Part shown: one piece after another, positions 1 through 64,000 of the stretch
Layout of the letters: each line of letters begins with the position of its first letter
How positions within the stretch are numbered: the stretch's first letter is position 1
Origin: Pedosphaera parvula Ellin514
Lineage (GTDB): Bacteria; Verrucomicrobiota; Verrucomicrobiia; Limisphaerales; Pedosphaeraceae
Length of the DNA: 64,000 nt
Direction of reading: 5' to 3'
Assembly: GCF_000172555.1 (NCBI RefSeq)
Contig: NZ_ABOX02000004.1
Coordinates: 124,001 to 188,000 of the forward strand
Notes under the pieces: generated by a model
What the model was told of the DNA's origin: nothing
What the model saw: only the letters and a program-made list of their open reading frames with translations
The model's database searches: none
Position numbers and translations under genes: made by a program

Positions 1-10
1 TAGTTCGTCC

Positions 11-199
11 GTGGCGGCCATCATCATCGTGGCCTCTCTCTGTCTCGCAGGGTTATTCTTCGCCATGCCTCTGATATTAATCTTCGGCTTCCAGGATAAA
101 ACCAAGGCCAGAAAGCGTTCAAAAGATACAACACCAGAACCCATCCACCGCAATCCACCAGCCAAACTGCCGCCATTGCGCAATAACGACATTGGTTGA
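11..199 (+). CDS. Small membrane protein, possibly the tail of a gene cut by the window edge
   Basis: A 62-residue reading frame opens with GTG. Its first 27 residues form a hydrophobic segment, followed by a basic, proline-rich tail, so the product would be a single-pass inner-membrane protein. The frame is open back to the left edge of the window, so this may be only the 3' end of a longer gene. No family is recognised, and no ribosome site can be judged. Confidence 0.3.
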   Translation: MAAIIIVASLCLAGLFFAMPLILIFGFQDKTKARKRSKDTTPEPIHRNPPAKLPPLRNNDIG

Positions 200-289
200 A
201 GCTGTCTTGGACTCTCCCGTCCACCTTGCAAATGGACTCTCAATTTTGCTACATTTACCAAATCATCTTTCATGCGCTCCTAAAGCCTC

Positions 290-589
290 ATGCAACAAAC
301 AATTTCTGACGCACCAGAACCAGAGTTTTACATCCTGTTATTTTTTTCCGGCGCAGTCTTTGCAGTTTGCGCACTCATAGCGGCTGGTTTATTCATTCTG
401 GGACGTCGAACCAAGTCCAAGACTCTCAAGATAGCAGCAGCAGTTCCACTTGGTTGTGGCACTGTGGTCTTCGCGCCGATGCTGCTTCTCCTAATACTTT
501 GGATTGGATACTGGATTTTCGGGAATAAGCCGTCTGTGGAAAGACAGTCTCAACCCGGGCCACCAACGAGCACGAATTATGTGAAATAA
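290..589 (+). CDS. Small two-pass membrane protein, function unknown
   Basis: The 99-residue product has two hydrophobic helices (about residues 13-36 and 48-76) separated by a short basic loop (RRTKSK), and a polar proline-rich C-terminus. This suggests a small inner-membrane hairpin protein. No catalytic motif or known family is seen. It resembles the neighbouring 11-199 frame in type (short, hydrophobic, basic P-rich tail), but no sequence relation is evident. It is followed by about 220 bp with no convincing gene. Confidence 0.45.
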   Translation: MQQTISDAPEPEFYILLFFSGAVFAVCALIAAGLFILGRRTKSKTLKIAAAVPLGCGTVVFAPMLLLLILWIGYWIFGNKPSVERQSQPGPPTSTNYVK

Positions 590-812
590 AACGTCATGAA
601 TAGCCTGTTCAACCGGATCACCCCCCCTCCACATACTCACCATTGCTTTTGGCTCAGACAGTGCTTTAGTTTCAATTGTCCACTCGCGGTGGCAATAACT
701 GGGTTTGGATATTAGGAGGTTGAGAAGAATTCAGAGACCGTCACACGCATGTAAATTGCGCGCGCTCGATCACTCAACACACCAACATGAATAAAGATAC
801 AGGAAAATATTT

Positions 813-1100
813 ATGCCATTAATAAACGTAAAAGTGCTCGAAGGCGTTTTCACACCCGCACAAAAGCAACAAATGGTCCGCAAACTCACCGACGCGATGG
901 TCTCGATCGAAGGCGAGAACATGCGTGCAGCTACCGTAGTCATCATCGAAGAAGTAAAGAGTGGCGATTGGGGTTTCGGCGGCAACCCGCTGACCACAAA
1001 GGATGCAAAAGCCATGGCCGCAGGAAAATTCAAAGGCAGCCGCACCACAACCTCCAGAGGCCAACAGCGACTACCACGATCCGCCCGCCTTCGCCGTTGA
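813..1100 (+). CDS. 4-oxalocrotonate tautomerase family protein with an unusual C-terminal extension
   Basis: Residues 1-72 match the 4-OT/tautomerase superfamily. Proline follows the initiator Met and would become the catalytic N-terminal Pro-1, and the chain continues through a helix (QQMVRKLTDAMVSIEGE) and the strand TVVIIEEV to a family-like end near AMAAGK. Members normally stop there (60-75 residues) and work as hexamers in keto-enol tautomerisation. Here the frame runs on for 23 basic, low-order residues (RTTTSRGQQ, RSARLRR). That tail may reflect a lost stop or a small rearrangement. AGGAA about 8 bp upstream supports the start. The substrate cannot be inferred. Confidence 0.8.
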   Translation: MPLINVKVLEGVFTPAQKQQMVRKLTDAMVSIEGENMRAATVVIIEEVKSGDWGFGGNPLTTKDAKAMAAGKFKGSRTTTSRGQQRLPRSARLRR

Positions 1101-1137
1101 CATCCCCAACTCGCCGTGGCTCACATTAAGACGCACA

Positions 1138-1479
1138 ATGGATTTGCCACAACCAACAGTTGAGGAGCTTGCCGCCAGCTGGCTCAGCGGTGAGGACTAT
1201 ACAATGAGCGATGGCGTTTTCGATGCCCCTGAGATGGCCTGGCAGGCAATACTTAAAATTATGCAGCATGCGCTAACCGATAAACAACTAGCCTTGCTGG
1301 CTGCTGGGCCTCTGGAGACATTGCTGGCGCATCATGGAGTGGAATTCATTGATCGAATTGAGGCCGAGGCAAAGCGAAGTCCTTCTTTTGCTCATCTCCT
1401 TGGCGGCGTATGGCGCAGAGAAATGGATCCTGCATTGTGGCAACGAGTCCAAACCGCACGCGGAGGCAAGTCTTGGTAA
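1138..1479 (+). CDS. DUF6869-like domain protein
   Basis: The 113-residue product begins at the ATG encoding MDLPQPTVEE. The open frame extends further upstream but overlaps the tautomerase gene, so this internal ATG is preferred. The mixture of LAAGPLETLLAHHG, EFIDRIEAEAKRSP and LLGGVWRREM matches the small soluble DUF6869 family as I recall it. Its members have no assigned activity and often sit singly or in families of immunity-like accessory genes. The next gene starts 15 bp downstream on the same strand, so the two are probably cotranscribed. Confidence 0.6.
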   Translation: MDLPQPTVEELAASWLSGEDYTMSDGVFDAPEMAWQAILKIMQHALTDKQLALLAAGPLETLLAHHGVEFIDRIEAEAKRSPSFAHLLGGVWRREMDPALWQRVQTARGGKSW

Positions 1480-1494
1480 GATGAAAACCAAAAA

Positions 1495-1776
1495 ATGACT
1501 ACCTCAGCTAAAGTTCAATTTCAGCCAAGATGGAAAGAAGAATTAGTCTGCACAATGGATGAAAGGTGTTTCATAATCGAACTTACGATGGGTATTCTGA
1601 CTGTCTATTTTCCAACACGTCCGAAATGGGAAGCCGGTGCTCCCGATTGGGCCAAGCACCAGTGGGAACGCGTGAAAGAGGATTTAGTAGTTTGGTGTAA
1701 AGCGGAGCACATACCTCTTCGGATTCAGGATGATGCCTGGGTTGACTTTCCTTGGGATAATAAGTCCTCTGCTTAA
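1495..1776 (+). CDS. Hypothetical 93-residue acidic soluble protein
   Basis: There is no signal peptide or membrane segment. The protein is rich in Trp (six), with the segment PTRPKWEAGAPDWAKHQW followed by an amphipathic helix and a short acidic C-terminus. No family is recognised. It starts 15 bp after the DUF6869-like gene, so the two likely form a small transcription unit. The pattern (two small soluble accessory proteins in a row) would suit immunity or antitoxin genes, but no toxin is visible in the window, so this is only context. Confidence 0.5.
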   Translation: MTTSAKVQFQPRWKEELVCTMDERCFIIELTMGILTVYFPTRPKWEAGAPDWAKHQWERVKEDLVVWCKAEHIPLRIQDDAWVDFPWDNKSSA

Positions 1777-1799
1777 TTGCTGCGTTTGCACTGGACACG

Positions 1800-2351
1800 T
1801 TAATCCGAAACCTCAAACCATTTGGACTTGATCTCATGACCACGCTGATATTCAGAATGATCAATCACACCTGACGAACAATACACATACGCCGAGTGCT
1901 TGACGGGAAATCCGGCACCATAGCGAAACTCCACGATCAAGGAATCATTACTCCCGCGCATCGCCGCAACGCCGTAAGGAACCAATCCTTCAGCTTCCTC
2001 CACCTCACGCCATTCCTTTGTTACCTGGATATTGCCCGACTCCATACGACGAATCAGTGCTTCGTAGCCGGGCAATGACCACCTGAACATGAGGTCGCGA
2101 ATTCCTTTACCAAGGTCGGGCGCAACCACCACGACCACAACACAGGTGGCCAGTGGAATAAATGACCGCCAATGCTCCTTCCTCCAATCTGTAAAGGCCG
2201 TAACAAACCCGATGAATCCAACAACAATCAAGGCCAGGGACAAAAACATCGCCAGAAACAGCAGACCCGGCTTGGGACGAACTATCCACGCAACTATCGT
2301 GACGAACCACGATCCCGCTATAATAAAAGTATTTCTGGCGTTCTGGGACAT
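1800..2351 (-). CDS. Hypothetical membrane protein with two N-terminal helices
   Basis: Starting at MSQNARNTF gives 183 residues. The frame is open further upstream, but that stretch is Cys/Ser-rich and unlike coding sequence. Hydrophobic segments lie at about residues 8-23 and 28-50, with a third strongly hydrophobic stretch (ATCVVVVVVAPD). A C-terminal soluble domain of about 95 residues contains EVEEAEGLVPYG and EFRYGAGFPVKHSAYVYCSSG. The layout suggests a membrane-anchored extracytoplasmic domain. No family is recognised. Confidence 0.5.
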   Translation of the reverse strand: MSQNARNTFIIAGSWFVTIVAWIVRPKPGLLFLAMFLSLALIVVGFIGFVTAFTDWRKEHWRSFIPLATCVVVVVVAPDLGKGIRDLMFRWSLPGYEALIRRMESGNIQVTKEWREVEEAEGLVPYGVAAMRGSNDSLIVEFRYGAGFPVKHSAYVYCSSGVIDHSEYQRGHEIKSKWFEVSD

Positions 2352-2436
2352 ATCGCGACTGCTGTGATTACTACACCGGGATGTATGACAAGTTTCGGAC
2401 AAGCTTTGGCAGTCACATTCCAAACCAGCTAGCGAA

Positions 2437-3705
2437 TCACTCAAATCCCGCACCCTTCGGCGAAACCAGACGTCTGACACTCTCCAACTTCATCAAACTC
2501 GTCCCGCCCGCTGGCAACGGAAATTCAACCCGATGCGAGCGCATCTTGATCGCCGAGAGCTTCCCGGTCTTCGCATCCAACCGCTGCAACCCTGCAATCT
2601 TTCGATCCATGTCCAACGAGACCTCCGTTGCATGATGCACATCCCGATTCACCACTATCGCCCATCGCGAACCATCCTGACACCGGAATAAACCAATCAC
2701 CAACGGCCCACCTTTTACCACCTGGATGGGTGAATTCGTCTCCACTCCTTTGCAGCCCGTCGGCACCGGACCCGTGTGATAAACACCCGTCGAAGTCATC
2801 TTCGCCATCGCTTTGCCCAATACCAATAATTCCACGTTGAGCGCCTTCACCATCGCATAATGTGGCAATCGATTTCCATGCTTATCAATCATCGCATTGT
2901 GAAAATCGGCGCTGTTGTCATCTGGCGTCCAATAAGTGAAATACATCAACGCCGTCGCACCATATGCCAAACCCGTGTTCGCCTGCCAGCGCAGCTCGGC
3001 TTCGCCCGGGTCACGATAGGAACCATGCGGTGTCACGAGAAATATTTCTCCAAATGGCACTTGGTGTTTCAACCCCTGCCGCCGAATGACTTCCAAATTA
3101 TCAAAATATTCCGGACGTACCGTGTCATTATTCAGGAGGGCGTAATGATCGAAGCTCAACAACCGAGGCTTCACGATGTCCAGATACTTTTCCACATGCT
3201 CTTCGTAATTCGAAGTCCCCAAGGCCCAGAGCGGCGCGTAATTTGGGAGCAGGTTGATGAATGGCAGATGCTTGGAATCATGTTGAAGCAGATATTGGTT
3301 TACCGCTCCCAAGGCAGGAAAGGCACCCGACCCCGGTTCATCCCCAAGGAAATAGCCGCCCATGCCCGGATGCTTTGCATAGTCGCTGATGACCGCGTCC
3401 AGATTCGTGGCAAATCCGGAATCCTGAGCGACCCGAGCCATGACCCGCGCATCATACAAAATGTATTTTAGGCCATGCCGGCCGCACGTATTCAGAATCG
3501 ACCGGGTATTCTCAGGCGAATTCCCGGCGCAGGGAATCATGGCATAATTAAAACCACACTCCGCCACCTCCGCATACCGCGCATCCACATCAGGACCATC
3601 CGGCGGGCCGCACCAATAGCTGAGAATGAATTCACTCCCCGCGACGGGAAGGACTGTCGCGCAGGCAATTAAGAGCGCCGCAAATCGGACGAGTGGTAAT
3701 GGCAT
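2437..3705 (-). CDS. Secreted glycoside-hydrolase-like TIM-barrel protein
   Basis: An N-terminal signal peptide (LVRFAALLIACATVLPVAG) precedes a roughly 400-residue domain with features of clan A glycosidases: an early strand starting FILSYWCGPP, the strand-4-like GYFLGDEPG with an acid/base-type Glu, a later GEIFLVTPHG with a second candidate Glu, and an aromatic barrel strand (ALMYFTYWTP). A small beta domain at the C-terminus (WAIVVNRDV...LPAGGTSLMKL) resembles the domain that follows many GH barrels. The substrate is unknown. It stands alone, divergent from the rhodanese gene. The call rests on motif layout only. Confidence 0.65.
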   Translation of the reverse strand: MPLPLVRFAALLIACATVLPVAGSEFILSYWCGPPDGPDVDARYAEVAECGFNYAMIPCAGNSPENTRSILNTCGRHGLKYILYDARVMARVAQDSGFATNLDAVISDYAKHPGMGGYFLGDEPGSGAFPALGAVNQYLLQHDSKHLPFINLLPNYAPLWALGTSNYEEHVEKYLDIVKPRLLSFDHYALLNNDTVRPEYFDNLEVIRRQGLKHQVPFGEIFLVTPHGSYRDPGEAELRWQANTGLAYGATALMYFTYWTPDDNSADFHNAMIDKHGNRLPHYAMVKALNVELLVLGKAMAKMTSTGVYHTGPVPTGCKGVETNSPIQVVKGGPLVIGLFRCQDGSRWAIVVNRDVHHATEVSLDMDRKIAGLQRLDAKTGKLSAIKMRSHRVEFPLPAGGTSLMKLESVRRLVSPKGAGFE

Positions 3706-3817
3706 TCAACTTAGAAAACCTTGCCCAGGGTTGAAAAGCAACCCCGCAAGTTTAAATTATTAATAGAGAGAGATAATAACTAAAGCGCAAAACAATCAAC
3801 CAATTGGGAGGCGAGTT

Positions 3818-4228
3818 ATGATTACAAAATTAACCATGCCCAACCCGGTCGAGGCGAAGAAGTATTTTGAAGATAAAATCACTTTCACCACCGGACCGGT
3901 GGAGTTGGAGCGAATGATCAAACAACACGAAAACATTAACGTCATCGACGTCCGGGAAGAGGAGGACTATCGCCAGGGCCATGTTCCTGGTGCCATAAAT
4001 CTGCCGAAGGAAAGATGGGAAACATTGGAAGGATTGAGCAAGGACAGGACCAACGTCCTTTATTGCTACAATCCTGTTTGCCATCTGGCGGCGACCGCCG
4101 GTGTGGAGTTTGCCAGCAAGGGTTTTCCAGTTATGGAAATGGAAGGCGGTTTTAAGGCGTGGCAGGATATGGATCTGGAAATCGAAAAACCCCAAATCAA
4201 TCGAATGTTCGCCTTCAGAAATGAATGA
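3818..4228 (+). CDS. Single-domain rhodanese-like sulfurtransferase
   Basis: The 136-residue protein has a rhodanese fold signature: NVIDVREEEDYRQGHVPGAINLP (strand, acidic loop and the GHVPGA turn), then an active loop CYNPVCHLA whose first Cys (residue 83) is the expected persulfide-bearing nucleophile, and the C-terminal GGFKAW. The second Cys (88) in the loop is a possible resolving residue. Such proteins move sulfur to cyanide, thiols or protein partners in the cytoplasm. GGAGGCGAG 4-12 bp upstream fixes the start. A strong terminator follows, so the gene is monocistronic. Confidence 0.88.
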   Translation: MITKLTMPNPVEAKKYFEDKITFTTGPVELERMIKQHENINVIDVREEEDYRQGHVPGAINLPKERWETLEGLSKDRTNVLYCYNPVCHLAATAGVEFASKGFPVMEMEGGFKAWQDMDLEIEKPQINRMFAFRNE

Positions 4229-4276
4229 GCACAAGCTGAATTGTTTCAGCTTCGGACTTTAAAGTTAAAGCACACA

Positions 4277-4305
4277 GCCTGAGTAATGATACTCAGGCCT
4301 TTTTT
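4277..4305 (+). terminator. Rho-independent terminator of the rhodanese gene
   Basis: An 8-bp perfect stem (GCCTGAGT / ACTCAGGC) with a 6-nt loop is followed by C and six T. It lies about 50 bp after the rhodanese stop codon. Confidence 0.9.
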
Positions 4306-4360
4306 CAACCTGCCTTGTTTTCTCGTTGGCATTATTGCTTCTTAACAGTATCAAAGAGGC

Positions 4361-5425
4361 ATGAAGAGATCCTCACTCCTCTGCTTTCTACTTTGCCTGG
4401 CGCTCGCGCCCGCCACCTTTGCCGACAAGATCGATGACCTGATCAAAGCGGAAATGCAAAATCACCACGTTGCCGGACTCTCCATGAGAGTCTTGAAGGA
4501 TGGAAAGGAACTGAAGACCGAAAGCTACGGTCTCGCCAACCTGGAATGGAATGTCCCCGCCACCAAGGATACAGTCTTTGAAATCGGTTCCATGACCAAA
4601 CAATTCACCGCCGCCTGCATTCTGCTGCTCGCGGAGGATGGGAAGCTTTCTGTGGACGACAAAATTTCTCAGCATCTCAAAAACACTCCCGCCGCCTGGT
4701 CGAATATTACCATTCGCCATTTGCTCACTCACACCTCCGGCATCAAAAACTATACAGTCATGGACGGGTTTGAGTTCTCCAAACACCTCACCCAAGAGCA
4801 GTTCATCGAGAAAATGAGCACCGTCCCTCTCTCCTTCCAACCGGGAGACGCCTTCTCCTATTGCAACACTGGCTACAACCTGCTCGGCTTCATCGTGGAA
4901 AATGCGAGTGGCAAAAAATATTGGGACTTCATCCAGGAACGCATCTTCACCCCTCTGCAGATGACCTCCACCACCAGTCGCAATCCCGGAGTCATTCTCC
5001 CTCATCGCGCCGCCGGTTACGAACTCATCAAGGGCAAACACGTCAACCGCGACTATGATATTACGGACATCTTTTCCGCCGGTGCCATCGTCTCCACAGT
5101 GGAGGACATCAGCAAGTGGAATGCAGCTCTGGATGGAGACAAATTCCTGAATGCCACCAGCCGGCAACTCTGGTGGACTCCGATGAAGCTGAACAACGGA
5201 AAAATCCAGAACTACGGCTTTGGCTGGTTCCTTGATCCACTGGACAATCACAAAAACATCGGGCACGGCGGAGCCACCTCCGGCTTCTCCGCCACCATCC
5301 AACGCTTTCCGGAGGATAAGCTGGCCATAATCATTCTCACCAACGCCGACGAAACCGGCCTGGCCTCATCCATCGCGAAGAAAGTTGCCAAACTTTACTT
5401 CGAGGACACGGTGGCGGCGAAATAG
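4361..5425 (+). CDS. Secreted serine beta-lactamase/transpeptidase-like hydrolase (class C fold)
   Basis: Signal peptide at residues 1-21 (ends ATFA). The mature domain carries the three serine hydrolase motifs: S77-M-T-K80 (SxxK), Y167-C-N169 (YxN) and an H-G-G motif near residue 308 in place of KTG. This arrangement is typical of the Pfam Beta-lactamase family of esterases, D-amino-peptidases and penicillin-binding protein homologues, not of a true AmpC. It acts in the periplasm or outside the cell. The 354-residue length is normal for a one-domain member. The substrate cannot be told, and no ampR-like regulator is adjacent. Confidence 0.88.
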   Translation: MKRSSLLCFLLCLALAPATFADKIDDLIKAEMQNHHVAGLSMRVLKDGKELKTESYGLANLEWNVPATKDTVFEIGSMTKQFTAACILLLAEDGKLSVDDKISQHLKNTPAAWSNITIRHLLTHTSGIKNYTVMDGFEFSKHLTQEQFIEKMSTVPLSFQPGDAFSYCNTGYNLLGFIVENASGKKYWDFIQERIFTPLQMTSTTSRNPGVILPHRAAGYELIKGKHVNRDYDITDIFSAGAIVSTVEDISKWNAALDGDKFLNATSRQLWWTPMKLNNGKIQNYGFGWFLDPLDNHKNIGHGGATSGFSATIQRFPEDKLAIIILTNADETGLASSIAKKVAKLYFEDTVAAK

Positions 5426-5499
5426 CCCCACAAACCTTAAGTTCCCTCCCCTGCGGCACTTCGCCAGATTTCGGCCATCAACTTGCTGAGTGTAGTTTT

Positions 5500-6627
5500 G
5501 TGCTGCAATTTCGCGGCCCTCCGCCTAAGCTGAATGCTGTGAAGAAGGAACGTCTCAGCTACTCCGCCAATGCCTATCATCCCAGCCTGGGATCGGAAAC
5601 GGCTGCCGGTCTCATTACCTTCACGCAATTCACACTCCGCTTCGAATCGGATCTGGCCAGGCTGGATATTCCGCTGAACGAACTAACCATCCGCGTTGGC
5701 CAGGGCGACGATGCTCGCCTTTACTTCGATCGGGTTAATGATCCCGAATGGTCCCTCTACACTCTGGATTTCGACATTCTGAAGGACTACGCCTTCTCCA
5801 GCAACCATCACCTGCGCGTTCAAGCCAACGAAATCTTCGGTCGCAAGTATCTCCGCAAGACCATCATTATCACCGCTGCGTTTATTCTCTTCTTTTTCCT
5901 TGCCGCATTTTGCGTCTCGTGGGGTATGGGCCAAATGGTCCGCCATGTGGTCAATCGGATGCCGCCCGATGTCGAAAAAAGTTTGGGCGCCACTGCCTTG
6001 AAGGAAGTGCAAAAAAGATTCGCCGTTGTGGATGATCCGAAGTTGATGGCGCGCTTGGAAACGCTCTATGCCAGGCTCCGCCAAGGCATGCCTGATACCA
6101 ACGTCACGGTTCAATTTCACATCCTGGACACCGACATCCCCAACGCCATGTCCATACCCGGACACGTGTTCTTCACGCGCGGCATGTTCGATCTGCTGAA
6201 TACACCCGAGGAAATTGCCGGAACTCTCGCGCACGAGATGGGTCACATTAACGAAAAACATATTCTCCGCAGCATTATCGCGGATCAGGGACCAGCCCGC
6301 GTGTTGAGCAGTATCTTCGGCAAACAAAGCGGCACCATAGGCATGGTCGTGCTCAGCTCGCAATTCCTGGTCGGCCGCACGTTTTCCAAGGATTTTGAAC
6401 ATGAAGCGGATGAAGATGCCTGGAAATATCTCGTCAAGGCTCACATCAACCCGCGCGGACTGATTGAAACCATGGAAAAATTGAAGGAATACGAGGACCG
6501 AAATCACGTCAATACCTCCTCCATTCTCAGCACCCACCCTTCCACTCAGGATCGTATCGACCGGCTGGAATCCAACTGGCGCTCGCTAAAGCAAAAAACC
6601 GGCTTCGTGGAACTTACCGATTATTGA
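5500..6627 (+). CDS. Membrane-anchored M48 family metallopeptidase
   Basis: An N-terminal beta-rich domain (about residues 18-105) resembles the domain often found before M48 peptidases. A membrane helix follows at about 121-144. The protease domain contains the zinc motif H245-E-M-G-H249 and the downstream third-ligand segment FEHEADEDAW. Similar proteins degrade damaged membrane or periplasmic proteins. The GTG at 5500 is the first plausible start; another GTG lies 13 codons in. The 3' end overlaps the convergent SET-domain gene by 7 bp. Confidence 0.85.
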   Translation: MLQFRGPPPKLNAVKKERLSYSANAYHPSLGSETAAGLITFTQFTLRFESDLARLDIPLNELTIRVGQGDDARLYFDRVNDPEWSLYTLDFDILKDYAFSSNHHLRVQANEIFGRKYLRKTIIITAAFILFFFLAAFCVSWGMGQMVRHVVNRMPPDVEKSLGATALKEVQKRFAVVDDPKLMARLETLYARLRQGMPDTNVTVQFHILDTDIPNAMSIPGHVFFTRGMFDLLNTPEEIAGTLAHEMGHINEKHILRSIIADQGPARVLSSIFGKQSGTIGMVVLSSQFLVGRTFSKDFEHEADEDAWKYLVKAHINPRGLIETMEKLKEYEDRNHVNTSSILSTHPSTQDRIDRLESNWRSLKQKTGFVELTDY

Positions 6628-7103
6628 GAGCTCTCACTCGCTCCCAGGCTCTCGCTCAACGCCTTTTTCTTTTCCAGGTCGGGAAAAAATTCCTCTGCCA
6701 CGATATAACCCACACATTTCGGCGCCCCACAGCAACACGGATGTTCCTTGTAATCCTCCAGATCGTAATTGTAATTAAACGTGATCTCCTCGCCCTGCTT
6801 GATATCCCGGCTGGCCACAATCCAGATTCGACCCTCTTCATCCTGCGCCTCACAATTCGGCGCACAACTATGATTTAAAAATCGCGCCGGATTCCAGTCC
6901 ACATTCCCATCCAGATCGTGCGTTACATTGATGGTGAAAATAAAAGGGTTATCCAGCTCGCATTGCCGGAGCGACTCCTCCTTGTCGATCAGCCGGCCAA
7001 CATATTCAATGACCTTGGCTCCTTCCTTGATATCCACGAGGGCAAATCCCCCCATGCCGTGAATACCGGAATTCCTGAACTCAATTAGATCACTCGTTTG
7101 CAT
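6621..7103 (-). CDS. Bacterial SET-domain protein-lysine methyltransferase
   Basis: The 160-residue protein is almost entirely a SET domain. It has GIHGMGGFALVDIKEG at the N-terminus, the SAM/pseudoknot motifs RFLNHSCAPNCE and GEEITFNYNYD, and a post-SET-like cysteine cluster (CCCGAPKCVG) that in eukaryotic relatives binds zinc with the Cys of NHSC. The family transfers methyl groups from SAM to lysine. SET proteins are known in Chlamydiae, which belong to the same superphylum. ATG at 7103 is chosen; the longer frame would need a TTG at 7160. The target protein is unknown. Confidence 0.85.
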   Translation of the reverse strand: MQTSDLIEFRNSGIHGMGGFALVDIKEGAKVIEYVGRLIDKEESLRQCELDNPFIFTINVTHDLDGNVDWNPARFLNHSCAPNCEAQDEEGRIWIVASRDIKQGEEITFNYNYDLEDYKEHPCCCGAPKCVGYIVAEEFFPDLEKKKALSESLGASESSQ

Positions 7104-7312
7104 CAATGGGCTTACTCTGACAAACTCCGTGGAAATAGCAACTGAGGGCTCTTTTGACAACTCGATTTCTCCGAGCTCTCCTGGAAATAGCCTCGCCCGT
7201 TCTCACTCCAAAATAAAACAGATATTTCGACAGGCGAAGCGCAGTTGCTTTATCCATGGAAGACTGGTAAACATTGCTCATTAATCCATAAAACTGTATG
7301 TGCGGAAAAAAA

Positions 7313-7328
7313 TATCCACTAGTGGATA
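7313..7328. promoter_or_regulatory. Perfect 16-bp palindrome between the SET gene and the symporter gene
   Basis: TATCCACTAGTGGATA is a perfect palindrome with no spacer, 90 bp before the symporter start and about 210 bp before the SET gene start. It is a candidate operator for a dimeric repressor. No matching regulator is adjacent. Confidence 0.4.
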
Positions 7329-7418
7329 GCACTGCTCAAATTTCAAATTATCCTTGCCCTAAACAATCTCTACTAATTAACATGAGTTAGTTATAAATAA
7401 AGCCAACGCGCATTTTTA

Positions 7419-8765
7419 ATGACCAATAAAACCGCCACCCGCAAATCGATTCTCGGCCTTTTGTATGTTCAAGTACTGGTGGGAATTCTGATCGGCATCC
7501 TGGTCGGATATGCGTTTCCCAAGTTCGGCATTGAACTAAAAATTCTTGCCGATGGCTTCATTCGACTCATCAGAATGATGGTGGCCCCGATTATTTTTAC
7601 TTCCGTCGTGGTGGGCATAGCCGGTCTGGGCACCATGCATCGCGTAGGACGCATCGGCCTGAAAGCCCTGATTTATTTTGAGGTGATGACGACTCTGGCC
7701 TTGGTCATTGGCTGGTTGGTGGTTAAAGCGTTTCATCCCGGTGCGGGAGTAAATGCAGATCTCAGCAGCCTTAATCACAAGGATGTCGAAACGTTTGTTT
7801 CCAAGGCGCATGATCAGACCATTTCCGGCTTCTTTCTAAACATCATTCCCCAAACCATGATTGGCGCCTTCGCGGAAGGCGAGATCATTCAAGTGCTTTT
7901 AATTTCCGTCCTGTTCGGAATCGCTCTTGCCTCCCTGGGTCAATCCAACCGGCCGGTAGTTTACTTATTGGACCAGATCTACCATGCCCTGATGAAGATG
8001 ATTGCCATGATCATCAAGCTTGCCCCCATTGCGGCATTTGGTTCCATGGCATTTACAATTTCCAAACTGGGCTTGGGTTCCGTCATCTCACTCGGAAAGT
8101 TGCTGGCCTCAGTCTATCTGACGTGCGGTTTCTTTGTCGTCGTCTGCCTTGGCCTGTTGCTTAAATTTAATGGCATCAGCCTGTGGAAATTCCTCCGTTA
8201 TATTCGCGAGGAAATATTCATTGTGCTCGGCACCGCCTCTTCCGAACCGGTATTTCCACGGATGATGGCGAAGATGGAAGCTCTCGGTTGTTCAAAGCCC
8301 GTCGTGGGCTTGGTGTTACCAGCGGGATACACATTCAATCTGGATGGTTCCTCGATCTATCTCACCTTTGGCGCCCTCTACATTGCGCAGGCGACCAACA
8401 CCCATCTCACCATGTGGCAGGAACTGGCCGTTATCCTCGTTTGCCTTATCACCTCCAAAGGTGCCGCTGCTGTCGTAGGCAGCGCCTTCATCACCCTGGC
8501 CGCCACCCTTTCAGCTCTGGGAACCATTCCCGTCGAAGGCATGCTCCTCATCATCGGCGTCGATCAATTGATGGCTTCCGCACGCGCCACCACGAACCTC
8601 ATCGGCAATGGCACGGCCACAGTCGTGATTGCCAAATGGGAAAAGGAATTCGACGAGAAAAAGGCCGCCGAAGTCCTGGACAATAAACGCCCTTCAAGGG
8701 CATCTGCGGAAGCAGAAAATCTTCAACCACTGGCTGTTCCCACCGCGGAAAATCGGGCTGAGTAG
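7419..8765 (+). CDS. Dicarboxylate/amino acid:cation symporter (DctA/GltP family)
   Basis: The 448-residue polytopic protein has the family hallmarks: the serine-containing hairpin segment ending GTASSEPV, the NLDGSSIYLTFGALYIAQA substrate/cation motif in helix 7, the GAAAVVGSAFITL hairpin 2, and DQLMASARATTNLIGNGTATVV in helix 8. It imports C4-dicarboxylates or glutamate with Na+ or H+. Position next to SDH, fumarase and MDH genes favours succinate, fumarate or malate as substrate. It converges with sdhD with only 6 bp between stop codons. No clear Shine-Dalgarno sequence is present. Confidence 0.93.
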   Translation: MTNKTATRKSILGLLYVQVLVGILIGILVGYAFPKFGIELKILADGFIRLIRMMVAPIIFTSVVVGIAGLGTMHRVGRIGLKALIYFEVMTTLALVIGWLVVKAFHPGAGVNADLSSLNHKDVETFVSKAHDQTISGFFLNIIPQTMIGAFAEGEIIQVLLISVLFGIALASLGQSNRPVVYLLDQIYHALMKMIAMIIKLAPIAAFGSMAFTISKLGLGSVISLGKLLASVYLTCGFFVVVCLGLLLKFNGISLWKFLRYIREEIFIVLGTASSEPVFPRMMAKMEALGCSKPVVGLVLPAGYTFNLDGSSIYLTFGALYIAQATNTHLTMWQELAVILVCLITSKGAAAVVGSAFITLAATLSALGTIPVEGMLLIIGVDQLMASARATTNLIGNGTATVVIAKWEKEFDEKKAAEVLDNKRPSRASAEAENLQPLAVPTAENRAE

Positions 8766-8771
8766 GAGCAC

Positions 8772-9122
8772 CTACTCCGCGCGAATGTAAACGTAATAAA
8801 CCGCCACCGCGAAGAGCGCCACTACTGCCGCCAACGTCCTCCAAAAAAACTTATCCTCCCGGATAATACCAAAATCTATGAGGATAACCCGCAGTCCGTA
8901 GAACCCGTGCAGCAGAAAAGCCAGCAACAGCAGAATATCAATCGCAGAGTTGAAGTGAACCTTCCGACTCGAACCCAGCCAATCAGGAAAATAGACCTTC
9001 CCTTTCGCCGCCCAACCGCTGTAAATCTTCAAGGGAATCAGCAGGAACAACACAATGGCGCTGATACGTTGCGTCAGCCACGCCCAGGTGCCGCGATAAC
9101 TCTGAAAGTTGCGTACCTTCAT
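8772..9122 (-). CDS. sdhD: Succinate dehydrogenase membrane anchor, SdhD-like
   Basis: The 116-residue protein has three membrane helices. The first follows the TWAWLTQRISAIVLF motif, typical of SdhD quinone-site subunits, and the second contains LLHGFYGLRVILIDFG, whose His is the expected haem b ligand. It anchors the SdhAB dimer and passes electrons to quinone. The gene is not beside sdhBA but is the last gene of the fumarase operon, with an ATGA overlap with the fumarase beta gene. No second anchor gene (sdhC) is visible in the cluster. Confidence 0.82.
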   Translation of the reverse strand: MKVRNFQSYRGTWAWLTQRISAIVLFLLIPLKIYSGWAAKGKVYFPDWLGSSRKVHFNSAIDILLLLAFLLHGFYGLRVILIDFGIIREDKFFWRTLAAVVALFAVAVYYVYIRAE

Positions 9123-9712
9123 GCCACTCCCATCTGCTTGAGAATTTCCGCCGCCCGCTTTTGAGCTTCGGCCTGCACTTCGTGTTGCAAATTATTTCCT
9201 TTGGCATCAATGCCAACCGTGAGCGGTCCCAAACCGTTGAACCGAATTTGCCAGATGCACTCCGGCATCAAATCCTCCCAATAAACCTGTTCAATCGCTT
9301 CAATCTGCAAGGTCTCCAACGCCGCTGCTCCACCGGTCACCGAAAGATACACAGCTCCATATTGCGCCATCAGTTGCGCGCTCTTTTCTGAAAGTCCACC
9401 TTTGCCCAAAATCGCGCGCACACCATAATCGCGCAGCAAACCCTCGGTGAACCGGTCCATGCGCATACTCGTTGTCGTGCCCACAGAAACCGGCTCATAC
9501 TTGCCGGGACCAAGCTTTCGCACATTGGGTGCCGTGTGCAACAATGCCGCCCCGCGCCAATCGACGGGCGGTGCGACCTGTTGATCAAACACGCGGATCA
9601 AATTGCCGTCGCGCACACCAAAAATCACACCATCCAGAGTCACCGAATCGCCAACAGACAACTGCCGCACATCGGCTTCGGTCAACGGAGTTTTGAAACG
9701 ATAGTCAGCCAT
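9119..9712 (-). CDS. Class I fumarate hydratase, beta (C-terminal) subunit
   Basis: The 197-residue protein matches the C-terminal fumarase/tartrate dehydratase domain: LTEADVRQLSVGDSVTLDG near the start, VGTTTSMRMD, ILGKGGLSEKSAQLMAQYGAVYLSVTGGAAAL and the closing PLTVGIDAKGNN. With the alpha subunit it forms the oxygen-sensitive [4Fe-4S] enzyme that hydrates fumarate to malate. The single-chain enzyme of enterics is here split in two. The start lies 4 bp after the alpha stop, and the stop overlaps the sdhD start. Confidence 0.9.
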   Translation of the reverse strand: MADYRFKTPLTEADVRQLSVGDSVTLDGVIFGVRDGNLIRVFDQQVAPPVDWRGAALLHTAPNVRKLGPGKYEPVSVGTTTSMRMDRFTEGLLRDYGVRAILGKGGLSEKSAQLMAQYGAVYLSVTGGAAALETLQIEAIEQVYWEDLMPECIWQIRFNGLGPLTVGIDAKGNNLQHEVQAEAQKRAAEILKQMGVA

Positions 9713-9716
9713 GAAA

Positions 9717-10604
9717 TTAAAAGCTCAGTTCGACACGTCCATCAGCCCAGAGTTTGGCGCGACGCCGCTCAGCCCGCCAACACTGGAGGTTTACTGCCAC
9801 GGGATTACAGGTGATGTGCGTCCACGCCGATTCAATATGCACCGCCAGGGCCGTGGTGTTCCCGCCCAAGCCTTGCGGCCCGATGCCTGTCTTATTGATG
9901 GCTTCGAACAACTCCTGTTCGAGCGCTGCAATCTGTGGATCTGGATTGGGGGAACCGAGCGGACGCGTTGTCGCCTTCTTCGCCAGCGTCATGCACAGAT
10001 CGGACGAACCGCCAATGCCGATGCCAACAATCGTGGGAGGACAAGGTTTTGCTCCAGCTCCAATCACCTGCTCCAGCACAAATTTTTTGATGCCATTAAT
10101 CCCATCGGCTGGAACCAACATCTTCATGAATGACATGTTTTCCGAACCGGAACCTTTGGGCATGAAAAGTATCTCGAGCACATCGGAATCGGCTACGAAA
10201 TCGTAGTGAATGATGGGAATCCGGTCGCCCGTGCTGGTCTGGCGATTTTCGCGCTTGAGTGGCGAGACTATGCTGGAACGCAATGGATGTTCGCGAGTCG
10301 CGCGTTCCGTCCCTCGGGTGATGGCCTGTGTCAAACGCGAACCGTCCAGCCGAAGATTGCCGCCGATCTCCACCCAATAAATTGGGATGCCGGTATCCTG
10401 GCAAACCATCATGTCCTTCTGACGCCCCAGGTCGATGGATTGCAGGTAATGCGAGAAAATGCGCTTTGCGACTTCCTTGGTCTCCCGAGCTGCCGCCCGC
10501 TTAATGGCATCCACCACATCATCGGGAATTTGCTTGAGAGACTGGATGTAAAGGTCGCGACAGGTGGTTTCGACCAGACCGTAGAAATTTTCGGGGACTT
10601 CCAT
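9717..10604 (-). CDS. Class I fumarate hydratase, alpha (Fe-S) subunit
   Basis: The 295-residue protein matches the catalytic N-terminal domain of two-subunit fumarases. Cluster-binding cysteines are expected in MMVCQDTGIPIYWVEIGG, in the AKPCPPTIVGIGIGG loop and in the C-terminal half (LCMTLAKKA or ITCNPVAVNLQCW). GSGSENMSFMKML is also typical. It is the first gene of a fumarase alpha-beta-sdhD operon, transcribed away from sdhBA across a 245-bp region. Putting sdhD in this operon ties fumarase and succinate dehydrogenase expression together. Confidence 0.9.
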   Translation of the reverse strand: MEVPENFYGLVETTCRDLYIQSLKQIPDDVVDAIKRAAARETKEVAKRIFSHYLQSIDLGRQKDMMVCQDTGIPIYWVEIGGNLRLDGSRLTQAITRGTERATREHPLRSSIVSPLKRENRQTSTGDRIPIIHYDFVADSDVLEILFMPKGSGSENMSFMKMLVPADGINGIKKFVLEQVIGAGAKPCPPTIVGIGIGGSSDLCMTLAKKATTRPLGSPNPDPQIAALEQELFEAINKTGIGPQGLGGNTTALAVHIESAWTHITCNPVAVNLQCWRAERRRAKLWADGRVELSF

Positions 10605-10814
10605 GAAAGCTTAACCTTGCCGCCCGACCGCGGGGCTGAGCAGGCAGTTAGGATTTATCTTCTCGATACACATGTTTTTAGCATGAAGATTTAGACAGTA
10701 ATTGTAGGTCTGGCGAAAGTGTTTGCAATCCTGTTTTAACAATTCAACGGCCTCAATCTTAAGTAGCCTGCGCGAGGTAGGTCATAATCCTCCCACAGAA
10801 CCACTCAAAACCGG

Positions 10815-10842
10815 TTGCAACTCAGTCTGCATGCTACATAAT
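10815..10842 (+). promoter_or_regulatory. Predicted sdhBA promoter
   Basis: A -35-like TTGCAA (10815-10820) and a -10-like CATAAT (10837-10842) are separated by 16 bp. The -10 box ends 7 bp before the sdhB ATG, which would give a leaderless or near-leaderless mRNA. No Shine-Dalgarno sequence precedes the ATG, in agreement with this. Confidence 0.45.
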
Positions 10843-10849
10843 CAGTGAC

Positions 10850-11596
10850 ATGCTTAAAGTTACGCTCAAAGTGCATCGCTTCACGCCGGAAAGCGATAAG
10901 GCCCCACACTTTGAAGAGCATCGCGTGGAAGTCGGCGAGCGCGCCAGCATCCTCGATGCACTGTTCGCCGCTCAGCGTGGCGACGCGCCTGACCTTGCGT
11001 TTCGTTTTTCCTGCCGCGTTGGAATGTGCGGTTCGTGCGCCATGGTGGTGAATGGCCGCGAACGCCTCACCTGCAGTACTTTGGTCAAGTCAGTCGGCAC
11101 TGAACTGAAGATTGAACCCCTGCGCAATCTGCCGGTCGTGCGCGATCTGGCGACGGATTTACAACCTTTCTTCAACGCCTACCAACGTTCCCTGCCCCAC
11201 CTCGTCGCGAAGGAAGGCTTGAAGGACTTTGCGGTTATTCCGGAAGACAGTGCCGAAGGCAAGGCATTGGATCGCCAGCCACAATGCATTGATTGTGCCT
11301 CCTGCTATTCAGCCTGCTCGCTCGTCACGCTGCATCCGCGTTATCTCGGACCAATGGCCTTGCACCGCGCTTTGAATCTGATTGTCGACCCACGTGACGC
11401 CGCACGGGAGGAACGCATGGACATTATTGGTGGAGAAGCCGGAGCATTTCGTTGCCACACTCTCGGCAACTGCCGTGACGTTTGCCCACGCGGCATCTCT
11501 CCTACGGCTTCCATTGAACGCTTAAAGCGTTTGTCACTGGGACATCAATTTCGCTCCTTGTTGGGACGCCTCTTTGGTACCTCGCCAAAAGCATAA
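10850..11596 (+). CDS. sdhB: Succinate dehydrogenase/fumarate reductase iron-sulfur subunit
   Basis: The 248-residue protein carries all three Fe-S sites: [2Fe-2S] ligands C55, C60, C63 and C75 (CRVGMCGSC...C); [4Fe-4S] ligands C146, C149, C152 with C212; and [3Fe-4S] ligands C156, C202, C208 (CHTLGNCRDVCP). It conducts electrons from the flavin subunit to quinone at the membrane anchor. It is followed 22 bp later by sdhA. The gene pair is divergent from the fumarase-sdhD operon. Confidence 0.93.
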   Translation: MLKVTLKVHRFTPESDKAPHFEEHRVEVGERASILDALFAAQRGDAPDLAFRFSCRVGMCGSCAMVVNGRERLTCSTLVKSVGTELKIEPLRNLPVVRDLATDLQPFFNAYQRSLPHLVAKEGLKDFAVIPEDSAEGKALDRQPQCIDCASCYSACSLVTLHPRYLGPMALHRALNLIVDPRDAAREERMDIIGGEAGAFRCHTLGNCRDVCPRGISPTASIERLKRLSLGHQFRSLLGRLFGTSPKA

Positions 11597-11618
11597 GCGC
11601 AGCACACTTTTGATTTGT

Positions 11619-13310
11619 ATGACCGAACAACTGACCACTGACATCCTGATCCTTGGCACTGGCGGCGCCGGTTTGATGGCCGCACTACATGCTTATTGGC
11701 GTGATTCCAAAGCGGATATTCTTCTGGTTTCAAAAGGACTTCTCGGGAAAAGCGGTTGCACACGCATGGTTCAAGGCGGTTACAATGTGGTGCTGAATCC
11801 CAAGGACTCGGTGCAGGCCCATTTTGAGGATACCGTTAAAGGCGGCGGGTTTATCAATGATCAGGACCTCGCGTGGACATTGGTCAATGATGCTCCACGT
11901 ATTGTCCTCGAACTGGAAAATAAAATCGGTTGTTTGTTCGATCGCTCTCCCGATGGACGTATCCACCAAAAAGCGTTTGCCGGCCAGACGTTTGATCGCA
12001 CGGTGCACAAAGGTGATTTAACCGGCATCGAGATCATGGCGCGATTGCGGGATCAAGTGCTTCGCTCGGGCATCAAATGTTTGCAGGAAACACGCGGCTT
12101 GGAACTGCTCACCACGGAAGATGGCCAGCGGGTGATTGGCGCTGTATTGCTGGATATTCGACGCGGCGTTTACATCACTGTCAAAAGCAAAGCCGTGGTT
12201 CTCTGCACGGGAGCCGGGCCGTTGATGTACCAGCGCTCCGCCTGTGCCCAGGAAAAAACCAGTGACGGCCTTGGCATGGCTTTTCGTGCCGGTGCCCATC
12301 TGATGGACATGGAAATGGTGCAATTCCATCCGACCGGTTTGGTGGTGCCCGGCTCACGGTTGAATGGCGCTTTGCTCGAAGAAGGTTTGCGCGGTGCCGG
12401 GGCACATCTCTTCAACGGCAAGGGCGAGCGCTACATGGAAAAATACGATCCCGAGCGCAAGGAACGTTCCACCCGCGACCGCGTATCGCGCGCCGGTTAC
12501 ATGGAGATTTCAGAAGGACGCGGCACAGAGAACGGCGGTGTCTGGATTGATGTTTCGCACCTGGGCGCTGAGTTCGTGGAGAAAAATTTCACCGGCATGC
12601 GCGACCGTTGCCTGCGCATCGGCTCGGATTTGGCGCGCGAAAAGGTTGAGGTATGCCCCACTGCCCACTTCAACATGGGCGGCGTGCGCATCAACCGCGA
12701 TGGCTTCACAAATCTCATTGGCTTGTTCGCCGCTGGTGAAGACGCCAGTGGAGTGCACGGAGCCAATCGTTTGGGCGGCAACGGTGTGGCCGAATCCACC
12801 GTCTATGGCGCTCGCATCGGCGATACGGTGGTGCAATGGGTAAAGGACTCAGACCACGTCGAAGCGCGAAAAGAGCAAATCAAGCAAGCCATCGATACCG
12901 CCGACGCCTTCCTCGCGCACGACCAGGGCGAAAACCCATTTGCACTGCGTGAAGAACTCGGAAAAGTAATGTGGGAACGCGCAGGCATCGTGCGCCATGG
13001 CGACAAGCTCAAGCAGGCGATTCAGGATATCACTATCCTGAAAGAACGTGCTTCGAAGATCGCCTCCAAAGGCGGTCGCCTGTTCAACCTTGGTTGGCAG
13101 CAAGCCCTCGATTTGCGTAATCTGCTCACCGCCTCGGAGCTCATCGCCCGCAGCGCCCTGCTGCGTGAAGACAGCCGCGGCGCACATTATCGCCAGGATT
13201 TCTCCGAACCTGACAACGCGAACTGGCTCCTAAATATCTACGTCTCCCGCGACGGCGAGAAGCTCAAGATGTGGACTGCGCCAGTGAAGCTGGACCGGCT
13301 GAAGCCTTGA
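11619..13310 (+). CDS. sdhA: Succinate dehydrogenase/fumarate reductase flavoprotein subunit lacking the FAD-linking His
   Basis: The protein is 563 residues when started at MTEQLTTDIL; an upstream GTG would overlap sdhB. The FAD Rossmann motif GTGGAGLMAALHA is present, as are the substrate-site FHPTG, the arginine-rich STRDRVSRA segment and the C-terminal FAD motif GANRLGGNGVAES. In the SdhA/FrdA family a His in the segment just before AQGG binds FAD covalently; here that place is Cys47 (KSGCTRMVQGG). FAD is therefore probably non-covalent, as in NadB. Direction of catalysis (succinate oxidation or fumarate reduction) cannot be settled from sequence. Confidence 0.88.
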   Translation: MTEQLTTDILILGTGGAGLMAALHAYWRDSKADILLVSKGLLGKSGCTRMVQGGYNVVLNPKDSVQAHFEDTVKGGGFINDQDLAWTLVNDAPRIVLELENKIGCLFDRSPDGRIHQKAFAGQTFDRTVHKGDLTGIEIMARLRDQVLRSGIKCLQETRGLELLTTEDGQRVIGAVLLDIRRGVYITVKSKAVVLCTGAGPLMYQRSACAQEKTSDGLGMAFRAGAHLMDMEMVQFHPTGLVVPGSRLNGALLEEGLRGAGAHLFNGKGERYMEKYDPERKERSTRDRVSRAGYMEISEGRGTENGGVWIDVSHLGAEFVEKNFTGMRDRCLRIGSDLAREKVEVCPTAHFNMGGVRINRDGFTNLIGLFAAGEDASGVHGANRLGGNGVAESTVYGARIGDTVVQWVKDSDHVEARKEQIKQAIDTADAFLAHDQGENPFALREELGKVMWERAGIVRHGDKLKQAIQDITILKERASKIASKGGRLFNLGWQQALDLRNLLTASELIARSALLREDSRGAHYRQDFSEPDNANWLLNIYVSRDGEKLKMWTAPVKLDRLKP

Positions 13311-13387
13311 AGCAGATTCAATCGATTTCTACAAATGCGGTAAAGATACTTCTGTTTCAGAAATCACTTTTTCAACCGACATTCCAC

Positions 13388-13415
13388 TTGCCTCTGCAAT
13401 CTCGGGACTCATAAT
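13388..13415 (+). promoter_or_regulatory. Predicted mdh promoter, same layout as sdhB
   Basis: TTGCCT (13388-13393), a 16-bp spacer and CATAAT (13410-13415). The -10 box and spacer length are identical to those proposed for sdhB. The start codon lies 17 bp after the -10 box, so the leader would be about 10 nt with no room for a normal ribosome site. Confidence 0.4.
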
Positions 13416-13432
13416 TTTGCGCTTTATAAATT

Positions 13433-14427
13433 ATGAGTAATGCACCTATTCGTGTCGCTGTCACCGGGGCTGCCGGAGCCATCGGTTATTCACTTCTGTT
13501 TCGGATTGGAACGGGAGAACTGTTCGGCCCCAATCAGCCGGTAATCCTGCACTTGATTGATATCGAACCTGCCTTGCCTGCATTGCAAGGTGTGACGATG
13601 GAACTGGACGATTGCGCGTATCCGTTGCTCAAAGGCATCGTTGCCACCGCGAACCTGGACGAAGGTTTCAAAGGCGTGAACTGGGCGTTGCTCGTTGGCA
13701 GTGTCTCCCGCAAAGCCGGCATGGAACGCAAGGACCTGCTGGGCATCAATGGAAAAATCTTCACGGGACAAGGACAGGCAATTCAGAAAAATGCCGCCTC
13801 GGGTGTGCGCATCCTCGTGGTTGGCAATCCGTGCAATACCAATTGCCTCATTGCCATGAACAATGCCCCGGAAGTTCCCCGCGAACGTTGGTATGCCATG
13901 ACCCGGCTGGACGAAAACCGTGCCCGGCTGCAACTCTCGCGCAAAGCCGGCGTGGATATCACCGCCGTTTCAAACGTCGCCGTCTGGGGCAATCACTCTG
14001 CGACCCAGTATCCCGATTTCTACAATGCGAGAATTAACAGCAAACCAGTGACGGATGTCATCCAGGACGAGACGTGGTTGAAGAACGAATTTATTCCCAC
14101 AGTCCAACAGCGCGGCACCGCGGTTATCAAGGCGCGCGGCGCAGGGAGCGCGGCGAGTGCAGCCAATGCCATTATCGACAGCGTTCATTCCATCGTGCGT
14201 CCGACACCCGCTGGCGATTGGCACAGCCTGTGTGTCTGCTCCGATGGCAGCTATGGCATTGAAAAGGGCATCATCTGCGGTTTCCCCGTGCGCAGCAATG
14301 GCAGCAAAACCGAAATCGTCCAAGGCTTGTCGATCAACGAATTCAGCAAGCGAGGATTGATGCCACGGTCAATGAGTTGAAGGAAGAAAAAGCGATGGCG
14401 ACTGAACTCGGTCTGATCAAGAAGTAG
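13433..14427 (+). CDS. mdh: Malate dehydrogenase, frameshifted near the C-terminus
   Basis: The product matches the cytosolic-type NAD-dependent malate dehydrogenase: NAD motif TGAAGAIG (residues 10-17), [14 protein letters not shown], the catalytic region [13 protein letters not shown] and [17 protein letters not shown]. It oxidises malate to oxaloacetate. As sequenced, the frame closes at 14380 after the odd ending [10 protein letters not shown]. Moving one base at 14350-14351 restores [15 protein letters not shown] and a stop at 14425-14427, as expected for the family (about 331 residues). One G appears to be missing from an expected AAGGCG. This is probably a sequence error in a functional gene. 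Confidence 0.9.
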
Positions 14428-14441
14428 AACTTTCTTCACCA

Positions 14442-14475
14442 AACCTCTCGCTTCCCCTGAAGTGAGAGGTTTTTT
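14442..14475 (+). terminator. Rho-independent terminator after mdh
   Basis: AACCTCTC pairs with GAGAGGTT, with an additional inner CTTC/GAAG pairing, followed by a T run. It begins 15 bp after the restored mdh stop codon, which supports the repaired 3' end. Confidence 0.88.
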
Positions 14476-14484
14476 ATGCCAAAC

Positions 14485-16056
14485 TTAATGCTCCAAAACG
14501 CGATAATATCGGCTGGGTACGCTGGTTATGATATCGCGCAACACCACCGTCCCATTGGTTAGCGTGAGCGCGTTGGTAATCACGCTCCATTGAACCAAAT
14601 TGGTGCTGACCTGAACTTCAAAGGTCGCAAGATCATTGGTCGTCAGCAAGGCACCGCCATCTGCATCAGCAAACTGCAAACTTACCTCGCCGCCAGGAAG
14701 CAACACCGGTTCGCCCAATCTCTCCGGAACCAGGACATGAACCACAGCATTGCTGCTTTGCAACCCCGCCACGGCATTGGTGATAACGACGGAATAAGTT
14801 CCCGCATCAACGCGGGTGAGGTTATTCAAAGCCAGCGTAGCCGTTGTCGCACCCGGATTGTTGGTTCCATTTTTGAGCCATTGGTATTTCAAGGGGCTGG
14901 TCCCGACGGTGCCAACCGAAAGCGTAATGTTCGTGCCACCCAGAACGGTCTGGCTTTGAGGTTGGTTGGTAATGGCCGGGGGAATGCTGTAAATGTGCAG
15001 GTTGCCTCCCGAAGCGAAGCCGAGGGTTGGACTCAAAAACCTGATGCGGTTAATAAAAAACGTGTTGCTATAACCGGCTGCCTGCCAGGTCGCTCCTCCA
15101 TCTGTGGTGTGCAGAAAGGACGTTGAGTAAGGAGCAACTGACGAACCGCCCATCCACCCTTCGTTGGTGTTTACAAAGCCCAGTCCCTGCAAATAAAACG
15201 AGGCGGCTCCCACCGAGGAAAGTGGAATGCCGTTGGAAACCCAGTTATTTCCCCCATCAGTGGTTTTGTAAAACACAATGGTGCTGGAGGAACCATTCTG
15301 CTGTAGAGCGACGTAGCCGATGTTGGTGGCCGGCCAGGACATCTTCCAGAAGTAACAGTTGGCAATCGTGGTGGTGACAACTGGCGTCCAGGTTGCTCCT
15401 CCGTCGGTAGTTCTGGCAATACGTCCGTAGTAAGGTGGCGAGCTGAACGAATGAGTATCCATGCCCACCGCCCAGCCATTGGTGGGATCTTTAAAATAAA
15501 CGTCCATGATCCCGTTCATCACGTTTTGGGCTGTCAGATTGACCATGGTCCAATTCGTGCCGCCATCCGTGCTTTTGATGAAAAAAGCCGGACCACGCAC
15601 TCTCCCGCCGCCATAAATATGTTGCGAGTCCAAAACAAAGATTGAGCAGAGTCCCTTCATGCCTGCTTCCGCAAAGCCCGGCACATTGGCCCAGGTAATT
15701 CCGCCGTCATAGGAACGATAAAGCACATTGGTATCAGTGGTCCCTCCATCGTAAGACCCTTGGCCCAGATTCCCTGCAAAACCCACCTGTGGCGTGGCAA
15801 AGGCAATCGAACGGAAATGTGTCCCACCCGATGTAAGGTTTGTCGTCCAACTCATCCCACCGTTGGTTGTCCGGTAAATCCAATTGTTCTGACTGGCCCA
15901 ACCATTCGTAGGATCAGTGAAGTAAATGTCATCATGACGAATACTGCTTGGGCCGGGAGAATTTAAGAACTGTGACCAGGAAGGCGTTTGCGCCTTGGTT
16001 GCATTGACGACGGACAGCATGATACCAAAGAGCAGGAATAGGTACCTCGGCGACAT
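14485..16056 (-). CDS. Secreted BNR/YCF48-type beta-propeller with Ig-like domain
   Basis: Signal peptide at residues 1-22 (ends NATKA). About six sialidase-type Asp-box repeats follow (RTTNGGMSW, RSYDGGITW, KSTDGGTNW, RTTDGGATW, KTTDGGNNW, HTTDGGATW), forming a propeller up to about residue 370. Then comes an Ig-like domain (ITNQPQSQTVLGG...DAGTYSVVITN) and a C-terminal beta module (EVQVSTNLVQWSVITN...RYYRVLEH) common at the end of verrucomicrobial exported proteins. It probably binds or decorates the cell surface. No catalytic residues are obvious. It converges with mdh. Confidence 0.8.
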   Translation of the reverse strand: MSPRYLFLLFGIMLSVVNATKAQTPSWSQFLNSPGPSSIRHDDIYFTDPTNGWASQNNWIYRTTNGGMSWTTNLTSGGTHFRSIAFATPQVGFAGNLGQGSYDGGTTDTNVLYRSYDGGITWANVPGFAEAGMKGLCSIFVLDSQHIYGGGRVRGPAFFIKSTDGGTNWTMVNLTAQNVMNGIMDVYFKDPTNGWAVGMDTHSFSSPPYYGRIARTTDGGATWTPVVTTTIANCYFWKMSWPATNIGYVALQQNGSSSTIVFYKTTDGGNNWVSNGIPLSSVGAASFYLQGLGFVNTNEGWMGGSSVAPYSTSFLHTTDGGATWQAAGYSNTFFINRIRFLSPTLGFASGGNLHIYSIPPAITNQPQSQTVLGGTNITLSVGTVGTSPLKYQWLKNGTNNPGATTATLALNNLTRVDAGTYSVVITNAVAGLQSSNAVVHVLVPERLGEPVLLPGGEVSLQFADADGGALLTTNDLATFEVQVSTNLVQWSVITNALTLTNGTVVLRDIITSVPSRYYRVLEH

Positions 16057-16208
16057 GAACCCACTGTCCCATAGCTACTCGCTGCTCTCAAGTCCGCTCT
16101 TTGAGGAAGTGTTCGATTCCAATTACGACCAATCCTGTTCGGACCTGCGGTAATCACCCCATTAGAATTTATGGCTAATGCAACCGACTTTCTCACGGAA
16201 GGAACACT

Positions 16209-16856
16209 ATGAGATTTGTATATTGCTGTTTACTGGCATTTTTACTGTTCGCAGCCGGTTGCATTACCAGTGAGGAGGAAAAATACGTTGCCGAAACGCA
16301 TCCCCTTTACACAACGAATAGTCCCGGGACCAAATTTGCGCTGCTGCCGTCTGCGGTGCAGCGAACCATCACATCTCAGGCAGGTTCTGCTGACATTCGC
16401 GATATCAATAAGGTGGCTGGTTCAAACCGTGAAGTGTACGAAATTAAGTTTGCCAATCCGGGCGTGAGTCCCAACCTTTATATCGCGGAGGATGGAACCC
16501 TCGTGAGTGAGGGCTCAGTTCGAAGCATCACCTCCATTCGTAGCAATCCGACTGCTACTACAACAACTGCTACTGCTACTACAGCAAGGCCGCCGCCAAC
16601 CATCGTTGCCGGTGGAGCTCCTGGTAGCCTGGGTGGTAGTGAAACCGGGGGCAATGCATCCGGATTAAGCGTGGTTGCCGGTCTTCCGGAACCGGTGAAA
16701 CGCACCCTTATACAAACGTCTCCCAACTCTGTGGTGGTGGACGTTCAACCGAGCACGCACACTCTCTATAAATTCGACTTTAAGGACCCGGGTTTAAACC
16801 CAAGAACAGTAATCTCTGATGATGGAACTCTGTATAGGGAATTAAGCACACCATGA
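16209..16856 (+). CDS. Lipoprotein with two tandem PepSY-like repeats
   Basis: The signal peptide ends in a lipobox (LFAAGC) with the lipidated Cys at about residue 18. Two repeats of about 60 residues follow (about 30-100 and 155-214), each running from LP..V.RT through Y...F..PG..P to DGTL. A Thr/Gly-rich linker separates them. The fold is plausibly PepSY-like (small extracytoplasmic inhibitory or sensing domain), but that is tentative. The stop codon overlaps the start of the next lipoprotein gene (ATGA). Confidence 0.7.
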   Translation: MRFVYCCLLAFLLFAAGCITSEEEKYVAETHPLYTTNSPGTKFALLPSAVQRTITSQAGSADIRDINKVAGSNREVYEIKFANPGVSPNLYIAEDGTLVSEGSVRSITSIRSNPTATTTTATATTARPPPTIVAGGAPGSLGGSETGGNASGLSVVAGLPEPVKRTLIQTSPNSVVVDVQPSTHTLYKFDFKDPGLNPRTVISDDGTLYRELSTP

Positions 16857-17254
16857 ACTTTCGATCTTCAACGATTTGTCGCTTTTTCAGTTCGATTCAG
16901 GTTTGGTTTTTGGCGCTGACTTCGGCGTCCTTGCTGTTTCTCACTGCATGCAGCACCAACTCGCACGCAAACTGGAACGGCCGGGTTGGAAATTATACTT
17001 ATGATCAAGCCGTGGCGGAACTGGGGCCACCAAAATCAACCCAGGTGAAGCCGGACGGAACACGAGTCGCCGAATGGCTTGCCCAGAAGGGACGCCCTGG
17101 ATCGGTTGGCTTTGGCATGGATGCAGGGCAGGTAACTCCAGGCATAAGGGAAAGCCAGGTGCCTTACGAAACTTCCCGGGTGCCGGACCAATATCTTCGT
17201 CTCACATTTGGTTCTGATGGCAGGCTGCAATCATGGAGACAATCTGCCAGGTGA
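16853..17254 (+). CDS. Small lipoprotein, first of a tandem duplicate pair
   Basis: The long N-terminal region ends in a lipobox (LFLTAC). The mature part has the pattern W..RVGNYTYDQAVAELGPP...DG...AEWLAQKG.PGSVGFG and closes with DQYLRLTFGSDGRLQSW. This is shared almost throughout with the next gene, so the two are paralogues from a tandem duplication. Function unknown. The gene overlaps the preceding lipoprotein by 4 bp. Confidence 0.7.
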   Translation: MNFRSSTICRFFSSIQVWFLALTSASLLFLTACSTNSHANWNGRVGNYTYDQAVAELGPPKSTQVKPDGTRVAEWLAQKGRPGSVGFGMDAGQVTPGIRESQVPYETSRVPDQYLRLTFGSDGRLQSWRQSAR

Positions 17255-17313
17255 ACCCGCAGTCCCGAAATTACAGTGTTTCAGCGGAGGTCTGCGTTTG
17301 ATAAAGTTTCCCG

Positions 17314-17679
17314 GTGATAATTGTAAATAACCGATTGCTTTCCCTCCTTGGCACCCTGCTCCTGTTGGCCGGGTGCGCCACTCCCGAAATACCAAACTGG
17401 GATCATCGCGTCGGAAATTACACCTATAACCAAGCTGTCCAGGATTTAGGTGTTCCTCAACATTCCACGCCTCAGAAAGATGGCTCCATCATGGCCGAAT
17501 GGATCACCCAGCGTGGCACGCCAGGAACCATCGGAGTTTCCCAGGGAAATACCAGCAGCACACCGGCTTTCTGGAACAGCCCATTACCCGATACATTTCA
17601 CGCCACCGCGGACCAACATCTGCAACTCACCTTTGGTTCAGACCACAAGTTAAAATCCTGGGTAAGGTTCGAACGGTAG
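17314..17679 (+). CDS. Small lipoprotein, second of the tandem pair
   Basis: A 121-residue paralogue of the preceding protein. The lipobox LLLAGC is followed by W..RVGNYTYNQAVQDLGVP, AEWITQRGTPGTIG and DQHLQLTFGSDHKLKSW. The first in-frame start is GTG at 17314, which gives a short basic start before the signal helix; a TTG seven codons in is also possible. The conserved G-P-x-x...DG...EW core suggests a common small fold in both copies. Confidence 0.68.
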   Translation: MIIVNNRLLSLLGTLLLLAGCATPEIPNWDHRVGNYTYNQAVQDLGVPQHSTPQKDGSIMAEWITQRGTPGTIGVSQGNTSSTPAFWNSPLPDTFHATADQHLQLTFGSDHKLKSWVRFER

Positions 17680-17771
17680 CCAGAACGCAAGCCCCCGCTT
17701 GCTCACAACCATGAATTGAAGGACGCTTTTATGCTTGGAAGTTGAACTACTTAAGCACATAAGAATAGATC

Positions 17772-19415
17772 ATGAGCAAAATGTACACACGTCGCGAGGT
17801 GTTGAAACTGGGCGGCACAGCGATTGCAGCTAGCGTGATGTTACCGGAAATCTCATGGGGCAGGGAAACCGGAATTGTCAATCATCCGGGGGCCGTCTCG
17901 GGTGATCCTGATGGAGTCAGGGCGGGCATGAAAGTTTTGGCGGAAGGTGGTAATGCCATTGATGCAGTTGTCGCGGCAGCTCTGGTAACCTGTGTAACGG
18001 CCAATAACAAATGCGGTCTGGCTGGGTACGGAGGACATATGACCATCGCGTTCGGCGGGAGCAACAAGGTCACCTGCATCGATTACAACAGCGCGGCACC
18101 GGCAGCCGCGCGCGCCGACATGTTCCAAATTAATGAAACGGGAAAAGTCAAAGACAACCTGAACAGCACTGGCTGGCTGGCGGCTGGTGTCCCCGGAACG
18201 CTGGCCGGAATTCAACTGGCGTTGGAACGCTACGGAACCAGGTCTTTGAGCAAACTGGCTGCCCCGGCAATTGAGTTGGCGCGCAATGGTTTTCCAGTCA
18301 GTGCCAGCATGGCCAGGGCGATACGCGGCACCGCTCCTGCTCTGCGCCGATTCCCTGGCTCCGCCGGATTGTTTTTAAAAAATGGCGAACCGCTGAAGGA
18401 AGGCGAAATTTTTAGAAACCCAGACCTCGCGAAAGTGTTGGAAACCCTGGCTGAAAGCAACTCAGCCGATGCGTTTTATGATGGCGAACTAGCCCGCAAA
18501 ATCGCGGATGCGTTCCAGAAGAATGGTGGATTGGTTACGACCAGAGACCTCGCTGAATACCGGGCTCGTGAAGTGGAACCATTATCGCTCAAATGGGGCA
18601 ACCTGACCATCCACACAGCCCCGCTTACTGCAGGTGGTCTTACCATTGTTCAGATATTGAATATTCTCCAGGAAATGGGTTGGAAGAAACTGCGGTCTGA
18701 GCCTGAGAGGACTCATGCATTTCTGGAAGCTCTAAGATTGAGCTGGCGGGATCGCCTTGCGTTGCTGGGTGACCCGGAACAGGTGGAAGTGCCCATCAAA
18801 CACCTTCTTTCCCGCGATTATGCCCACGAGTTGGCGAATCAGGTCCGTAAAACGGTAAAAGACAAAAAACCTCTCTCCATTCACACCCCCGAGGTTATCG
18901 ATGATGGGACGATGAACTTAAGTGCCGTCGACAGCGCTGGGAACATGGTCGCGATGACATTAACTCAAGGCGGGGCGTTTGGTTCCAAAGTAACCATCGA
19001 GGGATTAGGGCTGGTGCTGGGACACGGCATGTGGCGATTTGATCCCAAACCGGGTCACCCAAACTCCGTGGCTCCGGGAAAGAGACCTCTGCACAATATG
19101 TGCCCCAGTATTGTAACGCGAAAAGGGAAACCGGTGCTTGCCGTGGGTGGAGCGGGTGGCCGAACGATTCCGAATTCCATTCTCGGTTTTCTAACCAACT
19201 ATGTCGCACTCGAAAAATCGATGGATGAAGCCATCGCTGCACCCCGTTTGCATAATGAAGGAAATATGAGTGTGGAAATTGAAAATAGTTGGCCCAAAGC
19301 AGAGGTCGATTACCTGGCTTTATTGGGTTACAAAATTACAGTTGGTCCACAAGCCTACGTTAGCGCTGTCTCATTTAACCCCAAAACGGGAGAATGTCGC
19401 GGCGTGGCGCGATAG
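17772..19415 (+). CDS. Gamma-glutamyltransferase-family hydrolase, probable Tat substrate
   Basis: The protein starts with a twin-arginine-like signal (YTRREVLKLGG), then the GGT fold: EGGNAIDAVVAAAL near the N-terminus, GYGGHMTIAFGG, and the autoprocessing site G-T380-M-N-L-S-A-V-D. In classical GGT this site is T-T-H-x-S. The nucleophile Thr is kept, but the following T-H is M-N. The small-subunit glycine loop (AVGGAGGRTIPNS) is present. Classical enzymes cut glutathione in the periplasm; related enzymes act as acylases. The length (547) is normal. Confidence 0.85.
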   Translation: MSKMYTRREVLKLGGTAIAASVMLPEISWGRETGIVNHPGAVSGDPDGVRAGMKVLAEGGNAIDAVVAAALVTCVTANNKCGLAGYGGHMTIAFGGSNKVTCIDYNSAAPAAARADMFQINETGKVKDNLNSTGWLAAGVPGTLAGIQLALERYGTRSLSKLAAPAIELARNGFPVSASMARAIRGTAPALRRFPGSAGLFLKNGEPLKEGEIFRNPDLAKVLETLAESNSADAFYDGELARKIADAFQKNGGLVTTRDLAEYRAREVEPLSLKWGNLTIHTAPLTAGGLTIVQILNILQEMGWKKLRSEPERTHAFLEALRLSWRDRLALLGDPEQVEVPIKHLLSRDYAHELANQVRKTVKDKKPLSIHTPEVIDDGTMNLSAVDSAGNMVAMTLTQGGAFGSKVTIEGLGLVLGHGMWRFDPKPGHPNSVAPGKRPLHNMCPSIVTRKGKPVLAVGGAGGRTIPNSILGFLTNYVALEKSMDEAIAAPRLHNEGNMSVEIENSWPKAEVDYLALLGYKITVGPQAYVSAVSFNPKTGECRGVAR

Positions 19416-19478
19416 TTTTTTCGCAGTTCGGCAACCTCGCCGCATCCGCGTTGCAACCGGGCGGTCTAAAATACTATT

Positions 19479-20540
19479 TCAAGCGCGAATCGCCCAACGC
19501 AGTTTCGCTGACGAAGCCCGCGGATTGGAGCGGGTTTCTTCACGGCTGGGACGGATAATTTCTTCGGCAATACTGGAGTAAACCCCTGCTCTTTTCCCAT
19601 CCTGAAATGCCTTTTTCACCCGACGATCTTCGCCCGAGTGGAAGGTTAGGATAGCCACCCGTCCGCCCGAATTTGAACATCCTGGCAGGTTCCGCAAAAA
19701 CATGTCCAACGCGCCAAATTCGTCATTAACAGCTATACGCAACGCTTGGAAAACACGACGAATCGATGTATTCGCCTCATCTTTTGTTTTATTCCGGTGT
19801 GCTGACCGAAAAGCCTCTCGAATTACCTCCGCCAGCCCGGTTGTGGTGGTGATCGGGTACCTCAACTGGGCTTGCAGGATGCCTTTGGCCAGCAAACCGG
19901 CATCCGGCTCATCGGCATTGTCCTGTAATATGCGGATCAATTCAGGCTCTTTGAGCGTGGCAAGCAATGCCGAGGCAGGGCGGCCACGCTCCGGGTTCAG
20001 CCGCAAATCCAAAGGCCCTTCGAACTTAAAGGTAAATCCACGGGCAGGATTATCGATCTGCATCGAGGAAAGACCCAGATCCGCAAGAATGATATCCGCT
20101 CCAGGAATCCCCTCGCCAGCGAGCACCTGCGGCAGGCCGGCAAAGTTTGACCGCCGGATAATTAATGATTCCGCGGGAGCACCAACCGAACGCAAGCGTG
20201 TTTCGGTTTTCGGCATTTCCATTGGATCCACGTCCAACCCTACTAATCGCCCGCCAGGCTGAATGGCGCGGAGAATCTCCAGTGCATGACCGCCGTAACC
20301 CAAGGTGGCATCAACTGCAATCTCCCCTGGCTTGGGAGCCAGGACCTCCATAATTTCACGTACGCAAATGGATCGGTGACTTCCGGCAGGTGTTTTGCCA
20401 CTTTCAATAATTTTTTGCACCTCAGCCCCGTAGCGCTCGGGATTGAGTTCCTTGTACTTCTCTTCAAAGCGACGGGGATGTCTGCCGCTATAACGAACCC
20501 GCCGTTTGTGCGGGGACGCAGGTGTTGATTCCGGATTCAT
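19479..20540 (-). CDS. rsmH: 16S rRNA (cytosine-1402 N4) methyltransferase RsmH
   Basis: The SAM site VDATLGYGGHALEIL, DIILADLGLSSMQID and RVAILTFHSGEDRRVKKAF near the end are diagnostic of RsmH (MraW), which methylates C1402 in the ribosomal P site. The ATG giving MNPESTPASP is preferred over the upstream-open frame. A basic extension of about 45 residues (HKRRVRYSGRHPRRFEEKY) precedes the core. The gene usually heads the dcw cell-division cluster after mraZ; here it stands alone. Confidence 0.92.
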   Translation of the reverse strand: MNPESTPASPHKRRVRYSGRHPRRFEEKYKELNPERYGAEVQKIIESGKTPAGSHRSICVREIMEVLAPKPGEIAVDATLGYGGHALEILRAIQPGGRLVGLDVDPMEMPKTETRLRSVGAPAESLIIRRSNFAGLPQVLAGEGIPGADIILADLGLSSMQIDNPARGFTFKFEGPLDLRLNPERGRPASALLATLKEPELIRILQDNADEPDAGLLAKGILQAQLRYPITTTTGLAEVIREAFRSAHRNKTKDEANTSIRRVFQALRIAVNDEFGALDMFLRNLPGCSNSGGRVAILTFHSGEDRRVKKAFQDGKRAGVYSSIAEEIIRPSREETRSNPRASSAKLRWAIRA

Positions 20541-20674
20541 GTTAAATCTTGCCGGTGAATGCCAGGCAAGGACACTGTTCCAGAAGAAGAGGAAGCATTC
20601 AAGCCGGACGCCATTATTCAGGATCAAAAAACGAAATCTAATGCTTTACAAAGATTTTCCTCCGTCCGCCGCAT

Positions 20675-20726
20675 CATAAAAAAGAAAGCAAGGTTCAGAG
20701 TCTGAACTCTGCAAACCTTGCTTTCT
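20675..20726 (-). terminator. Strong Rho-independent terminator for the small gene at 20762-20968
   Basis: On the minus strand a 13-bp outer stem (AGAAAGCAAGGTT and its complement) and a 6-bp inner stem (CAGAGT/ACTCTG) with a CTGA-type loop are followed by six T. It is one of the most stable hairpins in the window. Confidence 0.92.
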
Positions 20727-20761
20727 GACCCGTTGGTATTTTCCTTGTGCAGTTTATATCC

Positions 20762-20968
20762 TCAAGCCTGGCACGCTGTTACCGGCTCCGGTGGATGAAC
20801 TGGCTGACTTTCATTACCATTATCCACCATTTCGTGGTGAATATCCGGAAAATCATGATTGAGTTCCTTGACCAGTTGTTCTGCTTCCTGTTTTTCAAAA
20901 AGGGTGGTGCCCTTCCCCATTCGTCCGTTGATCCTGGACGCCCAATGAATCACGTAGGTTTTGCTCAT
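20762..20968 (-). CDS. Small orphan soluble protein (68 residues)
   Basis: No family is recognised. The protein starts SKTYVIHWASRINGRMGKGT, then an acidic helix (FEKQEAEQLVKELNHDFPDIHHEMVDN) and a proline-rich tail. The strong dedicated terminator 36 bp downstream and a GGGG/CCCC palindrome 36 bp upstream support it as a real single-gene unit. Its size and type match another orphan gene at 28672-28902, which also has its own terminator. Confidence 0.65.
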   Translation of the reverse strand: MSKTYVIHWASRINGRMGKGTTLFEKQEAEQLVKELNHDFPDIHHEMVDNGNESQPVHPPEPVTACQA

Positions 20969-21004
20969 GCTTTAATACCTAACATGCAGAAATTTAGAAT
21001 GAAT

Positions 21005-21017
21005 GGGGAGTAACCCC
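21005..21017. promoter_or_regulatory. GGGG...CCCC palindrome upstream of the 68-residue gene
   Basis: GGGGAGTAACCCC. Its reverse complement GGGGTTACTCCCC resembles three other sites in this region (21721, 23343, 29011). Confidence 0.3.
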
Positions 21018-21100
21018 GAAACCGAATGTGACTCTTCCTACCGTGATGAAAAAAGAAGCAAAGGAGGATTCCATCGGCGAGAAAAATAAAATTAAAACCT

Positions 21101-21556
21101 TCAATGCCGTACGACCAGGGGCTTTGGCCTTCTGGCAAGAGCCCAGTAATCATAGACCACTTTGATCATGTCACGAAATTCTTCAAAACTGGTGGGTTTG
21201 ATAAAATAAGAGTTCGCACCCAGACTATAGGCGCGCTGAATATCCGATTCGCGATCAGATGAAGTAAGGACAATCACCGGGATTAAAGCGCCTTCCTGCA
21301 AATTCCTAAACCACTCCAGAACCTCAAAGCCGCCTTTCCGGGGCATCTTCAAATCCATCACCACCAGGTCAGGCTCCGGATAGGTGATCCGGTCGTTGAA
21401 CCGGTCTGCGCCACTCAAATAATCGATCGCCTCCTCGCCATTGACCACAAAATGAACGGCGATATCCATGCCGGTTTTTTTGAAAGCGCGCTGAAGCAGA
21501 ATTACCTCTTCTGCATTGTCTTCAACCACCAAAATTGTAAAAGGCTCGTTTTCCAT
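21101..21556 (-). CDS. Single-domain CheY-like response regulator
   Basis: A stand-alone receiver domain of about 150 residues: acidic pocket E12/D13, phospho-acceptor D68 in VVMDLKMPRKGG, switch Thr in VLTSSDRES and Lys in FIKPTSFEEF. The long beta2-alpha2 region and the absence of an output domain match the Rcp1-type receivers that pair with hybrid or phytochrome kinases. ATG at 21556 (MENEPFTILVV) is chosen because the upstream extension is not receiver sequence. The hybrid kinase at 23522 is a plausible partner by proximity only. Confidence 0.9.
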   Translation of the reverse strand: MENEPFTILVVEDNAEEVILLQRAFKKTGMDIAVHFVVNGEEAIDYLSGADRFNDRITYPEPDLVVMDLKMPRKGGFEVLEWFRNLQEGALIPVIVLTSSDRESDIQRAYSLGANSYFIKPTSFEEFRDMIKVVYDYWALARRPKPLVVRH

Positions 21557-21720
21557 TCCGTTCTCAGTCGCTTGCGTAAATTGTTGTTTTCTGAAGATAA
21601 ATTTCTCTTCTGGAATCCCGGCTGGCTGTTCAAACCAAATGTATCCCGCATCACCCAACCACCAGCCAACCTGTCTCGGGTCCACAAAAAAATTCTAACT
21701 TGGACGGGGTGGATGGAAAT

Positions 21721-21733
21721 AGGGTGTTCCCCT
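21721..21733. promoter_or_regulatory. AGGGTGTTCCCCT palindrome between cheY-like gene and the 72-residue gene
   Basis: The reverse complement AGGGGAACACCCT is close to the GGGGTAAcnACCC pattern seen at 23343 and 29011. It lies in the divergent intergenic region. Confidence 0.3.
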
Positions 21734-21852
21734 AAATTTATTCAGTTTTGAAAACTCAGGCCACCCGTTGCGACTCGGGAGCGTTTATTCGATATTGGAA
21801 GTATAACGGCACATTCAAAGGTTGCAAGCGAAGCCGGGAAAAAAAGGAATTT

Positions 21853-22071
21853 ATGCAGAACCCGCAAAACATATCCAATCATCGGGAAGAGAGGATTAAA
21901 CGCCGTCGCAGTCAGCGTCGGATGGACAGGATTAACGAAGAGAAAAACCGCCAGAAAGCCATGGGTGGAGGCCAGCCAAATGAACTCGGGGTCACCCAGG
22001 GTCAGAATGGCGAGCAGGGAAACACAATAGGTCCGGCAAGCCTACCGCGTTACCCCAAGGCCTCCCACTAA
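21853..22071 (+). CDS. Small highly basic protein (72 residues)
   Basis: The ATG at 21853 is preceded by AAAAAGGAA at a good distance. The protein has a central run of Arg/Lys-rich helix (REERIKRRRSQRRMDRINEEKNRQKA) and a Gly/Gln-rich tail, suggesting a nucleic-acid-binding or disordered stress protein. No family is recognised. It ends shortly before a nested hairpin and converges with the DUF2382 lipoprotein gene. Confidence 0.5.
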   Translation: MQNPQNISNHREERIKRRRSQRRMDRINEEKNRQKAMGGGQPNELGVTQGQNGEQGNTIGPASLPRYPKASH

Positions 22072-22098
22072 AACACCAGAAGCCCTGCCAGGTTCCGC

Positions 22099-22160
22099 AT
22101 TTGTTCAAGGCGGCAGCTTAATTTACTTGAGCTGCCGCCTTTGCCGGCTTTGGAACAAAT
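22099..22160. terminator. Nested hairpin between convergent genes
   Basis: The inner 12-bp perfect stem AAGGCGGCAGCT/AGCTGCCGCCTT (22107-22118 with 22130-22141) is enclosed by an outer 8-bp stem ATTTGTTC/GAACAAAT (22099-22106 with 22153-22160) with an 11-nt bulge on one side. There is no long T run on either strand, so if it terminates transcription it is not a canonical Rho-independent site. Confidence 0.55.
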
Positions 22161-22219
22161 CGATTCCAGCCTCTGACCATGAGAATACGTCAAAGGCCTT
22201 GAGCCAAGTCTCCGGTATT

Positions 22220-23269
22220 TTATTTGCTTATTGGAGTAACACTCGAGGCCCGAACAAATATTTGTTGGTCCTGCAGCATTTGGCTGCCTTGTTGATCCAA
22301 TCCCAGGCTGGTGGGTGAGGAAGGCACCTGCTGAACGGTTCCGTTCAGGGAAACCGTTTGACCAGCGGTAATGTTGGGCATTGGTTGTGACATTACGACG
22401 TACACAGGTTTGGCACTGTCACTCCCCTGCAAGACCAACAGACGATCGCCTATCACACGTTGCACTTTTGCCTCACTGATGTTCACCGTCTGGCCGGCAA
22501 GTGAGGTGGGATCGGCGGTTGTTGAGAGTTGATTCAGTTGAGTAATGGCACCCGAACCTGCTGCCCCGGTGGATTGACCGGACGTTGACGGAGCCGCACC
22601 GACAGCCTCGTTTTGAGAAGAAGCCGTTACATTGCTCGAGATGGTGATAGCCTGTGTGTTGCCTATGGGCACAGCGACCACATCCTCGCGCCGAACCTGC
22701 TGCTGAACATTCATGGGTTGAGTGCTCACTTGTTTGCGAACAACAACAGAACCCGCTGGAACCGTCTGGGTATGGATCACTGGTGTCTCGTCCTGCAGGT
22801 TTATTACCAATTCGCCGCCTTGGAAGGGTGTGCTCAATGAATTAGTCCCTCCGCCTCCCTGGCTATACTGAGCGCCGGTAGCGCCAGCCGGGATACGTTC
22901 CACCACGATGGATTCCTTTCGTACCTGGACGGGTTGGGTAACCGTCTCGGTTCGAACGACCTTACGGAGTTGAACACCGCCAGTATTAACCGGCTGAGTT
23001 CCAATTTGGACGGTTTCCTTTTCCAAGGGAATTACCGTCTGGCCGGCGGTTTCACCACCCATTGCAGCACCAGTCTGGGTCTGAGCACTGGTTCCCGTGG
23101 CGCCCATTGAGGCAGCTTGGGTAGTTGACTCATTATAACTGTAAACTGGAGCCTGCTCCGTTTGATACTTGGCGTGACTCCCCGTACTGGAGCATCCTGC
23201 CACTAAAAGCAGGGAGGATGCTATTACAACCGTATTTTTGATTTTATTTTTTCTATCTGATATGTTCAT
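22220..23269 (-). CDS. Lipoprotein with DUF2382-like stress domain repeats
   Basis: Lipobox LLVAGC at about residue 26. The segment VIPLEKETVQIGTQPVNTGG followed by VQLRKVVRTETVTQPVQVRKESIVVERIP matches the DUF2382 (YsnF-type) pattern. A second, more diverged copy follows (INLQDETPVIHTQTV...VRREDVVAVPIG). A Gln/Ser/Thr/Gly-rich linker leads to a C-terminal small beta domain (NISEAKVQRVIGDRLLVLQG...AGQTVSLNGTVQQV) resembling an OB-like fold. DUF2382 proteins are linked to general stress. The upstream region is shared with the hybrid kinase. Confidence 0.7.
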   Translation of the reverse strand: MNISDRKNKIKNTVVIASSLLLVAGCSSTGSHAKYQTEQAPVYSYNESTTQAASMGATGTSAQTQTGAAMGGETAGQTVIPLEKETVQIGTQPVNTGGVQLRKVVRTETVTQPVQVRKESIVVERIPAGATGAQYSQGGGGTNSLSTPFQGGELVINLQDETPVIHTQTVPAGSVVVRKQVSTQPMNVQQQVRREDVVAVPIGNTQAITISSNVTASSQNEAVGAAPSTSGQSTGAAGSGAITQLNQLSTTADPTSLAGQTVNISEAKVQRVIGDRLLVLQGSDSAKPVYVVMSQPMPNITAGQTVSLNGTVQQVPSSPTSLGLDQQGSQMLQDQQIFVRASSVTPISK

Positions 23270-23342
23270 ACCAATCCTTTGTTCGTGTTTTATTTAAAAC
23301 ACCCGTTAGCCAACCTAAGTTGCCAACGGGAAGGCAACAAAC

Positions 23343-23355
23343 GGGGTAAGTACCC
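23343..23355. promoter_or_regulatory. GGGGTAAGTACCC motif upstream of the DUF2382 lipoprotein
   Basis: It lies 73 bp upstream of the lipoprotein start. It shares the GGGGTAA-nn-ACCC core with the reverse complement of the site at 29011. Confidence 0.35.
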
Positions 23356-23431
23356 ACCGAGGAAAAACTGGACTTTTCGAGGATTGGAGTAAGAGGGGCA
23401 GACCTTAAAGGACGGAACGTCACCATTCTCA

Positions 23432-23477
23432 TACGCACGCGTAACATTTACGTGCGTAATAGGTTCTAAATACGCAC
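23432..23477. promoter_or_regulatory. Three TACGCAC half-sites before the hybrid kinase gene
   Basis: TACGCAC (23432-23438), its inverse GTGCGTA (23452-23458) and TACGCAC again (23471-23477), at 20- and 19-bp steps. They lie 45-90 bp upstream of the kinase start and about 165-210 bp from the divergent lipoprotein start. This is a candidate operator. Confidence 0.5.
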
Positions 23478-23521
23478 TTGAAATCTTGAACCAGATAAAA
23501 GAACCGTGCAAAAATTCCGGG

Positions 23522-26500
23522 ATGAAATCACCTCTGCGGGTTTTGCATCTCGAAGACAATCGGAGTTATTCCGAGTTGGTGCAAGCCAGGCTGCAGGCGG
23601 AAGGCTTCCAAGCCGAGGTGGTTTGCATAGAAACAAAGGAAGAGTTTGAATCAGCTTTGGCGCGAGAAACCTTCGATCTAATCATCGCAGATTACCGTTT
23701 GCCAGCCTATGACGGCATCAGCGCACTCAAATTTGCCCGGCAAAACACCCCGGACATTCCCACCCTCCTGGTTTCTGGCGCCATGGGCGAAGAGGCTGCC
23801 ATCGAAGGTTTCAAAGCTGGAGCGACTGATTACGTCCTCAAACACTGGCCGGAACGCCTGATTCCTGCCGTTCGCCGCGCATTAAGTGTCGCGGGCGAAC
23901 GTGCCAACCGGTTGCGTGCAGAGGCCGCGCTCGCACAACGCGAAAAATATTTCCGTGCGCTTTCAGAAAATGCGATCGACATCGTCACGATCATCAATCA
24001 GCAAGCGGTTTTTATTTACAACAGCCCCTCCATCCAACGGGTGGCGGGCTATGCTCCCCAGGAACTGATTGGCACCAGTGTCTTCAATCTCGTTCATCCG
24101 GACGACCATGCCAGGGTGCGCGAGGACCTGGAGCATTGTCTGCAACACCCCGAGACCACCACGGTTTCCGAATTTCGCGTGCGTCATAAAAACGGTTCCT
24201 GGCGTTATTTGGAATCGATTGGCAGGAATCTGTTGAATGAACCGGAAATTTCCGGTGTGGTGGTGAACTGTCGCGATGTCACAGATCGTCGCCGGGTTGA
24301 ACATTATAATGAAGTCCTTTCGCGGCTTGGATTAAAACTGAGTTCGGCCACCGGTTCGGAAGGTGCTGCAAAAATAATCGTGGAGGTGGCGGATGATTTG
24401 TTTGGGTGGGACGCCTGCACACTTAATTTGTATTCGCCAGACGAGGATAAAATCTATCCGGTTCTGACCATCGATACGATCCGGGGTGAAAAACTTGAAA
24501 TTTCGGGCACTGAAATTGACAAGCATCCAACCACCCGCACGCGCAGGATCATCAATAATGGTCCGGAGCTGATCCTTCGCCAGGAACCCATCACAATCGG
24601 AAATGATGGTATAACCATCGGAGACAAGGCGCGCCCCTCGGCTTCATTGATGTTTGTTCCCATCCGGAATCGAACGAGGGTGATCGGGATTCTTTCGATC
24701 CAAAGCTACCGGTTGAAAGCCTACGATGAAAAGGACCTGGCGGCATTGCAGACGCTGGCCGATTATTGCGGAGGCGCCTTGGAACGCATTCGCATTGAGC
24801 AGGCGCTGCGCGAAAGTGAACGGCGGTTCCGCCACCTGTTCGAAAATTCTCCAGACGCAATTTTTGTTGAAGACGTGAACGGGACGGTGCTGGATGCGAA
24901 TGTTGCCGCCGGCTGGCTCCATGCAATGCCCTACCGGCAGTTGATTGGCAAAAATGTGGCTGAACTGGTTCCTCCCGAAGAACACGAAAAGTTTCGGCAA
25001 AACTTTCAAAAACTGGCAGCGGGTGAGATACGTCAGGTTCTGGGTCTGAGTTCAACCTCGGATGGCCGTGTGATTCCCGTCGAAGTCAGAACCAGCCAGA
25101 TTGATTATTCCGGCAAGCCGGCCCTCTTGCTCCACGTTCGTGACATTTCCGAAAGGAAGGAAGCAGAAGAGGCTCTGAAAGGATCCGAGATCCGATTCCA
25201 TTCTGTGTGGGAAAACTCAGTGGACGGCATGAGGCTCACCGATGAGAATGGCATCATCATTGCCGTGAACGAGGCATTTTGCAAGCTGGTTGGAATGAAC
25301 CGGCAGGAATTGGAAGGCAAACCATTCACGGTGACCTATGCAGTGGGCGAGAACCTCGAACAGAAGCTGGCCTTCTATCGCCAGCGCTTTCAGGAACGGA
25401 CTGTCGCCCGGCGCATCGAGCGCAAGCTAACCTTTCGCTCGGGTAAAACTGTTAATTTGGAAGGTGCCAATTCCTATGTGGAAGTGCACGGGCAAAAGCC
25501 GCTGCTGCTCGGTCTCTTCCGTGACATTACGGAACAAAAGCGCCTCGAAGATCAGTTGAGGCATTCGCAAAAGATGGATGCCATCGGACAATTGGCCGGC
25601 GGAGTGGCTCATGACTTCAACAACATCCTTACGGTTATTCAGGGCCACGCCTCGCTTTTGCGCAGTTCCGGAAAGCTGGAGGATTTCATGATAACCTCGG
25701 CGGAACAGATTGTGCAGGCAGCAGACCGCGCGGCCGGGCTGACACGCCAACTGCTTACCTTCAGCCGGCGGCAGATGATGCAGCCCAAGCTGCTGGACCT
25801 GAATGTGGTCGTCAGCAACATGACAAAAATGTTGGGCCGCATCCTGGGTGAGGACATTGCACTGCAATTCAATTACGCTCCCAACCTTCCCCTCGTTCAT
25901 GCAGATTCAGGAATGATGGAACAAGTGCTCCTCAACCTGGCCGTGAATTCTCGCGACGCCATGCGCGGAGGGGGACAACTCACTGTCAAAATTTTCGGCA
26001 TGGAGATTACCGGCTTGGAGATGAATGAACATCCGGAAGGAAGAACGGGCCACTTCGTCTGCTTAAAGGTATCAGACACCGGATGCGGCATCGAGCCGAA
26101 GAACCTGCCACATATTTTTGAACCATTCTTCACCACCAAGGCCATCGGCAAGGGCACAGGTTTGGGACTGGCGACTGTTTATGGAATCGTCAAACAACAT
26201 CAAGGTTGGATCGAAGTCACCAGTTCTCCGGGTGTCGGGACAACTTTTCAGGTTTTCCTCCTGGCCAGCAACGAAAGCAGTTCCAAGTTGAATGGAACAA
26301 CCCCGCTCGAAGAGGCAGTTCGCGGCGGAACGGAAACCATTCTGGTGGTGGAAGACGAAGCTGCGGTGCGAGAGTTGGTGTGTAAAATTTTGATAAGCCG
26401 GGGATACCAGGTGCTGCATGCGGTTTCAGGTTCCAAGGCGTTGGAGGTTTGGAAAGAACATAAAAATCGGATAGACCTTCTCCTGACCGATATGGTTATG

Positions 26501-26704
26501 CCCGATGGCATGAGTGGGCGCGACTTGGCCGAACAAATTCAAACGGAAAAACCCGGACTAAAGGCGGTGTTTACAAGTGGTTATAGTTCAGAAATTGCAG
26601 GCAAAGACTTTATCCTGAAGGAGGGCCTAAATTTTCTTCAGAAGCCGTACCATCCCCACAAATTAGTTCGAGTAATTCGTAAGTGCTTGGATGATAACAA
26701 CTAA
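23522..26704 (+). CDS. Hybrid histidine kinase: REC-PAS-GAF-PAS-PAS-HisKA-HATPase-REC
   Basis: The protein is 1060 residues from the ATG at 23522 (the frame extends 12 codons further to a TTG). Domain order: receiver (phospho-Asp in [13 protein letters not shown]), PAS (about 140-255), GAF (265-420), two PAS domains (425-545, 550-675), HisKA with [19 protein letters not shown], ATPase with [11 protein letters not shown] (N box), FEPFFTTK and [15 protein letters not shown], then a second receiver ([14 protein letters not shown]). No membrane helix is seen, so sensing is cytoplasmic. Receivers at both ends suggest input from another kinase and a phosphorelay, perhaps with the CheY-like protein at 21101. 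Confidence 0.95.
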
Positions 26705-26835
26705 CCTCTATCCACCCCTATTTTGGCCAACTTCCGGTCCTCAAATCGTAATGCCTACATTTGTTGTCGACAGATCTTGAGGTCCTAATTATTATTCTGA
26801 CATAAAGTATCCCGGACCAAAGGGAGGTTCTGAGT

Positions 26836-27501
26836 ATGGCTAAACTACTTATCAAATCAGGTGACAGACAGGTTCAGGAAATAAACTTGAAACCTGGGAT
26901 TAATCGTTTTGGGCGCAATGCGACCAATGACCATTTGGTGGTGGATCCTGGCGTTTCTGAAATGCATTGCGAAGTATTGGTGGAAGGCAACTTCGTTTTC
27001 GTCAGGGATTTAAATTCCACCAATGGCACCTTTGTTGATAAGAATCCAATCACAGAATCAGCGCTTTATTCCGGGCAAACCCTTAAGATCGGCCCTGTGG
27101 AGATGATTTTAGATGCTCCCGTAGTGCAGCTCGCAATTCCGGAACTTCCCAGGCCAGAGGCTCCAGCCCCGGTGCACTCTGACAAACTTTCTGACGGATA
27201 CGCCGCCTGTTTGAATCATGGCAATCGGCACGCGGTCTGGGAATGCACGAGTTGCACAAGATGTTTTTGCGATCATTGTGTGCGAAAGCTGCGCCGCGTC
27301 GGAGGCGCCTATATTAAGTTATGCTCCGCCTGCAGCAATCCCGTCGAGCTCACGCCGTGGGCTGCGATGATGAAAAAGAAGAAAAAGTCGATGTTCGGCA
27401 AACTTGTTGGTAAGATTAAGAGCAGTTTCAAGACCACCAAACGGCTGCTCTCCAATAACAACCCGCCTCCTGCTCCACCGGGCACGCAACCTCGCGCCTA
27501 A
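26836..27501 (+). CDS. FHA domain protein with B-box-like zinc finger and basic tail
   Basis: Residues 1-95 form an FHA phosphothreonine-binding domain (INRFGRNATNDHLVVD, VSEMHCEV, LNSTNGTFVD). After a Pro-rich linker, residues 125-170 hold a cysteine/histidine cluster CLNHGNRHAVWECTSCTRCFCDHC...CSAC that fits a B-box-type double zinc site. The end is strongly basic (KKKKKS, GKLVGKIKSSFKTTKR), then Pro-rich. AAGGGAGG 8-15 bp before the start supports it. The combination suggests an adaptor between Ser/Thr phosphorylation and a nucleic acid or membrane surface. No kinase of that kind is in the window. Confidence 0.82.
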   Translation: MAKLLIKSGDRQVQEINLKPGINRFGRNATNDHLVVDPGVSEMHCEVLVEGNFVFVRDLNSTNGTFVDKNPITESALYSGQTLKIGPVEMILDAPVVQLAIPELPRPEAPAPVHSDKLSDGYAACLNHGNRHAVWECTSCTRCFCDHCVRKLRRVGGAYIKLCSACSNPVELTPWAAMMKKKKKSMFGKLVGKIKSSFKTTKRLLSNNNPPPAPPGTQPRA

Positions 27502-27579
27502 ACCGGATTCCAAAATAAATCCCTCGATGTAGGCAGGACCCACTGCGAAAGGGAGGATCATTTCCGGACGTGCGTAAAA

Positions 27580-27615
27580 ATAAAAAACCTCAAGGAAATC
27601 GGTTCCTTGAGGTTT
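27580..27615 (-). terminator. Rho-independent terminator for the PRC-barrel gene
   Basis: A 13-bp stem (AAACCTCAAGGAA/TTCCTTGAGGTTT) with a 5-nt loop is followed on the minus strand by TTTTTTATTTTTA. On the plus strand it could also stop transcription of the FHA gene weakly. Confidence 0.88.
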
Positions 27616-27663
27616 CTGATTGAACTGCGCAGTCACAATTCAGACTCGCGGTGCAGATTTTGA

Positions 27664-28380
27664 TCAGGGATTATTACTTTTCTCCCGATTGTTGGGTGTG
27701 GCCTGATTGTCAGGATTTACATCAGGACCTTGATTAAATGTGCCGCGACCGTCTGGGGCCGTGCCATTATCGGCATTAGGCTTGGCATCACGGTCCTTGC
27801 TGGAACTAGTCCCGGTTGCATTGCCGTCCATGGGAATGCGTCCGCCGGTTCCCCGCCAGGAAGGCTCCTGGACCCCGTAGTAAGAATAAGTTTTTTGAGT
27901 CCAGTCAGCCTGGCTGAAATCAGGCCAGCTCGTGGCATCAAATGTCTGTGAGCTGGCAAGCTTTTGCTTGTCAACATTCAGCATGACAGTGTTCGGCTCT
28001 GTGCTCATGCGTGCCAGGGTCCAGGGCACCGCAGTCAGTTTTCCACTTTGCGAAGGATCACTCAGGGAAATGATCGCAAATTGGATCCGTCCGGACATGG
28101 GATTGATGACGAAATCATTGATTTGACCCAGAGTCTCGCCCTGCGCATTTTTCACCGTCGTTCCCATTAATTGACTCAAGCGCTCGGAGCGATGAGACAT
28201 ATGCGAAGAACCGGTGGAAGAATCTGATGACGAAGCAGTCGCGGGTGCTCCCTGTCCCAATGAACTGGAGTCCGCAGTGGAACTGCTCGAATTATTAGCA
28301 TTAGCGGCCAGCAACGAGGCGACCAACAATGAATGGCTCGCGCAGATGGCAATTGCTTGCAATAGTGTTTTAGACTTCAT
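27664..28380 (-). CDS. Exported PRC-barrel domain protein
   Basis: A signal peptide (ends LLAANA) is followed by a Ser-rich linker, then a PRC-barrel domain (about residues 65-135: LSQLMGTTVKNAQGETLGQINDFVINPMSG) with the expected strand pattern and the IQFAIISL strand. The C-terminal 70 residues are polar, Asn/Asp/Gly-rich and probably disordered. Exported PRC-barrel proteins in this phylum are of unknown role and often turn up with stress genes. A dedicated terminator follows. Confidence 0.8.
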   Translation of the reverse strand: MKSKTLLQAIAICASHSLLVASLLAANANNSSSSTADSSSLGQGAPATASSSDSSTGSSHMSHRSERLSQLMGTTVKNAQGETLGQINDFVINPMSGRIQFAIISLSDPSQSGKLTAVPWTLARMSTEPNTVMLNVDKQKLASSQTFDATSWPDFSQADWTQKTYSYYGVQEPSWRGTGGRIPMDGNATGTSSSKDRDAKPNADNGTAPDGRGTFNQGPDVNPDNQATPNNREKSNNP

Positions 28381-28530
28381 GTAACTTCCTTATGTTTTCA
28401 GTTTCGTCCACCAACATAGATCCAGCGAAAGCTGGTCGTAGTGAGACACTAACACAAGTTAACTCCGTCCAGAGGTCGAACAATGGGGAAAAGAGCTTAC
28501 TCAGAATCGCAGATCGGGCAACAGATGAGG

Positions 28531-28566
28531 GGAAAAAAAGAGCGGCCCCACTAAAGAGGTCGCTCG
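28531..28566 (-). terminator. Rho-independent terminator for the small gene at 28672-28902
   Basis: On the minus strand, GAGCG...CGCTC closes a stem extended by imperfect pairs, followed by seven T. It lies about 105 bp after the stop of the 76-residue gene. Confidence 0.8.
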
Positions 28567-28671
28567 CCTGTGATCCCTCAACCCATGATTAGTGAATAAG
28601 GAACTAACAGACAATACATGAATACTTTATTTTGACTGAACAGACCATGGGGTATTCTACTACGTCCGCCC

Positions 28672-28902
28672 TTAAATTTGTAAGGAAGTTCGGGGAGGTT
28701 GCTTCTGCATGGGGAGACTGATGTTGTACGGGTAATCCGCAAATTTAAGGATCACCTGGAGGTTGGCTGAGTCATGCTCGGAGGCAAACGCAACTGCTAT
28801 ATCATAACTGGGGAAATCCACAGCTTCATTCGAAGATTTCACCCACTCGTTATTTCTGGTCAGGTACAGCGAGGTTCGTTTATGCTGAATGAAGATTTTC
28901 AT
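28672..28902 (-). CDS. Small orphan soluble protein (76 residues)
   Basis: The product begins MKIFIQHKRTSLYLTRNNEWVKS and continues with SYDIAVAFASEHDSANLQVILKFAD, which suggests a small beta-alpha-beta domain. No family is recognised. A dedicated terminator downstream and a GGGG/CCCC-type motif about 110 bp upstream (shared with osmC) support it as real. It is not related in sequence to the other orphan gene at 20762. Confidence 0.6.
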   Translation of the reverse strand: MKIFIQHKRTSLYLTRNNEWVKSSNEAVDFPSYDIAVAFASEHDSANLQVILKFADYPYNISLPMQKQPPRTSLQI

Positions 28903-29010
28903 ACGGTGTTGTATGGATCAACTTCACTTGCCTGTCCTAAAAAGCGTGACAGAACCCGGTAGAGTTAGGATAGCGCTGAGAGGATAGGCGTCACTCTGGA
29001 TAAGGAAAAT

Positions 29011-29024
29011 AGGGTGGTTACCCC
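29011..29024. promoter_or_regulatory. AGGGTGGTTACCCC motif between the small orphan gene and osmC
   Basis: It is almost exactly midway (about 107 bp) between two divergent start codons. Its reverse complement GGGGTAACCACCCT matches the pattern at 23343. Confidence 0.35.
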
Positions 29025-29131
29025 AGTGCCTGCACCGAGCTTTTAACTGGTGAAAAATCCAATCGTCAGTTAAGCATGAAGCCGGAGTTGAAATAAACGG
29101 GTTTTATATAACCAAAACAAAGGGATAATTT

Positions 29132-29578
29132 ATGGCAGATATACAGCGTTCGGCGGAAGCAACCTGGAGGGGTGATTTGAAAAACGGTCAGGGCTCAACT
29201 TCCACCGATACTGGTGTGCTCAAGAATACACCTTACTCGTTCAAGACTCGTTTCGAGAATGAAAAACAGGGAACGAATCCCGAAGAATTGATCGCAGCAG
29301 CACACGCATCCTGCTTCAGCATGGCATTTTCCAAATTGCTTGCCGATGGCGGTCATCCTCCAAAGGAAGTCCGCACCAAGGCAACGCTCACCCTGGCGAA
29401 AACCGAAGCCGGTTTCAAAATTTCGAAAATCCACCTGGAAACAACCGGGATGGTTGACGGCGTGGATCAGGCAACGTTTGAGCAAACCGCGGCCAAGGCC
29501 AAGGAAGGCTGCCCGGTATCACGCCTGCTGAAGCCGGGCTTGGACGAGATGACAATGAAGGCGACACTCCAAAAATAG
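29132..29578 (+). CDS. osmC: OsmC-type organic hydroperoxide reductase
   Basis: The 148-residue OsmC-family protein has catalytic Cys61 in AHASCFSM and Cys127 in EGCPVSR, and the conserved [13 protein letters not shown] lead-in. It reduces organic hydroperoxides in the cytoplasm as a dimer. AAAGGG lies 8-13 bp before the ATG, and a TATATAA box lies at 29105-29111. Its stop codon abuts that of the convergent reductase gene with no bases between. Confidence 0.93.
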
Positions 29579-30313
29579 TCAAATGCCGCGGCGCGCCCGC
29601 TTCAAGACCTCATAAACCAAAAACAATTCGTCGCCGATGCGTTTCTCTGACTTCATCTTAATTTGATTCGCGTCGGCGAGCGTTCGGGCTCCTCTCCCAT
29701 CAGCCATGGTCGGCGCGTTTCTTCCGCCGAAGACCCAGGGGCATAAGGTAAGATGAATTTCGTCCACCAGGTCGGCCCGAAACAGGGCGTCGTTGACCTC
29801 CCCTCCCCCTTCGCACAGCAGCCGTGTGACAGCCCACTTTTCCCGCAACCATGACAGTGCTGCCTTAAAATCGACTTCCTTCCCTCCGCAGACCATTACC
29901 TCGTCTGCGAGTGCACGCAGCTTTTTTAGCCTGCTTTCCGGAGCCCTTTCGGAGGTTAAAATGATGATGGGAGAGAAACGATGTTTGAAAATTTCGGAAC
30001 GCGGATCGAGCGATCCTGAACCGCTCACGACAATGCGTAGATTGTATTCCGCCAGTCCATTTTTCAGCCGCATGCGTCGGTACTTGGCGGGGCCCGGCCC
30101 CATGTTTACTGGAAAAAGATCGACAGTGCGTGCGCCGGACATCACCGCATCCGCTTCAGTGCGCAGTTCCAGTAAATGGTCGTGATCACGTTTGCTGCCA
30201 AACGGAACAAACTTGCGATTGGCCGGCGCCAGCTTTCCGTCCGCGGTGGTTGCGATGTTCAGGTAAACAAATGGGAACCTGGCCCGGTTTTGCTTTTGCA
30301 CGTTTGAAACCAT
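29579..30313 (-). CDS. RibD C-terminal-like (dihydrofolate-reductase-fold) reductase
   Basis: The 244-residue protein has the RibD_C pattern: FVYLNIATTADGKLAP, the loop LRTEADAVMSGARTV, RIVVSGSGSLDPRSEIF, LLCEGGGEVNDALFRADLVDEIHLTLCPWVFGG. It uses NADPH to reduce a ribosylamino-pyrimidine or similar substrate. Without the deaminase half and away from rib genes, a role in riboflavin synthesis is uncertain. ATG at 30313 is chosen; an upstream extension exists but is not conserved-looking. It is divergent from the cerR-type regulator. Confidence 0.82.
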   Translation of the reverse strand: MVSNVQKQNRARFPFVYLNIATTADGKLAPANRKFVPFGSKRDHDHLLELRTEADAVMSGARTVDLFPVNMGPGPAKYRRMRLKNGLAEYNLRIVVSGSGSLDPRSEIFKHRFSPIIILTSERAPESRLKKLRALADEVMVCGGKEVDFKAALSWLREKWAVTRLLCEGGGEVNDALFRADLVDEIHLTLCPWVFGGRNAPTMADGRGARTLADANQIKMKSEKRIGDELFLVYEVLKRARRGI

Positions 30314-30383
30314 TGCTGCCAGAAAACATGCCGTGTTGAGGAAAGGGCGGCAAATCATTTCCAAAATCGCGATCAAAAAAGCA

Positions 30384-30422
30384 TTGACTTTTCAAACAGC
30401 TGTTTTAAATATGTGTTTGAAA
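30384..30422 (+). promoter_or_regulatory. Predicted promoter and operator of the efflux operon
   Basis: A -35-like TTGACT (30384-30389), 16-bp spacer and TAAATA (30406-30411). Overlapping it are the perfect palindrome AAACAGCTGTTT (30394-30405), and an outer inverted pair TTTCAAACA (30390-30398) and TGTTTGAAA (30414-30422). The layout suits autorepression by the TetR-type regulator, whose ATG begins 2 bp after the operator. Confidence 0.6.
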
Positions 30423-30423
30423 C

Positions 30424-31086
30424 ATGGATTCAAAGTCCACACATTCCGATGATGCAGCACAGGCAAAAACTCGAAGGCAGTTGATTGAGGCTGCCAGCGA
30501 GGTCTTTGCTGAAGTCGGCTTTCGCGCGGCCACGGTGCGGGAAATTTGCCAGCGTGCGGGGGCCAACATCGCCGCAGTAAATTATCACTTTGGCGACAAG
30601 GCACAGCTTTATCGCGCCGCCTTGCAGGAAACTTTTAAGACTTCCAAACAGAAATACCCCCCAAATTTCGGATTGCCCGCGAAGGCGACGGGTGAGCAGC
30701 GATTGAGGGTTTTTATTCATTCCTTTCTCCTGCGAATTTTTTCCCAGGGACCAGAATCGCGCCACGGAAAGATGATGGCGCGCGAGATGATCGAGCCTTC
30801 CGGAGCCCTCGACGTGATTGTGCAGGAGGAGATTACTCCGATGAAAAATGAATTAATGTCCATCATCCAGGAATTGGGGGGGACGCGCTTGAGCGAAAAG
30901 AAAATACGCCTTTGCGGCATGAGTGTGGTCAGCCAGGTGTTGTTCTATCATCACTGCCGCCCGGTGGTCATGCGCGTGTTTCCCAATTTAAGTTTTGATG
31001 CCAGTGAAATTGAAGAACTCACGGATCATATCACCAGCTTTTCGCTCGCGGCCATCGCTGAAATTGCGAAATCAAAAAAGAAATAA
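30424..31086 (+). CDS. TetR family repressor with CerR-type C-terminal domain
   Basis: The N-terminal helix-turn-helix (about residues 18-63: RRQLIEAASEVFAEVGFRAATV, ICQRAGANIAAVNYHFGDKAQLY) is typical of TetR. The C-terminal domain (HGKMMAREMIEPSGALDVIVQEEI) matches the CerR/YbiH group, whose members control neighbouring HlyD-ABC exporters. It is the first gene of a five-gene operon, 2 bp before the permease, with an operator-like inverted repeat over its own promoter. It probably senses an exported hydrophobic compound. Confidence 0.9.
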   Translation: MDSKSTHSDDAAQAKTRRQLIEAASEVFAEVGFRAATVREICQRAGANIAAVNYHFGDKAQLYRAALQETFKTSKQKYPPNFGLPAKATGEQRLRVFIHSFLLRIFSQGPESRHGKMMAREMIEPSGALDVIVQEEITPMKNELMSIIQELGGTRLSEKKIRLCGMSVVSQVLFYHHCRPVVMRVFPNLSFDASEIEELTDHITSFSLAAIAEIAKSKKK

Positions 31087-31088
31087 TT

Positions 31089-32228
31089 ATGTATCACCTC
31101 GCGCTGAAAATGCTCCTGGGGGATCGCTCCAAATACATTATGCTGGTGGGCGGCCTGACATTCGCCTCGCTCCTCATGACTCAGCAATGTGCCGTCTTCT
31201 TCGGGCTGCTCTCCTGGACCACCAGTCATATGCGCAACATGCGCGCCTCGATCTGGGTGGTTGATCCGAAGGTGGAACAGATCAACGAGATCAAGCCGAT
31301 GCGCGATACCGATGTGAACCGGGTGCGCAGTGTTTCGGGGGTTGCTTATGCAGTCCCATTATACACCGGGGTGATCCAGGCGCGCGTTGCGGATGGAAGC
31401 TTCAAGCCTGTGGAAATGATTGGCCTGGATTCAGCCACCCTGGTGGGAAGGCCGCCCATTATTTTAAGTGGACATTTGGAAGACCTGAGACTCCCAAACA
31501 CTGTTATGATCGACGAACTGGCGGTGGCAAGACTAAGCTTGGCGAAGGGACACAAAATCGGGATTGGAGATACATTTGAAATCAATGATCGCGAAGCGCG
31601 CGTCATTGGCATTTGCAAAACTGACCGTCATTTCTTCGGGTATCCCTATGTGTTCACCACCTATGATGAGGCGCTCCAATTTGCCCCGAAGACCCGAAAA
31701 ATGCTCAGCATTGTTTTAGCGGAGCCAAAGCCCGGCTGGACAGCTGAACAGACCGCCCGAGCCATCGAGAAGGAAACACTTTTAAAGGCCTATACCGAAA
31801 AAGAGTTCAACGCCTCCACCATACGTTGGTTCTTTAAGAACACCGGTATCCCGGCTTCGTTCGGCACGACCATTATTCTGGGATTTATTGTGGGCATGGT
31901 GGTGTGCGGACAAACCTTTTATTCATTCGTGCTGGAGAACCTAAGGAATCTGGGCGCGCTGAAAGCGATGGGCGCGAGCAACTGGTTGCTGGCTCGCATG
32001 CTGATGGTGCAGGCGCTGACGGTGGGATTCATCGGTTATGGCCTGGGAGTAGGCTTGACAGTCCTATTCGGTCTAATGGTACTGAAAACGGGCCAACCGC
32101 CGTTCCTGCTCCCCTACCAACTTCCCCTGGTTACTTTAGTGGTGATCCTCTTCATCTGCGTGTTCGCAGCTCTGCTGGGGATTCGCAAAATCTATAAACT
32201 CGAAGCAGCGGTGGTGTTCCGTGGCTAA
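31089..32228 (+). CDS. ABC transporter permease, FtsX/DevC type
   Basis: The 379-residue protein has one N-terminal helix (about 17-38), an extracytoplasmic domain of about 220 residues and three C-terminal helices (about 258-282, 300-332, 343-363), the MacB/DevC fold. FYSFVLENLRNLGALKAMGAS is the coupling region common to FtsX-like permeases. Without a fused ATPase it is closer to DevC than MacB. It overlaps the ATPase gene by 8 bp. Confidence 0.9.
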   Translation: MYHLALKMLLGDRSKYIMLVGGLTFASLLMTQQCAVFFGLLSWTTSHMRNMRASIWVVDPKVEQINEIKPMRDTDVNRVRSVSGVAYAVPLYTGVIQARVADGSFKPVEMIGLDSATLVGRPPIILSGHLEDLRLPNTVMIDELAVARLSLAKGHKIGIGDTFEINDREARVIGICKTDRHFFGYPYVFTTYDEALQFAPKTRKMLSIVLAEPKPGWTAEQTARAIEKETLLKAYTEKEFNASTIRWFFKNTGIPASFGTTIILGFIVGMVVCGQTFYSFVLENLRNLGALKAMGASNWLLARMLMVQALTVGFIGYGLGVGLTVLFGLMVLKTGQPPFLLPYQLPLVTLVVILFICVFAALLGIRKIYKLEAAVVFRG

Positions 32229-32961
32229 TACTAATGGACAATCAAACGGTTTCGCCGTGCATGTCCGCAACGTGACCAAAACGTTCGGCACAGGCGAGGC
32301 GAAGGTGGCGGCCTTGAAAGGCGTGGACTTTGACGCTCGCATGGGTGAAATGCTCATGATCGTCGGTCCTTCAGGATGTGGCAAAACAACTCTGCTTAGC
32401 GTGATCGCGGGCACACTCGCATTCAACGGTGGGGAAATCGATGTATTCGGCACACCCTTGCATGGACTTAAAGACAGGGATGTCACCGAATTTCGCAAGA
32501 AGAACGTCGGCTTCATTTTTCAACAATTCAATCTGATTCCGACTTTGAGCCTGGTGGAAAATGTGAGCGTGCCTTTGTTGATCAATGGCGTCAGCCGTTC
32601 CCAAGCAGAGAAAAAGGCGTCCGAGTTGCTCGACCGATTGGGCCTGGCCGGCCGCGGAAACGATCGTCCCAGCCTGCTTTCGGGCGGCCAACAGCAGCGC
32701 GTGGCCATTGCGCGAGCCCTGGTTCACGATCCAAGGCTGGTGATTTGCGATGAGCCGACTTCGGCTTTGGACAAGGATACCGGCGGGAAGATCATGGAGC
32801 TTTTGCGCGATATCGGCCGCAGTCCGAATCGTTGTGTCATTGTCGTGACCCATGACAACCGCGTTTTTAAATATGCCGACCGGATGACGGAAATGGAAGA
32901 CGGCCGGGTGCAACGTGTGCATGAGAGTTACAGTCAATATGAACAGAAGGGAGAACACTAA
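32221..32961 (+). CDS. ABC transporter ATP-binding protein (DevA/LolD/MacB type)
   Basis: Walker A GPSGCGKTT, Q-loop FIFQQFNLIPTLS, signature LSGGQQQRVAIARAL, Walker B LVICDEPTSALD and switch His in VVTHDNR are all present. It starts with GTG inside the permease gene. It powers the exporter formed with the permease, the HlyD adaptor and TolC. Confidence 0.95.
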   Translation: MANTNGQSNGFAVHVRNVTKTFGTGEAKVAALKGVDFDARMGEMLMIVGPSGCGKTTLLSVIAGTLAFNGGEIDVFGTPLHGLKDRDVTEFRKKNVGFIFQQFNLIPTLSLVENVSVPLLINGVSRSQAEKKASELLDRLGLAGRGNDRPSLLSGGQQQRVAIARALVHDPRLVICDEPTSALDKDTGGKIMELLRDIGRSPNRCVIVVTHDNRVFKYADRMTEMEDGRVQRVHESYSQYEQKGEH

Positions 32962-32964
32962 TTT

Positions 32965-33918
32965 ATGTTATTCAAAAGATTGAGTTTTTACCTCGCCGTC
33001 GCCGGCATTGTCGGCACGGTGCTGCTGGTCAACAAATTGCGCCAGGTGCCGGCGGCTCCGGCGCCGCTCGCGGAACCAGCGCGGTCGCCATATACGAATT
33101 CCGTGGCGGGAACGGGGATTATTGAGGCTTCCCGTGAAAATGTGAAAATCGGAGCGCCGAAGGGTGGATTGATTCAAAAAGTGAACGCGCAGATCGGTTC
33201 CAAGGTGAAGCAAGGCGACCCGGTCATCCAGTTGGACAGCCGCGAAGCTTGCGCGCAATTGGTCACGATGGAGGCGCAACTCGAGGCAATGAAAGCGTCG
33301 CTGCAATCCGAGAAGGTGTTGCTGGCGGATAATGAGGACCAATTCACACGCACTGACAATCTCGCGAAGCAGAATGTGGCTTCGGTGGATGAACGCAACC
33401 GGAAGGAATTCGCCCTGCGCAGCATGCAAGCGCGGGTGGCGAAGATTGAGGCGGATATTAAAGCGGTTGCGGCCCAGGTTGAACTGGCGAAAACAAATAT
33501 TGATATCCTAACTGTGCGGGCGCCAAGAGATGGCACCATTCTGCAGGTGAACGTGCGTGAGGGAGAATATGCTGGCACAACGCCGACCGAGCCCTTGATG
33601 ATTCTCGGCGAAACGGAAAAGTTGCAGATCCGTGCCGATGTGGATGAGCAGAATGCCCCTTTAGTGGCAGCCAATCAGCCGGCGATTGCGTTTTTGAAAG
33701 GTGACACGAAGAACCCAATTCCGTTACGCTTCGTGCGGATCGAGCCATATGTGGTTCCCAAACGTTCGTTGACGGGTGACAGTGCCGAGCGGGTGGACAC
33801 ACGTGTATTGCAAATCATTTTTGAATTTGATCGTCCCACGACACCACTTTATGTCGGACAACAAATGGATGTATTTATACAACGTCCTGAGCCGACAGCG
33901 GTGGCAAAGATCCCTTAA
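32965..33918 (+). CDS. HlyD/DevB-type periplasmic adaptor protein
   Basis: One N-terminal membrane helix (about residues 7-23), then the lipoyl half-motif GTGIIEASRENVKIGAPKGG...VQLDSREA, a coiled-coil hairpin (about 95-180, rich in Ala/Glu/Lys), the second lipoyl half ILTVRAPRDGTILQVNVREGEYAG and a beta-barrel domain. It bridges the inner-membrane ABC permease and the TolC channel. Confidence 0.93.
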   Translation: MLFKRLSFYLAVAGIVGTVLLVNKLRQVPAAPAPLAEPARSPYTNSVAGTGIIEASRENVKIGAPKGGLIQKVNAQIGSKVKQGDPVIQLDSREACAQLVTMEAQLEAMKASLQSEKVLLADNEDQFTRTDNLAKQNVASVDERNRKEFALRSMQARVAKIEADIKAVAAQVELAKTNIDILTVRAPRDGTILQVNVREGEYAGTTPTEPLMILGETEKLQIRADVDEQNAPLVAANQPAIAFLKGDTKNPIPLRFVRIEPYVVPKRSLTGDSAERVDTRVLQIIFEFDRPTTPLYVGQQMDVFIQRPEPTAVAKIP

Positions 33919-33939
33919 GCAGATGCTGACAACTGGAAT

Positions 33940-35328
33940 ATGAAATTATTTAGAAGTAAGAAGCATTTTAAATTCATTCTTGCGGCAGCTCTTTGCACTG
34001 CCACTTCCCTGCCCGCATGGAGCACGGAATCAACGGTAACGAACCAAGCTCCGGCCTGGCTTTCGGGGCCCCTCTCTCTCGCCGAAACCATGAACCTGGC
34101 GTTGAAACAGAATGGCAATATCCTGCGAGGCCAGAGCAACCTGGAGGCAGCCTATGGCTTGGTTGTCCAGACCCGTGCCGTGGCATTGCCAGTCATTAGG
34201 TCAACCGGAAATTTCACGTTTAATGCAGCCACCGAAAACTTCCCCGTTTTTGGAGCGCCCATTTTCGTTACCTTCCCGGATAAATCATGGGCCGCGAACA
34301 TCCAAATCATTCAGAGTGTTTATGAAGGCGGAAGGATCACCTCGGCGCTCAGGTCTGCCAAGCTGACGAAGGAGCAGGCCCTGCTCCAGTACCAGACCGT
34401 TGTGGCAGATGCGTTGCTCCAGGTTCGTGTCGCTTACTACGACATCCTGCAGGCCGAAGAACAGATCGTCGTGGAAGAGGCATCAGTTAAGTTGCTGACC
34501 CAGGAATTACAGGACCAGACCAAGCGTTATGAGGCAGGCACAGTGCCGCGCTTCAACGTGTTGCGGGCAGAAGTGTCCGTGGCAAATGAGCGCCCAAGGT
34601 TGATCCAGGCGCGCAACGCTTATCGCATTTCCAAAAACAATTTGGTCAATCTTTTGGGCTACCGCGTACCGCCGACTGTTTCTGAGGACATTCCATTGAC
34701 TCTCACGGACAAGCTCGATGCCGAACCTTACGAGATTAACCTGCCGGTGGCAGTCGCCAAGGCATTGCAGAACCGTTCCGAACTGGCGGCCTTGCAGAAA
34801 ACGGAAAGCCTGCGGAATGAGGATGTGATCAGTGCGAAAGCGGGTTATAAGCCGAGTGTTCAGGCTTTCGCCGGCTATAGCGGGAGAAATACGCAGTTTA
34901 GTGACGATCTGGGCCGTGTGGTGAATGGTGCGCAGGCGGGAATTCAATTCACCTGGAACATTTGGGATGGTTGGCTGACGAAGGGGAGAGTGCAACAAGC
35001 CCAGGCGCAACACCAAGGTGCCATGGTGGACGTGGACAATGAAACGCGGAACATCGAACTCGAAGTCCGCACCCAATATTCGAACTTCATCCAGGCCCGT
35101 GAGACCTTGGAATCGCAGAAGAAGGTGCAGGAGGAAGCGGAGGAGGCTTTGCGTTTAGCTACGGCACGCAGTGAGGCAGGAACGGGCACGCAGCTGGATG
35201 TGTTGCAGGCTGAAACTTCACTGACGACGGCACGCTCAACCCTGGTGCAGGCTTTGCACGATTACGATGTGGCACGCGCCCGAGTCGAACGGGCCATGGG
35301 CATCAACATCATGCAAAGCAATAAGTAG
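33940..35328 (+). CDS. TolC-family outer-membrane efflux protein
   Basis: A signal peptide (ends LPAWS) is followed by two outer-membrane-efflux-protein repeats with long coiled helices: VYEGGRITSALRSAKL...LLQVRVAYYDILQAEEQIVV, and the second half IWDGWLTKGRVQQAQAQH...EAGTGTQLDVLQAETSL. The 462 residues match the family. It is the last gene of the operon, completing a trans-envelope exporter. Its terminator lies inside the convergent hydrolase gene. Confidence 0.94.
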   Translation: MKLFRSKKHFKFILAAALCTATSLPAWSTESTVTNQAPAWLSGPLSLAETMNLALKQNGNILRGQSNLEAAYGLVVQTRAVALPVIRSTGNFTFNAATENFPVFGAPIFVTFPDKSWAANIQIIQSVYEGGRITSALRSAKLTKEQALLQYQTVVADALLQVRVAYYDILQAEEQIVVEEASVKLLTQELQDQTKRYEAGTVPRFNVLRAEVSVANERPRLIQARNAYRISKNNLVNLLGYRVPPTVSEDIPLTLTDKLDAEPYEINLPVAVAKALQNRSELAALQKTESLRNEDVISAKAGYKPSVQAFAGYSGRNTQFSDDLGRVVNGAQAGIQFTWNIWDGWLTKGRVQQAQAQHQGAMVDVDNETRNIELEVRTQYSNFIQARETLESQKKVQEEAEEALRLATARSEAGTGTQLDVLQAETSLTTARSTLVQALHDYDVARARVERAMGINIMQSNK

Positions 35329-35354
35329 TAATTCCCAGAGACCTGAGGAACAGG

Positions 35355-36404
35355 CTATTTCTGAACTTTGAGCTGGTCGGCTTTTCCGGCCAGCTTTTTT
35401 TCCATTTTGCCATCGTGGCCAAGAATCTTTTCTGAACCGCCAGCCGCAAGCCAACCCTTGGCTTTGGCATCCCCCTTTAGGTAAGCATCCCAAAATGCGG
35501 TTGAATTCTCGCAAATCAGTTTATGAAAGATGGCATCTTTGCCATCGTCGGCCAACCCGCGCGGACGGCCGGAAAAAATCATGTGATCACCGCCTTCGAA
35601 GGTGATCAGGTATTGATCCACGCCGTTGATATGATCGAAGGGAACGCGACGGTCCTCCGCCTTGGTATCCCCAATCGGGCTATTGTCCTTCGTGCCGGTC
35701 ATGTGGAAGCACGGGATTTTAATTTTACTGAAAGCGACGTCGTACTGGGATTTGAGGCGTGGCACAGGAGCACTCATGGCAATGGCAGCTTTCACTCGCG
35801 GATCAGGAGCTGATCGCTCCCCCGCGAGGGTGACAAAAACTTCCCCGGCAATCGCCAGAGTCGTATAAGCACCGAAGGAGTGGCCGGCCATACCGATACG
35901 GGCCAAATCAAGCCATCCCTTAAAATCTTTGTCATCCTTATTGAGCTTTTCCACTTGATTGATGACAAAACTGACATCCTGCGGACGATTGATGGCGTTT
36001 TGGAGGTTAAGAGTCGAGCGCTGCAACGCTTTCATGCGTTCGGCGGCGGGAACGTCCCGCCAAACCGAATCATCGCTGCCGATATGTTGGAGATGGACGG
36101 AAACATAGCCGTGACTGGCCCAATATTCACCGAGGTATTTATAGCCATCGCGCGAACCGCCCAGACCATGGGAAAAGATGATCACCGGAAACGGGCCTTT
36201 GCCCGATTTTGGAAAGTAAATTTTAACTGGCACCAGGCGATCACGCTTTTCGTCCTTCCAATCGAATTTGATGGTTTCGACCTCGTTGGTATCGGTGCGG
36301 AAATCGTGAACAGGCGGTTTGGACTCAGCTGCATGCAGATATCCGGCGGGGATTGTCAGGACCAAACCAATGCAGAGAATGAAATTAAGAACATTCACAT
36401 GCAT
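35355..36404 (-). CDS. Exported alpha/beta hydrolase (esterase/dienelactone-hydrolase-like)
   Basis: Signal peptide (ends GYLHA). The oxyanion segment PVIIFSHGLGGSRDGY, nucleophile motif GHSFGAYT (Ser), acid Asp in MTGTKDNSP and catalytic His in FEGGDHMIF form a full triad. The overall type is that of secreted PET-hydrolase/platelet-activating-factor acetylhydrolase-like esterases; the substrate is unknown. The last codons overlap the terminator of the efflux operon. Confidence 0.87.
   Translation of the reverse strand: MHVNVLNFILCIGLVLTIPAGYLHAAESKPPVHDFRTDTNEVETIKFDWKDEKRDRLVPVKIYFPKSGKGPFPVIIFSHGLGGSRDGYKYLGEYWASHGYVSVHLQHIGSDDSVWRDVPAAERMKALQRSTLNLQNAINRPQDVSFVINQVEKLNKDDKDFKGWLDLARIGMAGHSFGAYTTLAIAGEVFVTLAGERSAPDPRVKAAIAMSAPVPRLKSQYDVAFSKIKIPCFHMTGTKDNSPIGDTKAEDRRVPFDHINGVDQYLITFEGGDHMIFSGRPRGLADDGKDAIFHKLICENSTAFWDAYLKGDAKAKGWLAAGGSEKILGHDGKMEKKLAGKADQLKVQK
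35371..35403 (+). terminator. Efflux-operon terminator embedded in the hydrolase coding sequence
   Basis: AGCTGGTCGG pairs with CCGGCCAGCT (one G-T pair) across a short CTTTT loop, followed by seven or more T. It lies about 43 bp after the TolC-type gene stop and within the last 16 codons of the convergent hydrolase. Confidence 0.85.
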
Positions 36405-36452
36405 TACGACGAAGGCTGTGGCGGAGATGTTACGGGTAATCCAGGACCCGGA

Positions 36453-37403
36453 TCAGACTTGTTGCCCGAGAATATGCTTTTTTACAAAACGTTGGGCATT
36501 GAACAGAGAGCGGGAGGAACGATGAAGCATATAGAGCCGAGCATACTGCGCCAATCCAAGCATGCTCATCAATTCATTTTCCACGTCGTGGGAATAGGAG
36601 TCGCAGCCCCGCTTCTTTTTGAGGGAATATAACTGGGTGAAAAGAGCCCTCCGGGATTCAGCAGACTTGAACCAGGGTTGGCGTGAGATTTCGGCCGTGA
36701 GCGTCAGTTGTTCGCGACCGATGCGTGCATCCGATTGGTTCAATTCTGTTTGTTGCGCGGGATGCCGTCGAAATGCGCACAACGGGCGATTGGTGTAAGC
36801 GATATCACCGTTTTGCAGGAGGTGAATCCACATTTCCAAATCGACGATTTGATTGTAATCTGGATGGAATCCACGGGCGGCGGCAGACCGGCGAAATAAA
36901 ACAGCGGAAGGCTCACCCACCAAATTAGCGTTCTTTTCCAAACACTTCAGAATCACTTCAAGCCCATTGTAGACGCCACTCTTGCCCAAATCATTGCGGA
37001 GGCAGATGAAGCGGGAGTCTTGATCAATGATGTTGCGCGCCGAGGCTGCGGCGACGGCCGAGCGGTGATGGTCCAGCATGCGCACCAACTCACCCAAAGC
37101 CTGTCCCCCCACCAGCAGGTCGTCGGCAAAAACGAATTTAATGTATTCACCCTGGGCCAGCGAAAGGCATTTGTTCAGGTTCCCCACCATTCCAAGATTG
37201 GATTTATTGACGACGAGCTTGATGCGGGAATCGCGGGCGGTGTAGCTGCGGATGATTTCGACGGAATTATCGGTCGAGCAGTTGTCGACAATGAGCAGTT
37301 CATAATCGCGAAAATCCTGCGTCAAAACCGAATCAATGGCTTCCGGCAAGTAACGAGCAAAATTGTAATTAGGAATCAGTATGCTAACTTTAACGACTCT
37401 CAT
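36453..37403 (-). CDS. Family 2 glycosyltransferase
   Basis: The GT-A nucleotide-sugar fold starts KVSILIPNYNFARYLPEAIDSVL and continues with LLIVDNCSTDNSVEII and the metal-binding YIKFVFADDLL (DD). The acceptor half includes IVDLEMWIHLLQNGD and CAFRRHPAQQT. It is an inverting transferase for surface polysaccharide or glycan. The ATG at 37403 follows GAGGAATT, which favours it over the upstream ATG. It is isolated from other glycan genes. Confidence 0.9.
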   Translation of the reverse strand: MRVVKVSILIPNYNFARYLPEAIDSVLTQDFRDYELLIVDNCSTDNSVEIIRSYTARDSRIKLVVNKSNLGMVGNLNKCLSLAQGEYIKFVFADDLLVGGQALGELVRMLDHHRSAVAAASARNIIDQDSRFICLRNDLGKSGVYNGLEVILKCLEKNANLVGEPSAVLFRRSAAARGFHPDYNQIVDLEMWIHLLQNGDIAYTNRPLCAFRRHPAQQTELNQSDARIGREQLTLTAEISRQPWFKSAESRRALFTQLYSLKKKRGCDSYSHDVENELMSMLGLAQYARLYMLHRSSRSLFNAQRFVKKHILGQQV

Positions 37404-37534
37404 AATTCCTCTGCGCAACTTGATTTAAGGCAGGTGGGCTGCCAAGTCAACCCGTATTCCCCAGTCTTATTTTGACGTGAGGAGCTTTTAACTCGCCATG
37501 CATGGAGGATTGCCCAAAATAAGCGGAATACACC

Positions 37535-38830
37535 ATGGAAACGGCGGACCTGAAACAGGATGTCTCTCAGAACGGCGTGGCTCACCCGACGGGTGATGAC
37601 ACACGGTTGCGGGACCTCTCGTCGCAACAATGGAAGTCCGGCATCGCAGCGTGGCTGGGTTGGACCTTCGACGGTCTGGAACTGCATCTCTACACGTTGG
37701 TCGCGGCACCGTTCGTGGCGCAATTGTTGAACCTCACAGACACGACTGATGCACGGGTTGGACGTTATGGCTCGATAATCCAGGCGGGATTTCTCGTGGG
37801 TTGGGCGTTGGGTGGCGGTTTTTTCGGGAGGATTGGCGATCGCTTGGGACGGAGTCGGGCGCTGTGTTTGACGGTGCTGACGTATGCGACGTGCACGGGA
37901 TTGGCAGTGTTTGCGCAAACCTGGTGGCACTTGTTGATCTTTCGATTTATCGCAGCGCTTGGGATTGGCGGTGAATGGGCGGTGGGAGCGTCTTTGCTGT
38001 CGGAAACATGGCCAAAGAAATGGCGGACGTGGATTGCGGGGGTATTGCAGTGTGGCGTCAATATCGGGATTTTGATGGCGGCGGGAGCGAATCGGGTAAT
38101 GTCCAGTGCTCCGCCACGGTACATATTTCTCGTGGGGGTGATTCCCGCGCTGCTGGTTTTCTGGATTCGCCGGGCGGTACCGGAGACGGAGGAGTGGCAT
38201 GCCGCCAAGAAGGCACAGGAAAAGGAGCCGGGCATTTTGGATTTGTTCGGGCCGGGCGTGCGGAAGATTACTTTGTGGACCCTCGTGGTTTGCGCCATTT
38301 CGCTCTCAGCACATTGGGCATTCATGTTCTGGCATCTGCAACATGTGCGCAATTTGCCGGAAGTATTGCTCATGACCCCGGAGCAGAAGAATAATCTGGC
38401 CAGCCTGGTGCTTTACCTGGTGATTGCCTCGTCAATCGTGGGGAATTTTTTCGCGGCGTGGATTGCGCGGAAGATTGGGTATCGTGCCACGATTGCGTGG
38501 ATGTGCCTTGGGTATTTCCTGGCGATGATGGGGGCTTATTGTGTGCCGCGAGATCATCATGCCCTGCTCTACTGGTTTCCGTGCATTGGATTTTTTCAGG
38601 GATTGTTTGCGCTGTTCACGATGTATCTGCCGCCTTTGTTTCCAACGTTGTTGCGCACGACGGGAGCCGGTTTTTGTTATAACATCGGACGAATCGCAGC
38701 GGCGTTCGGGACGGTTTTCTTCGGATTATTTTCGAAGGTGGGAGATCATCGTATGGCATTGTTGTACGCAGGTTTATTGTTCCTACCCGCGTCCGTGGTT
38801 TCGTTCATGATGCCGAAGGTGAGGGATTGA
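37535..38830 (+). CDS. MFS transporter (metabolite:H+ symporter type)
   Basis: The 431-residue, 12-helix transporter has WLGWTFDGLELHLYTLV in helix 1 (the conserved acidic residue seen in the sialate/benzoate/lactate symporters), motif A GRIGDRLGRSRAL between helices 2 and 3, and FRFIAALGIGGEWAVGASLL in helix 4. A small organic acid is the likely cargo, but it cannot be specified. It is divergent from the glycosyltransferase across 131 bp. Confidence 0.88.
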   Translation: METADLKQDVSQNGVAHPTGDDTRLRDLSSQQWKSGIAAWLGWTFDGLELHLYTLVAAPFVAQLLNLTDTTDARVGRYGSIIQAGFLVGWALGGGFFGRIGDRLGRSRALCLTVLTYATCTGLAVFAQTWWHLLIFRFIAALGIGGEWAVGASLLSETWPKKWRTWIAGVLQCGVNIGILMAAGANRVMSSAPPRYIFLVGVIPALLVFWIRRAVPETEEWHAAKKAQEKEPGILDLFGPGVRKITLWTLVVCAISLSAHWAFMFWHLQHVRNLPEVLLMTPEQKNNLASLVLYLVIASSIVGNFFAAWIARKIGYRATIAWMCLGYFLAMMGAYCVPRDHHALLYWFPCIGFFQGLFALFTMYLPPLFPTLLRTTGAGFCYNIGRIAAAFGTVFFGLFSKVGDHRMALLYAGLLFLPASVVSFMMPKVRD

Positions 38831-38950
38831 GGATGCTCCGGTTGAAACGGTGCAAGTGAGAAATTTTCAAGCTATTGGACCGACACCACACTAAGTGGAG
38901 CGATCAAACATTTCTTGCTTGTCCCCTAAACTTCGCATTGTCGCCACGAA

Positions 38951-39676
38951 TCATTTCTGCGCGGCGGCAATCTCGGTTTTCACTGCGTCTAAATCTTTCT
39001 TGAACGAATCGCTTTCCTTCAATTGCCTGGTGATGGCCTGCGCCAGAACGCGTCCTGCGTAAATGTCGCTCGGATAATGCCGCGCGATCTGGACGCGATG
39101 CCAGCCCATCAGTCGCGCGTGGTCCAGAATGGCATCACGCTGATCTGGCAGCAAATCCGCCAACACAAGCGCGAGCACCATGGATTCCGTCGAGTGGCCA
39201 CTCGGATATCCAAACGATTTTTCCAGCTTGCCGTTGGCGAGGGAGGGATCGGTGGTGAAGGGCCGTGGACGACGGAAATAATCCTTGCCCGCGTCAGTCA
39301 CGAGCGCGGCGTCGATCTGGACTTTTTCAAAGAAGGCGGCCGTTCTGGGCAGGTTGGTTGCGGTGAAAAAAGTGCCGATGGTGGGGGTGAAATTGAAGAC
39401 GGAAAATTTCTTTTCCGAATACGCAACGGCGATGTCATTGCTGCTGGCGCAGTGATAGATGGTTCTTACTTCAGCCAGTTCGGCAGCTTGTTCCGAAGAG
39501 TCAGACGGTGACGGTGGTGGAAGCAGTGTGGCGGCATCGGGTTTGCCAGCAGTCAGGTAATGCAACTCTTTGTCGGCGGCGTGCAGCGGAGTGACCGCGA
39601 CGGTTAGGGAGAACAAAATGGCAGAGAGCCAAGCTGTGCTGTGCAAACGTGAGAATGGCTTGAGGGAGGTGTTCAT
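38951..39676 (-). CDS. Exported PAP2-family acid phosphatase
   Basis: Signal peptide (ends TPLHA). The class A acid phosphatase signature is in order: K-D-Y-F-R-R-P-R-P, YPSGHSTESM and WHRVQIARHYPSDIYAGR, giving Lys, Arg, His, Arg, His and Asp at the vanadium-haloperoxidase-type site. There are no membrane helices beyond the signal, so it is a periplasmic phosphomonoesterase, not a lipid phosphatase. Confidence 0.9.
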   Translation of the reverse strand: MNTSLKPFSRLHSTAWLSAILFSLTVAVTPLHAADKELHYLTAGKPDAATLLPPPSPSDSSEQAAELAEVRTIYHCASSNDIAVAYSEKKFSVFNFTPTIGTFFTATNLPRTAAFFEKVQIDAALVTDAGKDYFRRPRPFTTDPSLANGKLEKSFGYPSGHSTESMVLALVLADLLPDQRDAILDHARLMGWHRVQIARHYPSDIYAGRVLAQAITRQLKESDSFKKDLDAVKTEIAAAQK

Positions 39677-39698
39677 CGGGATTTTTCGTGGTTATCTA

Positions 39699-39944
39699 TT
39701 AAAAAGCAATGCTGCCGTCCTGGGTCCAATTGATATCTGAATTACTGGGATCGCTGGGTTTGCCGAAAATGTTTGTAACCACATACTCGTATTTGAACCA
39801 ACCGGCGCGACCATCACCAAATTGTCCAAGCAATAGCTTCGGTTGGCTTTTTCCTTTGCCCTGGCCAGAGCCGGCAAAGATGGCCATAACCGCCAAGAGT
39901 TCGATCAACGTGGATCCAAAATATGTTTGTCGCTTCAGTTTCAT
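39699..39944 (-). pseudogene. Decayed prepilin-like gene
   Basis: The N-terminal remnant LKRQTYFGSTLIELLAVMAIFAG is a class III prepilin helix. The next expected stretch (PALARAKEKANRSYCLDNL) is present only in another frame, and the middle of about 200 residues is missing. The first frame resumes with FGDGRAGWFKYEYVVTN and ends DINWTQDGSIAF, which parallels the end of the intact protein at 44473-45366 ([17 protein letters not shown]...DLNWDCHGD). So the gene has at least two frameshifts and a large internal deletion. Confidence 0.75.
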
Positions 39945-40028
39945 CGGACCCAATAGAGTTCCAAGGCCCGGGCAAAAATGCGCGTGGACCACAGCTCCTG
40001 CCGGTTGAGCACAGATTCCCATCCCCCG

Positions 40029-40068
40029 GTTACGGCTTGATGTCATTCATGTGACAATTTGACGACAT
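40029..40068. promoter_or_regulatory. Third, weaker copy of the 11-bp-phased element
   Basis: GTTACGG (40029), ATGTCA (40040), GTGACAA (40051) and ACGACAT (40062) keep the exact 11-bp steps of the two strong copies at 44225 and 44364. It lies upstream of the prepilin-like pseudogene in the same orientation as the copy before the secreted-protein gene. The rest of the 320-bp gap between the pseudogene and the secreted-protein stop shows nothing recognisable. Confidence 0.6.
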
Positions 40069-40264
40069 CTGTTGCCAATCGCGTGCGCAGTGGTGAAAGC
40101 TCTTCGTCCGATGCTGACATCCAAGTGATGCGCGGCCTAATTCACATCCGTCAACTTTTGAAATGGGGAACCATTGACCTCATCGTTATGCCGCAAGTGG
40201 AAAAAACGGGCGAGCTTCTTGCGAAACCCGCCCGTCATGCGTATCAATCAGAGTCAGAACACTC

Positions 40265-43200
40265 TTACGGCTGCCGCAGCATATAAAACTGCAGTGCGTT
40301 CGTAGCCGCAATGGAATTGGTGAATCTATAAATTCCTGCCGGGCCCTCGACCGCTGTACCGATGACCGGCCAGGTTGCAATCGGTGCACTGATATCATTT
40401 GTGGCGATTATCGAGTAATTCAAGCCAGCCGCATTGGTGAAGGTAAATGCCAGCTTGCCACCTCCCAAATTAACTCCTCCCAAAATGGATTGGATGGGTG
40501 CCGGAATGTTAAACACCGGTGAACTCGTCACGGAAGCAAGCCCGCTAGAGGTGAAGACGATGTTGGCACCAATGACAGCGTTGGTGCTGAAAGCCGTCAG
40601 ACCGCTAAAGGTGGCCGTGCCGGAAACCGCCGCTTTGGTCACGGCGCCGCCCAATGTCCAGGTGCTTTGCACGGGCGCAGCCGTGATGCTGGCGGTGCTG
40701 GTGGTCACGTTGCCGAATTGGTCTTGAACCACGATTACGGGTTGGGTGGCCAGTGCGCCGCCATCGGCAACCGGGCCAGTTGGTTGAGTTGTGATAGCAA
40801 GTTTCGCTGCCGTACCGGCACTAATCGTCTGCACGATTGAATTGGTGCTAAAACCGGTCGCGCTGATCACGATCGTTTTTGATCCTGCAGTTTGCAGAAG
40901 CGCGGACTGGGATGGATCAAAAACAATTTTGCCAACTTGATTGATGCTATAGGCGGCAGCCGGCAGAGCAGAACCATTTACCGTGATACCGGTGATGGCC
41001 GAACGCCAGGCGGCTACATCCGGAGTGTTCGTGACACTGAACGGACTTGAAACAGTGGCTGATGTTGCGGCGCTGAGGAACGGAGGCGGGGTGAGTTCGC
41101 TGGTGTAAGCGATTTGCTGTGGCACAAAGGTGATACCTTTCAAATAAGTTCCACCGGTTGCAGTGTAGAGCACATTGCTGGAGACGATGGAGATCGATTG
41201 ATTGTAGCCGGCCGCGTCCGTCACTCTGACGAGACTGTTGCTGGTGGAAGAGCCGGTCGTATAATAAAGATAAACACCACCGTTGCCGTTAGTGGCGGCA
41301 AACAAACTGTCACCGCCCGTCGCGTTGACAAAAGTGCCATTGGCGGCCCATGCACCACTCACCAAGGAATATTTTTTGATAATGCCCTGGGTTGCGCTCA
41401 CTCCGTCAAGTATATACAGTGTGTCGTAAGTGCTGCCGTCGGAGGAAATCATATAAAAATCCGAAGCAACTGGATCCGTAGTCAGATTATTGGCTTTGGT
41501 CACGTCGTATAAGCCGGTGTCGACATCAAGGCCAAGGGCATAAACCACCGGTATCACTTGACCGTTTGCTGTCTTTTGCGTCTCGACATAGGGAACTCCG
41601 CCGAAGGTCCTGATGACCACGTTATTAAAAGGGTTCAAATTGGGATTGGCGAGTGTTCCGCTGGCAGCACTGCCGTAGTATAATCCGCCTTTGTCATCCG
41701 CGAACCAATTAATATTGTCCAAGGTGGCACAAGAGCGAGCCTGGCTGCCACCCAACGAGGTTGAGATATAATTTAAACCGATCACCAACTGGTTCGTGTA
41801 ATTCAGACCCGCCGCCGCCCGGTTGAGGTTGAGCGTTTCATCGGGTGTTGCCGCACTGTTGTCGGCGAAAGCACCGAAGCACAATAATGTGCCGTCATCA
41901 CTCAGTGACATTTTGCCGCAACTGCCGGCGGAACTTAGGCGGAGCGCATTCGTTCCCGTGGCACTTATGGGGACAATGTTCAGAGGCGCAGCTTGCTTGG
42001 CAGAGGGCTTAAGTTCGATGACACTGAAAGTCGTATTATTTGCCATCGTATCAATTTGAAGGACAGCCAGATTTCCCGGAGTAAATGGAACCGGTGCCGC
42101 GCCGATGTTGAAGGAGGCTGAATTCGTAGTTGTCACTGGTGCATATCCAGTCACGGCAAATGTGAGAAAGTTGGATACTGATCCCAAGTTGCTGGTGGAG
42201 GTGGCAGTCAGGTTTGTGAAGACCACAAGGCCGTCGACGGCCGGTTGCACCGTGTCGCCACCCAGAACCCAACTGGAATTGTTGGCGGTGGCAGTGATAG
42301 TGACACTGGGGTACGGATTCGTGGTTCCGTTCCCGTATTGATCCGCGATGATCAGGCTCGGATTGACGGTCAAGGTGCCACCACTGGCGGAAGGAGCGGC
42401 GGGTTGAGATGTGATGGCCAGTTTTGTCGCCATACCAGCGGCGAGCGGTTGGACATACTTGGCGGTGCCATAACCAGCAGCGATGATGACAATGTTTTTG
42501 TCGCCGCTCGATTGCAGCAAGGTGGATTTCGACGGCGTAAAGACCATTTGGCCTGCCGTGTTCGTCGTATATGCCGTATTCGTCAAAACCAGGCCATTCA
42601 CATAAACAGCGGCAATTTTGCTGCGCCAAACCGCATCATCAGGAAAGGTATTGGTGAAGGGTGCATCTACCGAGGCTCGGGGATCATAGGCTATCGTTGG
42701 CGCCGGTGTTCCCGAAGTGCCACCGACCACCACGTTGTCATAACGCCAGTTGCCGGAAGAGTTGTTATAAGAACCGCCATTGAAGGCCACACAATCCGAT
42801 CCCGTGGCGGCATTGACAATTCTGAATGAAAAGTTGGGATTGTTTTCCACGCCAGGAACGCCAGTAAAATCCACGACGAAGTTGTTGTAAAAGTTCTGCC
42901 CTAGAGTCTGATAGATGTAGGTTCCCGTCACAGTATTTTCACTGCCACCCAGCGCCACGGCGGCGTTCGTCTGAACAAATGACGGTTTGGCCCCATAGAA
43001 GAGAGTCGAGGCCACATTCGTAGTGGCCCAGGCGTCCGTGGTGTAAAGCACACACATCTTCGCCTCGCCAGCGCTCGTAAAATAAAGATCGAAAGTACAC
43101 ACGATATTGGAATAACCAGCTGTGCTGACATCAAACTGGGCTCCTTGAGTACCGATGGGCGCGGCCGTATTCCAACCGTTGTTGCCGGGATTGCCACGCA

Positions 43201-44156
43201 CGCGCCAGGCATTTGGTCCGGCGTTGCCAGAGGAACTGCCTCCCGGTGGAAGTCACATCGGGACCATTGGTGCTGCCAGTTGTGGTCGTGCCTGAATAAG
43301 TGTAGTTGTTATCAAAACCAATGGAGGTAGCCAAACCGGAACCGATTATAGGTAGTGGATGATAAATGATCGTTGCGGCGCTCGGATAATTGTCAAACCC
43401 CCAATTCACGATCGTATCGATTGAGGTGCCCTGAATCACAACGTTGTCGAATGTCCAACTGCCTGAAGTATTGTTATACAAGGCTCCGGTGGTATTTACG
43501 CAATTCGCGCCCGTGGAGGCGTTGACCACGCGAATCGCAAAATTGGCATTGTTATCCACTCCCGAGATGCCGCTCAAATCAACTGTGATCTGATTGTTCC
43601 AGCCGCTCGCCAATTTGACATAGGAACCGACAACCGTAGCTTGACCAGGGTCAGTGTTATTAGTGATAACGCCCAAGGTTCCAACCGAGGTGATCAGGGC
43701 ATTATTCCAGGTGGAACCGTCAGTGGTATATTGCACCTGAAGATTTGCTTCGGCGTCAGCAGTGGCATAGACATCAAACGAAACATTGATTCTGTAAAAG
43801 CCAAACGTGCTGCCCGCAAATAGCGCGCCTTGCGTGCCGATGGGAGCATTCGTTGACCAGCCATTCCCGCCAAAAGGAGCCGAACCGCTCGCACGAACCC
43901 GCCAGCTTTTCGCGCCACCAGTCGAGCTTCCCGCCAGGGACTGGATGTCGGGATTACTTATGTTGTTGGTATTGTTAAAAAGATTACCCATACCCAGCGC
44001 ACTGGCCGAGCCCAGACCGCTTGATGGTGCCGGGATGGCATTGGCCCCGGCGGCCAGATTGTCGAAATTCCACACGGTAAGGAAAGTTGAAGCTTTTGTC
44101 CCCGCTAGCGAAGAGAGGAGCAATGCCGCCATGCATGCAATGTTTTTTATTTTCAT
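40265..44156 (-). CDS. Giant secreted repeat protein, split by a frameshift
   Basis: A signal peptide (KIKNIACMAALLLSSLAG) is followed by two tandem domains of about 230 residues (each with WRVR, NGW.T.APIGTQGA, ...NF..RVVNA.TG..C, Y.N.SG.W..DNVV.GTS). Next are two Ig-like DUF1533-type modules (W...I..I.VNG...), Big-like segments starting ATKLAI/AAKLAI, a propeller-like middle, and a verrucomicrobial C-terminal module ending FYMLRQP. The frame breaks at an extra C in 43242-43244; removing it joins the halves into about 1296 residues. It is probably exported to the cell surface. Shares mirrored regulatory elements with the prepilin-like gene. Confidence 0.8.
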
Positions 44157-44224
44157 TAGTTTAGAGTTTTTGCTCTGAGTAAATTCAGTCGTACCCCTGC
44201 GAGCAGACAATTATCCATGATTCC

Positions 44225-44264
44225 GTTACAAAGAAATGTCAGTTGCTTGACAATCTGGTGACAT
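44225..44264 (-). promoter_or_regulatory. 11-bp-phased element upstream of the secreted-protein gene
   Basis: Plus-strand subsites: GTTACAA (44225), ATGTCA (44236), TTGACAA (44247) and GTGACAT (44258), each one helical turn apart; the second is an inverted half-site. The near edge is 68 bp upstream of the secreted-protein ATG. It is the mirror image of the element at 44364. Confidence 0.75.
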
Positions 44265-44363
44265 TATTTTTTCGCGAATACTGCCGATTCCCGTCAGCTA
44301 ATCGGCGTTGATAAACTCCCGCCCCATTTCATTTACGACCGGCCGAAGAGCAATCCACCCACG

Positions 44364-44403
44364 TTGTCACCATGTTGTAACAATTCCGCCATTTGCTTGT
44401 AAC
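44364..44403 (+). promoter_or_regulatory. 11-bp-phased element upstream of the prepilin-like gene
   Basis: Plus-strand subsites TTGTCAC (44364), TTGTAAC (44375), CGCCAT (44387, weak) and TTGTAAC (44397). In reverse complement this reads GTTACAA-N4-ATGGCG-N5-GTTACAA-N4-GTGACAA, the same order and spacing as the copy at 44225. The near edge is 69 bp upstream of the prepilin ATG. The remaining divergent region 44157-44472 shows no gene. Confidence 0.75.
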
Positions 44404-44472
44404 AGGAGTGGCTGAGATTATCCCTAACTTGGAAGTCCGATGCTCTGTCGATTAAAGGTTTGGAAGCAAAAC

Positions 44473-45366
44473 ATGAATTTACAACACAAGAAGTCCCTCG
44501 GGTTCACACTGATCGAACTGCTGGTGGTCATTGCCATCATCGCCATTCTGGCGGGAATGCTTTTGCCCGCGCTTGCCAAAGCCAAGGCCAAGGCCCAGCG
44601 GGCGTCCTGCTTGAGCAACGCTAAACAGTGGGGGTTGGCCGACACGATGTACGTAGATGATAACAACAGCACTTTTCCTTACCCGCGATATCAGGGATAC
44701 GCCTCGAGTGTGGACCAGGATAACCCGGTCTGGCTGTCTATCGCCACTTATCACAATCAAAATCAAGGCGACGATGTTTGGTTCAATGCCCTGCCTTCGT
44801 ATGTTGCCAACAAACCTTTGTACACCTGGGCATACGATCCAACCGCGTTCTACGGTTCCAAGTCCATCTTCACGTGTCCGACCGCTTACTCGCAGGGCAT
44901 TGCCTCAGCGGATGCAGTTGCAGCTTCAGGCTCAAAAGACATGATTCCCGGTGTCCGTCCCCTCTTCAATTACGGCATGAATTCAAAATCAATCGCCAAC
45001 GAAAATCTCAATGCAAGTGTCGCTACCCTCAATGCCAGCATGGTCGCTCACCCTTCCGCCTTCGTGCTTTTTTCGGACGGCCGCGACCGTTCTGCCGAGA
45101 ATCCCTACTATGGAGCGGCAGCTAATCAAATGCTGCTCGCCACCCCGCACTGTTACACCACCCGCTTTTCCTCCCGTCATGAACGGGGCGGCAATATAAC
45201 GTTTAGCGACGGGCATGCTGGTTTTTATAAGTACGACTATGTGGTGTCTGATGGTACGGCTATAGCTCCCTCAGGTCCCACGGCCGGCCAAGTCGTCGCT
45301 GCTGGTAAAGATCCCGGTCGCCAGGACCTCAACTGGGATTGCCATGGCGACCCAGTTATTAATTGA
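44473..45366 (+). CDS. Prepilin-like (type II secretion/pseudopilin-type) protein
   Basis: A short basic leader ending KKSLG is followed directly by [18 protein letters not shown], the class III prepilin cleavage site and helix with Glu at +5. A long verrucomicrobial-type C-terminal domain follows ([43 protein letters not shown]), which includes the H...DGH-type ending. ATG at 44473 is chosen over the upstream ATG. Such proteins are numerous in Verrucomicrobia and Planctomycetes. It probably assembles into or is exported by a pseudopilus system; no secretion genes are adjacent. Confidence 0.9.
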
Positions 45367-45718
45367 TTTCGATTTGAAGGCGCAATTCAGCAATACTTAA
45401 ATCGGACTCGTGCAGTAGGAAGTTGATTTTTCATTGGATTCGGAGCGTGAAGGCGGGACGGTTTTCTACTGCATTGCAGTTGGGTGAAGGGCTTGGGATT
45501 TTCTGCCAGAGTCACCGCCACCTGGCGCGTTCCCGAGTTGGCACAGCGAGTTTGATCGTGGGCTTGCCACGGATAACTCAACACCCGACCGGGAACTTGG
45601 TCATAGGTATGTTTACTTTGGTTAACGCCTTGCAATGGCAAATTAGCTGATTGAGAAATGTGTGAATAGTGTTTTGTACGGAAGTGCCTTTTGGCAAGAT
45701 TGGCAGTCTCGCTTCAAT
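45367..45718. other. Gene-poor stretch
   Basis: No convincing gene, hairpin or repeat was seen. Short frames on both strands lack ribosome sites and any protein-like pattern. Confidence 0.5.
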
Positions 45719-46355
45719 TTATTGGAGTGCATTCCGATTGCCACGTTCTAACTGCTGCCCGACTACAACAACTTCTGCTATTCCTGTTTCGTTCAAAGCG
45801 GTGATGACGTCCTTAAACATGTTGCTCCCGTAAGCCCGCAGGAGGGTGACGGTTTTCGGATTTGGATTGTTGTAAACGAGCTGGAGAACCGCGGGTCCGT
45901 TGCCTCCGGTGAGCCGGCTTGGAAGCAGGGAGATGGTGCCGGGTTTTTGGGGAACGCATTCCTGCAGAATGCGGAATTCAACAATCTGATGTTTATTAAG
46001 TGACAATTTCTCACGGGGAAGCTGCAGAACTTCGGTTTTAGAATCATACGTCAAAAAATCTCCCTTGGCGCGTTCTGCGCGGACTTGCATTACCGGATAA
46101 AAAAAAGCAGCCCAGGATGGCGAAGGCCATGGGAAGGCACATCAGAATGAAAAGTAATCGATCCTGCGGAAAGCTAAAGTGACGGCAGGCGAGGAATAAA
46201 AAAAGAAAGGTGAGTGGGCAGACCAGGATTTCAACGAGGAGAATCAACTTCCACGGTATGGCTCCAGCTTTTAGTTGAAGGTGGTTATCTGCGAGTGAAA
46301 CCGACCAGTACTTGATGTTCGAATAATTGCCGGGAGGTAATGCGTCATCGGACAT
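45719..46355 (-). CDS. Two-helix membrane protein, split by a frameshift in a T8 run
   Basis: The upstream half (103 codons) holds two membrane helices (about 35-58 and 67-88), then runs into a run of eight T (46099-46106 on the plus strand as A). Removing one T gives LGCFFYPVMQVRAERAKGDFL and continues in the frame that closes at 45719, giving 211 residues. The soluble half includes KTEVLQLPREKLSLNKHQIVEF and LLRAYGSNMFKDVITALNETGIAEVVVVG. The C-terminal region would be cytoplasmic. No family is recognised. Confidence 0.65.
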
Positions 46356-46536
46356 AAGTTTGAGTTTCAGGTTGTTCGCCTGGCTGGAATTAGCGATTTC
46401 ATTTTTCCTTCTCTCCCGAGCCTACGGGAAAGAAAATAACCAAAGGGAAGAGATGTGCCCAGAGTTTTGTTGGGAATGGTTGCGTGGAGGATAACGAATA
46501 GGGTTGGGGTTAAGGTCGCAGGTGGGATTGGCGCAG

Positions 46537-46605
46537 GCCGATTACAAATCGGCGATACGGCAGATTGAAAATCTGCGCTACCAGGGAGTGCGAATTTCAA
46601 ATCGC
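46537..46605. repeat. Cluster of small hairpin repeats
   Basis: Three consecutive short palindromes: GCCGATT-ACA-AATCGGC (46537-46553), GCAGATT-GAA-AATCTGC (46560-46576) and GCGAATTTCAAATCGC (46590-46605). The reverse strand translates as SADFQSAVSPICNR, a peptide that recurs in spurious verrucomicrobial protein annotations from such repeats. They occupy the gene-free stretch 46356-46889. Confidence 0.75.
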
Positions 46606-46633
46606 AGGTCGCCTATGCGGTGAGCAGGAGGAA

Positions 46634-46733
46634 TTGGATTGTGTCGCGAGAGAGATCACGGCTCGACGGAGTCTCGGCCCTACCTATTAATTGATTGCTG
46701 GCGCACGGGATTACATTGTGGGGCGCTTGCGCG
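46634..46733. repeat. Left copy of a degenerate repeat flanking the FkbM gene
   Basis: Starts TTGGATT(G/A)-like, shares GTCGCGAG, a CTACC and an ATTGAT block, and ends CGCTTGCGCG, all in the same order as the copy at 47890-47992. Confidence 0.45.
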
Positions 46734-46889
46734 GATGGGGTATGGGAGCTATGGATTTTATGTGATCACCCCATGGCATGATGCGGCTTAAGGGTGCACT
46801 TTCCCGTCGCAAGCACGCAGGGGCATTTCCCTCATGAGGCACGCGAGGGCATTTCCTCTTCGGAAACCAGGTCATCAGAGGATAAATCT

Positions 46890-47876
46890 ATGAGTGGAAC
46901 GCTGCCTCACCCAATTACTCAGGGTGACTTCTCTCAACGCCCGGTCCCAGGCAAGCCGGGACATGGACATGTTCTCCCAGAATCCTTGCAAGTCTTGCGC
47001 CGACGACTGGTCGCGTCAGTCACGCGTCTCTATCCTTTTTACACAGGGTGCGGGACGATGGCGAATTGCGGCGTCGTTCGCATGCTCGCCGGCAAAAGCA
47101 CTGGCCCCGACTGGGTTCGGCTGCGACAAGGGCCTTATCTCCGCGTCATGCTTGGTGATTATCTTTCCAATGCGGTTTACTTTTCGCGGGATTGGGATCG
47201 CAAGATATCCTGGGTTTGTGAGCGCCTGCTTCGTCCCGGGGACATCACGCTGGATATCGGCGCGAACCTCGGGCTGGTCGCTTGCCAGATGGGGGCGTTG
47301 GTTGGACCGTCGGGGCAGGTTCATGCTTTCGAGCCCAACCCGTCGGTCAGCGGCCTGCTCCAGGAATCGATTGTCCGCAACGGCTTCAACCATGTCACGC
47401 TCCATTGCATGGGGCTCGGTGATATCGAACAGGAACTGGAATTGACAATTCCGCACAATCTTCAGTGTCTCGCGACCCTTGCCCGCCATGAGGAGGGGAC
47501 GAAAATCCGGGTCCCGATCAAGACATTATCAGGATGGTACAATCAGTATAAAGTTCCACGCATCCGACTCATGAAGATTGATGTGGAAGGTTTTGAACCG
47601 CAGGTGTTCCGGGGAGCCGAGCATCTCTTCAAAGCCGTGCGTCCTGACGCCGTGCTTTTCGAGCTAAATCACTATGACGGCCCTTTCGAGGCCCACCCGG
47701 TCGTCCAGTTTTTGAAAGTTCATGAGTACGATTTCCTGATGCTGCCGAAAAGGATGCTTCGTATGTGCGCCAGGAGATTGATTTCATCTGCGATTGCCGG
47801 ATCACCATCTAATGACTTAATAGCTGTGCCCAAGGGCAAGGTTTATGATGAAATCGTCGCCCGATTAAAGGCGTGA
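46890..47876 (+). CDS. FkbM family SAM-dependent methyltransferase
   Basis: SAM-binding motif DITLDIGANLGLVACQMG, then GQVHAFEPNPSVSGLL and IRLMKIDVEGFEPQVFRG, the defining FkbM features. The N-terminal 90 residues are a basic extension. The family methylates hydroxyl groups of sugars or secondary metabolites. ATG at 46890 is chosen, with AGAGG about 9 bp upstream; a longer frame starts within repeat sequence. The gene sits alone between two degenerate repeats, so it may have been inserted as a cassette. Confidence 0.85.
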   Translation: MSGTLPHPITQGDFSQRPVPGKPGHGHVLPESLQVLRRRLVASVTRLYPFYTGCGTMANCGVVRMLAGKSTGPDWVRLRQGPYLRVMLGDYLSNAVYFSRDWDRKISWVCERLLRPGDITLDIGANLGLVACQMGALVGPSGQVHAFEPNPSVSGLLQESIVRNGFNHVTLHCMGLGDIEQELELTIPHNLQCLATLARHEEGTKIRVPIKTLSGWYNQYKVPRIRLMKIDVEGFEPQVFRGAEHLFKAVRPDAVLFELNHYDGPFEAHPVVQFLKVHEYDFLMLPKRMLRMCARRLISSAIAGSPSNDLIAVPKGKVYDEIVARLKA

Positions 47877-47889
47877 AATAGACGATAAT

Positions 47890-47992
47890 TTGGATTACGT
47901 CGCGAGGGAGGTCAGGCAAGCGGCGCAACGCTTTCTCTACCAACGCAATTATTGATGCCTGGGGCAGAGGTTGCTCCGTGGTCGCTTGCGCG
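47890..47992. repeat. Right copy of the degenerate repeat flanking the FkbM gene
   Basis: TTGGATTACGTCGCGAGG, then ATTATTGATGCCTGG and CGCTTGCGCG, in the same order and nearly the same spacing as the left copy at 46634-46733. Confidence 0.45.
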
Positions 47993-48142
47993 AGTGAGGA
48001 AACTGGCGGGCAGAAATCGTGGGCCATGTTAGTGCGGCACGCACGGGAGTGACACGGCCTTACCTGGTGCCTGCGGTGAGATTAAATCGCAGAGCGCGTA
48101 CGCGGGACTCCGCATTCGGAAAGTGCTGGCGCTCCGTAATGT

Positions 48143-49159
48143 TTATTTGCCGGTGGTGAGGACGGCGCGGAAGCGGGCTTTGCCGCTCATCATCAATTCG
48201 TAGGCTTCATTTGCTTTCTCCAATGGGAATACCTGGTTCATGGACTTCACGTTGCTGAGGAGGCTGAATGCAAGTGTATCCTGGGAATCAATGGAGGTGC
48301 CGGAATACCAGCCTCTGATTGAGCGGCTTCCCCCGATCAGCAAAAATGGAGATACTGTGAGTGAGGGAGGCGCACCGAGGATCATGAACGTGCCTTTGAT
48401 GCCTAGACCACCCATGACGGCCGTCATGGCGTCGCCGTTGGTGATGGTGGCCAGAACCACTTTGGCTCCGCCGAGTTTAAGCAGTTCGGCTGCGGGATCT
48501 TGTGCCTGGCTGTCGATATAATGCCACGCGCCAAGTTTGCGGGCGAGCGCTTCCTTGTCTGCTCCCCGGGCGATGGCGACCGTCCGGAAACCCATTTTGG
48601 CGGCATATTGAACGCCGAGATGGCCGAGTCCACCAAGGCCAAGCACGGCAACGAGTTCGCCAGCGCGTGCGCCGCTGTTGCGGAGGGCGTTGTAAGTGGT
48701 AACGCCGGCACACATCAGCGGTGCGGCGTCGGCGGAATTAAGTTCATCTGGAAAAGCCGCGAGTGCGCTGAAGGGTGCAGTCATATATTCAGCGTAACCG
48801 CCGTCGGAAGTGATGCCGGTGACCAGGCCCAGAACGCAGGCGAAGAATTCACCACGGCGGCAGGGTTCACAACGGCCACAGTAGCCTCCGTGCCAACCGA
48901 CCCCGACGCGTTGGCCAACGGTCCATCCCTGAACGCCGGAACCCAGGGCATCGATGACCCCGACGATTTCGTGGCCAGGGACGCGTGGATATTGAATACC
49001 GGGAAAGATTCCCTCTTTCACCAATGAGTCGCTGTGACAGACACCGCACGCCTGAACTTTAATGCGAACGGAGCCAGGTGCGGGTTCGGGGATGTCGCGT
49101 TCGACGATTTCGAAAGGTCCTTTGGGATGGGGAACTTGTACCGCGCGCATTTTTGGCAT
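48143..49159 (-). CDS. Zinc-dependent alcohol dehydrogenase
   Basis: The medium-chain MDR fold. Catalytic zinc ligands are in CGVCHSDSL (C41) and VPGHEIVG (H63). Structural zinc is bound by C94, C97, C100 and C108 (CGRCEPCRRGEFFAC). The NAD(P) motif VLGLGGLGHLGVQYA is present. It oxidises primary alcohols or reduces aldehydes in the cytoplasm, like AdhP. The length of 338 residues is normal. Confidence 0.92.
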   Translation of the reverse strand: MPKMRAVQVPHPKGPFEIVERDIPEPAPGSVRIKVQACGVCHSDSLVKEGIFPGIQYPRVPGHEIVGVIDALGSGVQGWTVGQRVGVGWHGGYCGRCEPCRRGEFFACVLGLVTGITSDGGYAEYMTAPFSALAAFPDELNSADAAPLMCAGVTTYNALRNSGARAGELVAVLGLGGLGHLGVQYAAKMGFRTVAIARGADKEALARKLGAWHYIDSQAQDPAAELLKLGGAKVVLATITNGDAMTAVMGGLGIKGTFMILGAPPSLTVSPFLLIGGSRSIRGWYSGTSIDSQDTLAFSLLSNVKSMNQVFPLEKANEAYELMMSGKARFRAVLTTGK

Positions 49160-49537
49160 AATATTTCCAATCTGATTATTTCTTGCTTTGCGAATCTGAT
49201 GAAGCAGCCGGGTTCTTTAACTTCTTTTCTTCAGCCATCGGGAACTTAGATGATGTGAAGAGTTGTGCAAGTGTTTGATGGAAGAATTTTTGAGGCGGAC
49301 CCACTTCAAGGTGGAACCAAAAACATTTCGACTGCTGAATTTCGGACTTCAAATGAGATGAGGATCAGTGGGAAATTCGGGGACAGAAGACAAACGAGCT
49401 GCCAACCAGGACTCCCTGCCCTGCCTCGAGTTGTTAACAAGAAAGTTGAAGCGAATTTTAGGGTTGGTTGGGACGTCGGATTTTGTAACCAGAGGCACGA
49501 GGATTTTGTCTGGTGTTAGATACGAGAGCTCGTTTTA
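49160..49537. other. Gene-poor stretch before the PSCyt1 gene
   Basis: Nothing recognisable was seen. An 84-residue frame in it lacks a ribosome site and looks like chance. Confidence 0.5.
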
Positions 49538-52042
49538 ATGATTTATCGCCCAATGAATTGGAATCTGTCAGCAATTTTTGGTTTGTGCATCGCGCTGTTG
49601 GTGGGCGCGGAGTTTGGCTTGGTGCGTGCAGCGGCGGCGGTGAAGCCAAATGAAGAGGGATTGGAATTCTTTGAGAAGCATATCCGGCCAGTGCTGGTGG
49701 AGCGGTGTTATAAATGTCACAGCATTAAAAGCGAAAAGGTAAAGGGAGGGTTGCTGCTGGATTCCAAGGCTGATTTGCTCAAAGGCGGCGATAGCGGCCC
49801 TGCGATCGTGCCGGGAAAACCAGAGAAGAGTCTCCTGATCAAGGCGCTGCGTTATACCGACCCGGATTTGCAAATGCCGCCGAAACAGCAGTTATCGACA
49901 AATCAAATCAAGGACTTCGTGGCCTGGATCAAGATGGGTGCGCCCGATCCGCGCAAGCAACCATTAAGCGTGGCGGGGAAATCGGGAATCACCGGGATGA
50001 GCGTGGCAGATTCAAAAAAGTTTTGGTCGTTTCAACCAGTGAACGAATCGACTCCGCCCTCTGTAAGGAATAAAAAATGGGTGAAAAGTCCGGTGGATCA
50101 ATTCATCCTGGCGAAGATGGAGGCGAGGAACATCCCCCCCAACCCGGCGGTGGATAAGCGAACTTTGATTCGGCGCGCGACGTTTGACCTGACGGGATTG
50201 CCGCCGTCGCCGGAGGAAATCACCGCATTCCTGGCGGACAATTCATCCAAGGCCTATGAGAAGTTAATAGACCGTTTGCTGGCATCGCCGGCGTACGGCG
50301 AGCGTTGGGGGCGGCACTGGTTGGACGTGGTGCGCTATGCGGATACGTGCGGCGACAATTCAGATTTTCCGGTGCCGACAGCATATAAGTATCGCAACTA
50401 CGTGATCAATGCATTCAATAAAGACATGCCGTATGACGAGTTTTTGCGCGAGCAGATCGCCGGTGATTTGATGTCGGCAAAATCGGATGAGGAGAAGTTT
50501 GAAAAAATTATTGCGACCGGATATCTGGCAATCTCGCGGCGGTTTGGTTCACGGGCAAATGAGTTCCATCTGACAATCGAAGACACAATCGATAATGTCG
50601 GCAAGGCGATGCTGGGCCTGAGCGTAAGTTGCGCTCGTTGTCATGATCACAAGTTTGACCCGATTCCGAACTCGGATTACTACGCGCTTTACGGAATTTT
50701 CAACAGCACCAAGTACGCGTTTCCCGGCACTGAGATTTACCGGCATCCGAAGGATTTCGTGCCACTGGCAACGGGGACGAACATCGCGGCGGTGGCGGAG
50801 TATCAAACAGAATTGGCGGAACTGGATACGAAGATTGAGAATTTGCTGGAGCAGAAGCGCAAGTTCGACCGGTCCGATGCCGGCAAAACTGAATCCAAGG
50901 ACGATGCCGCTTCGGACGCAAAGGAAAGCGATTCGGAGCAGAAGTTGCTGCAGGTGAAAGCGGATTTGGAGGACGCAAAAACGCGCCAGAAGAAATTGGA
51001 AGCAAATCCACCACAGGTGGAGAAGGCCTTCGCCGTTGCGGAAGGAAAGCCAGCCGATGCGAAGATTCAGTTCAAAGGCGAGCCAACCAATCTTGGTGAA
51101 TTGGTGCCGCGCGGGTTTTTACAAGTTTTGGGTGGACAGAAGTTGCCAACGGAAGAGAAAGGGAGTGGGCGGTTGGAATTGGCGCAGTGGATCACGGACG
51201 CAAATAATCCGCTGATGCCGCGAGTAATGGTGAACCGGATTTGGCAACATCATTTCGGTCGTGGAATTGTGGATACGCCGAATGATTTCGGTGTGCGCGG
51301 AAAAGCGCCGACGCACCCGGAGCTGTTGGATTACCTCGCGGGGCAATTTAAGAAGAGTGGTTGGTCAATCAAGGCAATGCATAAATCAATCATGCTTTCG
51401 GCCGCCTACCAACTTTCCAGTGAGGAACGTGGGGATAATGCGGTGGTGGATGCCAACAACGATTTGTTCTGGCGCTATAACCGGCGGCGTCTAGACGCGG
51501 AGGAGATTCGGGATGCGATGCTGGCGGTGAGCGGTGCACTTGACAAGACGATGGGCGAGGAGCATCCGTTTCCGCCAGAGAACGACTGGCATTTTAGCCA
51601 ACACAAACCGTTTGTGGCGGTTTATGAAACAAACAAGCGAAGTGTTTACCTGATGCAACAACGCATCAAGAAGCAGCCCTTTCTGGAAGTGTTTGACGGC
51701 GCTGATCCGAATGCCACAACTGGAGCAAGGCCGATCAGCACGACCCCGATCCAGGCCTTGTTCATGATGAATGACAAATTTGTTTATGAACAGGCGGACA
51801 AGCTTGCAGTGCGCATCGGGCTCGCACAATCGACCGAGGGCAAAAGGATTGATTATGCATATCACCTTGTCTTTGGGCGTCCAGCCACACCAGAGGAGAT
51901 CAAGATGGGCCGCGACTATCTGAGAGATTCGCGCGCAGCGTTGAAGGAAACCAGAGTGCCGACGGATCAGCAGCCGCGCGCTGCACTGGCGAGTTATGCC
52001 AGGGTGTTGTTCAGCAGCAACGAATTTTTGTACGTGGATTAG
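49538..52042 (+). CDS. Exported PSCyt1-DUF1549-DUF1553 protein
   Basis: A signal peptide (to about residue 34) precedes a planctomycete-type cytochrome c domain with haem motif C57-Y-K-C60-H61. DUF1549 follows (FILAKMEARNIPPNP...RHWLDVVRYADT) and, after a coiled acidic linker (about 420-490), DUF1553 at the C-terminus (LAQWITDANNPLMPRVMVNRIWQHHFGRGIV...). Such proteins are usually followed by a DUF1501 sulfatase-like gene for polysaccharide breakdown; none is here. A second ATG lies five codons in. Confidence 0.93.
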   Translation: MIYRPMNWNLSAIFGLCIALLVGAEFGLVRAAAAVKPNEEGLEFFEKHIRPVLVERCYKCHSIKSEKVKGGLLLDSKADLLKGGDSGPAIVPGKPEKSLLIKALRYTDPDLQMPPKQQLSTNQIKDFVAWIKMGAPDPRKQPLSVAGKSGITGMSVADSKKFWSFQPVNESTPPSVRNKKWVKSPVDQFILAKMEARNIPPNPAVDKRTLIRRATFDLTGLPPSPEEITAFLADNSSKAYEKLIDRLLASPAYGERWGRHWLDVVRYADTCGDNSDFPVPTAYKYRNYVINAFNKDMPYDEFLREQIAGDLMSAKSDEEKFEKIIATGYLAISRRFGSRANEFHLTIEDTIDNVGKAMLGLSVSCARCHDHKFDPIPNSDYYALYGIFNSTKYAFPGTEIYRHPKDFVPLATGTNIAAVAEYQTELAELDTKIENLLEQKRKFDRSDAGKTESKDDAASDAKESDSEQKLLQVKADLEDAKTRQKKLEANPPQVEKAFAVAEGKPADAKIQFKGEPTNLGELVPRGFLQVLGGQKLPTEEKGSGRLELAQWITDANNPLMPRVMVNRIWQHHFGRGIVDTPNDFGVRGKAPTHPELLDYLAGQFKKSGWSIKAMHKSIMLSAAYQLSSEERGDNAVVDANNDLFWRYNRRRLDAEEIRDAMLAVSGALDKTMGEEHPFPPENDWHFSQHKPFVAVYETNKRSVYLMQQRIKKQPFLEVFDGADPNATTGARPISTTPIQALFMMNDKFVYEQADKLAVRIGLAQSTEGKRIDYAYHLVFGRPATPEEIKMGRDYLRDSRAALKETRVPTDQQPRAALASYARVLFSSNEFLYVD

Positions 52043-52443
52043 AGAAGGTTGATCTTCCCTGGTCCATTCCCACGCAAGATTTGCATCCGGTTTTGAAATG
52101 TGTCAGCGATGCTTGCGGCAGCATTCTTGGCTTCGATAGCCTTGGGCCCGGTGAAGTGCTCATCGACGGTTTGTTTGAAGAGTGACAGCCAACGAGAAAA
52201 GTGCGCAGCATTCACCGGCAGAATGGAATGCTTGGGCCAGGGGCGTCCTTGATAAGTGGCAGTGCGAAATAAGATCGAACTCCAGAACGAATACATGGTG
52301 GGCATATGAAGCTCCCAGTTCGTATGCGCAAAATCATTAAAGATGGGTGAGAGCAATTCGTCAGCATTGACCTTGTTATAAAAAGAATCCACCAAGGTTT
52401 TAACGTCGTTTTCGCCGGTAATGTCAGTAAGGCTTTGCTGCAT
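52039..52443 (-). CDS. Truncated haemoglobin (group III)
   Basis: The 134-residue protein from MQQSLTDITG has the compact globin pattern with DSFYNKVNADELLSPIFNDF, HMPTMYSFWSSILFRTATYQGRP and the likely proximal His in INAAHFSRW-type helix F (VNAAHFSRWLSLF). The start is set by the length of the family and a nearby AGG. It binds O2, NO or peroxide in the cytoplasm. It is divergent from an AraC-type gene and overlaps the 3' end of the PSCyt1 gene by 4 bp. Confidence 0.85.
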   Translation of the reverse strand: MQQSLTDITGENDVKTLVDSFYNKVNADELLSPIFNDFAHTNWELHMPTMYSFWSSILFRTATYQGRPWPKHSILPVNAAHFSRWLSLFKQTVDEHFTGPKAIEAKNAAASIADTFQNRMQILRGNGPGKINLL

Positions 52444-52537
52444 GTTGCCTGAGGATAACACAACTCCCATCATCTGGAAATAGCTGAGCAGAATATGCTG
52501 AAATGCAGGAAAGTAATTATTGAGACTAAATCTCATT

Positions 52538-53557
52538 ATGTGTTATAGGTATGTGGTTGTGACTGCTGAACCCCCAATTGAGGTAAGACGGCGCGCTGGT
52601 AAATCGGGCAGAAAGGCCGGTTTTACCGAGGCTGGCGTCTGGGAGACTGTCGGTGGCGGGTGGAGACAATTGCACGGCAATTTTAGCGATTTGGGGTTTA
52701 GTGTGGAGTGGCATGATTTCCAGACAACCCGGAATCTGGATTGGTCCCGCAGTTTTCATCCCGGCAGCATCGAGATTTGCCTGAATATTTTGGGAAATGG
52801 CGAAGTCAAGACGCAGAAGCGGGAACTGATCCTGGGCCCTTCCACGGGCGGTTTTTATTTCCAAACCCTGCCGCGTCTATCAGCGTTGCGAAATGGGGGA
52901 GAACGGCACCAATTCATCACCATCGAACTGGCTCCAGTTTTTCTGAGACAATACCTGGCGGCCTCAGACGAAGGGTTGCACCCGAGGTTAAAAAGTTTTT
53001 TGGGCGGCAAGAATATTTCAGAAGTTTCGGAGCCCATTCACCTGGAGAGTGAGCAACAGCAAATGGTGGCGAGCCTTCAACATCCGCCGGTTCATGTGGG
53101 AGGTCGGCGTTTATGGTATCAGGCCAAGGCGTTGGAAATAGCGGCGGCAGTGCTTTATCAACCGGTTTTGCGGGAAGAGTTATTTTGTGACCGTCAGAAA
53201 CGGCTTAGCCAGGAACGGGTGCAAAAAGTAATTGCGATCCTCAAGGAAAATTTATCCGAACCACCACCTTTGGAGGAAATAGGCCGGCGTGTCGGTTGCA
53301 GCCATTTTTATCTCAGCCGCATTTTCACCCAGGCGATGGGCAAAACGATTTCCGCGCAACTGCGTGATTTGCGGATGGAACGTGCAGCTGCATTGCTCCG
53401 CGATGGACGTATGAACGTTACCGAGGTGGCGTTGGAGGTTGGTTACTCGAGCTTGAGTCACTTCAGCACTGCGTTTCATCAGGAGTTTGGTTGCTGTCCC
53501 GGTCTCTATCCTATGGCAACCATTGTGCAGCGGAACGCAAAATCACTTCGTTCCTAA
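52538..53557 (+). CDS. AraC family transcriptional regulator
   Basis: The C-terminal 100 residues carry the two helix-turn-helix motifs (PPLEEIGRRVGCSHFYLSRIFTQ and MNVTEVALEVGYSSLSHFSTAFHQEFG). The N-terminal part (about 1-220) is an unassigned ligand-binding domain. The start could be ATG 52538 or GTG 52553/52559. Because it is divergent from the truncated globin, control of that gene in response to oxidant or NO stress is a reasonable guess. Confidence 0.88.
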   Translation: MCYRYVVVTAEPPIEVRRRAGKSGRKAGFTEAGVWETVGGGWRQLHGNFSDLGFSVEWHDFQTTRNLDWSRSFHPGSIEICLNILGNGEVKTQKRELILGPSTGGFYFQTLPRLSALRNGGERHQFITIELAPVFLRQYLAASDEGLHPRLKSFLGGKNISEVSEPIHLESEQQQMVASLQHPPVHVGGRRLWYQAKALEIAAAVLYQPVLREELFCDRQKRLSQERVQKVIAILKENLSEPPPLEEIGRRVGCSHFYLSRIFTQAMGKTISAQLRDLRMERAAALLRDGRMNVTEVALEVGYSSLSHFSTAFHQEFGCCPGLYPMATIVQRNAKSLRS

Positions 53558-53631
53558 ACAGGCGACCAAAGAAAACGGAAACTGGCTTGTGGAGAGGTTC
53601 CAGAACACAAGGGTGGCCGAGGGCGACGCGG

Positions 53632-53958
53632 TCAGATCTTCGTAACGACCACCGCGGTGCCATAGCAAAGAACTTCGGTGGCCGAACCTTTGCTGACGAC
53701 TTCTGAAGCGTCATAACGAACACCAACGATGGCGTTGGCACCCATTTGTTGCGCATGGATCAGCAGCGAGTCATAGGCCTGCTGCCTAGCCTGTTCACAC
53801 ATCTCAGTATAGGCACCGATGCGGCCGCCGATGATATTTTTCAATCCGCCAACTATTCCCTGGGCAATGGTTGGCGCCCGCACAATAATTCCTCGGACGA
53901 GACCTTTGTATTCAACGATCTTGTAACCATCAAAATCGAACGTAGTTGTAACCATCAT
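53632..53958 (-). CDS. YbjQ/UPF0145 family protein
   Basis: A 108-residue member of the heavy-metal-binding-like YbjQ family, with VRGIIVRAPTIAQGIVGGLKNIIGG, a Cys-containing helix (TEMCEQARQQAYDSLLIHAQQMGANAIVGVRYD) and the terminal strand CYGTAVVV. It forms homopentamers in known structures; role unknown. The two Met codons at the start are equivalent. Confidence 0.9.
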   Translation of the reverse strand: MMVTTTFDFDGYKIVEYKGLVRGIIVRAPTIAQGIVGGLKNIIGGRIGAYTEMCEQARQQAYDSLLIHAQQMGANAIVGVRYDASEVVSKGSATEVLCYGTAVVVTKI

Positions 53959-54361
53959 ATATTTTAAGAGTGCGATCAGGTCATCAAAAGATGAGGCTGC
54001 ACCGCCAATTTGGGACGATCATAGAATGTCACATGGGCATGTCCAGCCGACATTTGTATTACCCAGGTTGGATACCGGCATCGGCAAGGTGTACTGGATT
54101 AAGACATCAATTAGCAATCCATCCCCCCAACGCCCGGAACTCAGGAATCTGCTTTTGCGGCAAGAGAATCTTTACGTTCGAGAATTTCCCCACAAAACTC
54201 GGCACCTCATATGACTAATGCGCGGTTGAGCAAAATCGATGGCAGATGGCATGCAAGATGCTGACACTCGGCTCAAAGTGATAGGAGTTGCCTCTGCCGC
54301 CTGAATTCATCGGGGCCACAGGTTTATTCCACACTTATCCCAGTATGAATGCGAGCGAGCA
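53959..54361. other. Gene-poor stretch
   Basis: Two short overlapping plus-strand frames (about 60-80 codons) lack ribosome sites and look like chance. No repeat or hairpin of note was found. Confidence 0.5.
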
Positions 54362-55465
54362 GTGAATAGCTATACAACAAACCATCGGCGCGATGAGGCA
54401 AAGGAAATTCCCACGACTTCCTTCTTTCACTCCGCGGCCAGGTGCAGCCTGCTTTTTCCTGTATTTGGGATTTTAGGCAACGGAGCGGTGCATGCTTGTG
54501 GAGAATACATCGAGCAATATACCGGGGTGGATGAACACACCAGCCAGTTGATCATGGGAACTCTGTCGGCAGTCCTGATCGTGCTGGGATTTCTATTCGG
54601 ATTTATAGCTCTTTGCGGAGTGCCACGATATGGGGCCAGGGGAATTCTGGTCAGATCATTACTGGGAACGCTGTTTAACGGTGCCATTCTCGGACTGGTT
54701 CTTGCGATCGCACTTCCCACAATATTGAAGGTAAGAGCCAGAGAACTGAATCCATCCTTGTCGGCGCAGATCGATCAAGCTGTTGGTGTGATAAAATTGG
54801 AAGCTCAACAAAAGCTGAGTAGTGGCAAAACCACCCAAGTCACGACGAACAAGGATTCCGCAGCGAAGGAAAGGGAATTGGACGAGTTTTTGCAGAAGGC
54901 TTCAAAGGAATACACCGGCGATTCCAAATTGGTTCTGACAGGAGCCAGCCGCTTTCTGCGTCAGGCGGTGACATTGGAGAAAGATTACAGCGAAAAGACA
55001 ACGGCGCTTTTGCATCCCCCCGTCACCAGCCTGGAGGGAGTGGTGAAGCGAGAAGACCTGCAAGCGAGAAGAACCAATGTGATGGCTTATTTCGAAGCCA
55101 GCAAACGGCTTAAGGAGTTTGTGAAGAACTCTGATTCGCTTTTGCAGGAAGATCTTAAAAGCCGAAATGTGCCAGATGAAGCGGTTCAAAAAGCCATGGC
55201 GGGTTATCGAGAACAGGCGCCCTTGCGTGAAAGCTTGATGAAGATTTGGACGACTGATCAACGCATGGTGGCAGCGATGTTGGGTCTGTTGGATACACTC
55301 GACCAAAATTGGGGTAAATGGCACCTTGATGGAGGCAGTGGCAGAATCATTTTTGAAAGTTCCGACACATCGAAATATTACGATTTTTATATCAGCGAGT
55401 TGCAATCAACGAGTGTGGAAGCAAAGTCACTGCAACTGGAAGTGATGGCAAAATTGGAAAACTGA
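54362..55465 (+). CDS. Membrane protein with two helices and a coiled-coil C-terminal domain
   Basis: A 367-residue protein from GTG. Membrane helices lie at about residues 66-86 and 98-122, with a Cys-containing N-terminal stretch. The remainder is helical and highly charged (about 140-330: ELDEFLQKASKEYTG..., VKNSDSLLQEDLKSRNV) and probably a coiled coil in the cytoplasm or periplasm. No family is recognised. Confidence 0.6.
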   Translation: MNSYTTNHRRDEAKEIPTTSFFHSAARCSLLFPVFGILGNGAVHACGEYIEQYTGVDEHTSQLIMGTLSAVLIVLGFLFGFIALCGVPRYGARGILVRSLLGTLFNGAILGLVLAIALPTILKVRARELNPSLSAQIDQAVGVIKLEAQQKLSSGKTTQVTTNKDSAAKERELDEFLQKASKEYTGDSKLVLTGASRFLRQAVTLEKDYSEKTTALLHPPVTSLEGVVKREDLQARRTNVMAYFEASKRLKEFVKNSDSLLQEDLKSRNVPDEAVQKAMAGYREQAPLRESLMKIWTTDQRMVAAMLGLLDTLDQNWGKWHLDGGSGRIIFESSDTSKYYDFYISELQSTSVEAKSLQLEVMAKLEN

Positions 55466-55646
55466 TTTGCCTCAGTTCCTGGGAACAGTGCCTGAATCAA
55501 CTTCATACCTGCGATTAATGCCCCGGACACATTGAATGCATGGCAGAGAGAGTCTCTGTTGGGAACATTCGTACAGAGATGAGATTGTCCAGGCTTAAGC
55601 AAACTTTGGTTCGGTACTTCCGCTTTAACGGAAATGTCTCATTCCC

Positions 55647-56573
55647 TTAAGGATTCGTTCCCGTTCTGGGTGGCAAGGGTTGCGCACCGGGGGCGGTTGG
55701 AGCCGGGTTAACTGCGTTTACTGCCGCACCGGGCTGGCTTTGGGCGCCAGGAGGAAGAGGGGGCGCAACGACAGCAGGTTGAGTTGGCGGCGTGACTGGA
55801 ACCGGTGGAGGCTGGGCAACAGCTGGTGGGGCGGCATATACTGGCGTCTGAGTGGTGAATCCCGTAGTTACAGCATTTTTTGTTGGCAATTGTTCCGCGG
55901 GACTGCTGCTGATAGTGGTCGAATCCGTAGTAACAGCTCCACCAGTGGCACCTGAAGCATTGGGTGCAGTTGTATCAATCGCTCCTCCAGTACCACCGAC
56001 TGCACTAGAAGAAGCCGAACTCGCCCCCACTGCCAACTGGTCCACCACTCTCACAAGGCCGGGTTGCGCCTGAACCTGCGCTAGAATGCGATCCTTTTCC
56101 TGGATAGTAGGAACCGAACCAACCAAGGTGACGACCCCCTGATCCACTATGACATTGACCGGAGCCTTCGCGCCACCAGCCTGCGGTTGGGTCAAAACGG
56201 ATTGACGAATGCGAAGGAGCAACGCGCGGTCAGACTGCGTCGCCGCCCGATCCTGCATGCGTGAATTGGTATTAAAGGAAGAGCCGGTACGATTCGTACT
56301 GTAAAAGCGGTTGGTAGCGCCAGGGGAGGAAGCAGGGGTAAGATTATTCTGATTGGTGCCGCTGCCGGTCAATTGATTGCTGCTGACTCCAGAAACGGAT
56401 GTCCCTGTCCCCTGCCCTGTAGATGTTTGGTTTTGATTCAAGGCGGGCGTCTGGGCAGCAGACTGCGAAGAATTTAGGGCATTGTTGTTCTGGACCGCGC
56501 CACCGGTTTGAGATTCGGCAGTGACGGCGCTGAGCACTACAAGCGCCCCGATGGTTGATAAGATCTTTTTCAT
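55647..56573 (-). CDS. Exported BON-domain protein with disordered flanks
   Basis: Signal peptide (residues 1-21), then an Asn/Gln/Ser-rich linker, a BON domain (about 115-185: DRALLLRIRQSVLTQPQAGG...VNVIVDQGVVTLVGSV...VRVVDQLAVG) and a long Thr/Ser- then Pro-rich C-terminus. BON domains bind phospholipid or envelope components and are typical of osmotic-stress proteins. The shortness of folded content compared with length is notable. Confidence 0.78.
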   Translation of the reverse strand: MKKILSTIGALVVLSAVTAESQTGGAVQNNNALNSSQSAAQTPALNQNQTSTGQGTGTSVSGVSSNQLTGSGTNQNNLTPASSPGATNRFYSTNRTGSSFNTNSRMQDRAATQSDRALLLRIRQSVLTQPQAGGAKAPVNVIVDQGVVTLVGSVPTIQEKDRILAQVQAQPGLVRVVDQLAVGASSASSSAVGGTGGAIDTTAPNASGATGGAVTTDSTTISSSPAEQLPTKNAVTTGFTTQTPVYAAPPAVAQPPPVPVTPPTQPAVVAPPLPPGAQSQPGAAVNAVNPAPTAPGAQPLPPRTGTNP

Positions 56574-56775
56574 GGTTTTTCTATTTAAAGCTTCGCTTTA
56601 GTGAGGTTGTCCCACAGTTTTGGGCTTAAGTAACAAACCACGTGAAAGTCCTATGCTCAATGGGGTTATGCCTGAAGAAAAGTAAGGCCGTTACCTACTG
56701 CCTCATTTCTGCCATGACGCGGCGGTTGGCAAATAATCAGCAACAAAACCAGGTCCCAACGCTCCTCTGTTCAAT

Positions 56776-58053
56776 TTACCTTTTATTACCTATACAAAAG
56801 AGATGCTTCTCACCACGCAACAGGAGGTGATTTGCGACCAGGACAGGTGAAGCGATGATTTGTTCGCCCATGTCGTTCTCAGCCAAAAGATCAAACTTGG
56901 GTTCAATACGGGCGACGAAGACAACCCCATCCTCACGCACAGCATAGATTTTGCCGTCAGCGACAGTAGGTGACGCATAGAATTCGGAGCTGGTTCGAGG
57001 TAACTCGTCGCGCAACAGTGTCTTGCCAGTGGTGGGGTCAATGCATTCGATAACACCACGGTCAGGTCCATGATCGTGCAGCAAGTAAACCCGCCCTTTG
57101 TATTCAGCAGGTGTGGAACAAAAGGAACCAGTATCTTCGCGCATCCAGATGCGGTTGGTGATTGTGACGTCGGCCGTTCCGCCCAGCTTGATGCCGTGCA
57201 AACGTGTTCCGCGTCCGTAGGGAACAATGACCATGTCACCTGCAATCACGGGTGAAGCGACGGGCACCCAGTTCCTTTTCCCTTGAGGATTAAAATCGCC
57301 GCAGGACCAAAGAACTTTGCCGTCGTCAGCGTCGTGAGCCGTCAAATGCTCTCCACCCAGAACCAGCAGGGTTTCCCTGCTCTCGTGTTTCATGAGTATG
57401 GGGGTGGCATAACTATGATCGCCCTCATCAGGGGTGATATAGTTGCGTGCGACCTTCCAGTGGAGTGCACCGGTCGATTTATCAAATGCAGCAAGATAAG
57501 ATTCACCGTGGTGGAGACGGGCAATGACAACGTCCCTTCCCGTGAGAACCGGGGAAGTGCCATAGTCCCAATAGAGAGTGTCGCGGCCATAAAGTTCGAC
57601 GAGGTTGGTTTGCCAAAGGACTTTGCCATCAAAATCGAGCGCGGCGAACTCGCCGCTCTTATAATAAACGAATATGCTTTTGCCATCAGTGACGGGCGAA
57701 GGGTTGCTGCCGGAGCCGTGAGCGTTTTTGCCCGAACGTTCGGCACCAAACCGGGTTGTCCATAGCAGTTTACCTGACCAATCAACGGCCAGAATGGAGT
57801 CCTGCCCGTCAACGGGTGCCGTCACGAAAATATGATTCTGCCAAACAATGGGTGTGGAACATCCTTTTCCGGGTAGTTCAAGTTTCCACGATAAATTCGT
57901 CTCCGCATTCCATTTTACCGGATAGGTGCCGGTTTCAACACTTCCGTTGTCACGAGATCCGCGCCAATGTGGCCAGTTGGCAGAGGTATCCCCAGTCGCG
58001 TAGAGAGAGCGCGCAAGCAATGGGATGAGAACCAGAGCCGGAAGAAGTTTCAT
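56776..58053 (-). CDS. Exported PQQ-like beta-propeller protein
   Basis: Signal peptide from the ATG at 58053 (LLPALVLIPLLARSLYA). The start NWPHWRGSRDNGSV and a set of propeller blades (ILAVDWSGKLLWTTRFG, FAALDFDGKVLWQTNLV, LTAHDADDGKVLWSCGD, IECIDPTTGKTLLRDEL) match the outer-membrane PQQ_2 class in Verrucomicrobia and Planctomycetes. Usually these are BamB-like or associated with polysaccharide use. No dehydrogenase domain is present. The frame extends 26 codons further upstream, but that part is not signal-like. Confidence 0.85.
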   Translation of the reverse strand: MKLLPALVLIPLLARSLYATGDTSANWPHWRGSRDNGSVETGTYPVKWNAETNLSWKLELPGKGCSTPIVWQNHIFVTAPVDGQDSILAVDWSGKLLWTTRFGAERSGKNAHGSGSNPSPVTDGKSIFVYYKSGEFAALDFDGKVLWQTNLVELYGRDTLYWDYGTSPVLTGRDVVIARLHHGESYLAAFDKSTGALHWKVARNYITPDEGDHSYATPILMKHESRETLLVLGGEHLTAHDADDGKVLWSCGDFNPQGKRNWVPVASPVIAGDMVIVPYGRGTRLHGIKLGGTADVTITNRIWMREDTGSFCSTPAEYKGRVYLLHDHGPDRGVIECIDPTTGKTLLRDELPRTSSEFYASPTVADGKIYAVREDGVVFVARIEPKFDLLAENDMGEQIIASPVLVANHLLLRGEKHLFCIGNKR

Positions 58054-58290
58054 GGTCGCATTCTGTAGAAACGAAGAAGGGAAGGAAGAAAAAAAATAGA
58101 ATTGTACAGCATCCCATCGAGGACGTCGCAATTTGCACGCTCCTGAGACTTTTATAAAAGGATTTGGCTTAAATGGTCAATTATTCCTGCCAACTCGCTG
58201 GACAGTGCCGAACCGCAGGCGTACGGTTTATTTAGAAGGAGACCTGAAATCAAAAGTTAGTAGTAAACAGAAACAGCCCAAAGGATTTTT

Positions 58291-60234
58291 ATGGCAAAAG
58301 TTCTCGGTATTGATTTAGGCACCACCAATTCCTGCGTCGCCGTGATGGAAGGCGGCGAACCCCTCGTTTTGGACAACTCCGAAGGGAGGCGTGTTACTCC
58401 ATCAGTGGTTGCGTTCACCAAAACAGGCGAACGCATCGTAGGGGATGCAGCCAAGCGACAGGCAGTGACCAACTCGCGCAACACCATTTACTCCATCAAG
58501 CGATTCATGGGCCGAAAATTTGATGAAGTCCAGGGGGAAATCAAAATGGTCCCCTACAAGGTCGTCCGGGCAAACAACGGCGATGCCGCCGTCGAAGTCA
58601 TGATTGACGGCAAGCCCAAGCAATTCAGCCCACCGGAAATCTCGGCAATGATTCTGTCCAAGCTTAAAGCCGATGCGGAAACCCGCCTGGGGGAAAAGCT
58701 TTCCCAGGCAGTTATCACGGTTCCAGCATATTTCAACGATTCCCAACGACAGGCCACCAAGGATGCCGGGCGCATCGCGGGACTAGACGTTCAACGCATC
58801 ATCAACGAACCCACTGCAGCTTCACTGGCTTACGGCCTGGATAAAAAGAAGGACGAGGAAATCGCCGTGTATGATCTGGGAGGCGGCACGTTTGATATCT
58901 CGGCGTTGGAGATCGGCGACGGGGTTTTTGAAGTCAAGGCTACCAATGGCGATACCCACCTGGGAGGTGACGACTGGGACAATCGCATCATGAACTGGAT
59001 CCTCGACGAGTTTAAACGAGACCAGGGAATGGATTTGCGTAATCAACCGGATGCGGTGCAGCGCATTAAAGAGGAGGCGGAAAAGGCTAAAATCGCCCTA
59101 TCCAGCACACTTGAATACGAGATTAATCTTCCCTTCATAACCGCGGATGCCAGCGGTCCCAAACATATCAGCATGAAACTGACCCGCGCAAAATTGGAGC
59201 AGCTTTGCGAGGACCTTTTTGAGCGGACGAAACCACCGGTAAAACAGTGCTTGAAAGATGCCGATCTCACTCCAAATGACGTGGATGAACTGGTTCTGGT
59301 AGGCGGCATGACCCGGATGCCACGCGTGGTTGAGATCGCTCGTTCACTCGTTAACAAACCACCGCACCAAGGTGTCAATCCCGATGAAGTGGTTGCGATT
59401 GGCGCTGCCATTCAGGGCGGCGTGCTTCAGGGAGACGTAAAGGGCGTGTTGCTGCTGGATGTGACACCGCTTTCACTCGGCATTGAAACGCTTGGCGGCG
59501 TAACCACCAGGTTGATCGAGCGCAATAGTACGATCCCGACTCGTAAATCGGAAATTTTTTCCACTGCAACGGACAATCAACCGGGCGTGGAGGTACACGT
59601 ATTGCAAGGGGAACGACCTTTGGCGAAGGATAACAAGACCATTGGGAAATTCCAATTGACTGATATTCCCCCTGCCCCACGCGGTGTGCCGCAAATCGAA
59701 GTCGCCTTCGATATCGATGCCAATGGCATTTTACACGTGAGCGCCAAGGATCTTGGCACTGGGAAGGAACAGAAGATCACCATCACTGCCAGCAGTGGGC
59801 TTTCAAAGGAAGAAATTTCCAAAATGCAGCAGGATGCCGAAATGCATGCCGATGAGGACCGGAAACGGAAGGAGGAAATTGAATCGCGCAATGAAGCCGA
59901 TGCGGTTGCCTACCGTGCAGAAAAAATGTTGCGGGACAATGCGGACAAAATTTCGGAGGAGGATAAGCGCAAGCTGGAGGAAGCCACTCAGTCGGCCAAG
60001 GAAGCGCTCAAGGGCAGTGACACCTCGGCGATGAAGAGCGCAACTGACAAACTGAATGAAGTCATGCAGGCTGTTTCCGCTGATCTTTATCACGCCGCGT
60101 CAGGCCGAACTGAGGCTGGTCAAGGTGCCGGTGCACAACCGGGAGGAAGAGCGGGCACTGAACAAGGAGCCAAGCCCGAGGAAGGCGATGTGCTGGAGGC
60201 TGAGGTTGTGGATGACAAAGGTAATAAGAGTTGA
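58291..60234 (+). CDS. dnaK: Chaperone Hsp70 (DnaK)
   Basis: Standard 647-residue Dna[18 protein letters not shown]-type ATPase start, [38 protein letters not shown], then substrate domain ([14 protein letters not shown]) and a helical lid with a Gly-rich tail ending [18 protein letters not shown] precedes the ATG. No grpE, dnaJ or hrcA and no CIRCE repeat is adjacent. clpB follows 67 bp later in the same direction. Confidence 0.97.
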
Positions 60235-60301
60235 ACCCGGCCAGGCTTTTCACCGAGCAGGCAACTCTTTGAAGCCGCACCGGTCCTGAGTTGAGGTTGT
60301 T

Positions 60302-62937
60302 ATGGACTTAAATAAGTTTACCGAGAAGGCACAGCAAGGCTTGCAGGAGGCGCAAAACATCGCAAGCCGGAACCAACACCAGGCCGTGGATGTCGAGCAC
60401 GTTGCTTTGGCGCTTATCCAACAGGAGAACGGATTAGTGCCTCGGCTATTGGAAATGATGCAGGCTCCGGTGGATGTGATCCGGGCAAGATTGGAAGAGG
60501 AACTTACCCGAATACCTCAGGTGACAGGTGATACCAGCGCCGCACCCGGGTTGTATGTTACCGCCCGGTTGAATAAATTGCTCACGAAGGCGCAGGACGA
60601 AGCGAAGAAACTTCGCGATGAGTACGTAAGTGTCGAACATATCGTTCTGGCCATGACTGCCGAGCCGGCCAGTTCACCCATCGGAAAGATTTTCAAGGAA
60701 TTCAAAATTCGCCGCGACGAATTCTTAAAAGCGTTATCCTCAGTACGCGGCAATCAACGTGTGACCAGCGCCAATCCTGAGGCCACTTACGAGGCACTGC
60801 GCAAGTACGGTCGTGACCTGACCCAAATGGCGCAACAAAACAAACTCGATCCAGTCATCGGCCGTGATGCTGAAATCCGCCGTTGCATTCAGGTCCTTTC
60901 GCGGCGGTCCAAAAACAACCCAGTGCTGATCGGTGAGCCAGGAGTGGGCAAAACGGCGATTGTCGAGGGTTTGGCTCAAAGGATAGTGAGTGGCGATGTC
61001 CCGGAAAGTCTTAAAGACAAGAGCATCGTGGCCCTCGATATGGGGTCTCTGATCGCTGGTGCCAAATACCGCGGGGAATTCGAAGAACGCCTTAAAGCGG
61101 TTTTGCACGAAGTTGTTGGGGCGGAGGGCCGGGTCATCCTGTTCATCGACGAAATCCACACCGTCGTGGGTGCCGGGGCATCGGAAGGGTCCATGGATGC
61201 CAGCAACATGCTCAAACCGCCATTGGCTCGCGGGGAACTGCATTGCATCGGGGCCACCACATTGGATGAATATCGAAAGTACATTGAAAAGGATGCCGCG
61301 CTCGAACGCCGGTTCCAACCTGTGCAGGTCAACGAGCCCACGGTCGAAGACACCATTTCCATTTTGCGCGGGTTGCGCGAACGATACGAAATCCATCATG
61401 GCGTACGCATTCAAGATGCCGCTCTGGTCGCCGCGGCCCAACTCTCGCACCGCTATATCACCGACCGTTATCTACCGGACAAGGCGATTGATCTGATTGA
61501 CGAAGCAGCGGCCAAACTCCGCACCGAAATCGAAAGCATGCCGGAAGAGCTCGAAGGGCTTGAACGACGGATCATGCAGCTCGAAGTGGAGCGCGAAGCC
61601 TTGCGCAAGGAAAAGGACCAGTCCTCGCGGGAGCGTCTGGCTGCGATAGAAAAGGAATTGGCCGATCTGAAATCCAACCGAGACTCCTTGCGGGCGGAGT
61701 GGGAGAACGAGAAAAAAGCCATCACTGAAATCCGCAAGCTTCGCGAGGAGCTCGAGTCAGTGCGTCATGAAATTGAGGTGGCACAACGCAGCGGGGAGCT
61801 GGGCCGGGTGGCAGAACTAAAATACGGCCGGCTTCCGCAATTGGAGAAACAGCTCAAAACTGCCGAGACAAGAATGCAACAAAGAGGAGGTCCGCAACTG
61901 CTCCGCGAGGAAGTGACTCCTGAAGAGGTGGCTGAAATCGTGGCGCGCTGGACGGGCATTCCCATTGCGCGATTGGTGGAAGGAGAAACAGGACAAGTTG
62001 CTGCGTCTGGACCAAGATTCTTCATGGGCGGGTTATTGGCCAGGATGAAGCCGTGCAAGCTGTGACCGATGCGGTAATTCGCGCCCGCTCCGGTTTGAAA
62101 GATCCCAAACGTCCGATTGGTTCATTCATCTTCCTGGGCCCTACTGGCGTCGGAAAAACCGAGTTGGCCCGCGCCCTGGCAGAAACGATGTTCGACAGCG
62201 AGGAGAACATGGTCCGCATCGACATGAGTGAATACATGGAGAAGCATGCGGTGGCCCGGCTGATTGGTGCGCCGCCCGGATATGTAGGTTATGAAGAAGG
62301 CGGTCAACTGACTGAAGCCGTCCGGCGCAAGCCGTATAGCGTCATTCTCTTTGATGAAATTGAAAAGGCCCACCACGATGTCTTTAACATTTTATTGCAA
62401 GTGTTGGATGAAGGCCGGTTGACTGACAGCCATGGTCGGACGGTGGATTTCAGGAACACCATCATCATCATGACGTCCAACATTGGCAGCCCGTACCTGA
62501 CGCAACACGCGACGGAGACAGGAACCATTCCAGAGCGTGTTCGAAAGCAGGTGATGGCCGAAGTGCGGGATCATTTTCGTCCTGAATTCCTCAATCGCGT
62601 GGATGAAATTGTCCTCTTCAAGCCACTGACGCTGGCAGAAATTGAAAGAGTGGTCGAGCTGCAACTGAAGCTGGTGCGTGAACGATTGGCTGAACGACAC
62701 ATCGAGTTGGAATTGACCGACGCCGCCAAAGAGTTCATCGCACGATCAGGATTTGATCCGGTGTATGGTGCGCGTCCACTGAAAAGGTTTTTGCAACGAA
62801 CGATCGAGACAGCCCTCGCACGCAAGTTACTAGCGGGAGAGGTTCACGAAAACAGTCATGTGCTGGTGGATCTTGAGAAGAACGAACTGGTCTTTACTTC
62901 CCATCCGTTGCATGAACATATCAGGGAAGCTGCCTGA
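60302..62937 (+). CDS. clpB: Disaggregase ClpB, with two one-base shifts
   Basis: The N-domain (residues 1-145) is followed by nucleotide domain 1 ([25 protein letters not shown]), a middle coiled coil (about 400-530) and domain 2 ([37 protein letters not shown]). As sequenced the frame stops at 62065 and reopens at 62053. The expected linker appears if one extra base near 61991 ([11 protein letters not shown]) and another near 62013-62016 ([13 protein letters not shown]) are removed, giving about 877 residues. It solubilises aggregates with DnaK. Confidence 0.95.
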
Positions 62938-63092
62938 ACTTTTCGGAAGGCGCATCTGGCGAAACGGTTGCCGGCCATATCCAACCCTCGTCTGTCAACC
63001 GATTCGCAACGTATGTCACCGACTGCATGAGGATCGAAAGAAATTAATGATCTCCTCATACGGCCCGGGAGAGGAGATAGAAACCGAACAGG

Positions 63093-64000
63093 ATGAGCAA
63101 AAATCGGATTATCATAGTTGGCGGTGGCTTCGGCGGAGTGAAGTGTGCCAAAACATTAAGCCGTGAACTGTCGCTCGACCATACAGAGGTGGTGCTTTTC
63201 AACCGTGAGAATCATCTCGTCTTCAGCCCGCTATTGGCGGAGGCTGTTGGTTCCTCCGTAAATCCGCTTGATGTTGTAGTGCCATTGCGCCAGTTGTTGC
63301 CGCGTGTCTTTTGCCGAACCGAGGAGGTGCAGAACATTGACCCACCAAGGAATGAAATCGAATACCTGGCGGAGGACTGCCAACCTGGTCGAATGCGTTA
63401 CGACCACCTGGTTGTTGCGTGTGGCAGCATGGCGAATCTTCATGTCGTGCCCGGCATGGCGGATCATGCCTTTCCCCTGAAGAACGTCGGTGACGCCATA
63501 ACACTGCGCTCGCACATCATGGAGGAAATGGAGAAGGCTGAAGTTTGCGCCGACCCGGAGCGGCGGCGGTGGCATCTCACCTTCATCGTGGTAGGCGGTG
63601 GATACAGCGGTGTGGAAGTTGCCGGTGAAATCAATGATCTTGTCCGCAGCAGCACGCGCTATTTTCAAAACGTCCGCGCGCAGGATGTGAAGGTCATTTT
63701 GATTCATTCCCGCCACCAGATTCTGCCGGAAATCGGTTCCCGTCTACGCGAGTTCACCCGCAGGAAAATGGAGCAAAGAGGTGTCAAAGTCATGCTTGAC
63801 ACATGTGTCAAGCTGGCATCGCCCGAAGGCGTGGTTCTAAAAGACGGCGAGTTCTTAAAAGGCGGCACCATCGTTTGCACGATAGGCAACTCGCCAACGT
63901 CAATCGTCGAAGCCCTCACGACGGCGAAGGAGAATGGCCGCCTGGCAACCAGGCCAGACATGCGCCTGCGCGACTGGTCCAATGTATGGGCCGTCGGCGA
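63093..64000 (+). CDS. Type II NADH dehydrogenase (partial, cut by window end)
   Basis: The frame begins MSKNRIIIVGGGFGGVKCAKTL (FAD Rossmann site), with VVPLRQLLPRV, VVACGSMAN and a second Rossmann NADH site (TFIVVGGGYSGVEVAGEI), typical of single-subunit NDH-2 that passes electrons from NADH to quinone without pumping protons. It runs off the end of the window after VCTIGNSPTS and WAVG. The start lies 155 bp after clpB. Confidence 0.87.
   Translation, partial: MSKNRIIIVGGGFGGVKCAKTLSRELSLDHTEVVLFNRENHLVFSPLLAEAVGSSVNPLDVVVPLRQLLPRVFCRTEEVQNIDPPRNEIEYLAEDCQPGRMRYDHLVVACGSMANLHVVPGMADHAFPLKNVGDAITLRSHIMEEMEKAEVCADPERRRWHLTFIVVGGGYSGVEVAGEINDLVRSSTRYFQNVRAQDVKVILIHSRHQILPEIGSRLREFTRRKMEQRGVKVMLDTCVKLASPEGVVLKDGEFLKGGTIVCTIGNSPTSIVEALTTAKENGRLATRPDMRLRDWSNVWAVG

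Follow-up and report, generated by a model that had tools for sequence, protein, structure and literature searches.

Probable PHO boxes at two back-to-back promoters of a prepilin-like gene and a giant exported-protein gene in Pedosphaera parvula

The PHO box is defined as a series of 7-bp direct repeats with 4-bp spacers (PMC4415409), and in PhoB-dependent promoters its last unit occupies the −35 position (PMC3348028). In the pstS promoter of E. coli, four such units (CTGTCAT, CTGTCAT, CTTACAT and CTGTCAC) form a layout that is present in 5,369 of 5,426 E. coli genomes and that lies 5' of the annotated pstS gene in the one record inspected. Regulators of the OmpR/PhoB family recognize direct repeats that recur every 11 bp with 4-bp spacers (PMC4832192), and in the PhoP operators of B. 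subtilis, Streptomyces and M. tuberculosis direct repeats with an 11-bp period are occupied by tandem dimers of a regulator of this family (PMC4415409, PMC4832192). Other systems connect phosphate starvation with protein export by type II secretion. Hxc/Psp of Pseudomonas fluorescens and ElpS of Caulobacter include phosphate-starvation-induced exported proteins encoded beside secretion or pseudopilin-type genes, and psp has a Pho box and requires Hxc (PMC2225411, PMC2996285). A literature search covering open-licence papers returned no description of PHO boxes at a verrucomicrobial locus of the kind analyzed here.

The window, by which we mean the whole stretch of 64,000 nucleotides of P. parvula Ellin514 DNA that was analyzed, contains an intergenic region (44157-44472) between a giant exported-protein gene and a divergent prepilin-like gene. 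Two facing repeat elements in this region had been attributed in an earlier note to a single protein that would bind once per helical turn and regulate the two genes jointly. Based on their sequence, we consider it very probable that these elements are double PHO boxes, through which PhoB would act at low phosphate on two back-to-back promoters. They share with the E. coli pstS and phoA boxes the 7-bp direct repeats, the 4-bp spacers and a last unit at −35 followed by a −10 hexamer, and with pstS also the four units and the divergent third unit. They differ from the E. coli boxes in their half-site, which is WTGTMAC rather than CTGTCAT, and in the genes they serve, which encode a prepilin-like protein and an undescribed protein that is exported. 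PhoP operators have the same period but other half-site sequences, and M. tuberculosis PhoP belongs to a different subfamily. In contrast to Hxc and ElpS, the locus has a lone prepilin-like gene, no whole secretion operon and another exported protein, and its link to secretion is putative. The operator and its mechanism would be of a known kind; what appears to be new is the Pho-regulon membership of a secreted-protein, pilin and phosphatase locus.

Two facing repeat arrays

On the side of the giant exported-protein gene, the minus strand from 44264 to 44225 reads ATGTCAC-CAGA-TTGTCAA-GCAA-CTGACAT-TTCT-TTGTAAC; on the plus strand, 44225-44264 is GTTACAAAGAA ATGTCAGTTGC TTGACAATCTG GTGACAT. On the prepilin side, the plus strand from 44364 to 44403 reads TTGTCAC-CATG-TTGTAAC-AATT-CCGCCAT-TTGC-TTGTAAC, and the minus strand of 44364-44403 is GTTACAAGCAA ATGGCGGAATT GTTACAACATG GTGACAA. 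Both arrays are conserved in orthologs. The bases, 11-bp steps and distances described in the earlier note are all present, with four units per side and near edges 68 and 69 bp from the ATG codons at 44156 (minus strand) and 44473 (plus strand). The note had found real repeats and missed their direction: read toward each gene, they are TGTCA/TGTAA PHO half-sites on the strand opposite to the one it used. Its composite pattern, allowing up to two mismatches, has no other occurrence in the 7.4-Mb genome (control, 0).

Each array consists of four 7-nt direct repeats with 4-nt spacing (11-nt period), which exceeds the two units that are the minimum for a PHO box, and the half-sites resemble CTGTCAY. 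Against the E. coli consensus (CTGTCAY in four copies), which is independent of the window, the elements match at 22 and 21 of 28 positions, which puts them first and joint second, the tie being with 40029-40068, among about 128,000 window positions. A second test used a phosphate-promoter matrix trained only on the promoters of porin, pstS, phoB and regulator genes. The two elements take ranks 1 and 2 in the window and score 45.5 and 20.9, compared with 4.9 for the best of 3000 dinucleotide shuffles of the 316-bp intergenic region, with the qualification that the training set is partly circular because the first search pattern came from the window pair. This circularity spares the E. coli consensus test and the identities of the genes downstream of the matches.

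PHO boxes of phosphate genes and related loci

A relaxed pattern locates five places in the P. parvula genome: the window pair, two sites on contig C29 and one weak site. The C29 sites lie directly 5' of the porin-pstSCAB-phoU operon and of a receiver-only response regulator that precedes phoB-phoR, and phoB itself is preceded on this contig by a three-unit box (CTGTAAC-N4-CTGTAAC-N4-TTGTCAC). The motif is shared with the organism's own pst and phoB promoters. A second pattern with at most two mismatches gives six sites in the same genome, comprising the window pair, a third window site, two C29 sites and one site before another prepilin-like gene. With at most three mismatches this pattern is near chance (7 matches versus 5 in the control), and only the lower-mismatch sites backed by neighboring genes were used. 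A three-mismatch match at C27:52974, which no clear gene follows, was discounted as probably due to chance. The receiver-only regulator (L010:11904-12308 on C29) lies between phoU and phoB with its own PHO box, and it may act as a phosphate sink or modulate PhoR-PhoB.

As the earlier note had stated, the window holds no regulator for the elements; phoB-phoR is located on C29. The most likely regulator, as judged from sequence, is this PhoB encoded elsewhere in the genome (L010:12643-13341), which has receiver and winged-helix domains. Its DNA-binding domain is conserved and shares 45% identity with the corresponding domain of E. coli PhoB; the E. coli sequence used was checked against 1QQI/1GXP. 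Both the recognition-helix segment (RTVD.H.RRLR) and the wing (TVRG.GYRF), which hold the DNA contacts in the 1GXP structure, are kept. PhoB and PhoR of P. parvula score best or near best to PhoB- and PhoR-type models, at values below the curated cut-offs.

The scan of related genomes proposed in the earlier note, which asked whether prepilin-like and exported genes lie behind matches, was positive. When applied to 40 genomes, the first pattern matched 16 times outside P. parvula and the reversed control not at all; the genes behind them are mostly those for the pst porin, PstS and PhoB, together with three propeller/prepilin-type loci. A strict pattern applied to 196 genomes of the order yielded 79 matches, with no reversed-control match among those listed. 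Of 30 of these 79 that were inspected by tblastn, 23 sites precede pst porin or PstS genes (20 porin, 3 PstS), and one lies before a propeller gene that is accompanied by a divergent prepilin gene and a PAP2 gene.

We also collected 13 orthologous loci from Limisphaerales (Verrucomicrobia subdivision 3) using only the conserved core of the giant protein and ignoring the promoter. The alignment for this collection scan comprised the closer six sequences, as distant propellers were too diverse, and five loci (L096, L097, L098, L100 and L102) that are the same records as G132, G097, G042, G110 and G166 were counted once. With the matrix, a box was found before the prepilin or the giant gene in 11 of the 13 loci and both boxes in 8, while L096 and L097 had no box above threshold. 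A PAP2 gene lies beyond the prepilin gene in 10 of the 13. Over the 216 kb formed by these loci and the window there are 24 matches at a score of at least 5, compared with a mean of 0.25 (maximum 4) for column-permuted matrices and none for the reversed matrix.

Promoter geometry and rival readings

On the giant side, a −10 hexamer (GATAAT, 44210-44215, minus strand) begins 9 nt past the last PHO unit. The same offset of exactly 9 nt recurs in the orthologs, where the hexamer is most often GATAAT, with A2 in 10 of 11 loci, T6 in 10 of 11 and a mean of 4.36 matches to TATAAT. On the prepilin side, a weak hexamer (GAGATT, 44414-44419, plus strand) starts 10 nt past the last unit, and a weaker NANNNT is found at exactly this offset in 9 of 9 loci. 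Since the −10 offset is fixed, the last unit (TTGTAAC) occupies the −35 position, and the offsets of 9 and 10 nt fit the spacing of about 10 nt expected of a PHO box. The mirror arrangement and near-equal distances in the window could suggest one symmetric operator, in which a regulator bound at both arrays would bring these together, for example by looping, so that a single complex would set the two genes. We regard this as very improbable, since the arrays lie 99 bp apart in the window, whereas gaps of 18, 37 or more than 1,300 bp separate them in orthologs, some loci carry a single array, and each array has its own −10 at a fixed distance. Distances from box to start codon vary as well, being mostly 65-105 bp on the giant side and about 14-80 bp on the prepilin side depending on the start codon chosen. 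Each box is therefore set relative to its own −10 and not to the other box. The significance that the earlier note had assigned to the mirror geometry and to the matched 68- and 69-bp distances does not survive this comparison: we reject the geometry as meaningful because the array spacing is not conserved, the near-equality looks like a coincidence, and the mirror look is that of two back-to-back promoters.

Single half-sites are short and degenerate, and the resemblance to PHO boxes might be accidental. Such an accident has a negligible probability: none of the 3000 intergenic shuffles reached 5 bits, the boxes are common to pst promoters, and conservation in orthologs already refutes it. 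We regard the elements as real and non-random. It is also conceivable, though improbable, that another OmpR/PhoB-family response regulator with a similar preference for 11-bp direct repeats serves prepilin and exported genes in a response other than to phosphate. In its favor, direct repeats spaced by 4 bp are bound by members of this family (PMC4832192), HisKA matches number 76 in the genome, which points to many two-component systems, and several box matches precede prepilin-like genes. Yet the same box and −10 geometry is found before porin-pst, pstS and phoB in P. parvula and its relatives, and a phosphatase is encoded in the same cluster. We favor PHO boxes, on the basis of the 7-bp repeats with 4-bp spacers, the E. 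coli pstS layout, the top ranks in the window, the presence of the same box before the organism's own pst and phoB genes and before those of relatives, its conservation in orthologous loci, the fixed −10 spacing, the clustered phosphatase and the similarity of the PhoB DNA-binding domain to that of E. coli. The earlier proposal of one protein acting on both genes was right in substance, this protein most likely being PhoB.

Genes behind the boxes and a proposed mechanism

The giant exported-protein gene (40265-44156, minus strand) consists in the window of two overlapping open reading frames in different frames (43131-44156 and 40265-43201). In five relatives it is an intact single frame of 1218-1775 codons, and the frame change at 43131-43260 could reflect either an indel in the assembly or a genuine break. 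When the conserved propeller-like core (41114-42085) was searched against PDB sequences, no relative of note was retrieved, and Pfam and NCBIfam models match at most a different part of the protein. The AlphaFold2 model of the core is all-beta and of modest confidence (pLDDT 67, pTM 0.75). Its Foldseek matches are assorted and weak (TM about 0.3-0.4), many being beta-propellers, including the siderophore-binding XusB, and at this level we claim no enzymatic function for the core. A binding or hydrolytic role of the giant protein in phosphorus acquisition is plausible. Four more distant loci (L040, L041, L042 and L110) encode a smaller exported propeller-like protein, with a start like FTPGxLAVLRxGDG, together with a PHO box, and three of the four have a divergent prepilin-like gene; these smaller proteins imply that what is essential to the system is probably the propeller-like core. 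In a relative (L057:5448-6353, G022), a gene next to phoR-phoB encodes an exported single-domain protein that has a PEP-CTERM-like tail and is related to the giant protein's N-terminal repeat.

The prepilin-like gene (44473-45366, plus strand) has profile matches to N_methyl and part of DUF1559. Only its N-terminal methylation segment matches pseudopilin models, and no full-length equivalog match to type II secretion pseudopilins (GspG/H) was obtained, all scores lying far below cut-off. A prepilin peptidase and secretins are encoded elsewhere in the genome. A PHO-box-like site with two mismatches (C23:19335-19373) lies just 5' of another prepilin-like gene, which is followed by an exported protein, and suggests that the Pho regulon contains more than one prepilin.

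A third PHO box, picked by both the matrix and the E. coli consensus, is located at 40029-40068 on the minus strand (ATGTCGT-N4-TTGTCAC-N4-ATGACAT-N4-CCGTAAC), with GAATCT, a NANNNT hexamer, 10 nt on. It is followed on this strand by a truncated prepilin-like gene (39699-39944), whose start and tail are kept and whose middle is missing, and by an exported, acid-phosphatase-like member of the PAP2 superfamily (38951-39676; PF01569, E 1.5e-14) with a K-x5-RP motif (KDYFRRPRP). The phosphatase resembles class A PhoC/PhoN in its PAP2 domain, its export signal and its motifs PSGH and R-x5-H-x3-D, but it does not match the exact class A signature GSYPSGHT and reaches only 62.6 bits against the cut-off of 430 for PhoC, the nearest NCBIfam model. 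In most relatives the phosphatase sits behind the prepilin gene, and 38951-40068 looks like a decayed second copy of this prepilin-phosphatase unit.

We propose that PhoR senses phosphate limitation and phosphorylates PhoB, as is established for the family and would apply here. Judging from the architecture, two head-to-tail PhoB dimers would fill the four 11-bp units of each array. PhoB would then recruit RNA polymerase at the fixed −10 of each of the two back-to-back promoters, as the conserved spacing suggests, presumably in activation rather than repression. The third PHO box would serve the prepilin remnant and the PAP2 acid phosphatase, and the prepilin-like protein, the giant exported protein and the phosphatase would be induced together. 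Roles of the propeller and the prepilin in phosphate scavenging are speculative, and that the prepilin exports or displays the giant protein and the phosphatase is a guess. We tentatively raise the possibility, which we hold to be doubtful, of an undescribed locus for phosphate scavenging in Limisphaerales-type Verrucomicrobiota, where PhoB would induce together a dedicated prepilin-like protein, a large beta-propeller protein that is exported, and an acid phosphatase, with the prepilin aiding export or cell-surface display of the other two.

Collectively, an unexplained promoter motif becomes a clear prediction, namely phosphate control by PhoB. The analysis provides a PHO-box model that can be used in a bacterial group on whose Pho regulon the literature searched contains almost nothing. 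Moreover, phosphate starvation would be the physiological condition for conserved giant exported and prepilin-like proteins that had none.
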